The notes under the pieces: model-generated
Database searches by the model: none
The model's input: the letters and a program-made list of their open reading frames with translations, nothing else
Told to the model about the DNA's origin: nothing
Position numbers and translations under genes: made by a program
Source of the DNA: Thiobacillaceae bacterium
GTDB lineage: Bacteria > Pseudomonadota > Gammaproteobacteria > Burkholderiales > Thiobacillaceae
NCBI GenBank assembly: GCA_025054655.1
Contig: JANWZL010000013.1
Location: forward strand, 1 to 55,027
Length of the DNA stretch: 55,027 bases
Direction of reading: 5' to 3'
Shown here: piece after piece, positions 1 to 55,027 of the stretch
How positions within the stretch are numbered: the stretch's first letter is position 1
Layout of the letters: every line of letters begins with the position of its first letter

Positions 1-515
1 CGCTCCACGCCGGCGACGATCTCCGCCCGCGCCGCCTCCGGGCCCGCCCAGCCCAGCACTTTGACCCATTTGCCGGGCTCCAGGTCCTTGTAGTGTTGGA
101 AGAAGTGGGCGATCTGTCGGAGCAGCTGCTCAGGCAGGTCCTCCGGCCGCTGCACTTGGCAGTAGAGGCTGCACAGCTTGTCGATGGGCACGGCCAGGAC
201 CTTGGCGTCGAGGCCGGACTCGTCCTCCATGCGCAGCAGGCCTACCGGCCGGCAGCGCACCACCACCCCGGTGATGAGCGGGATGGGAGTGATCACCAGC
301 ACGTCCACCGGGTCGCCGTCCTCCGACAGGGTGTGCGGGATATAGCCGTAGTTGCAGGGGTAGTGCATGGCGGTGGACATGAACCGGTCGACGAACATGG
401 CCCCGGTCTCCTTGTCCACCTCGTACTTGATGGGCTCCCCGTGCGCGGGGATCTCGACGATGACGTTGACGTCGTCGGGCACGTCGCGCCCGGAGCTGAC
501 CCGATCTAGATTCAT
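1..515 (-). CDS. ppa: Inorganic pyrophosphatase (3' end truncated by window edge)
   Basis: Minus-strand translation from ATG at 515: [74 protein letters not shown], typical family I PPase. Confidence 0.95.
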
Positions 516-614
516 GCCTTGGCCTCTCCTCTTCAGCAAATGTGACCGATACGGGACACCCGGACGGCGGCGGTTGTGGCATGATTGAGCATCCCCCGCC
601 GACACACCGGCCCC

Positions 615-902
615 ATGCAGGCCTGCGAAGAACTCGTCATCCGCGGCATCACCCGCCAAGGCCGCCCCTTCCGCCCCAGCGACTGGGCCGAGCGCCTCAG
701 CGGGCTGTTCGCCTCACACGGGGCCGACAACCGCACCCGCTACTCGCCCTATGTGTACCCGATCCGCCGCGGGGGTGTGGCCTGTGTGGTGGTCAGCAAG
801 GCCCTGCAAGTGCAGGAGCCCATGGTGTACAAGTTCCTGCTCGATTTCGCCCGCGACAACGACCTGGAGGTGGTCGAGGGCCGGCGCAGCGCGCGCGATT
901 GA
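615..902 (+). CDS. DUF3579 family protein
   Basis: [36 protein letters not shown]... recognised as a small conserved proteobacterial family. Confidence 0.7.
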
Positions 903-937
903 GCAGCGTGGATTGGCCCCCGCGCGGCCGCGCTTGC

Positions 938-1201
938 TCAGCCCATCGCCTTGATGGCCGCGGACAGCCGGCTCTTGTGCCGTGCCGCCTTGTTCTTGTG
1001 CACGATCTTCTTGTCGGCGATGCGGTCGATCACCGACATGGACTCCTGGAAGGCGGCCTGAGCCGCGGCCTTGTCGCCGCTGGCGATGGCACGCCGCACC
1101 TTCTTGACCGCGGTGCGGTACTGCGAGCGCAGCGCGCGGTTGTGCAGGCGCCGCCGCTCGTTTTGCCGGGCGCGCTTGCGCGCCTGGGCAGTGTTGGCCA
1201 T
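938..1201 (-). CDS. rpsT: 30S ribosomal protein S20
   Basis: [35 protein letters not shown]... Confidence 0.97.
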
Positions 1202-1482
1202 AAGTGACTCCTCGATACGCTAAGGTCAAACGCTTATCTTAGCCAGCGCAGGCAAGTATGACAAGGCACCGACGAGCGAAACATTGCGGCAGCGGCGGTC
1301 GGCCCCCGTCTCGGCATGCACATTGGGGAAGCGCCAAATGAATCTGCATGAACCTGCTGCCCGTAAGGAGGGCTGCGTTGCGCACGGCACGGCTACCGCG
1401 CCTGTCGAAAGAATTGTGTCTCGCGGCAGCGTTGCGGGCGCATCGCCCTCCACCCGCTCGCGAGGATTTCTTCAGCCTTTCC

Positions 1483-1511
1483 TTGACCCTCGGCCGGAAA
1501 GTGACTACATT
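1483..1511 (+). promoter_or_regulatory. Candidate sigma70 promoter for phd-PIN operon
   Basis: TTGACC (1483-1488), 17-nt spacer, TACATT (1506-1511); ATG at 1543. Confidence 0.45.
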
Positions 1512-1542
1512 GCCCCAGCATTGTTGGTCACACAGGCCGCCC

Positions 1543-1833
1543 ATGCAGGTCTCCATACGCGAGCTGAAGGTGCATCTGTCACGCTATGTGCGACTGGCCC
1601 GCACGGGTGAAGTGATCGAGGTCACCGCACATCGCCGTCCCGTCGCCCGGGTCATCGGTGTGCCGTCTTCGCGCAGCAGCGTTGTGCCGTCCTCGGCCCA
1701 GGGCTCGGCCCTGCAAGCGCTCATCGCGCGGGGCGGCGCACAATGGGGTGGGGGCAAACCCCAAGGGGCTCGGCTCACGCTCGCGGCCGGCGGCACCGCC
1801 TTGTCGCGCATCGTCCTGGAAGAGCGCGGCTGA
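1543..1833 (+). CDS. Type II antitoxin, Phd/YefM family
   Basis: MQVSIRELKVHLSRYVRLARTGEVIEVTAHRRPVARVIGV, Phd N-terminal signature; followed 6 nt later by a PIN-domain gene. Confidence 0.88.
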   Translation: MQVSIRELKVHLSRYVRLARTGEVIEVTAHRRPVARVIGVPSSRSSVVPSSAQGSALQALIARGGAQWGGGKPQGARLTLAAGGTALSRIVLEERG

Positions 1834-1839
1834 CCCAGG

Positions 1840-2418
1840 GTGATCCTGTACCTGGACACCTCGGCCCTGGTCAAGCTCTACGTCATCGAGCCGGATAGCG
1901 ATCGGGTGCGGGCCTGGGTCGAGGCGAGCGAACTGGTGGCCGTGTGCCGCATCGCCTGGGCCGAGGCCTGTGCCGCGTTTGCCCGCCGGGCGCGTGAGAT
2001 GCCGGCCGACCAAGGCGTGCTGGAACAGGCACGCCAGGCCCTGGGGCGCGATTGGCCCCACTGCTGCATCATGGAACTGACCCAGGCGCTCATGGAGCGT
2101 GCGTGTGAATATGCCGAGGTCTTCGCCCTGCGGGCCTACGACGGGGTGCAACTGGCCGCTGCCGCGGCCTTGCGCGACGCCGTGGGGGGTGCAGTGGCCT
2201 TCACCTGTTTCGATCAACGTTTGGACACCTCGAAAAACCTGCTGCGCGGCCGGATGGCGGCGTTGCGCGGTGCTCGGATGCTCGCCTATCTGCTTGATAT
2301 GTCTCGCATCCTGCACTCCGTGCGCCTTGCCCTCCAACCGCTCGCGACGGTTTTTCGAGGTGCCCGTTTGAACAAGGCCGCACGGGTATTGGGCCTGGAG
2401 GTGCAGCCGACGAGGTGA
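1840..2418 (+). CDS. PIN-domain (VapC-like) toxin carrying an in-frame 49-codon insertion near its C-terminus
   Basis: GTG start; MILYLDTSALVKLYVIEP...ACAAFARRA...AYDGVQLAAAAAL...FTCFDQRL; the last PIN segment NKAARVLGLEV is displaced by 49 codons. Confidence 0.85.
   Translation: MILYLDTSALVKLYVIEPDSDRVRAWVEASELVAVCRIAWAEACAAFARRAREMPADQGVLEQARQALGRDWPHCCIMELTQALMERACEYAEVFALRAYDGVQLAAAAALRDAVGGAVAFTCFDQRLDTSKNLLRGRMAALRGARMLAYLLDMSRILHSVRLALQPLATVFRGARLNKAARVLGLEVQPTR
2224..2364. mobile_element. MITE-like non-coding insertion, 141 bp, TIR GRCACCTCGAAAAACC, TSD CGTTTG
   Basis: Left end GACACCTCGAAAAACC (2224-2239) and right end GGTTTTTCGAGGTGCC (2349-2364) are inverted repeats (15/16); CGTTTG at 2218-2223 and 2365-2370; removing one TSD plus the element restores FDQRLNKAARVLGLEV. 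Confidence 0.85.
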
Positions 2419-2620
2419 CCGCAGGGGCCGCATGCAAGCGCCGGCACCCATCCTGCACGCCGGTCCGCCTGGCCGGGCAGGGCAAGGTGCGGCCAGGGCT
2501 CAGCTCCAGGGCGGTGGGGATGCCCCGCCAGCAGGGCAGGGTCTTGCCCGTCTACCCCAAGCGGCGAGCAGTCGCTTTCTGCTGACTTCGCCATAACGAA
2601 CGACGACACGTGAACCTGCT

Positions 2621-4156
2621 GTGAACCTCCTGCGGGCCCTCGCCACGGTCAGCTCGATGACCCTGCTCTCCCGCATCCTGGGCTTCGTGCGCGATGCGGT
2701 GATCGCGCGCGCCTTCGGTGCCGGGGCGATGACCGACGCCTTCTTCGTCGCCTTCCGGCTGCCCAATCTGCTGCGGCGGCTGTTCGCCGAAGGGGCGTTC
2801 TCGCAGGCCTTCGTGCCGGTGCTGGCGGAATACAAGAACCGCCGCGGCGAGGCGGCCACGCGCGTGCTCATCGACCGCGTGGCCACCGCCTTGTTCGTGG
2901 CGCTCGTGCTGGTGGCCGCCCTGGGGGTGGTGGGGGCGCCGCTTATCGTGCTCGTCTCCGCTCCCGGTTTCCTCAGCCGGCCGGACAAGTTCCAGCTCAC
3001 GGTGGAACTGACCCGCATCGTCTTTCCCTACATCCTGTTCATCTCGCTCACCGCGCTCGCCGCCGGGGTGCTCAACACCTACAGCCGCTTTATGCTGCCG
3101 GCCTTCACGCCGGTGTTGCTCAACGTGGCGATGATCGCCGCGGCGCTTGCCGCCGCCCCCTGGTTCGACCCGCCCGTGCTGGCGCTGGCCTGGGGGGCCT
3201 TCCTGGGCGGGCTGCTGCAGCTCGCTGCGCAGTTCGCGGGGCTGAAGCGTCTGGGGCTTTTGCCGCGCTGGGACTGGGCCCCGCGCGACGAGGGCGTGCG
3301 CCGCATCCTGAAGCTCATGGCCCCGGCCGCCCTGGGGGTGTCCATCGCCCAGGTGTCGCTGCTCATCAACACCCTATTCGCCTCCTTCCTCGCCACTGGC
3401 AGCGTATCCTGGTTGTACTATGCCGACCGGTTGATGGAGTTCCCCACCGGCATGCTGGGGGTGGCCCTGGGCACCATCCTGCTGCCCTCGCTGGCCAAGC
3501 ACTACGCCGACGACGACCCCACCCAGTATGCACAGCTGCTCGACTGGGGGCTACGCCTGACGCTGCTGCTGGCCGCCCCTGCGGCGGTGGGCCTGGGTGT
3601 GCTGGCGGTGCCGCTGATCGCCACCCTGTTCCACTACGGCGAGTTCACCGCGCACGACGTGACCATGACCCGGGATGCCCTGATCGCCTACAGCGTGGGG
3701 CTGGTGGGCCTGATCCTGGTCAAGGTGCTGGCGCCGGGCTTCTACGCCCGGCAGGACATCCGCACGCCGGTGAGGATCGCCATCGTCACCCTGATGGCCA
3801 CCCAGGCCATGAACCTCGCCTTCATCTGGCCGCTCAAACACGCCGGCCTAGCGCTCGCCATCGCACTCGGGGCCTGTCTGAACGCCGGCATCCTGTATCA
3901 CAAGCTGCGCGCGCACGGCATCTACCGGCCGCAGCCGGGCTGGCCCGCCTTCTTGCTCAAGCTGGCCGTCGCCTTGCTCGCCATGGGGCTCACCCTGGCC
4001 CTGACCATGGGGGAGACGGCGGACTGGCTGGCCTATCGTGCGAGTGAACGGGTGCTGCGCGTCAGCGCCCTGGTCCTGGGCGGGGCCGCGGTGTACTTCG
4101 GCGTATTGTGGCTACTGGGGTTGCGGCCGGCCGATTTCAGACGCCGCGCGGCATAG
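2621..4156 (+). CDS. murJ: Lipid II flippase MurJ (MviN)
   Basis: [68 protein letters not shown]. Confidence 0.97.
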
Positions 4157-4207
4157 ACACTCGCCCACCCAGCCTCTAAACTATCAAATTTTTCAATCGG
4201 ATATCGC

Positions 4208-5128
4208 ATGCGCATCACCCACGGCTGGCCCCGCGCCGACCGCCCCAACGCGCTCACCATCGGCAACTTCGATGGCGTGCACCTGGGGCATCAGGCCATG
4301 CTGGCGCGGCTGACGGCCCAGGCGGCGGCGGTGGGTGCGCTGCCCACGGTGCTCACCTTCGAGCCGCACCCGCGCGAGCTGTTCAGCCCGGAGCAGGCGC
4401 CGACGCGGCTGACCAGCCTGCGCGAGAAGCTGGAGATCCTGCGCGCCCTGGGGGTGGCGCACGTGCACGTGTGCCGCTTCACGCGCAGCTTCGCCCAGCT
4501 GACGGCGGAGGAGTTCGTGGCGCGTATCTTGGTCGAGGGGCTGAAGGCCCGTTATGTCCTGGTGGGCGACGACTTCCGTTTCGGCGCCCGCCGTGCCGGT
4601 GACTTCGCCCTGCTCACACGCCTCGGCGAACGCTACGGCTTCCGGGCCGAGACCTTGCCGACCGTCGAGGCGGCGGGTATGCGCGCCTCCAGCACCGCAG
4701 TGCGCGAGGCCTTGGCCGCCGGCGACATGGCCACCGCCGCCCAGCTGCTCGGCCGCCCCTATTCCATCTCCGGCCGCGTCATGCATGGCGATCACCTGGG
4801 CCACAAGCTGGGCTGGCCCACCGCCAATATCCAGTTGAAGCACAACCGGCCGCCGCTCAAGGGCATCTTCGCCGTGCGCGTGCAGGGCCTCGCCCGGCCG
4901 GACTGGCCCGGGGTGGCGAGCCTGGGCACGCGGCCTACCGTGCATGCGGACGGCCGGCCGACACTGGAGGTGCACCTGTTCGACTTCTCCGGCGACCTTT
5001 ACTCGGCCCACCTGCGCGTGGAGTTCCTGCACAAGCTGCGGGAGGAGATGAAGTTCGCCTCGCTGGAGGAACTGCAGGCGCAGATCGGCCGCGATGCCGC
5101 CCGTGCGCGCGAGCTGCTGAACGCCTGA
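4208..5128 (+). CDS. ribF: Bifunctional riboflavin kinase/FAD synthetase
   Basis: NALTIGNFDGVHLGHQAML...GRPYSISGRVMHGDHLGHKLGWPTANI. Confidence 0.97.
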   Translation: MRITHGWPRADRPNALTIGNFDGVHLGHQAMLARLTAQAAAVGALPTVLTFEPHPRELFSPEQAPTRLTSLREKLEILRALGVAHVHVCRFTRSFAQLTAEEFVARILVEGLKARYVLVGDDFRFGARRAGDFALLTRLGERYGFRAETLPTVEAAGMRASSTAVREALAAGDMATAAQLLGRPYSISGRVMHGDHLGHKLGWPTANIQLKHNRPPLKGIFAVRVQGLARPDWPGVASLGTRPTVHADGRPTLEVHLFDFSGDLYSAHLRVEFLHKLREEMKFASLEELQAQIGRDAARARELLNA

Positions 5129-5149
5129 ACATTCACTGCCCGACCCATC

Positions 5150-7936
5150 ATGCCTGACTACCGCCACACCCTGAACCTGCCCGACACCCCCTTCCCCATG
5201 CGCGGCGACTTGGCCCGGCGCGAACCCGGCTGGGTGCGGCAATGGCAGCAGCAGCGGCTGTACGACAAGATCCGCGCCGCCGCCGCCGGGCGGCCCAAGT
5301 TCGTCCTGCACGACGGGCCGCCCTACGCCAACGGCGACATCCACATCGGCCACGCGGTCAACAAGATCCTCAAGGACATCATCGTCAAGTCCAAGACCCT
5401 GGATGGCTACGACGCGCCCTATGTGCCGGGCTGGGACTGCCACGGGCTGCCGATCGAGCTGGCGGTGGAGAAGCTCCACGGCAAACAGATCGAACCAGCG
5501 CGTTTCCGCGCCCTGTGCCGCGAGTATGCCCAAAGCCAGGTCGAGCGCCAGCGCGCCGATTTCATCCGCCTGGGGGTGCTGGCCGACTGGGACCACCCCT
5601 ACCTGACCATGGACTTCCGCTTCGAGGCGGACATCATGCGCCAGCTCGGCCGCATCTACGCCAACGGCTATCTGTACCGCGGCGCGAAACCGGTGCATTG
5701 GTGCGTGGACTGCGGCTCGGCCCTGGCCGAGGCGGAGGTCGAGTACGAGGAGCGCACCTCGCCGGCCATCGACGTGGCCTTCCCGCTGGCCGACTGCGCC
5801 GAACTCGCCCGCCGGCTGGGGGTGGATGCCCAGGCCGACTGCCCGGTGTATGCGGTGATCTGGACCACCACCCCCTGGACCCTGCCGGCCAACCAGGCGG
5901 TGGCGGTGCATCCCGAGTTCATCTACGACCTGGTGCGCACCCCTAGGGGGGTGCTGATCCTTGCGCGCGAGCTGGCGGAGGCCGCCATTCGCCGCTACGG
6001 CCTGGAGACGGTGGAGGTGGTGGCCCAGGTGGAGGGGCGGGCACTGGCGGGGCTCACTCTGGAACACCCCTTCCTCGACCGGCAGGTGCCGCTGATCCTG
6101 GCCGAGTTCGTCAGCCTCGACGCCGGCACCGGCCTGGTGCACATCGCGCCCGGCCACGGACAGGACGACTACGTGGTGGGTGCCCGTCATGGACTTGCGG
6201 TCGAAAATCCGGTCGGCGACGACGGCCGCTTCCACCCTGACACGCCCTTCGTCGGCGGGCTGGAGGTGTGGGCGGCCAACCCGCGGGTGATCGAGCTGCT
6301 CGCCGAACGCGGGCGGCTGCTCGCGCACGAGCGGCTGCGTCACAGCTACCCCCACTGCTGGCGGCACAAGACACCGATCATCTTCCGCGCCACCCGGCAG
6401 TGGTTCATCGGCATGGACGTCCGTGGCCAGGGGCCAGGGGCCAGCGGGCAACAGACCCTGCGCGAGCTGGCGCTCGCGGCGGTGGCGGCCACCCGCTTCT
6501 ACCCCGAGTGGGGGCGGGCGCGCCTACAGGCGATGATGCAAAACCGCCCGGACTGGTGTGTGTCGCGCCAGCGCTACTGGGGCGTGCCCATCCCGCTGTT
6601 CGTGCACAAGACCACGGGCGAGCCGCACCCGCGCAGCCTGGAGCTGATCGAGCAGGTGGCGCAGCGGGTGGAGGCGGCGGGCATCGAGGCCTGGTTCCAG
6701 CTCGAGCCGCAGGAGCTGCTCGGCGAGGAGGTGGCGCAGTACGAGAAGGTGACCGACACCCTGGACGTGTGGTTCGACTCCGGCGTGACCCACGCCTGCC
6801 TGCTCAAGGAGCGCGAAGGGCTCAAACACCCGGCCGACCTGTACCTGGAAGGTTCGGATCAGCACCGCGGCTGGTTCCAGTCCTCGCTCATCACCGGCTG
6901 CGCCACGGACGGCCACGCCCCCTATGCGGCCCTGCTCACCCACGGCTTCGTGGTGGATGCCCAGGGCTACAAGATGTCGAAGTCGCGCGGCAACGTGATC
7001 GCGCCGCAGCAGGTGTGCGACAGCCTGGGGGCGGAGATCCTGCGGCTGTGGGTGGCGAGCACCGACTATGCGGGAGAGCTGTCCATCTCCGATGAGATCT
7101 TGAAGCGCGTGGTGGAGGCCTATCGCCGGCTGCGCAACACCCTGCGTTTCCTGCTCGCCAACACCGCCGACTTCGACCCGCAGCGCGACAGCCTGCCGGT
7201 GGAGGCCTGGCTCACGCTGGACCGCTATGCCCTGGCACTCACCCGCAGACTGCAGACGGAGGTGATCGCCGATTACCGCGACTACAGCTTCCACACCCTG
7301 GTGCAGCGGCTGCACAACTTCTGCTCCGAGGACCTGGGCGCGTTCTACCTCGACGTGCTCAAGGACCGGCTCTACACCACGGCGGCCGCCTCGCCCGCAC
7401 GCCGCTCGGCGCAGACGGCGCTGTGGCACATCGCCCAGGCCTTGACGCGGCTGCTCGCCCCCGTGCTCTCCTTCACCGCCGAGGAGATCTGGGCCCTGGT
7501 CGGCCGCAGCGACAGCATCTTTTTGGAGCAGTGGCATGCGCTGCCGGCAATTGCCACCGAGGAAGACCTGTTGAACGATTGGGGTCGAATCCGTGCGCTG
7601 CGCGCCCTGGCCACCAAACGGCTGGAAGAGCTGCGTGCAGCCGGTCAGATCGGCTCATCGCTGCAGGCTTCAGTGACCTATTACGCCGACGGCGCGGATT
7701 ACGCATTGCTCGCCGGCCTGGGCGATGATCTGCGTTTCGTGCTGATCACCTCGGCCGCCAGGGTCGAACGGGCAGAGGGTGACACGCGCGTGGAGGCCTT
7801 CCCCAGTCCACACCCCAAATGCGACCGCTGCTGGCATCACCGCGCCGACGTGGGGGCGGACCCGCAGCACCCGGGCCTGTGCGGGCGCTGTGTGAGCAAC
7901 CTGTTCGGGCCTGGCGAGGAGCGCCGGCATGCATGA
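5150..7936 (+). CDS. ileS: Isoleucyl-tRNA synthetase
   Basis: [34 protein letters not shown]-terminal [20 protein letters not shown] zinc site. Confidence 0.98.
6425..6452 (+). repeat. Heptanucleotide tandem repeat inside ileS (GGCCAGG GGCCAGG GGCCAGC GGGCAAC)
   Basis: Direct reading of the sequence at 6425-6452. Confidence 0.8.
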
Positions 7937-8465
7937 CCTCGGTCAGCCGGCAGCGGACGGCAGCGATCGGCGGGGCGGGTACGGGTGGCTGTGGCTTTCC
8001 GCCCTGGTGCTGATGCTGGACCAGGCGAGCAAGTTTCTCATCCAGTCCACCCTCGCTCCCCATCAGGACATCGTCGTGGTGACCCCTTTCTTTAACCTCG
8101 TGCACGTGCACAACACGGGGGCGGCCTTCTCCCTGCTAGCCGACCAGTCCGGCTGGCAGCGCTGGCTCTTCCTCGGCCTGGGGCTTGCCGCCAGCGGCTT
8201 CATCCTCTGGCTGCTGAGGGACACCGGCGGCCGCCGGCCCTATGCCATCGCCCTCGCCCTGATCCTGGGCGGGGCGCTGGGCAATGTGGTCGATCGGCTC
8301 GTGCACGGCCACGTGATCGATTTCCTTGACTTGCATGCCGCCGGCTGGCACTGGCCGGCCTTCAACCTGGCCGATGCGGCCATCACCGTGGGGGCCGCGC
8401 TGCTCATATGGGATGCGCTCAAGGCTGGCGCGCGACGGCCGGCCCCGCAAGATACGGGGACATGA
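7929..8465 (+). CDS. lspA: Lipoprotein signal peptidase (signal peptidase II)
   Basis: [30 protein letters not shown]...[27 protein letters not shown]. Confidence 0.96.
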
Positions 8466-8902
8466 GCGGTCTGCGCCTGGGCGATACCGTCACCTTGCAT
8501 TACCGCCTCACTTGTGGCGGGCAGACGGTGGCGGACACCTTTGGCGACGCCCCCGAGACCTTCGTGCTCGGCCGCGGTGACATCGAGCCGCGCCTGGAGC
8601 TTTGTCTGCTGGGTCTGCGGCCCGGTGCCCACAGTCGGTTCGAACTCGGCCCGGGCGAGGCCTTCGGCGACCGCGACGAGGGTCTGGTGCAACGCCTGCC
8701 GCGCGACGAATTCCCCGCCGACATGGCGCTCGCCGTGGGCCACCGGGTCGAATTCACCCTGCCCAACGGTCAGCGCGTATACGGCACCGTCCGGCAACTG
8801 GACGAGGCCGAGGTGGAGATCGATTTCAACCACCCCCTGGCGGGTCTGCCGGTAGAATTCGAGGTGGAGATCATCGCCATCGGAGCGTCCGGACATGCCT
8901 GA
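8462..8902 (+). CDS. fkpB: FKBP-type peptidyl-prolyl cis-trans isomerase, SlpA/FkpB type
   Basis: [46 protein letters not shown]...[15 protein letters not shown]; located between lspA and ispH. Confidence 0.92.
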
Positions 8903-9818
8903 AGTGCTGCTCGCCAGCCCGCGCGGCTTTTGCGCCGGGGTGGACCGTGCCATCGCCATCGTCGAGCGGGCCCTGGAGCGCTTCGGCCCACCCGTGTATG
9001 TGCGCCACGAGGTAGTGCACAACCGCAGCGTGGTGGAGGGTCTCAAGGCCAAGGGGGCGGTGTTCGTCGAGGACCTGGCCGAGGTGCCGCCCGGGGCCAC
9101 CCTGATCTACAGCGCCCACGGCGTGCCGCAGTCGGTGCGGCGCGAGGCGGAGGCGAGGGGGCTCACTGTGTTCGACGCCACCTGTCCGCTGGTGACCAAG
9201 GTGCACGTGGAGGTCAGACGGCTGCACGAACAGGGCTATGAGATCGTCATGATCGGCCATCGCGGCCACCCCGAGGTGGAGGGCACCATGGGGCAGGTCG
9301 AGGGCGGCATGCACCTGGTGGAGACGCCCGAGGACGTGGCGCGGCTGGCCCTACGCGACCCGCAGCGGGTGGCCTACGTCACCCAGACCACGCTGTCGGT
9401 GGACGATGCCGCGCGGGTGGTCGAGGCCTTGCGCGCACGTTTCCCGGCCATCGTCGGGCCGAAGAAGGACGACATCTGCTACGCCACCCAGAACCGTCAG
9501 GACGCGGTGAAGGCGCTTGCACGCCAAGCGCAGGTGGTGATCGTGGTGGGCTCGCCCAACAGTTCCAATTCCAACCGGTTGCGCGAGGTGGCCGAGAACG
9601 CCGGCGTGCCCGCTTACCGGGTGGACCGGGCGGAGGACATCGATCCCGCGTGGCTCGCCGGCTGCACGCGCATCGGGGTGACCGCCGGCGCCTCCGCGCC
9701 CGAGGTGCTGGTGCAGGGGGTGGTCGAGCGGCTGCGCGCCCTGGGTGCCCAGGAGGTGCGCACCCTGGAGGGGGTGGTGGAGAAGGTCAATTTCCCGCTG
9801 CCCAGGGAACTCGTTTGA
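8895..9818 (+). CDS. ispH: 4-hydroxy-3-methylbut-2-enyl diphosphate reductase
   Basis: [25 protein letters not shown]...[34 protein letters not shown]. Confidence 0.97.
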
Positions 9819-9922
9819 GCCCGTATGCGCGGCTGCCCTATGCCCATGCACAGCCTTCGACCCTGGCCGCCAACGCAGGCCAGCCCTGTCGCGGCCTTCG
9901 CCGCTCCCACCTCGACCGCAGG

Positions 9923-10354
9923 ATGAACCGCCCGACACTGCCCGACGACGACCTCACCCCCTTGAGCCCCGAGCGCCGCGCGGCGCTGGCGGCGGGACTC
10001 ACCCCCGAGGAGCGGCGGGTGATCCTGCACCAGGGCACCGAGCCGCCCTTCTGCGGCGGCCTGCTGCAGGAAAAGCGCGCGGGCGTGTTCCGCTGCCGGC
10101 TGTGCGGGTTGCCGCTGTTCCGCTCCGAGGCCAAGTTCGACTCCGGCACCGGCTGGCCCAGCTTCCACAGCCCTTATCGGCCCGAACACATCCGCTACCT
10201 GCCGGACTACAGCCATGGCATGGTGCGCACCGAGATCCGCTGCGCCCGCTGCGATGGACACCTGGGCCACGTGTTCGAGGACGGGCCGCCCCCCACGGGG
10301 CTGCGTTATTGCCTCAACTCCGTCGCGCTCACCTTTGATCCGGCGAGCGAGTGA
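9923..10354 (+). CDS. msrB: Peptide-methionine (R)-S-oxide reductase MsrB
   Basis: GTEPPFCGG...[22 protein letters not shown]...[27 protein letters not shown]. Confidence 0.95.
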
Positions 10355-10799
10355 TGCGCCCGATCTGGAAGCGGTAGGTGTCGTGGCAACCCGAGCAATA
10401 GGACACCGCCTCGCCCAACTGCCCTAGGGTGTGGAAGGGGTCCGCCTTGGCCGTCGCGTCGCGGGCGATGGCATCGAACACCTCGTGCAGTCCGCGCGCC
10501 ATTTCCATGTAGGCCACGGGCAGCCGGTTGCGCAGTGCGGCCGGCATGGTCTGGCCCTCCCGCCCCAGGGCGGCGGCCTCCACCGCCACCGACTTCATGT
10601 CCCGGCGCGACAGGGCATGGAAGATGTTGTGCAGGCCATGCAGAAAGACGCGCATCTCCTCCAGCACGCGGTCGCGCTCGCTGGCGCTGACCATGATGGG
10701 GATGCGGCCGTCGGCACCTTGGGCGGGGACGGCAGTCGCACCCATGATCCCAAGCATGGCGGCCAAACCGACGAGCCTGCGGCTCAATCTTGCGTTCAT
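10329..10799 (-). CDS. Periplasmic cytochrome c'-like monoheme protein
   Basis: Signal peptide ([21 protein letters not shown]), helical body, C-terminal CSGCHDTYR heme motif. Confidence 0.7.
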
Positions 10800-10930
10800 A
10801 TCCGCTCCTGCACTGTGCAGCGAACCTTGAGCTTAGCCCAGCGCGCCGCGTTTTGCACGATCCCGGTGCGTGCGGTCCGGGGCCAGGTCCAAAGATTGCC
10901 CCGTTTTGGGCTTGGCCGTAGCATGACGGC

Positions 10931-11818
10931 ATGGCGCTACCCCTGGACCGCGACCAGATCCAGCAACTGACCGAGGAGCTGGAGGTCATCATCGCTGCCC
11001 ATCTCGCCTGGTTCAAGCAGTTGAACCGCGTGCTGGTGTGCGGCTCGGAACCGCCGGCGGCCGACATCCTGCCCGATGCCCACCTGCGCTCGCCCTTCGG
11101 CGTGTGGTACTACACCCAGGAGCCGCACCCCCTGGCCGAATATGCCGCCTTCCAGGAGCTGGCGGCCATCCAGCAGGCCATGCACGCCGCCGCCCGGCGG
11201 GCGCTCGCCGAGGTCGCCGCCGGCCGCCGACCGGCACCGGAGCTGTACGACCAGTGCATCGATCTCGCCCTGCGGCTCAACACCCGGCTGCGCAATTTGC
11301 AGTTGGACATCATCGGTGAACTGCTCACCACCGATGCCCTCACCGGCTGCTCCGCCCGGCGCGGCATGCTCGCCCGGCTGCGCGAGGAGCAGGAGCGCGC
11401 GCGCCGCATCCAGCGGCCCTGTTGCATCTGCCTGATGGATTTCGACCGCTTCAAGCGCATCAACGACGAACTGGGCCATCCGGCGGGCGATGCCGTGCTG
11501 CGCCAAGGCATGCGCTTCACCGCCGCGGCGCTGCGCAAATACGACTCCATCTATCGCTATGGCGGCGAGGAGTTCCTCATCTGCCTGCCCGGCACCCCCC
11601 TGCGCGACGCCGCGCAGGTGATCGAACGCATCCGCCAGGGCCTGGCGCAACTGCCCATCAGGCTGGCGAGCGGCGCCACGCTCAACGTCACCGCCTCCTT
11701 CGGCCTGGCCGAGCTGCATCCGGCGCGCGCGGTGGAGGAGTCCATCGCCAATGCCGACCTGGCCCTGATCCGCGCCAAGGAGGGTGGGCGCAACCGGGTG
11801 GAGATCTGGCAAGAGTAA
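10931..11818 (+). CDS. Diguanylate cyclase with N-terminal CZB-like domain (DgcZ-like)
   Basis: AAHLAWFKQLNRVL...DAHLRSPFGVWYY (CZB-like); GGDEF domain with YRYGGEEF and an RKYD I-site five residues upstream. Confidence 0.85.
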   Translation: MALPLDRDQIQQLTEELEVIIAAHLAWFKQLNRVLVCGSEPPAADILPDAHLRSPFGVWYYTQEPHPLAEYAAFQELAAIQQAMHAAARRALAEVAAGRRPAPELYDQCIDLALRLNTRLRNLQLDIIGELLTTDALTGCSARRGMLARLREEQERARRIQRPCCICLMDFDRFKRINDELGHPAGDAVLRQGMRFTAAALRKYDSIYRYGGEEFLICLPGTPLRDAAQVIERIRQGLAQLPIRLASGATLNVTASFGLAELHPARAVEESIANADLALIRAKEGGRNRVEIWQE

Positions 11819-11920
11819 AGAGTAGGCTGGTCGGGGGACGATCCCGCCGCAGGCGTGGCGCGAGCCGGTGCAACTCGATCCAGCAGCAGGGACTGGATGG
11901 GGGACATCAGTCCCTGTGGC

Positions 11921-11936
11921 CTGAGTCAGTACTCAG
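11921..11936. promoter_or_regulatory. Inverted repeat CTGAGT-CAGT-ACTCAG upstream of DUF6516/HTH module (candidate operator)
   Basis: 6-bp perfect arms; a second inverted repeat AGGGACT/AGTCCCT at 11888-11894 and 11909-11915. Confidence 0.4.
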
Positions 11937-11986
11937 AGTCGGTGGGCGGAGTCGCTGGTTCATGGTCAGGTGTGATATTATTTCTC

Positions 11987-12283
11987 ATGTCTGAGTGCAA
12001 GCTCATCGATGAGACCTTCATCCTCTCCCGCAAACGAGGCAACGGCCTGTTGCGGCGCGAGGTGTGGGTGGATGAACACGGCCGCGTCGTGCGGTACAAC
12101 CTGGCATACATCAATCACGCCATCTATTCCGGTGATCATGGCCGCGTGGTGGGATATGACAACGCGCATGGCCATCATCACCGGCACTACATGGGTCGGG
12201 TCGAACCGGTGGAATTCGTCAGCTTCGAAGACATCGAGGCGCGTTTCGAACAGGACTGGTTGGCCTTCGGAGGCAGGAAATGA
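11987..12283 (+). CDS. DUF6516-like protein (predicted toxin-like partner of a two-gene module)
   Basis: MSECKLIDETFILSRKRGNGLLRREVWVDEHGRVVRYNLAYINHAIYSGDHGRVVGYDNAHGHHHRHYMG; overlaps downstream HTH gene by 4 nt. Confidence 0.65.
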   Translation: MSECKLIDETFILSRKRGNGLLRREVWVDEHGRVVRYNLAYINHAIYSGDHGRVVGYDNAHGHHHRHYMGRVEPVEFVSFEDIEARFEQDWLAFGGRK

Positions 12284-12651
12284 AGACGATCATCAGGACA
12301 GAGCGTGTCGAAGGCTTTTTCCAACGCGGGCGCCGCATAGCGCGGCGGTTGGACCAGGGTCAACCCATGGCGCCCGAACGGATCATTGTCTACGAAGATC
12401 CGGAAGATCTGGCGCACATCCTCACGGCGGCCAAGATCGCCCTGTTCCGCGCAGTCAAGGCGCGCCCCGGGTCCATCACCGACATCGCCGTCCGGCTCGG
12501 GCGTGACCGCAGTGCCGTCAAACGCGACCTGGACGATCTCGTCGCGGCCGGGCTGGTGCAGGTGGAGGACAAACCGCATCCGGGCCACGGACGAAGGAAG
12601 GAGGTCCGGGCGACAGCGGAGCAGGTGATCATCGAGGCCGTGCTCGCCTGA
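12280..12651 (+). CDS. Winged-HTH (MarR-like / HVO_A0114-type) DNA-binding protein
   Basis: [45 protein letters not shown], wHTH pattern. Confidence 0.75.
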
Positions 12652-12856
12652 TCGGGCGCAGGCGAGTGACCAGCATCCGAGGGCGCGTGAGGTGCAGCGA
12701 ACATGTCGCGCGGACAGCGGCGCCCATGCCCCCACCGCCGTGCGGCAGGGCCGCATCGGGATACCGCCTGCCGCGTTCGGCGGGCAAGCGGTAAGGACAG
12801 GGATACCCTCCCCGTCGGCTGCTGAGGCCCCTTCGCCCAGGCACCGGGTTCAAGGC

Positions 12857-13906
12857 ATGGACCTCTACCCCCTGCTGCGTGCGCTGCTCTTCCGGCTGGA
12901 GCCCGAGCGGGCGCATGCGCTCATCCTCGCCACACTCGCCCGCCTGCAGCACACGGGGCTGCTCGAGCGGCTGCTGCCCGCCGTGCCGGCGCTACCCGTG
13001 CGTGTAATGGGGCTCGACTTCCCCAACCCCGTCGGGCTCGCGGCCGGGCTGGACAAGGACGCTCGAGCGATCGACGCCTGGGCGGCCATGGGCTTCGGCT
13101 TCATCGAGGTGGGTGCGGTCACCCCGCGCCCGCAGCCCGGCAACCCGCGCCCGCGGCTGTTCCGGCTGCCGCAGGCGCAGGCGCTCATCAACCGCATGGG
13201 CTTCAACAACGCCGGGGTGGATGGGCTGCTCGCCAACCTGCAGCGATGCCGCTACCGCGGCATCCTGGCGGTGAACATCGGCAAGAACCGCGACACCCCG
13301 CTCGAGCACGCCGCCGACGATTACGAATACTGCTTCGAGCGCCTGTACGCGCGGGTCAGCTTCGTCACCCTCAACATCTCCTCGCCCAACACGCAGGGCC
13401 TGCGCGCGCTGCAGGGGGGCGAGGCGCTCGATGCCCTACTCGGGCGCCTCAAGGCGGCGCAGGCGCGCCTGACCGAGCGGCACGGCAAATACACCCCGCT
13501 GGCAGTGAAGGTGGCCCCAGACCTCGATGCAGACCAGATCCGCCTGATGGCCGACGCCTTCCGCCGCCACCGGGTCGATGCCGTCATCGCCACCAACACC
13601 ACGGTCAGCCGGGCCGGTGTGGAGGGCCTGCCGCACGCCGAAGAGCAAGGGGGGTTGTCGGGGGCGCCGCTGCTCGCGCCGTCCAACCGGGTGCTGGCCG
13701 CATTTCACCAGGCCCTGCAGGGCGAGATCCCCCTCATCGGCGTGGGCGGCATCCTCAGCGGCGCCGACGCCCGTGCCAAGCTCGCCGCCGGGGCGAGCCT
13801 GGTGCAGCTCTATACCGGTCTCATCTACCGCGGGCCGGCCTTGGTGCGCGAGTGCGTCGAGGCGCTGCGGGACGGTCCGGCGTCTGTCCGGCTGCCGCCC
13901 GGTTGA
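12857..13906 (+). CDS. pyrD: Dihydroorotate dehydrogenase (quinone)
   Basis: [58 protein letters not shown]. Confidence 0.97.
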
Positions 13907-13982
13907 CGACCGGGCGCGGGTGCCACGGCGCCGGTGCTTCGGCGTTATAGTTGCACCTTTCATCCCACGCATCGCAACCGTC

Positions 13983-15092
13983 ATGCTGATCGGCATACCC
14001 ACAGAGATCAAGGCGCAGGAGTATCGCGTGGCGGCCACCCCGGCCGGGGTGCGGGAGCTCGTGCGCGCCGGCCACACCGTGCGGGTCCAGGCCGGTGCCG
14101 GCGCGGCGGTGGGCTTCGCCGATGCCGACTACGCGGCGGCGGGGGCGCAGATGGTGCCGGACGCCGCCGCGGTGTACGAGGCCGAGCTGGTCTTCAAGGT
14201 CAAAGAGCCGCAGCCGCCGGAATACGCGCTCATGCGCGCGGGGCAATGGCTGTTCTGCTATCTGCATCTGGCCGCCGCACCCGGCCTCGCCCACATCCTG
14301 CTCGAACGCGGGGTCAACGCCATCGCCTTCGAGACTGTGGAGGACGCGCGCGGGGCCACGCCTCTGCTCGCGCCCATGTCGCAGATCGCCGGCCGTCTGG
14401 CGGTGCAGGCCGGCATGCAAGCGCTGGAGATGAAGAACGGCGGCCGCGGCGTGCTGCTGTCGGGCGTGCCGGGCGTGGCGCCTGCGCGCGTGGTGGTGAT
14501 CGGCGGCGGCCAGGTAGGGGCCAATGCCGTGCGCCTGGCCGTCGGCCTGGGGGCGCAGGTGACGCTGCTGGAGCGCAGCCACGAGAAGCTGCAACGCTAC
14601 GACGAGCTCTATCCGGGGCGGCTGCAGACCCGCTATGCCCATGCGGCCAACCTGGAGGAATGCGTCGCCCAGGCGGACCTGGTGATCGGCGCGGTCTATG
14701 TGCACGGCCGCCGCGCCCCCAGGCTGATCGACCGCGCCCTGCTGCGCCGCATGCCGCGCGGGGCGGCGCTGGTGGACGTGGCCATCGACCAGGGCGGGAT
14801 CGCCGAGACCTCGCGTCCGAGCACACACGCCGAACCCTTCTACGTCGAGGAGGGGGTGGTGCACTATTGCGTGCCCAACATGCCGGGTGCGGTCGCACGC
14901 ACGGCCACACTGGCCCTGGCCGAGGTCACCCTGCCCCATCTGCTGCGTCTGGCAGCGGGGCCGCGCGCGGCATTGGAGCAGGATGCCGGCCTCGCCCTGG
15001 GCCTCAACGTGGCCGCCGGCCGGGTGACGCATCCGGGCCTCGCCCAGGACCTGGGGGTGGCGGTGGCCGACTGGCGTGCAGTGCTGCCCTGA
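13983..15092 (+). CDS. ald: Alanine dehydrogenase
   Basis: [40 protein letters not shown]...[15 protein letters not shown]...[16 protein letters not shown]. Confidence 0.95.
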
Positions 15093-15149
15093 AGCGCAGC
15101 GCCGTGGGCTACAATGACCCTGCTGCATCGTCTAGAGGAGCCCCTGTCC

Positions 15150-15392
15150 ATGAGTGAACCCGTCGTCGCCGGCAAGACCCCCATCGAGGCCCAGCTCGAG
15201 GCCGGCGTGGAATACTGGTGGTGCGCCTGCGGCCGTTCGCAGACCCAACCCTTCTGCGATGGCTCGCATGCGGGCACCGGCATCGAGCCGGTGCCCTTTC
15301 GCGTGGAGGTGGCCGGAAACTATTGGCTTTGCGCCTGCAAGCACACCGCTAATGCCCCTTTTTGCGACGGGGCGCACGAGCTGCTGGACTGA
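15150..15392 (+). CDS. CDGSH-type iron-sulfur protein with tandem motifs
   Basis: [18 protein letters not shown] and [19 protein letters not shown]. Confidence 0.88.
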
Positions 15393-15399
15393 AGGGCGG

Positions 15400-15455
15400 G
15401 TGAGCGTCAGGCGTGAGGGTGAGGGGTGAGGTGTAAGGCGTGAGGAGGACGGGGT
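15400..15455 (+). repeat. Degenerate heptamer tract (GTGAGGN-type)
   Basis: gtgagcgtcaggcgtgagggtgaggggtgaggtgtaaggcgtgaggaggacggg immediately before GTG start at 15456. Confidence 0.7.
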
Positions 15456-15821
15456 GTGCCTTACGGCCTGTTGGCTGATCTCGTCCTCGCCGTCCACTTC
15501 GCCTTCATCGTCTTCGTCAGTCTCGGCGGCCTCGCCGTGCTGCGTTGGCCGCGCCTGGCATGGCTGCACCTGCCCTGTGTGGTCTGGGGGGTGGTGGTCG
15601 AGGTGATGGGCTGGGTGTGTCCGCTCACGCCGCTGGAGAACCACTTTTTGCGTCTGGCGGGTGAACAGGGTTATGAGGGCGACTTCCTGCAGCACTATCT
15701 GCTTGCCGCCATCTACCCCGAGGGGCTCACCCGCGGCACCCAGATCGGCCTGGGTCTCGGCCTGCTCGTGCTCAACGCCCTGATCTACGCCCGCGTCCTG
15801 TCGCGTCGCCGACGGCCATAG
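15456..15821 (+). CDS. DUF2784 family membrane protein
   Basis: MPYGLLADLVLAVHFAFIVFVSLGGLAVLRWPRLAWLHLPCVVWGVVVEVMGWVCPLTPLENHF. Confidence 0.85.
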   Translation: MPYGLLADLVLAVHFAFIVFVSLGGLAVLRWPRLAWLHLPCVVWGVVVEVMGWVCPLTPLENHFLRLAGEQGYEGDFLQHYLLAAIYPEGLTRGTQIGLGLGLLVLNALIYARVLSRRRRP

Positions 15822-15854
15822 CCCAACCGGGCGATGGCCGCGGCAGGCGCAGGG

Positions 15855-15884
15855 TTGTACGCTTGTTGCGCGCTCGCCGATAAT
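15855..15884 (+). promoter_or_regulatory. Candidate sigma70 promoter of rsx operon
   Basis: TTGTAC (15855-15860), 18-nt spacer, GATAAT (15879-15884). Confidence 0.4.
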
Positions 15885-15904
15885 CGCCCGACTCGCGCGC
15901 CGCC

Positions 15905-16480
15905 ATGCAAGACTACCTCCTCATCCTCCTTGGCACGGTGTTCGTCAACAACATCGTGATGACCAAGATGCTGGGCCTGTGCCCCTTCATGGGTGTGTCG
16001 CGCAAGCTGGAGACCTCCCTGGGCATGGGGGCGGCCACCACCTTCGTGCTCACCCTCGCCTCGGGCCTGAGCTACCTGATCGAGACCCATGTCCTGGGCG
16101 AGGAACTCCGCTACCTGCGCACACTCTCCTTCATCGTGGTGATCGCCGGCATCGTCGGCTTCACCGAGATGTTCATCCGCAAGACCTCGCCGGTGCTGTT
16201 CCGCGTGCTGGGCATCTACCTGCCGCTGATCACCACCAATTGCGCCGTACTGGGCATCCCCTTGCTCAACGTGCAGGCGCGGCATGGCTTCGTCGAATCG
16301 CTGTTCTTCGGACTGGGCGGGGCGCTCGGCTTCACCCTGGTGCTCGTCCTGTTCGCCGCGCTGCGCGAGCGGCTGGAGGCGGCGGACGTGCCGCTGCCCT
16401 TCCGCGGATCGGCCATCGCCCTGGTGAGCGCGGGCCTCATGAGCCTGGCCTTCATGGGGTTTGCGGGGCTGGTCAAGTGA
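15905..16480 (+). CDS. rsxA: Rnf/Rsx electron transport complex subunit A
   Basis: [53 protein letters not shown]. Confidence 0.97.
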
Positions 16481-16518
16481 GGGGTGAGGCGTGAGGCATG
16501 AGGCGTGAGGTGTGAGTA
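16477..16518 (+). repeat. Heptanucleotide tandem repeat, 6 units (GTGAGGN)
   Basis: GTGAGGG GTGAGGC GTGAGGC ATGAGGC GTGAGGT GTGAGTA; first unit contains the rsxA stop TGA. Confidence 0.9.
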
Positions 16519-16525
16519 GGCGGAT

Positions 16526-17074
16526 ATGCTGAGTGCCATCCTGGTCATGTCGGGCATCGCCCTGGTACTGGGCGGGGTGCTGGGCTGGGCGGCGATCCGT
16601 TTCCGGGTCGAGGAAGACCCGCTGGTGGACAAAATCGACGCCATCCTGCCGCAGACCCAGTGCGGGCAATGCGGCTACCCCGGCTGCCGGCCCTATGCCG
16701 AGGCCATCGCCAAGGGCGAGGCGGACATCAACCGCTGCCCGCCCGGCGGCGAGGAGGGCATCCGGCAGCTGGCCGAGCTGCTGGGGGTGGAACCCAAACC
16801 CCTGGGCGAAGGGCTGGTGCACAAGCCCAAGAGCGTGGCGGTGATCGACGAGCGGCTGTGCATCGGCTGCACCCTGTGCATCCAGGCCTGCCCGGTGGAT
16901 GCCATCGTTGGAGCGGCCAAACAGATGCATACCGTGGTCCCGGAGCTGTGCACCGGCTGTGAGTTGTGCGTAGCCCCCTGTCCAGTGGACTGCATCCGCA
17001 TGGAGGTGATCAAGGAGGACATCTCCAATTGGAAATGGCGCTACCCCGTCGTCTCGCTGACAGCGCTGGCATGA
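16526..17074 (+). CDS. rsxB: Rnf/Rsx complex subunit B (ferredoxin-like)
   Basis: [24 protein letters not shown]...[32 protein letters not shown]. Confidence 0.97.
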
Positions 17075-18723
17075 GATTCGCACCGACGCCAGACGAGCCG
17101 CGCCTCACCCCTTTTCCCGGCGGCATCAGACTGCCGGCGCACAAGGAGGTGTCCACCCAGCGGCCCATCGCCGCCCTGCCCCTGCTGCCGCTGTACGTCG
17201 TGCCGCTGCGCCAGCACATCGGTGAGCCGGCCCGTCCCATCGTGCAGGCGGGCGATCGCGTGCTGCGCGGGCAGATGATCGGCCGGCCGGAGGGTTATGT
17301 CTCAGTGGGGGTGCACGCCCCCACCTCGGGGCGCGTGCTGGCGGTGGAGCCGCGGCCGGTACCGCACCCCTCGGGGCTGGCCGATCTGTGCGTAGTGATT
17401 GAGGCCGATGGCGAGGACCGCGCGGTGGAGCCCACCCCGCTCGACTGGCACGTCATGGATGCGAGCAGCCTGCGCAACCGCCTGCGCGAGATGGGTCTGG
17501 CGGGACTGGGCGGGGCGGTCTTTCCCAGCTTCATCAAACTCAATCCCGGCGCCCGGCGATCAATCCCCATCCTCATCCTCAACGGCGCCGAGTGCGAACC
17601 CTGGATCACCTGCGATGACCTGCTCATGCGCCAGCGCGCGAGCGAGATCCTGCTCGGCGCGCAGATCATGCGCCACATGCTGGGGGCGCAGCAAGTGCTG
17701 GTGGGCATCGAGGACAACAAGCCGCAGGCCATCGCCAGCATGATGGAGGCCGCCATAGGCAGCGACATCCGGGTCGTCGCCGTACCCTCGATCTACCCCG
17801 CCGGTGGGGGCAAACAACTGACATACCTCCTCACCGGCCGCGAAACCCCCGCGCACGGGCTCACCACCGACGTGGGCGTGCAGGTGTTCAACGTCGGCAC
17901 GGCCTATGCCCTTTACCGCGCCGTGGTGCACGGCGAGCCGCTGACGAGCCGCATCGTCACCGTGACCGGTCACGTGGCGGCGCCGGGCAACTTCGAGGTC
18001 CGGCTGGGCACGCCCATCGCCGACCTGCTCGCCGCCGCCGGCGGCGAGCTCACCGGCGCCACCGGCCGGGTGATCGGCGGCCCCATGATGGGCTTCGAAC
18101 TCAAGGACACGGCCGCCCCCGTGACCAAGGCGGTCAATTGTGTGCTGGTGAAAGACGCCGTGCACTTCCCACCGCCGCCGCCAGCCCTGCCCTGTATCCG
18201 CTGCGGGGCCTGCGCGCGGGCCTGTCCCATGCGGCTTTCACCGCACGAGCTGTATTGGTACGCACGCCACCGTGACTTCGGCAAGACCCAGGCCCTGAAC
18301 CTGTTCGACTGCATCGAATGCGGCTGCTGCAGCTATGTCTGCCCCAGCCACATCCCCCTGGTGGACTACTACCGCTTCGCCAAGAGCGAGATCTGGGCGC
18401 GCGAGCGCGAGAAAAAGGCCGCTGACGAGGCGCGCGCCCGCCACGAGTTCCGCCTCCAACGCCTGGAGCGCGAAAAACAGGAGAAGGCCGAACGGCTGGC
18501 GAAGAAGGCGGCCGAGCGGCTGGAGTCCGGCGCCGTCAGCGCGCAGGATCCCGACGCCGAGCGCAAGCGCGCCATCCTCGCCGCCGCCATCGAAAAGGCC
18601 CGCAAGGCCAAGGAAGGCGTGCAGCCGAGGAACGTGGACGACCTGCCGGAGGCAGTACGAAAGGAGATCGCCAGCATCGACGCCCGCCGCACCGGCGGCA
18701 ACGGGGCCGATCCCACCCCCTGA
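17071..18723 (+). CDS. rsxC: Rnf/Rsx complex subunit C
   Basis: [42 protein letters not shown]...[37 protein letters not shown]. Confidence 0.96.
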
Positions 18724-18748
18724 GCCCTCACCCCTCACGCCTCCTCCC
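18721..18748 (-). repeat. Heptamer tract in opposite orientation at rsxC/rsxD junction
   Basis: tgagccctcacccctcacgcctcctccc; reverse complement reads gggaggaggcgtgaggggtgagggctca. Confidence 0.65.
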
Positions 18749-19765
18749 ATGCCCACCTCCCCCCACATCGTCCTAGCCGACAACAGCGTGCGCGCCGTGA
18801 TGTTCAAGGTGCTGGCCGCCCTGGTGCCCGGGGTGGTGGTGCATGCGTGGATGTTCGGACCGGCCATCTGGGTGAGCCTGCTGCTGACCACGCTCTTCTG
18901 CCTGGTCATCGAGGCCCTGGTGCTGGCCATGCGCGACCTGCCGCTCAAACCCTTCCTCAGCGACGGCTCCGTTTTGGTCACCGCCTGGCTGCTGGCGCTG
19001 TCGCTGCCCACGCTGCTGCCTTGGTGGCTGTATGCCCTGGGCAGCCTGTTCGCCGTACTGGTGGCGAAGCATCTATACGGCGGGCTGGGGCAGAACGTGT
19101 TCAACCCCGCCATGGTCGGCTATGCGGTGCTGATCGTGAGCTTCCCCGCGCACATGAACCTGTGGCCCGCCCCGGTGGGCGTGGCGGGCCACACGCCCAA
19201 CCTCATGGAGGCCCTGGACCTGGTCTTCGCCGGTCAGGGCGCCGTGAGCCCAGACGCCTACACCGCCGCCACCCCCATGGACCAGCTGCGCGCCCAGGTG
19301 CGCACCGGCCTGAGCGCCGAGGCCGTGGCCGCGGCGAGTTTCGGCCTGCATGCGAAGGAGGCCCTGGTGTTGAGCTACGCCCTGGGCGGGCTGCTGTTGC
19401 TGGCCCACCGCGTCATCACCTGGCACGTCCCGGTGGCCTTCCTGGGTGCCCTCGTCGCCACCGCGACCCTGTTGCATCTGATCGATCCCGGCCGCCATGC
19501 CGACCCGCTGTTCCATCTGCTCACCGGCAGTACGGTGCTGGGCGCCTTCTTCATCCTCACCGACCCGGTCTCGGCCAGCACCACCCCGCTGGGCAAGCTG
19601 ATCTATGCCGGGCTCGCCGGCGTGATCACGGTGTTGATCCGCAGCTTCGGCGCCTATCCCGATGGGGTGGCCTTTGCGGTGCTGCTGATGAACGCGGCCG
19701 TCCCCTTCATCGACGCCTACACCCAGCCGCGGGTGTTCGGGCATTCGCGCGGCAGACGCACATGA
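18749..19765 (+). CDS. rsxD: Rnf/Rsx complex subunit D
   Basis: MPTSPHIVLADNSVRAVMFKVLAALVPGVVVHAWMFGPAIW..FNPAMVGYAVLIVSFP..PVSASTTPLGKLIYAGLAGVI. Confidence 0.95.
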   Translation: MPTSPHIVLADNSVRAVMFKVLAALVPGVVVHAWMFGPAIWVSLLLTTLFCLVIEALVLAMRDLPLKPFLSDGSVLVTAWLLALSLPTLLPWWLYALGSLFAVLVAKHLYGGLGQNVFNPAMVGYAVLIVSFPAHMNLWPAPVGVAGHTPNLMEALDLVFAGQGAVSPDAYTAATPMDQLRAQVRTGLSAEAVAAASFGLHAKEALVLSYALGGLLLLAHRVITWHVPVAFLGALVATATLLHLIDPGRHADPLFHLLTGSTVLGAFFILTDPVSASTTPLGKLIYAGLAGVITVLIRSFGAYPDGVAFAVLLMNAAVPFIDAYTQPRVFGHSRGRRT

Positions 19766-20427
19766 ACCCGGCCCTGCGCGAGACCCTGGTGACGGCGGTC
19801 ACCCTGCTCGCCTTTGCCGTCGTGGGTTCGGCCCTGCTGGCCGCGACTTATGCCCTCACCCGTCCGCAGATTTTGGCCAGCGAGGCGGCCGAGCGGCGCG
19901 CGCGCATCGCCGAGACCCTGCCAGCCGGCAGTTTCGACAACGACCTCGTGCGCACCGCCCGCGTGCTAGCGCCAGACCCCCTGCTCGGACTCGATCGGCC
20001 GGCGCACTATTACCTGGCCACCCGGCAAGGCCAGGCCACGGCCGTGGTGCTGGAGGCGGTGGCGCCGGACGGCTACTCGGGCGACATCCGGCTGCTCATC
20101 GGCATCGGCCGCGACGGGCGCATCACCGGCGTGCGCGTGAGCGCCCACAAGGAGACTCCCGGCCTGGGCGACTACATCGAGGCGGCCAAGAGCCGGTGGA
20201 TTCACGTCTTCGACGGCCGCTCGCTCACCGACCCGCCTGCATCGGGCTGGAAGGTGCGCAAGGATGGCGGCCAGTTCGACTACATGACCGGGGCCACCGT
20301 CACTCCGCGCGCGGTGGTGGCGGCCGTGCATCGGGCGTTGCAGTATTTCGAGCAGCACAAGGATCGGCTGTTGGCCGTCCCGTCCCATGTCCAGGAGCAG
20401 TCCCATGATCGCGCCCGCAACCCGTGA
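19762..20427 (+). CDS. rsxG: Rnf/Rsx complex subunit G (FMN-binding)
   Basis: [38 protein letters not shown]...[18 protein letters not shown]. Confidence 0.95.
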
Positions 20428-21088
20428 GCTCATCGTCAACGGCCTGTGGCGGCAGAACCCCGGCCTGGCGCAGCTGCTGGGGCTCTGCCCCCTGCTCGCC
20501 ATCAGCAACAGCGTGGTCAACAGCCTCTCGCTGGGCCTGGCCACCACCCTGGTGATGATGGTGGCGAGCGCCTCGGTCGCCGTCGTGCGCAACCTCATCC
20601 CGCACGAGATCCGCATCCCCACCTTCGTGCTCATCATCGCCGCGGCGGTGACGGTGGTGGACCTCAGCATGAACGCCTATGTGCACCCGCTCTACCTGGT
20701 GCTGGGCGTGTTCATCCCCCTCATTACCACCAACTGCATCGTGCTGGCGCGGGTGGAGGCGTTCGCCTCCAAGCGCTCGACCGCCGCCTCGGTGTTGGAT
20801 GCGGCCATGATGGGGTTGGGGCTCACCCTGGTGCTGGTGGTACTAGGGGCCGTGCGCGAGATCTTCGGCAAGGGCACCCTCTTCTCCGGCCTGGACCTCG
20901 CCCTGGGCCCGGCGGCGCGCGACTGGGTGGTCACCGTCGTGCCCGATTACCAGGGCTTCCTGCTCGCCGTCCTGCCGCCTGGGGCCTTCCTCGGTCTGGG
21001 CCTCATCATCGCGTTGAAGAACTGGATCGAGGCCATACGCCAGGCGCGTCGGGGGACGCCCGCGCCGGTCATACAGCCCGCCGCATGA
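20405..21088 (+). CDS. rsxE: Rnf/Rsx complex subunit E
   Basis: [41 protein letters not shown]. Confidence 0.95.
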
Positions 21089-21735
21089 ACGCCGCCAAAC
21101 GCCGCGCCATCTTCGAGCGGCTCAAGGCCGCCAACCCCAACCCCAGCACCGAACTCGACTACGCCACGCCCTATCAGCTGCTGGTGGCGGTGGTGCTGTC
21201 CGCCCAGGCCACCGACAAGGGGGTGAACAAGGCCACGGCGGAATTGTTCCGGGTGGCGGGCACACCGCAGCAGATGCTCGCCCTGGGCGAGGAGGGGCTG
21301 AAGCAATACATCCGCTCGATCGGCCTGTACCAGACCAAGGCACGCCACATCATGGCGCTTACGCGTCTGCTGATCGAGCGGCACGGCGGCGAGGTGCCCG
21401 GCGAGCGCGCCGCCCTCGAGGCCCTGCCGGGTGTGGGACGCAAGACCGCCAACGTGGTGCTCAACACCGCCTTTGGCCACCCCGTCATCGCCGTGGACAC
21501 CCACATCTTCCGGATCGCCAACCGCACCGGGCTGGCGCGTGGCAAGACGCCGCTGTCCGTGGAGCGCGCGCTCAGCCGCCTCACCCCGCCCGAATACCGC
21601 CGCCACGCCCACCATTGGCTCATCCTGCACGGCCGCTACGTGTGCAAGGCGCGCAAGCCCGACTGCCCCCGCTGCATCCTCAACGACCTGTGCGAGTGGA
21701 AGGAAAAACACGCCTCTCCGACCCCTAACCCCTAG
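21085..21735 (+). CDS. nth: Endonuclease III
   Basis: [41 protein letters not shown]...[16 protein letters not shown]-terminal FeS cysteines. Confidence 0.97.
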
Positions 21736-21758
21736 GCCCCTCCTTCTTTCCTCACCCC

Positions 21759-22847
21759 ATGCCTGCCGCCACCGCCCTGGCCCGTGCCCCCCACGCCCGC
21801 CCCGAACTGGCGGCCGACGCGGTGCGCATCGCCCTGGACAAGGCCGGCCTGGACCACCCGCAGGCGGTGCTGCTGTTCCTCAGCCGCGAGTTCGCGCACG
21901 ATCCTGCCCCGGCACTCACCGCCGCGGCACGTACGGCCCAATGCCTGCAGATCGCCGGCTGCACCGCCGCTGGGGTGTTCACCGAGGAGGAATGGGTACT
22001 GGATGGACCGGCCGCGGCCGCCCTGGTGCTGGGCGAGCCCTTCCGCCTGCTGGCAGCGGATGGCTTGGCCCCCACCCTGACCCTGGCTGCAACCGATGCC
22101 CTCGACTGGCACTGGCTCGCCGGCGGCGGCCCGCGCTATGGGGTCGTGGCGGGCGAGCAGGGCCACCAGGTCTGGCAAGCCGCCCGGCTGCAGGCATCGG
22201 GTCGCTGCGAACTGCGCTTCAGCGGTGTGCAGGCGCACATCGGGGTGTCACAAGGCGTGCGGCCGCTGTCCGCCCCACAGCCGCTCACCGGTGTACACGG
22301 CGGCGAGCTGCTCACGCTGGGCCGGCAGAGCGCACTGTCCGAGCTGACACGTGCCCTGCCGCTGGGCGTACGCGCCCCGCAGCGCCTGCCCTTGCACCAC
22401 CTGATGCTGGGCGTGCTCTACGGGGCACCCGAGCACGCCCTCGAGGAGGGACGCTATCACCTGCTGCCGGTACTGGCCGTCAACCCCACCCGGCGCTCGG
22501 TCACCGTAGCTGGCTCACCCCGGCGCGGCGAGCATGTCTTCTGGGCCCTGCGTGAGCCGCGGGCGGCCGAATACGAGATGCGCCGCATCATCGAGCGACT
22601 GACGGCCGAGCATCTGGACGAACCCCGCTTCGCCCTCATGTTCCCTTGTGTCGGCCGTGGCCCCGCCTTCTATGGCGGCGATGAGCGCGACATCCAGCAG
22701 TTCGTGCGGCACTGCCCCGACACACCGCTGATCGGCTGCTATGGCTACGGCGAGATCGCCCACCTCGACGGAGCCAACCACCTGTTGCAATACAGCACGG
22801 TGCTCGCCGTGTATTATGACGAACCCTTTGCCGCAGCCGCCGCATAG
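21759..22847 (+). CDS. FIST N/C-domain small-ligand sensor-like protein
   Basis: QAVLLFLSREFAHDPAPALTAAARTAQCLQIAGCTAAGVFTEEE...FPCVGRGPAFYGGDERDIQQFVRHCPDTPLIGCYGYGEIA. Confidence 0.85.
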   Translation: MPAATALARAPHARPELAADAVRIALDKAGLDHPQAVLLFLSREFAHDPAPALTAAARTAQCLQIAGCTAAGVFTEEEWVLDGPAAAALVLGEPFRLLAADGLAPTLTLAATDALDWHWLAGGGPRYGVVAGEQGHQVWQAARLQASGRCELRFSGVQAHIGVSQGVRPLSAPQPLTGVHGGELLTLGRQSALSELTRALPLGVRAPQRLPLHHLMLGVLYGAPEHALEEGRYHLLPVLAVNPTRRSVTVAGSPRRGEHVFWALREPRAAEYEMRRIIERLTAEHLDEPRFALMFPCVGRGPAFYGGDERDIQQFVRHCPDTPLIGCYGYGEIAHLDGANHLLQYSTVLAVYYDEPFAAAAA

Positions 22848-22849
22848 AC

Positions 22850-23284
22850 ATGTTCACCCCCAGCCGCGAAGAGGCGCGGCGCTTCTTCATCGAGGCCTGG
22901 CGCAAACACCGGCAGGGGCTGCCGCTGCAGCCGTTGGAGGCATTGGCCGCCGACCTCATCGCACGCCATCCCGAATACCATGCCACGCTGGAGACGCAAG
23001 CGAGCCTGCAACGCGAATGGCCGCCAGAGCTGGGCGAGAGCAATCCCTTCCTGCACTTGGGCCTGCATCTGGCGGTGGCCGAACAGCTGTCCATCGACCA
23101 GCCGCCCGGTCTGCGTCCGCTGTATCAGGAATTGATGCGGCAGCTGCAGGATCAGCACAGGGTAGAGCATGCGATCATGGATTGTCTGGCCGAGCATCTG
23201 TGGCAAACACAGCACTACGGCCAGCCGTTCGACGGGCCCGCTTACTTGCAATGTATCAAAGCGAGGTGCACTAGGGTATGTTGA
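22850..23284 (+). CDS. DUF1841 family protein
   Basis: MFTPSREEARRFFIEAWRKHRQGLPLQPLEALAADLIARHPEYH...NPFLHLGLHLAVAEQ. Confidence 0.85.
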   Translation: MFTPSREEARRFFIEAWRKHRQGLPLQPLEALAADLIARHPEYHATLETQASLQREWPPELGESNPFLHLGLHLAVAEQLSIDQPPGLRPLYQELMRQLQDQHRVEHAIMDCLAEHLWQTQHYGQPFDGPAYLQCIKARCTRVC

Positions 23285-23333
23285 TCCCTGCCGTGAACTC
23301 TGTCTGGTACGGACGGCGGAGACGGGGAACGAT

Positions 23334-23885
23334 ATGGGCCACCGCCTGAGCAGGATCGTCACCCGCACCGGCGACGACGGCAGTACGGGGCTGGCCGACG
23401 GTCGCCGCTTGCCCAAACACCACGTGCGCATCACCGCCCTGGGCGAGGTCGATGAGCTAAACGGCTTCCTAGGCCTGCTGCTCAGCGAACCGATGGATGC
23501 GGCGCTGCGCGCTTTGCTGACCGAGATCCAGAACGACCTGTTCGACCTGGGGGCCGAGCTCGCCCTGCCGCAGCGACCGCAGGTCGACGAGGCGCACGTC
23601 GCCCGTCTGGATGAGGCCATCGCGGCCTACAACGCGGCGCTGCCGCCGCTAAAGGAATTCGTCCTGCCCGGCGGCAGCCGCGCCGCCGCCCTGGCCCACG
23701 TCTGCCGCAGCGTGTGCCGGCGCGCCGAACGCAGCCTCACGCGGCTGCAGGCCGAAGAGCCGGTCTCACCCCAGCTGCTGCGCTATCTGAATCGCCTGTC
23801 CGACCTGCTGTTCGTGCTCGCCCGCAGCCTCAACCGCGCCGCCGGCCAGCCCGAGCCCTGCTGGCGCGGACCTTCCAAGACGTGA
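23334..23885 (+). CDS. Cob(I)yrinic acid a,c-diamide adenosyltransferase (PduO type)
   Basis: IVTRTGDDGSTGLADGRRLPKHHVRITALGEVDELNGFLG...LPGGSRAAALAHVCRSVCRRAER..YLNRLSDLLFVLAR. Confidence 0.95.
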   Translation: MGHRLSRIVTRTGDDGSTGLADGRRLPKHHVRITALGEVDELNGFLGLLLSEPMDAALRALLTEIQNDLFDLGAELALPQRPQVDEAHVARLDEAIAAYNAALPPLKEFVLPGGSRAAALAHVCRSVCRRAERSLTRLQAEEPVSPQLLRYLNRLSDLLFVLARSLNRAAGQPEPCWRGPSKT

Positions 23886-23895
23886 AGGCGCACCC

Positions 23896-24285
23896 TCAGG
23901 GGACAGAAGGGCGTTGCGCCTCGGCCGCCGACAGGCGTTCACGCAGGATGCGCAACTGCCGATCCAGTTGCACTACCGCCGGGTGTGCCGGTGTGTAGCG
24001 CAGCAGCAACGCCTGCCTGCGCTCTTCGAGTGCGGCGATCTGCGCCCTGATCTGTACAGGGTCGCGCTGTGGGTCCTCATCGACGGGGTATTTCTGCGCC
24101 ATGGCCTGCAGCCGCTCCTCCAGGCGCTGCGGGGGTTCTGCTGCGGGTCTGTGCTGTGGCGCCGGGAGAGTGCCGGTACAGCCGACCACGACCGAGACGA
24201 TCGCTGTGAACAGCGCACCGGCGGCTGCGCGCGCCTTGTCCGCACCCGCGATCAAACGCGTGCGTACGGCGCGGCCGCGGTTCAT
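23896..24285 (-). CDS. Hypothetical coiled-coil protein, possible lipoprotein
   Basis: Hydrophobic N-terminal segment ending VVVGCTGT, then helical QIRAQIAALEERRQALLLRYTPAHPAVVQLDRQLRILRERL; overlaps narL-like gene by 4 nt. Confidence 0.55.
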   Translation of the reverse strand: MNRGRAVRTRLIAGADKARAAAGALFTAIVSVVVGCTGTLPAPQHRPAAEPPQRLEERLQAMAQKYPVDEDPQRDPVQIRAQIAALEERRQALLLRYTPAHPAVVQLDRQLRILRERLSAAEAQRPSVP

Positions 24286-24962
24286 GGTTGCGAGGATGGC
24301 CCCCGCCGGCCCACGTCCAGCCCAGGGGCCAGCTTATGCTCGACGGCGAACACCGCCGCCTCCACGCGCGAGGAGAGGTTGAGCTTGGCCAGGATGTGGC
24401 GCACGTGCAGCTTCACCGTGTCATAGCTAATGTCGAGCGCGCGGGCGATGGCCTTGTTGCTCTCGCCGCGGGCCAGGTGGGCGAGGATCTCGCGCTCGCG
24501 CTGGGTGAGCGTATCGAGCAGCGAATGGGCACTGTGCTTGGCGTCGAGCAGATTGACCAGCTTGGCGGTCATGGCCGGTGCGACCGCGGTCTCGCCGCGC
24601 ACCGCCCGCTGGATGGCGTCGATCACCTCGTCCGGCTCCATGCTCTTGAGCAGATAGCCGTTGGCCCCCGCGCGCAGCGCGCGTGCCAAGTCCTCCTCGG
24701 CCTCGCTCACCGTGAGGATGAGGATAGGCCGCGTGAAACCGTCCGCCTTGAGCTGTTGCATGAGGCCGATGCCGTCGATGCCGGGCAGGTTGAGGTCCAG
24801 CAGCACCGCGTCGGGTTGATGCTCGCGCAGCAGCTGCGGCACCTCCTGCGGGTTGCCGGTCATGGCCGCCACATGGATCGCGCCGCCGCGCTCCAGCAGT
24901 TCGGCCAGCCCCTTGCGGAACAGGGTGTGGTCGTCCACCAGGACGATGCGCGGCACGCTCAT
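24282..24962 (-). CDS. NarL/LuxR-family response regulator
   Basis: RIVLVDDHTLFRKGLAELLER...LTQREREILAHLARGESNKAIARALDISYDTVKLHVRHILAKLNLSSR. Confidence 0.93.
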   Translation of the reverse strand: MSVPRIVLVDDHTLFRKGLAELLERGGAIHVAAMTGNPQEVPQLLREHQPDAVLLDLNLPGIDGIGLMQQLKADGFTRPILILTVSEAEEDLARALRAGANGYLLKSMEPDEVIDAIQRAVRGETAVAPAMTAKLVNLLDAKHSAHSLLDTLTQREREILAHLARGESNKAIARALDISYDTVKLHVRHILAKLNLSSRVEAAVFAVEHKLAPGLDVGRRGPSSQP

Positions 24963-26191
24963 GCCGTGACCTGCTCCTGCACCTTCAGCCGGGCCGGGAA
25001 GCTCAGCCGCACCAGGGTGCCGCCCGCGGGCCGGCTCTCGATGGTCAGCCGGCCGCCCAGCTTGGCCGCGCGCTCGCGCATGATGGTCAGCCCGAAGCTC
25101 TTGCCGACGCTGGTGGCTGCCCCCGACGGCAGCCCCACCCCGTCGTCGGCCACGTTGACGATGTACTGGCCCTCGTGCAGGTCCAGGGTGACCACCACGT
25201 GGCGCGCGCGGGCGTGCTTGGCGATGTTGTAGAGGGCCTCCTGGATGATGTGGAAGACCTGGATCTCCTCCTCGGGGGTGAGCACCACGTCCTGGGCGAC
25301 GTTGAGGAAATCCACGTCGGCATTGGCCTTCTTGCGGAACGAGGCGACCAGGTCCTGCAGCGCCGGCACCAAGCCCCGTGGGTCTATGCGATCGCGGAAC
25401 TGGCTGATGAGGTTGCGCAGTTCCGAATAGGCCATGTCCACCGCCTCCTCCACGTCCGACAGATAGCGGTTGGCACTCGCCTGGTCGCCCTCGGCCAAGG
25501 CCTCGCCCAGCACGGTGAGCCGCATCTTGGCGTAGGCCAGGGTCTGGGCGAGCGAGTCGTGGATCTGGTTGGCCAGCAGGGTACGCTCGTTCATCAACGA
25601 GATGCGCATGTTCTCGCGCGTGAGCCTGGAGTTCTCCAGGGCCATGCCCATGTGGTCGCTGATGGAGTTGAACAGGAAACGGATGTCGTCGGGCAGCACG
25701 CTGTCGGTGTCCATGAACAGGTTGTACACCCCCAGCACTCGCCCCTTATGCCGCAGCGGGATGGCGTACACCGTCTTGCAGCCCTGGGCGAGATAGCTGT
25801 GGCGCACCTGTTTCTGGCAAACGTTGAGCACGTGGTCCAGCTCGGTGCCCTGGTTGAGCGTGGCGCGCCCGCAGATGCCGCACTCCAGCGGCACGAAGCG
25901 TTCCTTCTCCTGTAACTGCGCCGACAGGCCGATGGCCCCCACCAGACGCAGGTGCCCCCCATCGGCGGTGAGCATGCGCACCGCCCCGGCCTTCGCCCCC
26001 GACAGACGCACCATGATCTCCAGGAAACGCATGAGCATCTGCTCGATGTCGTCGCTGGCCGACAGGCCGCTGGCGATCTCGACCAGCAGCTTGACAGGAG
26101 GAATGGATTCACCTGCGCCCATATGCGCATCCTCGCCCGCCGGCGGTCGCATCAGGCTGCTCAGGGGTATGGCTTGTTCGTACACGGCCAT
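24959..26191 (-). CDS. Soluble NarX-like sensor histidine kinase (GAF + HisKA_3 + HATPase)
   Basis: GAF-like segment with CGICGRA; ERTLLANQIHDSLAQTLAYAKMRL (HisKA_3), FHIIQEALYNIAKHARARHV, ADDGVGLP; no transmembrane segment seen. Confidence 0.9.
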   Translation of the reverse strand: MAVYEQAIPLSSLMRPPAGEDAHMGAGESIPPVKLLVEIASGLSASDDIEQMLMRFLEIMVRLSGAKAGAVRMLTADGGHLRLVGAIGLSAQLQEKERFVPLECGICGRATLNQGTELDHVLNVCQKQVRHSYLAQGCKTVYAIPLRHKGRVLGVYNLFMDTDSVLPDDIRFLFNSISDHMGMALENSRLTRENMRISLMNERTLLANQIHDSLAQTLAYAKMRLTVLGEALAEGDQASANRYLSDVEEAVDMAYSELRNLISQFRDRIDPRGLVPALQDLVASFRKKANADVDFLNVAQDVVLTPEEEIQVFHIIQEALYNIAKHARARHVVVTLDLHEGQYIVNVADDGVGLPSGAATSVGKSFGLTIMRERAAKLGGRLTIESRPAGGTLVRLSFPARLKVQEQVTA

Positions 26192-26320
26192 CGCTCTCCA
26201 ACATCACCGCCATACCGCCCGCGCGGGCGCGCATGGCAGCGCCACCGGCCTATGGTAAGCAAGGCCGAGGCGACAGGCAAACCCGCACGGGTGGATCGAT
26301 GCGTTGGACCCGCCGGGCGC

Positions 26321-27520
26321 TCAAAAATTCTGCACCAGACGTGCGCGCGCCAACGGCGGGTTGCGTTCGAAATAACGGCGTATGCCGTTGGCGATGGCGG
26401 CGGCCATACGGTCCTGGTAGTCCTCGTCGGTGAGCCTGGCCTCCTCCTGCGGGTTGGAGATGAAGGCCGTCTCCACCAGGATGGAGGGGATGTCCGGGGC
26501 CTTCAGCACGGCAAAACCGGCCTGCTCCACGTAGGGTTTGTGCAGGGTGTTGACCCCCCCCAGCTCCTCCAGCACCACCCGTCCCAGCTTGAGGCTGTCG
26601 GCGATGGTGGCGGTCTGGGCGAGATCGATCAGGGTCTGTTTGAGGTAGGTGTCCTTGACGTCGATGTTGACCCCGCCGATCAGGTCCGCCTCGTTCTCAC
26701 GCTTGGCCAACCAACGCGCCGCGGCTGACGTGGCCCCGTGCTCCGACAGCGCGAAGACGGAGGAGCCGCGCGCCGTGGGCTTGAGGAAGGCGTCGGCGTG
26801 GATGGACACGAACAGGTCGGCCTGCAGTCGCCTGGCCTTGTTCACCCGCTCGTGCAGGGGGATGAAATAGTCGCCGTCGCGGATCAGGACGGCGCGCATG
26901 TTCTCCATGCGCTCGATGTGCGCCTTCAGCCGGCGGGCGATGGCTAGGGTGACGTCCTTCTCGCGTGTGCCGCGCGCGCCGATCGCACCGGGGTCCTCGC
27001 CGCCGTGTCCGGCATCGATGGCCACGGTGATGAGCCGCAGCATCTGCCCCTCGTGCGGCTTGCGCGGTTTGTGGCCTTCGGCATGGGCGATGGCCGCCTC
27101 CACCTCACGCTCCAGCCCCTCTGCCGGGCTCGGGTAGAGGTCGATCACCAGACGGTGGGCGTAGGCGCCCATGGGCTTGAGGCTGAACACTTGCGGCCGC
27201 ACCTCGCGCTTGAGATCGACCACCAGGCGCGTCACCCCCGGCCGGTTGCGGGCCACCCGCACGCCGGCGACGTAACGGTCTTCGGCGCTGACCAGGGCGG
27301 CCAGTCCGTTCAAGGCCTCGGGTTCCACACCCTCCAGGTCGAGAACGAAGCGATCGGGGTTTTTTAATTGGAAATGCTTGTAGCTTGGCGCCTCGTTCAA
27401 CTCCAGGGTGATACGGGTGTAGTCGGGCGAGGGCCACACCCGCGCAGCCTTCAGCTCCAAGGCCTGCGCCCGGCCCGTAAGCGCCAGCAACAGGCCGAGC
27501 AGCAGCCACCACCACCTCAT
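26321..27520 (-). CDS. amiC: N-acetylmuramoyl-L-alanine amidase (AMIN + Amidase_3)
   Basis: AMIN-type N-terminus; VAIDAGHGGEDPGAIGARGTREKDVTLAIARRLK..SIHADAF..VETAFISNPQEE. Confidence 0.92.
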   Translation of the reverse strand: MRWWWLLLGLLLALTGRAQALELKAARVWPSPDYTRITLELNEAPSYKHFQLKNPDRFVLDLEGVEPEALNGLAALVSAEDRYVAGVRVARNRPGVTRLVVDLKREVRPQVFSLKPMGAYAHRLVIDLYPSPAEGLEREVEAAIAHAEGHKPRKPHEGQMLRLITVAIDAGHGGEDPGAIGARGTREKDVTLAIARRLKAHIERMENMRAVLIRDGDYFIPLHERVNKARRLQADLFVSIHADAFLKPTARGSSVFALSEHGATSAAARWLAKRENEADLIGGVNIDVKDTYLKQTLIDLAQTATIADSLKLGRVVLEELGGVNTLHKPYVEQAGFAVLKAPDIPSILVETAFISNPQEEARLTDEDYQDRMAAAIANGIRRYFERNPPLARARLVQNF

Positions 27521-28002
27521 GTCGCCAAACCCCGCACGCATGCCCTACCCGCCTCCGTTCTGCCCTGCAACAGCGCCTGCCGCCCGTCGGCGGCGAACTC
27601 CAGACGGATCTCCACATCCGCCGCGGGCAGCCGCCCGGCCGCCCGTTCCGGCCACTCGATCAGACAAAGGCTGCGCGCATTGAAATACTCGCGCAAGCCC
27701 GCCTCTTCCCATTCTAACGGATCACTGAGACGATACAAATCAAAATGATACAAAGTAAAGCTCGAAAACGGATAAACCTCCACCAGGGCGAAGGTGGGGC
27801 TCTTTACCCGCCCCGTGTAGCCCAGGGCGCGCAACAGACCGCGCACCAGCGTGGTCTTGCCCGCCCCCAGCGCACCCGTCAGCCAGACCGTCATCCCCGG
27901 CGCGAGCCGGCGCGCCAATGCTGCACCCAGGGCCAGGGTGGCCGCCTCGTCGGGCAGATGCCGCCGCAGGCTCGGCGGGCTATCATGGCCATCATGCGTC
28001 AT
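27517..28002 (-). CDS. tsaE: tRNA threonylcarbamoyladenosine biosynthesis ATPase TsaE
   Basis: VWLTGALGAGKTTLVRGLLRALGYTGRVKSPTFALVEVY...HFDLYRLSDPLEWEEAGLREYF. Confidence 0.95.
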   Translation of the reverse strand: MTHDGHDSPPSLRRHLPDEAATLALGAALARRLAPGMTVWLTGALGAGKTTLVRGLLRALGYTGRVKSPTFALVEVYPFSSFTLYHFDLYRLSDPLEWEEAGLREYFNARSLCLIEWPERAAGRLPAADVEIRLEFAADGRQALLQGRTEAGRACVRGLAT

Positions 28003-29088
28003 CTCACGTCTGCGGCCGAGGGCGAGCGTCTGAAGGCGCGCATCCGCTCATGGGCACGGCAGCTGGGCTTCACGGCGACGGCGTTTGCCCCCGTGACGCT
28101 GCCCGAGGTGGCGGTGGCACGACTCATGGCGTGGTTGGCGGCCGGTTGTCATGGTGAGATGGATTATATGGCCCGCAGCGCCGCACAGCGCGCGCAGCCG
28201 CGGTCGCTCATCCCCGAGGCGCTGTGCATCATCACCGTGCGCATGGACTACTGGCCTCGGGCGGCCGACGCGCAGGCGGTGCTGGCCGACCCTACGCGCG
28301 CCTACGTCGCCCGCTATGCCCTCGGGCGCGACTACCACAAGCTCATGCGCAGTCGGCTCAAGCAGCTCGCGCTCACCATCGAGGCGCACGTCGGCCCCTT
28401 CCGCTGGCGCCCTTTCAGCGACAGCGCGCCGCTGATGGAGGTGGAACTGGCGCGCCTGGCCGGCCTGGGCTGGCGCGGCAAGCACACCCTGCTGCTCACG
28501 CGTGAGGGCTCCTGGTTCTTCCTGGGCGAGCTGCTGACCGACCTGCCGCTGCCGCCCGACGCCCCCACCGGCGCGCATTGCGGCACCTGCACCGCCTGCA
28601 TGGCGGCCTGCCCCACTGGGGCCATCACCGCCCCCTACCAGCTGGACGCCCGCCGCTGCATCGCCTACCTCACCATCGAGCACAAAGGCCCCATACCCCT
28701 CGAGCTACGCCCCCTGATCGGCAACCGCATCTACGGCTGCGACGACTGCCAGCTATTCTGCCCTTGGAACCGGCATACGCGTGTCAGCCCAGAGGCCGAC
28801 TTCCAGCCTCGCCATGGGCTGGATGCCGCTCAGCTCATAGAACTGTTCGCCTGGGATGAGGCCACCTTTCTCGACCGCTTCGCCGGCAGCGCCATCCGCC
28901 GCATCGGCCACACGCGCTGGCTGCGCAACATCGCCGTCGCTCTGGGCAACGCCCCGCCCTCGCCCACGGTGGTGGCGGCTCTGCGCGCCCGCCTGGACCA
29001 CCCCTCGGCGCTGGTGCGCGAGCATGTACAATGGGCCCTGGAACGACAGCTCGCCCAGACCGATGACCCCTCAGCTCGACCCTCGTAG
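27985..29088 (+). CDS. queG: Epoxyqueuosine reductase
   Basis: CGTCTACMAACPTGAITAPYQLDARRCIAYLTIEHKGPIPLELRPLIGNRIYGCDDCQLFCPWN; alternative start 27994. Confidence 0.95.
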   Translation: MAIMRHLTSAAEGERLKARIRSWARQLGFTATAFAPVTLPEVAVARLMAWLAAGCHGEMDYMARSAAQRAQPRSLIPEALCIITVRMDYWPRAADAQAVLADPTRAYVARYALGRDYHKLMRSRLKQLALTIEAHVGPFRWRPFSDSAPLMEVELARLAGLGWRGKHTLLLTREGSWFFLGELLTDLPLPPDAPTGAHCGTCTACMAACPTGAITAPYQLDARRCIAYLTIEHKGPIPLELRPLIGNRIYGCDDCQLFCPWNRHTRVSPEADFQPRHGLDAAQLIELFAWDEATFLDRFAGSAIRRIGHTRWLRNIAVALGNAPPSPTVVAALRARLDHPSALVREHVQWALERQLAQTDDPSARPS

Positions 29089-29878
29089 CCCGATCGGCGT
29101 GTTCGACTCGGGCATCGGCGGTCTGACCGTGGTACGCGCGCTCATGGAGCGTCTGCCGTTCGAGTCCATCCTCTATTTCGGCGACACCGCGCGGGTGCCC
29201 TACGGGGTCAAGTCGGTCGAGACCATCGCCCATTACACCACGCAGATCACTGAATTCCTGCTCGAGCGGCGGGTGAAGCTGCTCATCATCGCCTGCAACA
29301 CCATGGCGGCGGTGGCCGCCGACGTGGTGCGCAGCCTCTCGCCCACCCCCGTGCTGGACGTGATCGAGGCCGGCGCCGCGGCGGCGGTGGCGGCCAGCCG
29401 CAGCCGGCGCATCGGCGTCATCGGCACCCCCACCACCATCAACAGCAATGCCTACGGGCGCGCCATCCACGCCCTGGCACCGGATGCGCGCCTGACCTCG
29501 CAGGCCTGCGCCCTGTTCGTGCCTCTGGTGGAGGAGGGTTGGCTCGATCACCCGGTCACGCGCCTGACCGCGCAGGAATACTTGCGGCCCGTCCTGGCCG
29601 AACGCATCGACACCCTGGTGCTGGGTTGCACCCATTACCCTTTGCTCAAGCCGCTGCTGCAGGAGGTGGCGGGGGCACAGGTGACCCTGGTCGATTCCGC
29701 CGAGGCCATGGCCGAGCGCACGGCCGGGTTGCTGAGCGAGCTCGACCTGCACAACCCCACGCGCGAACCTCCGGAATACCGCTACTTCGTCACCGACGTG
29801 CCGCTGCGCTTCCAGACCATAGGCGAGCGTTTCCTGGGCCGCACCCTGCACAACGTCAACGTGGTCAAGCTGCCCTGA
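29063..29878 (+). CDS. murI: Glutamate racemase
   Basis: PIGVFDSGIGGLTVVRALMERLPFESILYFGDTARVPYGVKS...IIACNTMAA...LGCTHYPLL. Confidence 0.97.
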   Translation: MTPQLDPRSPIGVFDSGIGGLTVVRALMERLPFESILYFGDTARVPYGVKSVETIAHYTTQITEFLLERRVKLLIIACNTMAAVAADVVRSLSPTPVLDVIEAGAAAAVAASRSRRIGVIGTPTTINSNAYGRAIHALAPDARLTSQACALFVPLVEEGWLDHPVTRLTAQEYLRPVLAERIDTLVLGCTHYPLLKPLLQEVAGAQVTLVDSAEAMAERTAGLLSELDLHNPTREPPEYRYFVTDVPLRFQTIGERFLGRTLHNVNVVKLP

Positions 29879-29914
29879 TCCCATGGCACCGCCGCAGGCG
29901 CTGGATGTCCCGGC

Positions 29915-29928
29915 TTGACCATAATCAA
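29915..29928. promoter_or_regulatory. FNR/Anr-like box TTGACCATAATCAA upstream of cytochrome c gene
   Basis: 13 of 14 positions compatible with TTGAT-N4-ATCAA; TATATT at 29960-29965. Confidence 0.6.
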
Positions 29929-30001
29929 GACATCCTTGTCCTCGATGAGCCAACCCTGTTATATTTTTACCACTTGGTCTTTTTGTCCCCTGGAGAACGC
30001 G

Positions 30002-30289
30002 ATGAAGAAACTGCTCCCGCTCGCCCTGGTAAGCGCCTGCCTGCTCGCCGCCCCCGCCCTGGCCGAGGACGTGCTGGCCAAACACAAGTGCAACACCTGC
30101 CACGACGTGGCCAAGAAGAAGATGGGCCCGACCTGGAAGGAGATTGCGGCGCGTGCCACCCCTGCCGACATCAAGCTGGCGCTAGAAAAAGGCGTCAAGG
30201 GCAAGTACGGCAAGGCTGCCATGCCGCCGCAGCCCAAGGCGGTGGCCGATACCGACGCCATCGTCAAGGCCATCCAGGCCCTGAAGTGA
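30002..30289 (+). CDS. Small periplasmic cytochrome c (c551/c552 type)
   Basis: Signal peptide MKKLLPLALVSACLLAAPALA, CNTCHDVAKKKMGPTWKEIA...AMPPQ. Confidence 0.9.
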   Translation: MKKLLPLALVSACLLAAPALAEDVLAKHKCNTCHDVAKKKMGPTWKEIAARATPADIKLALEKGVKGKYGKAAMPPQPKAVADTDAIVKAIQALK

Positions 30290-30307
30290 GCGTCGTGACA
30301 AGGCCGT

Positions 30308-30395
30308 AGCCCGGATATGTAGCGTCGCTCCCTCCGGGTCCGACGCCGCGCGCCAAGCCTCCGCATGGCGCCCCTGCGGGGATGCATCCGGGCTA
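30308..30395. repeat. TAGCCCGGAT...ATCCGGGCTA inverted repeat (REP/BIME-like)
   Basis: 10-bp perfect inverted arms at 30308-30317 and 30386-30395 between convergent cytochrome c and folA. Confidence 0.65.
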
Positions 30396-30406
30396 GGCGC
30401 TGGGGC

Positions 30407-30904
30407 TCAGCCTCGGCGCTCGTAGACGACAAAGGCATAGGCCGGGCCAGCGTCGCCGAGATGGCGTTCACGGCTCAGCTCCGTCCACGCGCTGCGATCG
30501 AAGCAGGGGAAATGGGCGTCGCCGTCGTAGTCGGCCTCGATCTCGGTCAGATACAGCCGGTCCGCCAGCGGTAAGGCCTGGGCATAGAGCTGCGCCCCGC
30601 CGACGACGAACACCTCCGGGTCGTCGCCGCACAAGGCCAACGCCTCCTGCAGGCTGCCCGCGGTGAGACAGCCTAAGGCGCGATAGGTCGGATCGCGGCT
30701 GAGGATGACGGTGGTCCGGCCCGGCAGCGGTCGGCCGATGGACTCGAAGGTCCGGCGCCCCATGATGAGGTGATGCCCCAGGGTCAGGCGTTTGAAATGC
30801 CGTAAGTCCTCAGGCAGGTGCCAGGGCAGGCGGTTGTCCACCCCGATCACCCCGTTGCGCGCCACCGCGGCGACGATGGCCAGCCGCCTGCCCTCCCCTC
30901 TCAC
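30407..30904 (-). CDS. folA: Dihydrofolate reductase (GTG start proposed)
   Basis: VRGEGRRLAIVAAVARNGVIGVDNRLPWHLPEDLRHFKRLTLGHHLIMGRRTFESIGRPLPGRTTVILSR. Confidence 0.92.
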   Translation of the reverse strand: MRGEGRRLAIVAAVARNGVIGVDNRLPWHLPEDLRHFKRLTLGHHLIMGRRTFESIGRPLPGRTTVILSRDPTYRALGCLTAGSLQEALALCGDDPEVFVVGGAQLYAQALPLADRLYLTEIEADYDGDAHFPCFDRSAWTELSRERHLGDAGPAYAFVVYERRG

Positions 30905-30938
30905 CCCTGCCTCCTCACGCCTCACTCCTCCCCTCTCA
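30888..30938 (-). repeat. Degenerate heptamer tract at thyA/folA junction
   Basis: Minus strand: gtgtgagaggggaggagtgaggcgtgaggaggcaggggtgagaggggagg. Confidence 0.7.
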
Positions 30939-31739
30939 CACCGCCACCGGCGCCTTGATCGGCGGGTGTGGGTCATAGCCCTCGAGGGTGAAGTCCTCGT
31001 AGCGGAAGGCGAACAGGTCGCGCACCGCGGGGTTGAGCCGCATGGTCGGCAGCGGCCGCGGTGCACGAGTCAGCTGCAGGCGCACCTGGTCGAGGTGGTT
31101 GAGGTAGATGTGGGCGTCGCCCAGGGTGTGGATGAACTCACCCGGCGCAAGCCCGGTCACCTGGGCCACCATCATAGTCAGCAGGGCATAGGAGGCGATG
31201 TTGAAGGGCACGCCCAAAAAGAGGTCGGCGCTGCGCTGGTAGAGCTGGCAGGACAGCCGCCCCTCGGCCACGTAGAACTGGAACAGCACGTGGCAGGGCG
31301 GCAGCCGCATCTTGTCGAGCTCCCCCACATTCCAGGCCGACACCAGCAGCCGGCGCGAGTCGGGGTTGCGGCGGATGTCCTCCACCACCCGGGCGAGCTG
31401 GTCGATGTGGCGGCCGTCGGCGGTGGGCCAGGAGCGCCACTGATAGCCATAGATGGGGCCGAGATCGCCAGTCTCGTCTGCCCATTCGTCCCAGATCGTC
31501 ACACCGTGCTCGTGCAGATAGGCGATGTTGGTGTCGCCGCGCAGGAACCACAGCAGCTCGTGGATGACGGACTTGACGTGCACCTTCTTCGTGGTCACCA
31601 GCGGGAAACCCTGGGCGAGGTCGAAGCGCATCTGGTAGCCAAATATCGAGAGCGTGCCGGTGCCGGTCCGGTCGTCCTTGCGCACACCCTTGTCCAGCAC
31701 ATGGCGCAACAGCTCCAAGTATTGCCGCATGGCCTTCAA
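30936..31739 (-). CDS. thyA: Thymidylate synthase
   Basis: [49 protein letters not shown]...[12 protein letters not shown]. Confidence 0.98.
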
Positions 31740-32623
31740 CCCTCTTTGTAGAGCTGGCGGTAGACCAGGTTCATGACCACCAGCCGTTGGGCCGTACTCA
31801 GCCCTGTGAACTGCAGGCCGCTGACGACCGCCGGCTGCCCTTTGGCGTCGATCTCATGCGCGATCGAGCGCACGATCGCAGGTGTGGTGACGATCTCCTC
31901 GATCTCGTCGAGCACCACCTTGAAGCTCAGGAATATCGTCCCCCCCTGTTCGGCCAAGACCTGGGGGGAGTAAACCCTGGCCCCGCCCACCGAGAGGTCG
32001 ACGATGCGTCCCGAGGCCTTGAGCCGGCCGCCTTTCCTATCATACACCGCGACGATGATGTCGACGTTTGCCCGCAAGGCCCGGCGCACACGCATGGTAT
32101 GCACCTCGGCCGGGTATTTCAGGTGCAGGTAAGGATAGGGGCGCATGTGCGAGGCCAGCACCTGGGCCTTGAAACCACAGACATCCAGACCGGCGAAGGC
32201 ACGCACTAGGAAGAGTTGACCCTCGCGTATGAACAAGACCTTGTCTTCGACCACCGGGGTGGTGACCATCAGGCTGCGGCCCTTGAGCATGCCGAGATAG
32301 TGCACGTTGTAGCGTTCCGACGCGCCTTCCTGCAGGGGTTTGAGTTGCACCAGGTCGCCCGGCGTGAGGCGGATGCGTTCGAACGGGACGACCGCGCCGC
32401 CTTCCATCTCGGGGTGCATGCCCTCCCCTCGGGGAGCAGCCGGCGAGGGTGATAGGGCCTCGCGGTATGGCCCCTTCTCCATCAAGTTTTGCAATTCGGT
32501 TTCGCTGCCGATCACCACACCCTTGTGTACCAGCAAAACGTGATTCGCGTCATACACCGACCAGGGCAGCGGCTCGCCGATGACGATCTCGGCCCGTTGC
32601 ACGGGGATGAGGTCTTCACTCAT
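31736..32623 (-). CDS. PilZ-domain (flagellar brake/YcgR-like) protein
   Basis: C-terminal [16 protein letters not shown]...[16 protein letters not shown] (PilZ RxxxR and D/NxSxxG), N-terminal YcgR-like beta domain. Confidence 0.85.
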
Positions 32624-33449
32624 GGCAATCGCCGTCTGCGGTCATCAACGCGCCTTCGAGCAAGGCCCTGGCAAGGGTTGCGAGATCGGCATTGTAGGCA
32701 TCGGCAAAGGCGATATGGAAATCCTCCCCTGCCTGCAAGGCCAACAGCCAACGCCTGAACGCATCCGGGTCGTGCGCCCGCAGCAACGCCACTGCGCGCC
32801 AAGACTGACGGTAAAAAAGCGGCAGGCTCAAACCGTATGCCTCGGCCCTATGACGCCGCCCTGGCACGTCGCGGCGGCTGAAATCGACCCGCAGCCCCTT
32901 GCGCCAGGCAGCGCAGGTCGCGCCGTCGGAGACGGTGTCCGCCCCGCCGCCCTCCGCCGCCAGAGTGGCGAGGCCCTCATGGAACCATACCGGCACCCAA
33001 GGGGTGTAGTGTCCCAGCCACTGTCCCAGATGCACATGCGACAACTCGTGCACGAGGATGCCGGGCAGCCGCGTCGCCTCCGGCCCGAACAGGCGGGGCG
33101 AGAGGATGAGCCGGTTGTCCGCCACCACGGCGGCCGTCACCCCGGGCGTCTTCACCAGGCGCGTAAAACAGGCGTCGGTGGCGCAGACGTAGATGCGGGG
33201 TGGGCTGCGGAAGGGCAGGCCGTGCACGGCCTCGACCCGGGCGATGGCACCCTGCAGCAGGGGCTGCACCCGAGCTGCCGCGGCCTCGGCGCCGGCCTCG
33301 TGCCAGATGCGCGGGTCGGCGGCCAGGGCGATGAAGCCGGCAGCGCGCAGCTCCTCGTGACGCAACCCCGGCGCGGCGCAGCCGGACAACAGCATGGCCA
33401 CGGCGATGGCGCACACGCGGTCAATGCAGGTCGCGCCGTGCCAATTCAT
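32616..33449 (-). CDS. Putative gluzincin-type metalloprotease lipoprotein
   Basis: Lipobox LLSGC; HELSHVHLGQWLGHYTPWVPVWFHEGLATL (HExxH plus downstream HEGLA). Confidence 0.6.
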   Translation of the reverse strand: MNWHGATCIDRVCAIAVAMLLSGCAAPGLRHEELRAAGFIALAADPRIWHEAGAEAAAARVQPLLQGAIARVEAVHGLPFRSPPRIYVCATDACFTRLVKTPGVTAAVVADNRLILSPRLFGPEATRLPGILVHELSHVHLGQWLGHYTPWVPVWFHEGLATLAAEGGGADTVSDGATCAAWRKGLRVDFSRRDVPGRRHRAEAYGLSLPLFYRQSWRAVALLRAHDPDAFRRWLLALQAGEDFHIAFADAYNADLATLARALLEGALMTADGDCHE

Positions 33450-33975
33450 CCAGGATGTCGAGCACCAGGGTGCGTGCGAGCGGCCCCATGCCGAGGGTGA
33501 GGCGGTCCGCGTCGCGCTCGCCGTTCACCAGCCGCCGCAGGATCGCCGCCAGCCGCGCCATGTCGCCGCCGGCGCGTAGCATCTGCTCGCCCATGTCGGC
33601 CAGCACCGCGAGGGCCTGGGCCTCGCCGCGTGCGGCCGCCGCGATCAGTGCCGCCAGACCGGGCGCGGCAGCGGTCGCATCGCCCGCGGTCTGCACGGGC
33701 GGCAGGTGAGCGGGGTCGGCCAGGCCCGCTAGGATGGCCTCGACGATGACGCGGTCCTCAGCGTCCAACCCCAGCAGGACCGCGCGGTCGCGCCGTCCGG
33801 CGGCGATGGCGCGCACGGCCTCGGCCAGCCGCGTCCAGCCCTGATCCGCCGCCGCCTCCAGCATGGCCGCGAGCTGGGGACGCCGGGCCGGGTCGTGCAG
33901 GGCGCCTACCACGGCGTGGATGAAGGCGGCATGCGCGCGCAGGATCTGCTGCGCCGCCGGCGGCAGCTCAGCCAT
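33421..33975 (-). CDS. Conserved-looking helical hypothetical protein
   Basis: Start [23 protein letters not shown]..; overlapping reading frames with bpt (upstream) and lipoprotein (downstream). Confidence 0.55.
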   Translation of the reverse strand: MAELPPAAQQILRAHAAFIHAVVGALHDPARRPQLAAMLEAAADQGWTRLAEAVRAIAAGRRDRAVLLGLDAEDRVIVEAILAGLADPAHLPPVQTAGDATAAAPGLAALIAAAARGEAQALAVLADMGEQMLRAGGDMARLAAILRRLVNGERDADRLTLGMGPLARTLVLDILDELARRDLH

Positions 33976-34702
33976 CCGGCGCCTCCAGGGGCCGCCAGAC
34001 GCCGCCGACCAGCGCCTCGAGCGGGCGGTACTGGCGCTTGTAGGCCATCTTGCGGCTGTCGGCGATCCAGTAGCCCAGATACACGTAGGGCAAGCCCATG
34101 CGGGCGGCGAGCCCCACCAGGGTGAGCACGTTGTACACGCCCAGGCTGCGCCGGGCGAGCTGCGGATCGAAGAAGGCATACACGGCGGACAGACCGTCTT
34201 CGAGCCGATCGACCAGGCTCACCATGACCACGCGGTCGTCGAGGGCGTATTCGATCAGGGCGCTGTCCACGTGGCTGGTGAGCAGGAAGCTGCGATAGTG
34301 CTCGCGGTCGTCCTGATCCATGCCCCCGCCGGCGTGGCGCGCCTGCTGGTAACGCCGATAGAGCCGGTAATGCGCCTCGTCGTAGGCCAGGGCCTTGAGC
34401 CGCACGGCCAGGTCCTGATTGCGGGCGCGGCAGCGGCGCTGGCTGCGGTTGGGGGTGAAGCGCGCCACTGGGATGCGCACCGGCACGCAGGCTTGGCAGT
34501 GGTCGCAGCGCGGGCGATAGACGAAATGGCCGCTGCGGCGGAAGCCCAGGCGCACCAGCTCGGAGTACAGCCTGGCGTCGATCGCCTGGGCCGGCACGGC
34601 CACCTGCGAGCGGGCGATGCGGCCGGCCACATAGCTGCAGGGATAGGCAGCGGTGAGGTAGAACTGTAGCCGCTGCAGGGGCAATTCGGTCAATGCGGTC
34701 AT
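33968..34702 (-). CDS. bpt: Aspartate/glutamate leucyltransferase (arginyltransferase family)
   Basis: [61 protein letters not shown]. Confidence 0.95.
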
Positions 34703-35490
34703 GGCGTGTCGGACGAGTCGGTCTCCAGGACAAGGCCCTGCGCCCGGCCTGCGACGGCCGTGGCCGGGGGATGCGCATGCCCGTCGGGCCCACCCACCGC
34801 GCAGGTCCAGGGTGGCGCACGGCCCGGCTGTGCCGTCAGCTGCGCGAGCAGCCGCACGAATTGCGCGCGCGGGATCTCGCGCGCCCCCAGCGAGGCCAGA
34901 TGGGCCGTGCTCATCTGGCAGTCGATCAGACCGTAGCCCCAGGCCCGAAGTTGCGCCACCAGATGGGCGAGCGCGATCTTGGAGGCATCGCTGACCCGCG
35001 CGAACATCGACTCGCCGTAGAACACCCGGCCGATGGCCACGCCGTAGAGCCCGCCGACGAGTTCCCCGTCGATCCAGGTCTCGAACGAGTGCGCGTGACC
35101 CAGCTCGTGCAACCGCGTATAGGCGGCGATCATCGCTGGGGTGATCCAGGTGCCGCGCTGCCCCGGCCGCGGGGCGGCGCAGGCCTGCATGACCGCGGTG
35201 AAGGCGCTGTCCACCCGCAGCTCGTAATCCCGTCGCCGCAGCCGCCGGCGCAGCGAACGGCTGAGGCGGAACTCCGACGGGAACAGCACCATGCGCGGGT
35301 CAGGCGACCACCACAGGATGGGCTCGCCTGGGTTGAACCAAGGGAAGATGCCCAACCGATAGGCGGTGAGCAGGCGCGCGGGGCTGAGATCGGCCCCCGC
35401 CGCGAGCAGGCCGTTGGGCTCGGCAAGCGCCTGCTCCACCGGCGGGAAGGGGTCGGTCGGGCGCAGCCAGGGGATCATGCCGGCAATCAT
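34699..35490 (-). CDS. aat: Leucyl/phenylalanyl-tRNA--protein transferase
   Basis: [55 protein letters not shown]; start uncertain (35478, 35490 or 35538). Confidence 0.95.
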
Positions 35491-35521
35491 AAACGCAATT
35501 TCGCCGTAGAATCGCGGCTCC

Positions 35522-37939
35522 ATGTCCGCACCGCCCACCCCCGACCCCCAGCGCTGTTTTCATTGCGGCGAGCCCGTGCCCCGCGGGGCCGACTACCCCA
35601 TCCGCTTCGACGGCCATGTCCACCCCGCCTGCTGCCGCGGCTGCCAGGCGGTGGCGCAGACCATCATCGACTCGGGCAACGCCGACTACTACCGGCTGCG
35701 CACCGAGCTGCCCAAGACCCCGGAGGCGGCGCTGGAGGAGCTGAACAAGCTGCAGCTTTATGACCTGCCCGAGGTGCAGGCGAGCTTCGTGCGTAACGAG
35801 GGGGAGATCCGCGAGGCCAGCCTGATCCTGGAGGGCATCGTCTGTGCCGCCTGCATCTGGCTCAACGAGCGGCACCTGCAGCAGCTGCCCGGGGTGATCG
35901 CCGCCGACATCAACTTCTCCACCCACCGCGCGCGGGTGCGCTGGGACGACACGCGCATCAAGCTGTCCGACATCCTGCGTGCGGTGCAGGCGATCGGCTA
36001 CCGCGCCTATCCCTTCGACGCCAGCCGCCAGGAGGACCTCTTCCGCCGCGAGCGCAACGCCGCCATCCGCCGCCTGGCCATCGCCGGCCTGGGCATGATG
36101 CAGGTGATGATGTACGCCGTGCCGGTGTACCTGGCCGAGGCCGGCACCATGACGCACGACATCGAGATGCTCATGCGCTGGGCGAGCCTCATCCTCACCA
36201 CGCCGGTGGTGTTCTATTCCTCCGCCCCCTTCTTCCTGGGGGCCTGGCGCGACCTTCAGCTCGGCCGGGTGGGCATGGACGTGCCGGTGGCCCTGGGGGT
36301 GGGGCTCGCCTACGCGGCCAGCGTGTGGGCCACCTGGACCCAGCAGGGCGAGGTCTATTTCGACTCGGTGACCATGTTCGTCTTCTTCCTGCTCACCGGC
36401 CGCTTTCTGGAGATGAACGCCCGTCGTCGCTCGGCCGAGGCGGCCGAGAGCCTGGTCAAGCTGATCCCGGCCGCCGCCGTGCGCCTGCCGGGCTACCCGC
36501 AGGAGCGCAGCGAGGAGGCCATCGGCGCGGTGAAACTCAGCCCCGGCGACTACGTGCTGGTGGCCCCGGGCGAGGCCTTCCCGGCCGACGGGGTGGTGGT
36601 GGAGGGCACGTCCAGCGTGGACGAGTCGCTGCTCACCGGCGAATCGCGCCCGGTGGAAAAGGGCCCGGGCGACACGGTGGTGGGCGGCAGCCTGAACCTG
36701 GCGAGCCCCCTGGTGGTGCGGGTGGAGCGCATCGGCGCCGACACCGTGCTGTCTGGCATCGTGCGCCTGCTCGACCGGGCGCTGGCGGAAAAGCCGCGCC
36801 TGGCGGAACTGGCCGACCGCGTGGCGGCCTGGTTTGTGCTGGGGCTGCTCGTTGCCGCCGCCGCCACCGCGGCGGTGTGGTATGAGATCGACCCGGACCG
36901 GGCCTTCTGGATCACGGTCTCGGTGCTGGTAGTGTCCTGCCCCTGCGCGCTGTCGCTCGCCACGCCCGCGGCGCTTACCGCCGCCCTGGGGCGGCTGACC
37001 CGCATGGGCCTGCTGGCCACCCGCGGTCATGCCCTAGAGACGCTCGCCCGCGCCACTGACGTGGTGTTCGACAAGACCGGCACGCTCACCACTGGCGCCT
37101 TCAAACTCGTCGAGACCCTTGTCCTGCGCGGCGACCAAGACCAGGCCCTGGCCCTGGCGGCGGCGCTGGAGCAGGGCTCCACCCACCCGGTGGCGCTCGC
37201 CCTGCGCACGGCCGCTCCCAGCGCCTTACAGGCGACCGACCTGCAATACGTCCCCGGCCAAGGCGTCGTGGGTACGGTCAACGGCCGCCGCTACCGTCTG
37301 GGTGCGCCGCCGTTCGTCGCCGCGGGCGAGCGCCCGCCGCTGTCCGCAGGGCTCACCCCCGTGGGCCTGGCCGACGAGGTGGGGGTGATCGCCTGGTTCG
37401 GCCTGGGCGACGAGCTGCGGCCGCAGGTGCAGACCCTCATCACGCGGCTGCGCGCCCTGGGCCTGCGCCTGCACCTCTACTCCGGCGACCGGCCGGAGAA
37501 CGTCGCCGCCCTGGCGCAGGCGCTGGGCATCGACGACGCCCGCGGCGGCATGCTGCCGCAGGACAAGCTCGCCGCCGTCAAGGCCCTGCAACAGCAGGGA
37601 TGCATCGTGGTGATGACCGGCGACGGCATCAACGACGCGCCGGTGTTGGCCCAGGCCCAGGTGTCGGTGGCCATCGACCAGGGGGCCGAGGCCGCCCAGG
37701 CCGCCGCCGACATGGTGCTGATGTCGAGCGAGCTGCTGCGCCTGGCCGACGGCATCGAGCTGGCACGGCGCACACAGGTGATCATCCGGCAAAACCTCAG
37801 CTGGTCCGTGCTCTACAACGTGCTCGCCCTGCCGGCGGCGGCCCTCGGCCACGTCACGCCCTGGCTGGCCGGCATCGGCATGTCCATGTCCTCGCTGCTC
37901 GTGGTGCTGAACGCCCTGCGGCTGGCGCGCAGCAGCTGA
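35522..37939 (+). CDS. ccoI: Copper-translocating P-type ATPase for cbb3 assembly
   Basis: [18 protein letters not shown]-terminus, [48 protein letters not shown]; next to ccoS. Confidence 0.95.
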
Positions 37940-37984
37940 GGCCTGTCACTTGCATCCCCATGGCAGTTGTTCAATATATAAAAA

Positions 37985-38170
37985 ATGGACATCCTGTATC
38001 TGCTCATCCCCCTAAGCCTGGTCTTCGTGGCCATCATCGCCGGGGTCTTCCTGTGGGCGGTGAAGAGCGGCCAGTTCGAGGACATGGAGGGGCCAGCGCA
38101 CCGTATCCTGATGGACGACGACGCGCCCAAGGGGCACCCGCCCGATGAGACGAATGGACCAAGACCATGA
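37985..38170 (+). CDS. ccoS: cbb3-type oxidase assembly protein CcoS
   Basis: MDILYLLIPLSLVFVAIIAGVFLWAVKSGQFEDMEGPAHRILMDDD. Confidence 0.95.
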   Translation: MDILYLLIPLSLVFVAIIAGVFLWAVKSGQFEDMEGPAHRILMDDDAPKGHPPDETNGPRP

Positions 38171-38176
38171 GAGGCG

Positions 38177-38205
38177 TTGACAGCCCACAGAGCACTATTT
38201 AGGAT
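38177..38205 (+). promoter_or_regulatory. Candidate sigma70 promoter for ccoNOQP
   Basis: TTGACA (38177-38182), 17-nt spacer, TAGGAT (38200-38205). Confidence 0.5.
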
Positions 38206-38209
38206 TCGA

Positions 38210-38229
38210 AGGTCGATTTTTTTCGACCT
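38210..38229. promoter_or_regulatory. Hairpin/palindrome AGGTCGA-TTTTTT-TCGACCT in the predicted ccoN 5' UTR
   Basis: 7-bp perfect inverted arms directly downstream of the candidate -10. Confidence 0.55.
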
Positions 38230-38289
38230 GCGTATCCACCCGCAGCACCACCCCTGCAGTCAGTAATGTCAAGCGCGAAGGAGACCCGT

Positions 38290-39711
38290 ATGGAAGCGAC
38301 TACGTACAACTACAAGGTCGTCCGACAATTCGCCATCATGACCGTGGTCTGGGGCATTGTCGGCATGCTGGTGGGCGTGATCATCGCCGCCCAGCTGATC
38401 TGGCCGGACATCACCTATGGCATCGAGTGGCTGTCCTATGGCCGGCTGCGTCCGCTGCACACCAACGCCGTGATCTTCGCCTTCGGCGGCTGTGCCCTGT
38501 TCGCCACCTCGTTGTACGTGGTGCAGCGCACCTGTCAGGCGCGGCTGATCTCCGACGGGCTGGCCTCTTTCGTGTTTTGGGGCTGGCAGCTCATCATCGT
38601 GCTCGCCGCCGTCACGCTGGTGCTGGGCATCACCAGCGGCAAGGAGTATGCCGAGCTCGAGTGGCCCATCGACATCTTGATCGCCGTGGTCTGGGTGGCC
38701 TACGCGGTGCTCTTCTTCGGCACCATCGTCAAGCGCAAGACCAAGTACATCTATGTCGCCAACTGGTTCTACGGCGCCTTCATCATCACCGTGGCCTTGC
38801 TGCACATCGTCAACAGCATGGCCTTCCCGGTGAGCTGGCTCAAGTCCTACTCCATGTATGCCGGGGTGCAGGACGCCATGGTGCAGTGGTGGTATGGCCA
38901 CAACGCGGTGGGCTTCTTCCTCACCACCGCCTTCCTGGGCATGATGTATTACTTCGTGCCCAAGCAGGCCGGCCGTCCCATCTACTCCTACCGGCTGTCC
39001 ATCGTGCACTTCTGGGCCCTGAACTTCATCTACATGTGGGCCGGCCCGCACCACCTGCTGTATACGGCCCTGCCCGACTGGACCCAGTCGCTCGGCATGC
39101 TGTTCTCGCTGATGCTCATCGCACCGTCTTGGGGCGGCATGATCAACGGCATCATGACCCTGTCGGGGGCCTGGCACAAGCTGCGCACCGATCCCATCCT
39201 CAAGTTCTTGATCACCGCCCTGTCCTTCTACGGCATGTCCACCTTCGAAGGGCCCATGATGTCGGTGAAGACGGTCAACGCCCTGTCGCATTACACCGAA
39301 TGGACCATCGGCCACGTGCACTCGGGTGCCTTGGGCTGGGTGGCGATGATCTCCATCGGCTCGCTCTACTACCTGATCCCGCGGCTGTTCGGGCGTGAGG
39401 AGATGTGGAGCGTGCGCCTGATCAACGTGCACTTCTGGTGGTCCACCATCGGTGTGGTGCTCTACATCGCCTCGATGTGGATCGCCGGCGTGGCCCAGGG
39501 CCTCATGTGGCGCGCGACCAACGAGGACGGCACGCTCACCTACAGCTTCGCACAGTCGGTCAACGCCATGTATCCCTTCTACACCATCCGCCTGATCGGC
39601 GGGGCCATGTTCTTCGCCGGCATGCTGCTGATGGCCTACAACGTGTGGAAGACCGTCGCCGCAGGCCGCGTGGTGAACGACGCGCGCATCCCCGAAACCG
39701 TGCACGCCTGA
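38290..39711 (+). CDS. ccoN: cbb3-type cytochrome c oxidase subunit I
   Basis: [34 protein letters not shown]...[39 protein letters not shown]. Confidence 0.98.
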
Positions 39712-39729
39712 GGTCAGGAGGGACAGACC

Positions 39730-40353
39730 ATGTTGACGCACAAGAGCCTGGAGAAGAACATCGGCTGGCTGATGGTGCTCTCCTTCATCGTGGTGAGCGT
39801 CGGCGGCCTGGTGCAGATCGTGCCCCTGTTCTTCCAGAAGTCCACCACGCAACCGGTGCCGGGGCTCAAGCCCTATAACGCGCTGGAGCTGGCCGGACGC
39901 GACATCTATATCCGCGAGGGCTGCTACACCTGCCATTCGCAGATGGTGCGGCCCTTCCGCGCCGAGACCGAGCGCTACGGCCACTTCTCCGTGGCCGGCG
40001 AGTTCGTCTACGACCGGCCCTTCCAGTGGGGCTCCAAGCGCACGGGGCCCGACCTGCACCGGGTGGGCGGTCGCTACTCCGACCAGTGGCACTACGTGCA
40101 CCTGATGCAGCCGCGCGATGTGGTGCCGGAGTCGAACATGCCGGCCTATCCCTGGTTGGCCGAGCGCATGGTGTCTGAGACCACCGGCCGTGACATCCAG
40201 CGCAAGATGCGTGTGCTCAAGGACTGGGCGGGCCATCCCTACACCGAGGAGGAGATCGCCGAGGCGCCCAAGATGCTGGAGGGCAAGACGGAGATGGACG
40301 CCATCATCGCCTACCTCCAGGTGCTGGGCACCGCCGGTCCCAAGCTGCAGTAA
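39730..40353 (+). CDS. ccoO: cbb3-type cytochrome c oxidase subunit II
   Basis: [39 protein letters not shown]. Confidence 0.98.
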
Positions 40354-40365
40354 AGGACGTGCCCC

Positions 40366-40524
40366 ATGGACGCCGGCGTGATCGGTTCCATCGTCACCGT
40401 GGTCCTGTTCGTGCTGTTCATCGGCATCGTCTGGTGGGCCTATCACCGCGGCAACCGCAAACGCTTCGAAGAGGCCGCGCAACTGCCCTTCCAGGAAGAG
40501 GACCACGAGACCCGGCGTCCCTGA
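40366..40524 (+). CDS. ccoQ: cbb3-type oxidase subunit CcoQ/FixQ
   Basis: MDAGVIGSIVTVVLFVLFIGIVWWAYHRGNRKRFEEAAQLPFQEEDHETRRP between ccoO and ccoP. Confidence 0.9.
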   Translation: MDAGVIGSIVTVVLFVLFIGIVWWAYHRGNRKRFEEAAQLPFQEEDHETRRP

Positions 40525-40557
40525 CCCCCATACGCGCAGACTCGCGAGGAGAACACC

Positions 40558-41478
40558 ATGATCGAAGGTTACGCCGTACCTGACTTCGTCAGCGACTTCT
40601 GGCACTGGTGGATCGCCGCTCTCACCATCGGCGGCATCCTGTTCACGCTGTGGGTCGTCGTCAGCCAAACCACCCGCCGGCTCGCCCCGGGTGAGCAGGC
40701 CGAGGTGATGGAACACCGCTGGGATGGCGACTTGCAGGAGTACAACAACCCGCTGCCGCGCTGGTGGCTGTACCTGTTCTATTTCCTCATCGCCTTCAGC
40801 GCCGTCTACCTGGTCCTCTACCCCGGTCTGGGCAAGTTCCAGGGCGCCTGGAACTGGTCCTCGGCCAGCCAATGGCAGCAGGAGAAGGCGCGCCTGGACG
40901 CCAAGTTCGACGAGGCGATCAAGCCTTACCTGCAGGTGGATCTCAACAGCCTCGCTAGTGACGCCAAGGCCATGCAGTCGGGCAAGCGGCTGTTCCTGAC
41001 CTATTGCTCGCAGTGCCACGGCTCCGACGGCAAGGGCTCGAAGGACTTCCCCAACCTGACCGACCAGGAGTGGCTGTGGGGTGGTGAGCCGGAGCGCATC
41101 AAGGCGAGCATCACCAATGGCTTTACTGCCGAGATGCCGCCACTGGGCGATGCCGTCGGTGGCGAACAGGGTGCGCGCGAGGTGGCCAACTACGTGCTCG
41201 CCATGGCCGGTAGGCCGCACGACGCCGCCCTCGCCGCCGCCGGCAAGGACAAGTACGCGGTGTGCGCCGGCTGTCACGGCGAGGATGGCAAGGGCAACGC
41301 TGACGCTGGCTTCCCCAACATCGTCGATGCGCCCAGCCGCTTCGGCAACAGCGAGGCGGCCATCGTCGAGGGCATCCTCAAGGGCCGCAAGGGCGGCATG
41401 CCCTCCCAGGCCCACCTGGGCGAGGCCAAGATCCATCTGCTCGCGGCCTACGTCCTGTCCCTGTCCAAGGGTCAGTAA
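40558..41478 (+). CDS. ccoP: cbb3-type cytochrome c oxidase subunit III (diheme)
   Basis: FWHWWIAALTIGGILFTLWVV..EYNNPLPRWW; CSQCHG and CAGCHG. Confidence 0.97.
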   Translation: MIEGYAVPDFVSDFWHWWIAALTIGGILFTLWVVVSQTTRRLAPGEQAEVMEHRWDGDLQEYNNPLPRWWLYLFYFLIAFSAVYLVLYPGLGKFQGAWNWSSASQWQQEKARLDAKFDEAIKPYLQVDLNSLASDAKAMQSGKRLFLTYCSQCHGSDGKGSKDFPNLTDQEWLWGGEPERIKASITNGFTAEMPPLGDAVGGEQGAREVANYVLAMAGRPHDAALAAAGKDKYAVCAGCHGEDGKGNADAGFPNIVDAPSRFGNSEAAIVEGILKGRKGGMPSQAHLGEAKIHLLAAYVLSLSKGQ

Positions 41479-41511
41479 GCCGCCCTCGGCCACCAGTTTC
41501 GGGGACCTATG

Positions 41512-41562
41512 GGCCGGCCGTATGGCCGGCCTCCATACGCGAGGGCTGACCCTCGCGTATGG
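41512..41562. other. Two adjacent strong hairpins in the ccoP-ccoG spacer
   Basis: GGCCGGCC-GTAT-GGCCGGCC (41512-41531) and CCATACGCGAGGG-CTGA-CCCTCGCGTATGG (41533-41562). Confidence 0.85.
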
Positions 41563-41620
41563 ACCGCGAACGCGCGCCAGCCTCCATGGTCATAGCCACG
41601 TCCTTTCCACGCTAGCCCAC

Positions 41621-43033
41621 ATGACGCAGGCCACCCCGAAACCCGCTGGCAGCGGCGAGATGGTGCAGCAGCTGTATGAAGTGCACCAGAAGATCTACCC
41701 GCGCGCCGTGCACGGCTGGTTCCAGTACTGGCGCGTGGCGCTGGTGCTCATCACCCAGCTCGTCTACTACGGTCTGCCCTGGGTGCAGTGGGAGGGGCGG
41801 CAGGCGGTGTTGTTCGACCTGGCCGCGCGCAAGTTCTATCTGTTCGACCTGGTGCTGTGGCCGCAGGACTTCATCTGGCTGGCCGCACTACTGATCATCT
41901 CTGCGCTCGCCCTGTTCCTGTTTACCGCCGTGGCCGGGCGGCTGTGGTGCGGCTACGCCTGCCCGCAGACGGTGTACACCGAGTTGTTCATGTGGATCGA
42001 GCGCGCCTTCGAGGGCGACCACATCAAGCAGAGGAAGCTCAAGGCGCTGCCGTGGAGCCAGCGCGAAAAACTGCTGCGCAGCGGCGGCAAGCACCTGGTG
42101 TGGGTGCTGCTGGCGCTGTGGACGGGTTTCACCTTCGTCGGCTATTTCACCCCCATCCACGTCCTGTGGCAGGAGCTGCTGACGCTGTCCTTCGGCCCCT
42201 GGGAGACCTTCTGGATCCTGTTCTACGGCGCCTTCACTTGGGGTTTCGCCGGCTTCCTGCGCGAGCAGGTGTGCAAATACATGTGCCCCTACGCCCGTTT
42301 CCAGAGCGTGATGTTCGACCCCGACACGCTCATCATCACCTACGACTACCGCCGCGGCGAGCCACGCGGTGGACGTAAAAAGGGGGTCGATTACAAGGCC
42401 TTGGGGTTGGGCGACTGCGTCGATTGTGGCATCTGCGTGCAGGTCTGCCCCACCGGCATCGACATCCGCAACGGCCTGCAGTACATGTGCATCGGCTGCG
42501 CCGCTTGCATCGACGCTTGCGACCAGGTGATGGAGAAGATGGGCTATCCCAAGGGCTTGATCCGCTACTCTACTCAGAACGCCATCGAGGGCAAATACCC
42601 CGACCGCGACATCTTCAGACACATGTTCCGACCGCGCACCCTGTTCTATACGGTGCTGCTGGTGGGCATCGTTGTCGCCTTCGTCTATACCCTGGTGCAG
42701 CGTATCCCCATGCGCGTGGACGTGCTGCGCGACCGCCACACCCTGTCGCGTGAATCGGCCTCCGGCGGCATCGAGAACCTCTACCGCCTGCAGATCATCA
42801 ATATGGATGATGAGCCACACCGCTACGTCATCACCGCCACGGGCATCGAGGGGCTCAAGGTCACGCGCGGGGCCGAGGTGACGATCCCGGCGCTCGCCAC
42901 CGAGGACCTCAGCGTGGTGCTGGAGGCCCCACGCAGTGCACTGTCCCGTCCAAGTCACCCGGTGGTCTTCCGTGTCCAGTCGGCGGACGACCCCGCCATC
43001 GTGCGCGAGGCCAAATCCAGCTTCCTCAGGTGA
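41621..43033 (+). CDS. ccoG: cbb3 oxidase accessory protein CcoG (FixG/RdxA ferredoxin)
   Basis: IYPRAVHGWFQYWR..GRLWCGYACPQTVYTELFMWIERAFEG...CVDCGICVQVCPTGIDIRNGLQYMCIGCAACIDACDQVM. Confidence 0.97.
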   Translation: MTQATPKPAGSGEMVQQLYEVHQKIYPRAVHGWFQYWRVALVLITQLVYYGLPWVQWEGRQAVLFDLAARKFYLFDLVLWPQDFIWLAALLIISALALFLFTAVAGRLWCGYACPQTVYTELFMWIERAFEGDHIKQRKLKALPWSQREKLLRSGGKHLVWVLLALWTGFTFVGYFTPIHVLWQELLTLSFGPWETFWILFYGAFTWGFAGFLREQVCKYMCPYARFQSVMFDPDTLIITYDYRRGEPRGGRKKGVDYKALGLGDCVDCGICVQVCPTGIDIRNGLQYMCIGCAACIDACDQVMEKMGYPKGLIRYSTQNAIEGKYPDRDIFRHMFRPRTLFYTVLLVGIVVAFVYTLVQRIPMRVDVLRDRHTLSRESASGGIENLYRLQIINMDDEPHRYVITATGIEGLKVTRGAEVTIPALATEDLSVVLEAPRSALSRPSHPVVFRVQSADDPAIVREAKSSFLR

Positions 43034-43037
43034 ACGC

Positions 43038-43574
43038 ATGCATGGCGATGTGAACGACCGCCCCTGGTGGAAAGAGCCCATGTTGTGGCTCATCGTCGGC
43101 CTGCCGGCCGCGGCCGTGGTGGCGGGCCTGATCACCTGGAAGATCGCCGCCGACGGGGCCGACTCCCTGGTGGCGGAGGACTATTACAAGCAGGGCATGG
43201 CTATCCACCAGACCCTGGAGAAGGAGACCCGCGCCGCCGCCCTGGGGCTCACCATCGAGCTGAGCCTGCACGGCAGCGAGCTGCGCGGCCAGCTGCATGG
43301 GCGGCTGGACAGCTACCCGGACCGCCTCCTGCTCAACCTGGTGCACCCCGCCCGTGCCGAGCAGGATGTGTCGCTGGTGCTCACCGCCACCGACCGCGGC
43401 GAGTACCGCGCTACGCTACCCGCGCTCGCGCCCGGGCCGCGGCGGGTCGTCCTGCAACCGGAAAACGAAGAGTGGCGACTGAGTGCCCGCGCCCAGTGGC
43501 CGCTCGATAAGCCATTGAGATTGGGGGAAGGTACGACGACAGACTCTACTACGCCTTCTGCAAACGCTCGATGA
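43038..43574 (+). CDS. ccoH: FixH family protein
   Basis: RPWWKEPMLWLIVGLPAAAVVAGLITWKIAADGADSLVAEDYYKQGMAIHQTL, next to ccoG. Confidence 0.88.
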   Translation: MHGDVNDRPWWKEPMLWLIVGLPAAAVVAGLITWKIAADGADSLVAEDYYKQGMAIHQTLEKETRAAALGLTIELSLHGSELRGQLHGRLDSYPDRLLLNLVHPARAEQDVSLVLTATDRGEYRATLPALAPGPRRVVLQPENEEWRLSARAQWPLDKPLRLGEGTTTDSTTPSANAR

Positions 43575-43586
43575 AGGAGATGCATC

Positions 43587-43733
43587 ATGGATGTCGTCAT
43601 GAAAGAACTGTTTGGCAGCGATATCGGCCTGCTCTCGCTGTTCACCATCGGCTTCATCATCGCCATGGCGATCTTCATCTTCCTGCGTGTGATGAAGAAC
43701 ATCCACGAAGAGGAACGCAAGGCCGGTCACTGA
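43587..43733 (+). CDS. DUF3149-type 48-aa single-TM protein
   Basis: MDVVMKELFGSDIGLLSLFTIGFIIAMAIFIFLRVMKNIHEEERKAGH*, not in the supplied ORF list; AAGGAG SD upstream. Confidence 0.7.
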   Translation: MDVVMKELFGSDIGLLSLFTIGFIIAMAIFIFLRVMKNIHEEERKAGH

Positions 43734-43739
43734 GTGACT

Positions 43740-43805
43740 CCCCCGCGCAGCGGCGGCGGGGGGGGACCGCAGGTCGCCCGCAGCAGGACATCCGGGCCTG
43801 CTGCG
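43740..43805. terminator. Two consecutive hairpins between convergent DUF3149 and fliI genes (candidate bidirectional terminator)
   Basis: CCCCCGC...GCGGGGG (about 43740-43762) and CGCAGCAGG-ACATCCGGG-CCTGCTGCG (43779-43805); no T-tract. Confidence 0.5.
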
Positions 43806-43836
43806 AGTGGGTGTGGCGCCGGCAGCCTAGCGGCCC

Positions 43837-45264
43837 TCAAGACGCGAGCGTGGGAGAGTTGGCGGCCAACAGGTCGGCCAATGCACGGCGGCTGGCCGCA
43901 TAATCCTGCCGCAGGTGGAAGTCCTGCTGCAGGAAGGCCTCCATGCGCGGATAGAGATCGATGGCTTCGTCCAGCTGCGGGTCGTTGCCGCGGGCATAGG
44001 CACCGATGGTGATGAGGTCGCGGCTGCGCTGATAGCGTGCGTAGAGGCCCTTGAAACGGCGCACCAGGTTCATCTCATCCGGGTTGAGCAGATCGGTGAT
44101 CACCCGCGACACCGAGGCCTCGACGTCGATGGCCGGGTAGTGGCCTTGGTCGGCCAGTTGGCGCGACAGCACGATGTGGCCGTCGAGGATGGCGCGGGCC
44201 GCATCGGCCACGGGGTCCTGCTGGTCGTCGCCCTCCATCAGCACGGTGTAGAAGGCGGTGATGGAGCCGCCGCTACGGCGGCCGTTGCCGGCACGCTCCA
44301 CGAGTTGCGGCAGCTTGGCGAAGACCGAGGGGGGATAGCCTTTGGTGGCAGGGGGTTCGCCCACCGCCAGGGCGATCTCGCGCTGGGCCTGGGCGAAGCG
44401 CGTGAGCGAGTCCATGATCAGCAGCACGTGGTGGCCCTGATCGCGGAAATACTCAGCGATGGCGGTGGCATAGGCGGCACCGTGCAGCCGCAGCAGCGGC
44501 GGCGCATCGGCGGGGGCAGCCACCACGGCCGCGCGGGCGAGACCCTCGGCACCTAAGATGTTGTCGATGAAGTCCTTCACCTCGCGCCCACGCTCGCCGA
44601 TCAGCCCCACCACCACCACGTCGGCCGCCGTGTAACGGGCCATCATGCCCAACAGCCTGGACTTGCCCACCCCGCTGCCGGCGAACAGGCCCATGCGCTG
44701 TCCGCGCCCGACGGTCAGCAGTGCGTTGATCGCGCGTACCCCGACATCCAGCACCTCGGTGATGGGCTCGCGTTCCATGGGGTTGAAAGGGCGGCTGTAC
44801 AGCGGCACCCGCCGCGAGGGGGCGATCGGGCCCAGGCGGTCGAGCGGGCGGCCGGCACCGTCCACCACCCGGCCGAGCAGTTCGGGCCCCACCGCCACTT
44901 GGCGGATGCGGTCCTCGGCGCGGCGTCGGTGATGGAAGGGTGAGTTGAGCCGCGGCGGCTCGAAACGGCATTCCTGACAGGCCTCGACCAGGGCACCGGG
45001 GGCCATGCCGTAGACGTCGGTCGCCGGCATCAGGAACAAGCGCTCGCCGGCAAAACCCACCACCTCGGCGTCCACCTGCTGCCCGCCGGGCATGCTCACC
45101 TTGCAGGAGCTGCCGGTGGCCAGCCGCAACCCCACGGCCTCCATGATCAGCCCAGCCACGCGTGTCAGCCGCCCGGTCACACGGCCGGGCTGCACCTGCG
45201 TCACCGCCTCCTGGCAGTGGCGCAGGTATTCGATCAAGGCGCCGGTGCGCTTGCAGTCGTCCAT
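43837..45264 (-). CDS. fliI: Flagellum-specific ATP synthase FliI
   Basis: [48 protein letters not shown]. Confidence 0.97.
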
Positions 45265-45968
45265 CACTCTAGCCAGGAGGGGTCGGCCCCCAGCGCGTTG
45301 ATCACCTCCTGCCAACGGGTCTGCACGCGCGCATCCAGATCGCTGGCGGCATTCTCGACGCGAAAGCCACCAAGGGCGAGATCCGCATCCTCCACCACCT
45401 TCCAGTTCAGGTGCACGTGCTCCGAGGCGAGGAACTCGCGCACGAACGGCGCGTGCTCGGGATGCACCACCAGCCGGGTGTGGCCGGACAGCGTCGGCAG
45501 CAGGGTCAACGCCTCGCGCACCACGGGCAGGATCAGTTCGGGTTTGACCTTGAGGCTCACGCGCACTACCTGCTGGGCGATGCGCAGCGCCAGCTGCAGC
45601 AGCTCGCGCGCCAAGGCCTCGTCCTGGCGCACGCGCTCGACCTCCAGCGCCTCGGCCAGCCCGCGCAGCCGCTCCCGATCACGCGTGGCCTCGCGGCTGC
45701 CGGCCTCGTATCCCTGCCTGCGGCCCGCCTCGTAACCCGCCCTAAGCCCCTCCTCGTAGCCGAGCCGGTGCCCTTCCTGCCAGGCCTGCTGATGCAGGCG
45801 TTCGAGCGCCTCGGCCGTGGGTAGCTCTATCGTGCCCTCCGCTGCTTCGGCGGCCGGTTCTACCGTTGGCGGTGGCCCGGGCTCCTCGGGCGCGGGTTCC
45901 GCCAGCAGGCCCAGCTCCCAGCGCTGATAGGCGGTGAGCCCCTCCTTGTGGATGACCTTGCCGCTCAC
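45264..45968 (-). CDS. fliH: Flagellar assembly protein FliH
   Basis: [26 protein letters not shown] glycine repeats, C-terminal [15 protein letters not shown]...[23 protein letters not shown] start proposed. Confidence 0.92.
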
Positions 45969-46013
45969 ACCCTCACCCCGTGTGGCTCGGGCGCAAGGCA
46001 CACGCGCTCAGGT

Positions 46014-47012
46014 TCATTCGACCATGCCATCCCCACCGCCCTTGCCACCGATGACGATCTGACCTTCTTCGACCAGCCGTCGCACGATCTTGAGGATCTC
46101 CTTCTGTTGCGCCTCCACCTCGGACAGACGCACCGGTCCCTTCGCCTCGAAGTCCTCTTTCAACGCCTCGGCCGCACGGCTGGACATGTTCTTGAAGATC
46201 TTGTCCTTGAGTTCCTGGCTGGTGCCCTTGAGGGCAACGACCAGCGCTTCGGACGGCACCTCGCGCAGCAGCAGCTGGATGGAGCGGTCGTCCAACCTGG
46301 CGATGTCGTCGAAGGTGAACATCTCGTCCTGAATCCTCTGGGCCAGCTCGTTGTCGTATGCCCGAATGCTCTCCAGCACCGAGGACTCCATGGCACTACC
46401 CATGAAGTTGAGGATCTCGGCCACCGCCTTGACCCCGCCCAGTCCGCCTTTGCGCGCATGTTCGCCGCCGGCGAGCAGGTTGGCCAGCACGTCGTTGAGT
46501 TCGCGCATGGCCATGGGCTGTACCCCCTCCAGGGTGGCGATACGCATCAGCACGTCGTTGCGCAGGCGTTCGGGCAACAGGCCGAGGATCGCGCCGGCGT
46601 GGTCCCGTTCCAGATGCGCCAGGATGGTGGCGATGATCTGCGGGTGTTCGTTGCGGATCATCTCGGCGACGGTGCCCGCGTCGAGCCATTTGAGACTTTT
46701 GATGCCGCTGTTGTCCTCACTGTGTATGATGCGCTCGATGATGTGCATGGCCTTGTCGTCGCCGAGGGCTTTACTCAGTACCGCGCGCAGGTATTCGTCC
46801 GTATCGCCCAGGTTCAGGCGGCCAGCCGTCTCCTGCTGGAACTCTTCCAATATGGCCTCCATCTGCTCGCGGCTCAGATGACCCAGATTGGCCATGGCCA
46901 CGCCCAGCCGCTGCACCTCTTTGGGCTCGAGGTATTTCATCACCTGGGCGGCCTCGTCCTGCCCCAGCGCCAGCATCAGCGCCGCGCTCTTGCGCACGCC
47001 CTCGTCGCTCAT
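46014..47012 (-). CDS. fliG: Flagellar motor switch protein FliG
   Basis: KSAALMLALGQDEAAQVMKYLEPKEVQRLGVAMANLG...MFTFDDIARLDDRSIQLLLREV. Confidence 0.98.
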   Translation of the reverse strand: MSDEGVRKSAALMLALGQDEAAQVMKYLEPKEVQRLGVAMANLGHLSREQMEAILEEFQQETAGRLNLGDTDEYLRAVLSKALGDDKAMHIIERIIHSEDNSGIKSLKWLDAGTVAEMIRNEHPQIIATILAHLERDHAGAILGLLPERLRNDVLMRIATLEGVQPMAMRELNDVLANLLAGGEHARKGGLGGVKAVAEILNFMGSAMESSVLESIRAYDNELAQRIQDEMFTFDDIARLDDRSIQLLLREVPSEALVVALKGTSQELKDKIFKNMSSRAAEALKEDFEAKGPVRLSEVEAQQKEILKIVRRLVEEGQIVIGGKGGGDGMVE

Positions 47013-48661
47013 GACTGCGACATCCAGCGCCGGATGACGTCAGCGGCAAGGCGCGGATTCTGTCGGGCGAACTCCCGCGCCTCGCGCAACCGCTGTTCGA
47101 AGGTATCCACGCTGACCTCGGACTCGGCCGGCTGCTGCTCGGCAGCCACCGCCGGCGTCTCGGCCTCGACGGCGACCGCGCCGCCCTCGGGGATGGCGGC
47201 CGTGGGCGGCGGCCTCAGCAGCTCACGCAGCAGCGGGCGCAGGACGCCGAACACCAGGTAGAAGGCCAACCCGAAGACAAGCAGGTTCTTCACCAGCTCC
47301 TTGGCGATGCCGAGCGCCTCGGGGTCTTTCCACAACGGCAGCGTCTCCTCGGCCTTGCGCTCGGTGAAGGCGGCGTTGACCACGTTGACACTGTCGCCGC
47401 GCTCTTGATTGAACCCCATCGCCTCCTTGACCAGGCCGTTGATCTGCGCCAGCTCTTGCGGCGACAGCGGCCGGGCCACGGGTTGGCCGCCCTGGCCGGC
47501 CTGGCTGCGGTAGTTGATGACCACCGCCACCGACAGGCGCTTGATGCGGCCCAGGGGTTCCTTGACATGGCGGATGGTCTTGTCCACCTCGTAGTTCACG
47601 GTGGCCTCACGCCGTCGGCTGGAGCCAGCGCCCATACCCGCAGTGGCGGGACCGGCGTTGGCCCCGGCCGGTGCCTCCAGCGGCGCACTGGCCGGGCCCG
47701 GCGGCTGGTTGGTCAGCGCCCCCGGCACACCGGCGGCCTGTGCATTGCCCTGGCTCGTCTCCTCGATGCTCTGCTGGCTGCGGATGGCCTGGGCCTCGGG
47801 CGTGGGATTGGGTTTGAAGGTTTCGCTGGTGTATTCGCTGTGCGAGAAATCGAGGTCTGCGCGCACCTCGGCGCGCACATTGCCGTTGCCGACGATGGGG
47901 GCGACGATGGCCTCGATGCGGCGCGCGTAATACTCCTCGACCTGGCGCAGATAGTCGAGCTGGCTGGCGTTCAAACCCTGCAGACCGGTCACGTCGGGGC
48001 GACCGCTCAACAGGTTGCCGGCCGCGTCCACCACGGTCACGCCGCTGGCGGTGAGGTTGGGCACGCTGCTAGCCACCAAGTGGACGATGGCGCTGACCTG
48101 GGCCGCGTCCAGGCTGCGCCCCGGATAGAGGCTCACCAGCACCGAGGCCGTGGGTTTCTGCTGTTCGCGCACGAACACCGAGGGCTTGGGAATGGCCAGG
48201 TGCACGCGGGCGTTCTCCACCGGGGCGAGCGACTGGATGGTACGCGCCAACTCCCCCTCCAGCGCACGCTGATAGGCCACCTGCTCCTGGAACTGGGTCA
48301 TGCCCAGCTTGCCCGCGTCCATCAGCTCGAAGCCGACCGCCCCGCCGCGCGGCAGCCCCTGCCCGGCGAGCCGGAAGCGCAGGTCGTAGACCTGGTCGGC
48401 CGGCACCAGGATCGCCCCGCCCGCCTCGGTCCTGTAGGGCACGTTCATCTGCTGCAGGGCCGCGATCACCGCCCCGCCGTCGCGCTCCGAGAGGTTGGAG
48501 AAGAGCACGCGGTAGTCCGGTGCGCGCGACCACAGCCACAGCGCCACGATCAGGGCGATACCGGCGGCCACAGCCACCGCCAGGGCGAGCTTGCGGCCGG
48601 GCGTCAGTTCGTTGAGGCGTTGTACGGCAGTCTGCAGGACCTGCCGGGCTTGGATGGCCAT
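47009..48661 (-). CDS. fliF: Flagellar MS-ring protein FliF
   Basis: YRVLFSNLSERDGGAVIAALQQMNVPYR...ARVHLAIPKPSVFVREQQKPTASVLVSLYPGRSL. Confidence 0.98.
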   Translation of the reverse strand: MAIQARQVLQTAVQRLNELTPGRKLALAVAVAAGIALIVALWLWSRAPDYRVLFSNLSERDGGAVIAALQQMNVPYRTEAGGAILVPADQVYDLRFRLAGQGLPRGGAVGFELMDAGKLGMTQFQEQVAYQRALEGELARTIQSLAPVENARVHLAIPKPSVFVREQQKPTASVLVSLYPGRSLDAAQVSAIVHLVASSVPNLTASGVTVVDAAGNLLSGRPDVTGLQGLNASQLDYLRQVEEYYARRIEAIVAPIVGNGNVRAEVRADLDFSHSEYTSETFKPNPTPEAQAIRSQQSIEETSQGNAQAAGVPGALTNQPPGPASAPLEAPAGANAGPATAGMGAGSSRRREATVNYEVDKTIRHVKEPLGRIKRLSVAVVINYRSQAGQGGQPVARPLSPQELAQINGLVKEAMGFNQERGDSVNVVNAAFTERKAEETLPLWKDPEALGIAKELVKNLLVFGLAFYLVFGVLRPLLRELLRPPPTAAIPEGGAVAVEAETPAVAAEQQPAESEVSVDTFEQRLREAREFARQNPRLAADVIRRWMSQS

Positions 48662-48693
48662 CCGGACGTGCGCAGTTCGTCAGCCGTGTAGCC

Positions 48694-49026
48694 TCAGACC
48701 TGCATGTTCATGATTTCCTGGTAGGCCGACACCAGCTTGTTGCGCACCTGGACCATGGTCTGGAAGGAGACACTGGCCTTTTGCAGTGAGAGGACCACCT
48801 CCTCCAGCGCCGCCCCCGGCTCACCCGAGGCGAACTGCCGGGCGAGCTCGCGCGCCTGGCTTTGCGCCGCGTGCGTCTGCGCCAGGGCGTGCTCGAGCAG
48901 GGCGGCGAAATCGACCCCCGTCTGCCCGCTGGCGGAGGGGTTGGCGGCGGCCAGCGGCTGTTCGGCCTGGACGGCCAGTGCGCGCAGCTGGGCGACCATC
49001 TGATCTATGCCGGCACTCGTCGTCAT
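48694..49026 (-). CDS. fliE: Flagellar hook-basal body protein FliE
   Basis: C-terminal LQKASVSFQTMVQVRNKLVSAYQEIMNMQV. Confidence 0.96.
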   Translation of the reverse strand: MTTSAGIDQMVAQLRALAVQAEQPLAAANPSASGQTGVDFAALLEHALAQTHAAQSQARELARQFASGEPGAALEEVVLSLQKASVSFQTMVQVRNKLVSAYQEIMNMQV

Positions 49027-49067
49027 CGTTCACCGCTCCATGCAGTGTCCACGCGCTCAATATGCCA

Positions 49068-50417
49068 TTATAGGCGTTCGTCCGCCTCCAATTCACCCCT
49101 TTCGCGCATGCGTGCGAGCTTGTAGCGCAGGGTGCGCTCACTCATGCCCAGCAGCTCCGCCGCGCGACGGCGCGAACCGCCAGCCGCGGCCAGGGCGCCC
49201 AGTATGGCCTCGCGCTCCAGATCCTTGAGGCTGCGCGCCGCGGGTGCGGCCGCCGTCTCCTGGGCTGGCGTGAGGCGGCTCGGGGTGGAGGGCAGCATCA
49301 GGTGCTGCGGTTCGATGACCCTGCCCGGTGCCAGGATCATGGCCCGCTGCAGCACGTTGCACAGCTCACGCACGTTGCCCGGCCAGTCGTAGTTCACGAG
49401 CGCCGCCATCGCGGCTGGGCCCAGCACCATGTCCTGGCGGCCGACTTCGCGGGCGCAGGCCTGTAGGCAATACCGGGCGAGCGCCTCGATGTCCTGCCGC
49501 CGTGCACGCAAGGGCGGGATCTCGAGCGGAAAGACGCTGAGCCGGTAGTACAGGTCCGCGCGGAAACGGCCGGCCCTCACCTCGGCCGCCAGGTCGCGGT
49601 TGGTGGCCGCCATCACGCGCACATCGAGCGCGATGGGGGCACGGGCGCCCAGCCGCTCCACCTCGCGCTCTTGTAGCACGCGCAAGAGCTTGGCCTGCAA
49701 CTGGGCGGGCAGCTCGCCGATCTCGTCGAGTAGGATGACCCCGCCTTGGGCCTGTTCGAACTTGCCCGGCATCGCCGCGGTGGCCCCAGTATAGGCGCCG
49801 CGCTCATGGCCGAACAGGGTCGCCTCCAGCAGGGTCTCGGGGATGGCGGCGCAGTTGACGGCGACGAAGGGGCCGGCGGCGCGCGCACTGTGCCGGTGGA
49901 TGAAGCGGGCTAGCACCTCCTTGCCCACACCGGACTCACCGGTGAGCAGTACGGTGGCGTCGGTGGCCGCCACCCGCCGCGCCAACGCGAGCAGCTCCAG
50001 GGTGCGCGGGTCGCGCGCGACGAACTCGGCGTCCTCCTCCGGGCCGGGCGCGCGGTAATGGCGCGCGACCACGGCGAGCAGCCGCTCGGGCGGGAAGGGT
50101 TTGGCCAGGTAGTCGGCCGCCCCCGCCCGCATGGCCTCCACCGCGCGGTCGATCTCGGCGTATGCGGTCATCAACACCACGGGCAGCTCTGGCCGCCGGG
50201 CCTTGAGCAGGGACAACAGGGCGTGGCCGTCGGTGCCGGGCATCTGCACGTCGGTCAGGACCAGGCCGGGCAGGGGTGCATGCGCCAGGGCAGCGAGCGC
50301 CTGCTGGGCGTCCGCCGCCTGGGTGACGGCGTAACCGTTGAGCGCCAGGGTCTCGGCCAGGGCCTCGCGCAGATCGAGGTCGTCCTCCACCACCAGGATG
50401 CGGGGCTTGCTGCTCAT
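49068..50417 (-). CDS. flrC: Sigma54-dependent flagellar response regulator (FlrC/FleR-like)
   Basis: REC + AAA+ ([29 protein letters not shown]) + Fis-type HTH. Confidence 0.93.
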
Positions 50418-50447
50418 GCGCCGTCCTCCCGGCGGTAACGTGCGGTC

Positions 50448-51389
50448 TTAGGCCCCATCGTCGCCCTCGGTCATGCCCTGCCTGGGGATGTACAAGGAGA
50501 ACAGGCTACCCCGGCCCAGCTGCGACTGCACCTCCACCCAGCCGCCATGGGCCTCGGCCACCTGCTTGACGATGGCCAGGCCCAGCCCGCTGCCCTCGGC
50601 ACGGGTGGTGTAGAACGGCTCGAACAGCCGTGCGCGCACCTGCTCGGGGATGCCCGCGCCCTCGTCCTGGACTTGGAAGACCACGAAGGGCCCGGCCTCG
50701 GCGTGCGCGATCAGGCGTATGGTACTCCCCGCGGGGCTGGCCTGCAGCGCGTTCTCCAGCAGACTGGTCAGCGCCCCGACCAGGGCGGCACGGTCGGCCA
50801 CCATGCTGAGCTCGCCGCAACGGGCCTGCACCTGCAGACACACCCCTGCGCTGCTGGCCTGCGCCTCGATGACCTGCAGCGCCTCCTCCAACAGCGCCCG
50901 CACCGCGAATCGGCTGGGCCGCCCGCGCGCGCCGCGTACGAAGGCCAACATGTCGGTGATGAGCCGCTCCAGGTGCTGCAGGCGTTCGCCGGCCTTGGCG
51001 GCGAAGCGCAGGCGATCGGCCTCGCTCAGTTCGGGCCGCGCCAGGTGACCGACGTACAGCAGCGCCGCGGCCAGCGGGGTGCGCAGTTGGTGCGCCAGCC
51101 GCGCGGCCACCTCGCCCAGGGCCGACAAGCGCTCGCGGCGCGCCAGTTCGCCGTTGGCGGCGGCCAGTTCGGCCGACAGGCGGGCCACCTGGGCCTGCAG
51201 TTCGTGATAGGCCTCGGCCAGCCGGTCCGAGGTGGCGCTGAACAGGGCAAAGGCCTGCTTGAGCCCGTCCGGGTCGAGCCGGGCCTGGTCGTCGGCGCAT
51301 GGGCGGGCGCCAGCCACGGCGGCCGACGGGCCTTCCGATCCGGTCCGGTGCGCTGCGTCCACGGGGCTGCGGTCACGCTCGAGGTCCAT
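50448..51389 (-). CDS. flrB: FlrB/FleS-like sensor histidine kinase
   Basis: RRERLSALGEVAARLAHQLRTPLAAALLYVGHLARPELSEADRLRF...EGSGLGLAIVKQVAEAHGGWVEVQSQLGRGS; upstream of flrC. Confidence 0.88.
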   Translation of the reverse strand: MDLERDRSPVDAAHRTGSEGPSAAVAGARPCADDQARLDPDGLKQAFALFSATSDRLAEAYHELQAQVARLSAELAAANGELARRERLSALGEVAARLAHQLRTPLAAALLYVGHLARPELSEADRLRFAAKAGERLQHLERLITDMLAFVRGARGRPSRFAVRALLEEALQVIEAQASSAGVCLQVQARCGELSMVADRAALVGALTSLLENALQASPAGSTIRLIAHAEAGPFVVFQVQDEGAGIPEQVRARLFEPFYTTRAEGSGLGLAIVKQVAEAHGGWVEVQSQLGRGSLFSLYIPRQGMTEGDDGA

Positions 51390-51410
51390 CGGTGCCAATG
51401 ATAGCAACGC

Positions 51411-51437
51411 TAAAGTTTTCCCGCCTTTAGCCGTTCA
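51411..51437 (+). promoter_or_regulatory. Candidate sigma28 (FliA) promoter for the che operon
   Basis: TAAAGTTT (51411-51418), 11-nt spacer, GCCGTTCA (51430-51437) versus consensus TAAAGTTT-N11-GCCGATAA; ATG at 51473. Confidence 0.75.
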
Positions 51438-51472
51438 TAGCCTCAACCCAACCGCTCGGCGACGTTCACACC

Positions 51473-52414
51473 ATGTCCGATCTGCTGCACCGCATCGACG
51501 CCCGCACCAAACTGGCCGGCGCGAACAAGCTGGAGATCCTGCTGTTCACGCTGGGCACGGACGCCGAATCCGGCCGCAGGGAACTGTTCGGCATCAACGT
51601 CTTCAAGGTGCGCGAGGTCATGCGTGTGCCGCCGATCACGCGCGCGCCGGACATGCCGCCGGCGGTCGAGGGCATGGTGAGCCTGCGCGGGGTGCTGGTC
51701 CCGGTAGTGGATTTGGCCAAATACATCGGGTTGGCCACGGACCACGCACCCACCATCATGATCGTCACCGAATATAACGGCCAGACCCAGGGCTTCCTGG
51801 TCGGCGAGGTGGACACCATCCTGCGCATCGACTGGGCCGACATGAAGGTGCCGCCCGGCATGCTGACAGCCCGCATGGGGGGACTGGTCACCGCCGTGAC
51901 CGAGCTCAAGGATGGACGGCTGGTGATGATGCTAGACGTGGAGAAGATCCTCTCCGACACCACCCAGTACGACGATGCGCACATCTATGCCGGCCTCAGC
52001 CCTCTGGGTCGGGCGGACCGCACGGTGTTCTACGCCGACGATTCCTCCGTGGCTCGCCGCCAGATCGCGCGCACGCTGGAGGCCTTGGGTGTGCAGGGCA
52101 TCGCCGCGGCCAACGGCCGCCAGGCCTGGGAGGAGCTGCAGCGCCTGGCCGCGCAGGCCGAGCTGTCGGGCCGGCCGTTGCGCGAGCTGTTCCAGGTCAT
52201 CCTCACCGACGTGGAGATGCCGGAGATGGATGGCTATGTCCTGACCAAACGCGTCAAGGCGGACGCGCGCTTCAACGGCATCCCGGTGCTGATGCATTCC
52301 TCGCTGTCCTCCGAGGCCAACCGCCAGCTCGGGCTGTCGGTGGGCGTGGACGAATACGTGCCCAAGTTCGAACCGCACCGGCTGGCCGAGGTGCTGGCCC
52401 GTCTGCTCAGATGA
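51473..52414 (+). CDS. cheV: Chemotaxis protein CheV (CheW + REC), copy 1
   Basis: KLEILLFTLG...LFGINVFKVREVMRVPPITRAPDMPPAVEGMVSLRG; REC FYADDSSVARRQI. Confidence 0.95.
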   Translation: MSDLLHRIDARTKLAGANKLEILLFTLGTDAESGRRELFGINVFKVREVMRVPPITRAPDMPPAVEGMVSLRGVLVPVVDLAKYIGLATDHAPTIMIVTEYNGQTQGFLVGEVDTILRIDWADMKVPPGMLTARMGGLVTAVTELKDGRLVMMLDVEKILSDTTQYDDAHIYAGLSPLGRADRTVFYADDSSVARRQIARTLEALGVQGIAAANGRQAWEELQRLAAQAELSGRPLRELFQVILTDVEMPEMDGYVLTKRVKADARFNGIPVLMHSSLSSEANRQLGLSVGVDEYVPKFEPHRLAEVLARLLR

Positions 52415-52424
52415 GGGGGTAGGT

Positions 52425-53357
52425 ATGCGCATCAACGACGCGACCCCGCTGCTCGACTCCATCGAGGCCCGCACCCGGCTGGCGGGCTCGAACAAGATGG
52501 AACTGCTGCTGTTCACCCTGGGTTCACGCGAGACCTTCGGCATCAACGTGTTCAAGGTGCGCGAGGTCCTACCTACCCCGCCCATCACCCTGACGCCGAA
52601 CATGCCCTATGGGGTGGAAGGGGTGATCAGCCTGCGCGGCAGCATCATCCCCGTGATCTCCTTGGGCCGCTTCGTGAAAACGGGATCGTCGTCGCAGGGG
52701 CTGGGTGGGACCATGATCGTGACCGAGTTTTCGCGGCACACCCAGGGCTTCCTGGTCGAGGCCGTGGACCGCATCATCCGCGTCGATTGGGACCGCGTCA
52801 AACCGCCGGAAGACATGCTCGCCGGCCAGGATGGGCTGATCACCGCCATCACCGAGCTCGACGATGGGCGTCTGGTCTCCATCCTGGACGTGGAGAAGGT
52901 GCTCGCCGAGGTCATGGGCGACAAACCCGCGCCGCGCCTGCCTGCCGTACCAGGGCTAGAGGGCAAGACGGTCTTCTTCGCCGACGACTCCGCCGTGGCG
53001 CGCAAGGAGATCGTCACCGTGCTCGATCGCCTGGGGTTGCGGCACATCCAGGCCAATAACGGCAAAGAGGCGTGGGAGAAGCTCAACGCCCTGGCCAAAG
53101 GCTGCGACCGGCAGAATCTGCGCGAGCGCTTGCAACTGATCCTGGTCGACGCCGAGATGCCGCAGATGGACGGCTATGTTCTCACCCGCCTCATCAAGGC
53201 CGATACCCGCTTCGCCGGCATCCCGGTGATCATGCATTCCTCGCTGTCCTCCCAGGCCAACAAGGCCATGGGGCAGAGCGTGGGGGTGGACGCCTATCTG
53301 GCGAAATTCGATCCGGTGGTCCTGGCCGAGACCCTGACGAGTTTCCTTGCACGCTGA
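52425..53357 (+). CDS. cheV: Chemotaxis protein CheV (CheW + REC), copy 2
   Basis: KMELLLFTLGSRETFGINVFKVREVLPTPPITLTPNMPYGVEGVISLRGSIIPVI; REC FFADDSAVARKEI. Confidence 0.95.
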   Translation: MRINDATPLLDSIEARTRLAGSNKMELLLFTLGSRETFGINVFKVREVLPTPPITLTPNMPYGVEGVISLRGSIIPVISLGRFVKTGSSSQGLGGTMIVTEFSRHTQGFLVEAVDRIIRVDWDRVKPPEDMLAGQDGLITAITELDDGRLVSILDVEKVLAEVMGDKPAPRLPAVPGLEGKTVFFADDSAVARKEIVTVLDRLGLRHIQANNGKEAWEKLNALAKGCDRQNLRERLQLILVDAEMPQMDGYVLTRLIKADTRFAGIPVIMHSSLSSQANKAMGQSVGVDAYLAKFDPVVLAETLTSFLAR

Positions 53358-53393
53358 GCCACCGCGCACATCGGGTGATCGAGAGAGACACAC

Positions 53394-53783
53394 ATGCCTG
53401 ACAAGAGACTGAAATTCCTGGTCGTGGACGACTTCTCCACCATGCGGCGCATCGTGCGCAATCTGCTCAGGGAGCTGGGTTATACCCACGTCGATGAGGC
53501 CGAGGATGGTGCCAGCGCCCTGGCCAAACTCAAGGGTGGTGGATTCGATTTTGTCATCACGGACTGGAACATGCCCACGATGACGGGTATAGAACTGCTC
53601 AAGCGCATCCGCGCCGACGCCGCACTGAGCAGGCTGCCGGTGCTGATGATCACCGCCGAGGCAAAGAAGGAGAACATCATCGAGGCGGCACAAAACGGGG
53701 CCTCGGGTTACATCGTCAAACCCTTCACTGCGGCCGTGCTGGAAGAGAAGTTGAACAAGATCTTCGAGAAGTACGGGTTGTGA
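53394..53783 (+). CDS. cheY: Chemotaxis response regulator CheY
   Basis: [24 protein letters not shown]...[17 protein letters not shown]...[28 protein letters not shown]. Confidence 0.98.
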
Positions 53784-53795
53784 TGGAGGGCCGCA

Positions 53796-53832
53796 ACGGA
53801 AGACGGGAAGAGGGAAGCGGGAAGGGAAGAAA
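53796..53832 (+). repeat. Heptamer tract (GGGAAGN) with G-quadruplex-compatible sequence between cheY and cheZ
   Basis: cggaagacgggaagagggaagcgggaagggaag; GGG-AAGA-GGG-AAGC-GGG-AA-GGG. Confidence 0.8.
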
Positions 53833-53849
53833 CGGTTGCGGGGTATGGT

Positions 53850-54656
53850 ATGGCTGACGGGGGGATTGTGATGAGTGGTGATAGCCCTGAGCTCGAGGCC
53901 TTGTTCGACAGCATCGCGGCGCAGCACGACCCAGTCGTGTCGCGCCGCGGGGGCGCACAAGGCGACACGCCGGAGTTGGAGGCCCTGTTCGACAGCATCG
54001 CCTCGGCGGTCAGCCGTGAGCTGGCTGCGGGTCACGAGGGGGCGACGGCCTGTCCCGAGCGGGTGTACGCGCAGATCGGCCGCATCACGCGCCAGTTGCA
54101 CAATCTTTTGCGTGAGCTGGGGCCGGATGGTCTGCTGCAGAAGGCCGCCCGTGAGATCCCCGACAACCGCGACCGGCTGCACTACATCGCCAGCATGACC
54201 GCGCAGGCGGCCGAACGCACGCTCAGTGCCGCCGAGTCGGCGCAGCCCATCCAGCAGGAGCTGGGCGACACGGCCCGCAGCCTGGCCGCGCAATGGACGC
54301 TGTTGTTCGAGCGCAAACTCGGTGTGGAGGAGTTCAAGACCCTGGTGCACGACACCCATGCCTTCCTCGCCCGGGTGCCGAGCCAGACCGAGGCCACCCG
54401 CGCCCATCTGATGGAGATCGTCATGGCGCAGGACTTCCAGGACCTCACGGGGCAGGTCATCCGCAAGGTCCTGGAGGCCGTGCAAGACCTGGAAAAACGC
54501 CTGCTGTGCCTGCTCATCGAGACCAGCCCGGAGGACAAACGCCAGGCCGTGCGTCCGGCCCTGCTGGAGGGTCCGGTCATCGACGCCGAGGGCCGCGACG
54601 ACGTGGTTACCGACCAGGCGCAGGTGGACGCGCTGCTGGAGAGCCTGGGATTCTGA
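53850..54656 (+). CDS. cheZ: Protein phosphatase CheZ
   Basis: MAQDFQDLTGQVIRKVLEAVQDLEKRL signature and C-terminal QVDALLESLGF; alternative start 53871. Confidence 0.95.
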   Translation: MADGGIVMSGDSPELEALFDSIAAQHDPVVSRRGGAQGDTPELEALFDSIASAVSRELAAGHEGATACPERVYAQIGRITRQLHNLLRELGPDGLLQKAAREIPDNRDRLHYIASMTAQAAERTLSAAESAQPIQQELGDTARSLAAQWTLLFERKLGVEEFKTLVHDTHAFLARVPSQTEATRAHLMEIVMAQDFQDLTGQVIRKVLEAVQDLEKRLLCLLIETSPEDKRQAVRPALLEGPVIDAEGRDDVVTDQAQVDALLESLGF

Positions 54657-54725
54657 TCGACGAGGGGTCGGTCGGCCCTGCGAGCGGCCGGCCGATACAG
54701 CACCACACGTGGATGCAAGCACAAG

Positions 54726-55027
54726 ATGAGTGACTTCGCCGGAATGGAAGAACTGCTGCGGGACTTCCTGCTGGAGGCGGAAGAACTGCTGGGTCAGGTG
54801 GACAACGGGCTGGTCGAGCTGGAGCGACGGCCCGACGACAGGGAACTGCTCAACGACATCTTCCGCGGTTTCCACACCATCAAGGGCGGGGCCGGTTTCC
54901 TCAACATCGATGCCCTGGTCACGCTGTGCCACCGCACGGAAAACCTGTTCGACAAGCTGCGCAATGGAGAGCTCGCCCTCTCGGCGGAGCTGATGGACCT
55001 CATCCTGCAGGCCACGGCCAGCGTGCG
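54726..55027 (+). CDS. cheA: Chemotaxis histidine kinase CheA (truncated by window end)
   Basis: MSDFAGMEELLRDFLLEAEELLGQVDNGLVELERRPDDRELLNDIFRGFHTIKGGAGFLNIDALV (P1 domain). Confidence 0.96.
   Translation, partial: MSDFAGMEELLRDFLLEAEELLGQVDNGLVELERRPDDRELLNDIFRGFHTIKGGAGFLNIDALVTLCHRTENLFDKLRNGELALSAELMDLILQATASV

Follow-up and report, generated by a model that had tools for sequence, protein, structure and literature searches.

A vapC gene with an in-frame insert

What becomes of a toxin gene when a transposable element settles in its coding region and the reading frame stays open? This question is raised by a vapC-like gene in the 55,027-nt stretch of Thiobacillaceae DNA analysed here, referred to as the window in this text. 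The gene (1840..2418, + strand) encodes a PIN-domain toxin of 192 aa that contains an insert (Pfam PF01850, E 4.6e-9, and alignment with homologues). It is preceded, at a distance of 6 nt, by an intact gene for a Phd/YefM-family antitoxin (1543..1833, + strand; PF02604, TIGR01552), and the predicted products of the pair fit a VapC (PIN) toxin with its adjacent cognate antitoxin. The syntenic neighbours are rpsT for the 30S ribosomal protein S20 (938..1201, - strand; recognised from its sequence and aligned to the contig of a congener) and a murJ-like lipid II flippase gene (2621..4156, + strand; 82.8% DNA identity to the congener).

The insert comprises residues 129–177 and lies between FDQRL (FDxRL, the last catalytic-strand motif) and the C-terminal segment, which is displaced to residues 178–192, the last 15 of the protein. 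A preliminary description, made from the DNA alone, had recognised a MITE-like element placed in frame within a PIN gene, with a new protein variant as one possible outcome. This proposal was borne out by the terminal inverted repeats (TIRs), the target site duplication (TSD), further copies of the element and homologues without the segment. As had been stated, no stop codon interrupts the vapC frame; the ORF runs over 192 codons. The acidic residue of CFDQRL had also been said to be kept; indeed, the conserved acidic residues D6, E42, D101 and D125, which are invariant in 14 homologues, are all located N-terminal to the insert. An AlphaFold model of the 192-aa protein (one homologue supplied) had a pLDDT of 39 and was unusable, and a search of viral contigs for further VapC homologues found none.

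Boundaries of the element

By comparison of copies, the element could be delimited to 143 bp (2223..2365, without strand assignment). It is non-autonomous and has no gene of its own. Its ends are 17-bp TIRs, GGACACCTCGAAAAACC on the left (2223..2239, + strand; consensus GGGCACC...) and GGTTTTTCGAGGTGCCC, as written on the + strand, on the right (2349..2365, - strand); they agree in 16 of 17 positions, and the TIR of the family is GGGCACCTCGAAAAACC. Directly outside them are the two copies of the TSD, GTTT (2219..2222 and 2366..2369, both + strand), which were assigned from the TSDs of other copies. Among 33 TIR-bounded elements from the window's own genome and from relatives, 20 display a perfect 4-bp direct repeat directly outside the 17-bp TIR, compared with 0.13 expected by chance. 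The duplicated sequence varies between copies (GTTT, AATT, GATG, CGTC, CGTT, AAAT and others), and the bounded copies revealed AC-NNNN-GT as the preferred target site.

The preliminary description had delimited the element somewhat differently, as 141 bp with 16-bp TIRs matching in 15 positions and flanked by a duplicated CGTTTG hexamer. The TIRs and the identical flanking repeats are real, but the size had to be corrected from the other copies, and a 6-bp TSD was rejected in view of the perfect 4-bp repeats found there. The hexamer, which also flanks the copy on contig C135, can be read as GTTT plus C and G, since the AC-NNNN-GT preference makes these two bases likely. The net insertion of 147 nt (143+4), or 49 codons, had been given correctly.

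The element thus has the features of a MITE: it is short, lacks a transposase, is bounded by TIRs, generates a TSD of constant length and occurs in dispersed copies. An Rfam search of window positions 1–6000 gave no matches. Elsewhere in the window, GTGAGG-rich degenerate repeats (GTGAGGGGTGAGGCGTGAGG) are found on both strands at four places (15419–15470, 16477–16528, 18727–18766 and 30893–30939).

Distribution of copies

The genome assembly to which the window belongs comprises 2.2 Mb in 157 contigs and is 84% complete. It contains 25 matches to the MITE, the best of them outside the window with an E value of 1e-64, so that the search for other genomic copies suggested in the preliminary description had a clearly positive outcome and the structure is no product of chance. 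The closest of the other copies are 97% identical to the window copy and have different flanks. The window copy itself differs from the consensus of its genome's copies in only 2 of 143 positions, which indicates that the insertion is young.

In a survey at the level of the bacterial family, the MITE was found in 34 of 117 genomes, and relatives occur across Burkholderiales. A search of a plasmid collection resulted in a single weak partial match, on a Nitrosomonas plasmid. Across the order, the MITE core is combined with quite different TIRs (GGGCACCTCGAAAAACC, GGAAACGCTGAATAAATC, GGAAGCTCTGCATAA), often in elements of exactly 143 bp (L153, L215, L217, L219, L241, L245, L232); it looks as if the ends had been swapped to fit different IS5-type transposases. 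A separate MITE of 110 bp with a different core displays the same TIR and a 4-bp TSD in three genomes (G013, G023 and G035; for example L149:2793-2902 and L230:1482-1591).

The empty site in relatives

In the congener, on JAKADY010000010.1, an orthologous vapC with 70% identity is found in the same gene order as in the window (rpsT-vapBC-murJ-ribF-ileS), again with a similar short Phd-like ORF upstream. Its product goes straight from FDNRL to SKAAR. The 49 residues are also absent from 14 further VapC homologues of the family, where FDxRL leads directly to xKAAxxLG; the alignment of orthologues that had been suggested as a check therefore did not find the segment throughout the family. From the open frame that runs through the segment, one could argue that this lineage of VapC has carried it natively since ancient times and that no transposon was inserted. 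However, the syntenic orthologue and the 14 other homologues do without it, and near-identical copies are dispersed over the genome in different surroundings. We consider this interpretation refuted, with a negligible residual probability. The empty orthologous site and the dispersed copies together show that the segment in the window is a real insertion. A comparison of vapC with its counterpart in the congener yielded dN 0.21 and dS 0.90 (NG86), values that average both lineages and say little about selection after the insertion.

A candidate source of transposase

A search for the TIR in the 117 genomes of the family revealed one pair 1,278 bp apart (G033:C22:39655-40932). It encloses a 345-aa transposase of the IS5 family (NF033581, 305.8 bits against a cut-off of 140; Pfam DDE_Tnp_1 and DUF772). 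The ends of this IS match the MITE TIR in 17/17 and 15/17 positions; a matching 4-bp TSD was not seen at its flanks. In a genus-mate (G009), contig ends hold diverged fragments of related ISs, one of which has the exact TIR and an IS-like left end (70% identity). The assembly of the window's genome, which is 84% complete, did not yield a full IS with the ends of the MITE. For this reason, an IS5-family element can only be put forward as the likely source of transposase.

Copies inside genes and the question of readability

Most of the other full-length copies examined look intergenic (judged for a subset, by reading the flanking frames). Four intragenic copies were found in the genus, two of them stop-free and two with stops. 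Besides the vapC copy, the stop-free class includes a copy in the opposite orientation in a HEPN-like gene (G000:C16:32785-32927, within L002:1131-2059), where it adds 49 residues near the N-terminus and homologues lack these residues; the expected 4-bp TSD was not seen at this copy. The gene is located directly downstream of a nucleotidyltransferase-like gene, and the pair may be termed MNT-HEPN-like from its organisation and motifs, with Pfam scores under the curated cut-offs. The third copy, with one internal stop, lies in a YeeE/YedE-type gene (G009:C47:7837-7979; L050:1501-1643), and the fourth, which has other TIRs and internal stops, in an IS3-type transposase gene (G008:C199); both gene names were read from the translations without a database match. 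None of the four copies shifts the reading frame behind it, since 147 is divisible by three. Long ORFs that cross other copies, such as that in a relative on C112, had no Pfam match and were set aside as spurious, GC-rich frames.

The preliminary description had raised the idea that such elements are selected to be readable in frame. In a stronger form, which has a parallel in a proposal for Rickettsia palindromic elements, length plus TSD would be held at a multiple of three and stops would be kept out of the frames, and genic insertions would thereby be tolerated. Several observations could be taken in this sense. Of 22 copies with perfect TSD, 15 are 143 bp long, among them members of subfamilies that have different TIRs and occur in several families of the order; the 110-bp MITE that shares the TIR also inserts a number of bases divisible by three; and the same phase (GTSKN...VFRGA) is used by the three intragenic copies of the A type (VapC, HEPN-like, YeeE/YedE-type). 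However, the four of six frames that are stop-free in both the window copy and the consensus are expected from base composition: in dinucleotide-shuffled versions of the window copy, at least four stop-free frames occur with P=0.16 (whole element) or P=0.38 (TIRs kept). In addition, half of the four intragenic copies contain stops, relatives of 142 and 145 bp with perfect TSD look active and would shift the reading frame, and most of the copies examined appear to lie outside genes. Selection for readability is therefore not supported, nor is it needed, as frame preservation follows from the length of the element, which alone can suffice. We regard selection for protein compatibility as improbable. 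A broader scenario, in which a Burkholderiales-wide MITE superfamily changes its TIRs with the IS5-type transposase, keeps its core and the frame-compatible 143 bp and lodges in genes, dispensable toxins included, as a readable 49-codon module, is speculative and seems comparably doubtful.

Proposed history and effect on the toxin

We propose that the 143-bp MITE recently transposed into the chromosomal vapC at an AC-NNNN-GT-like target, where 4 bp were duplicated. The transposase most likely acted in trans and belonged to an IS of the IS5 family that has the same 17-bp ends. With the insert, the gene encodes a 192-aa PIN protein with a transposon-derived segment of 49 residues between FDQRL and the C-terminal segment. 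It stayed open as a fusion because 147 nt are divisible by three and the frame that was entered is free of stops. The fusion protein is presumably made, and its toxicity is probably weakened or lost; a weakened VapC may be tolerated because a TA toxin module is dispensable. As a whole, this account of a recent IS5-driven insertion that yields a toxin-transposon fusion, with the toxin probably weakened, appears very likely to us.

It is conceivable that the insertion was positively selected for an attenuating or detoxifying effect on a costly toxin. Toxin-type genes (vapC and the HEPN-like gene) hold 2 of the approximately 8 full-length copies in this genome, and TA toxins occupy only a small part of a genome. 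However, there are just two cases, one with a HEPN assignment under the Pfam cut-offs, and surviving insertions sit mainly in dispensable genes anyway. We therefore think that such selection is unlikely.

Comparison with known systems

The window pair resembles known VapBC toxin-antitoxin systems in its PIN domain, the adjacent Phd antitoxin and the conserved acidic residues, and differs from them by the 49-residue insertion before the C-terminal segment. With IS5-family insertion sequences (NF033581), the MITE shares only the 17-bp ends, which a complete IS of a related genome also has, whereas it lacks their transposase. Neither the 143-bp element nor an in-frame MITE in VapC came up in a limited search of the literature.

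Rickettsia palindromic elements are palindromic repeats of about 150 bp that lie in frame in protein genes and add a peptide (PMC10969869). The MITE is like them in its in-frame peptide insertion, a likeness in mode only and not in sequence membership. Unlike them, most of its copies look intergenic, its ends and its 4-bp TSD are consistent with IS5-type transposition, and its host belongs to Burkholderiales. QMITEs of Coxiella and enterobacterial RU/ERIC sequences, which are MITEs or MITE-like repeats, are also sometimes fused in frame with genes (PMC5896051, PMC2759123). Their sizes differ from the 143 bp of the MITE, and the direct repeats of QMITE2 measure 7–9 bp (PMC10969869) as opposed to 4 bp here. 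The vapC insertion is thus a clear further example of the in-frame MITE fusions already documented. It is a clean, recent and natural case of a transposon that adds a peptide module to a toxin with the frame intact, and the syntenic congener without the insert provides a natural comparison, so that it can be examined directly whether toxin-antitoxin modules are silenced or re-tuned by insertions of this kind.
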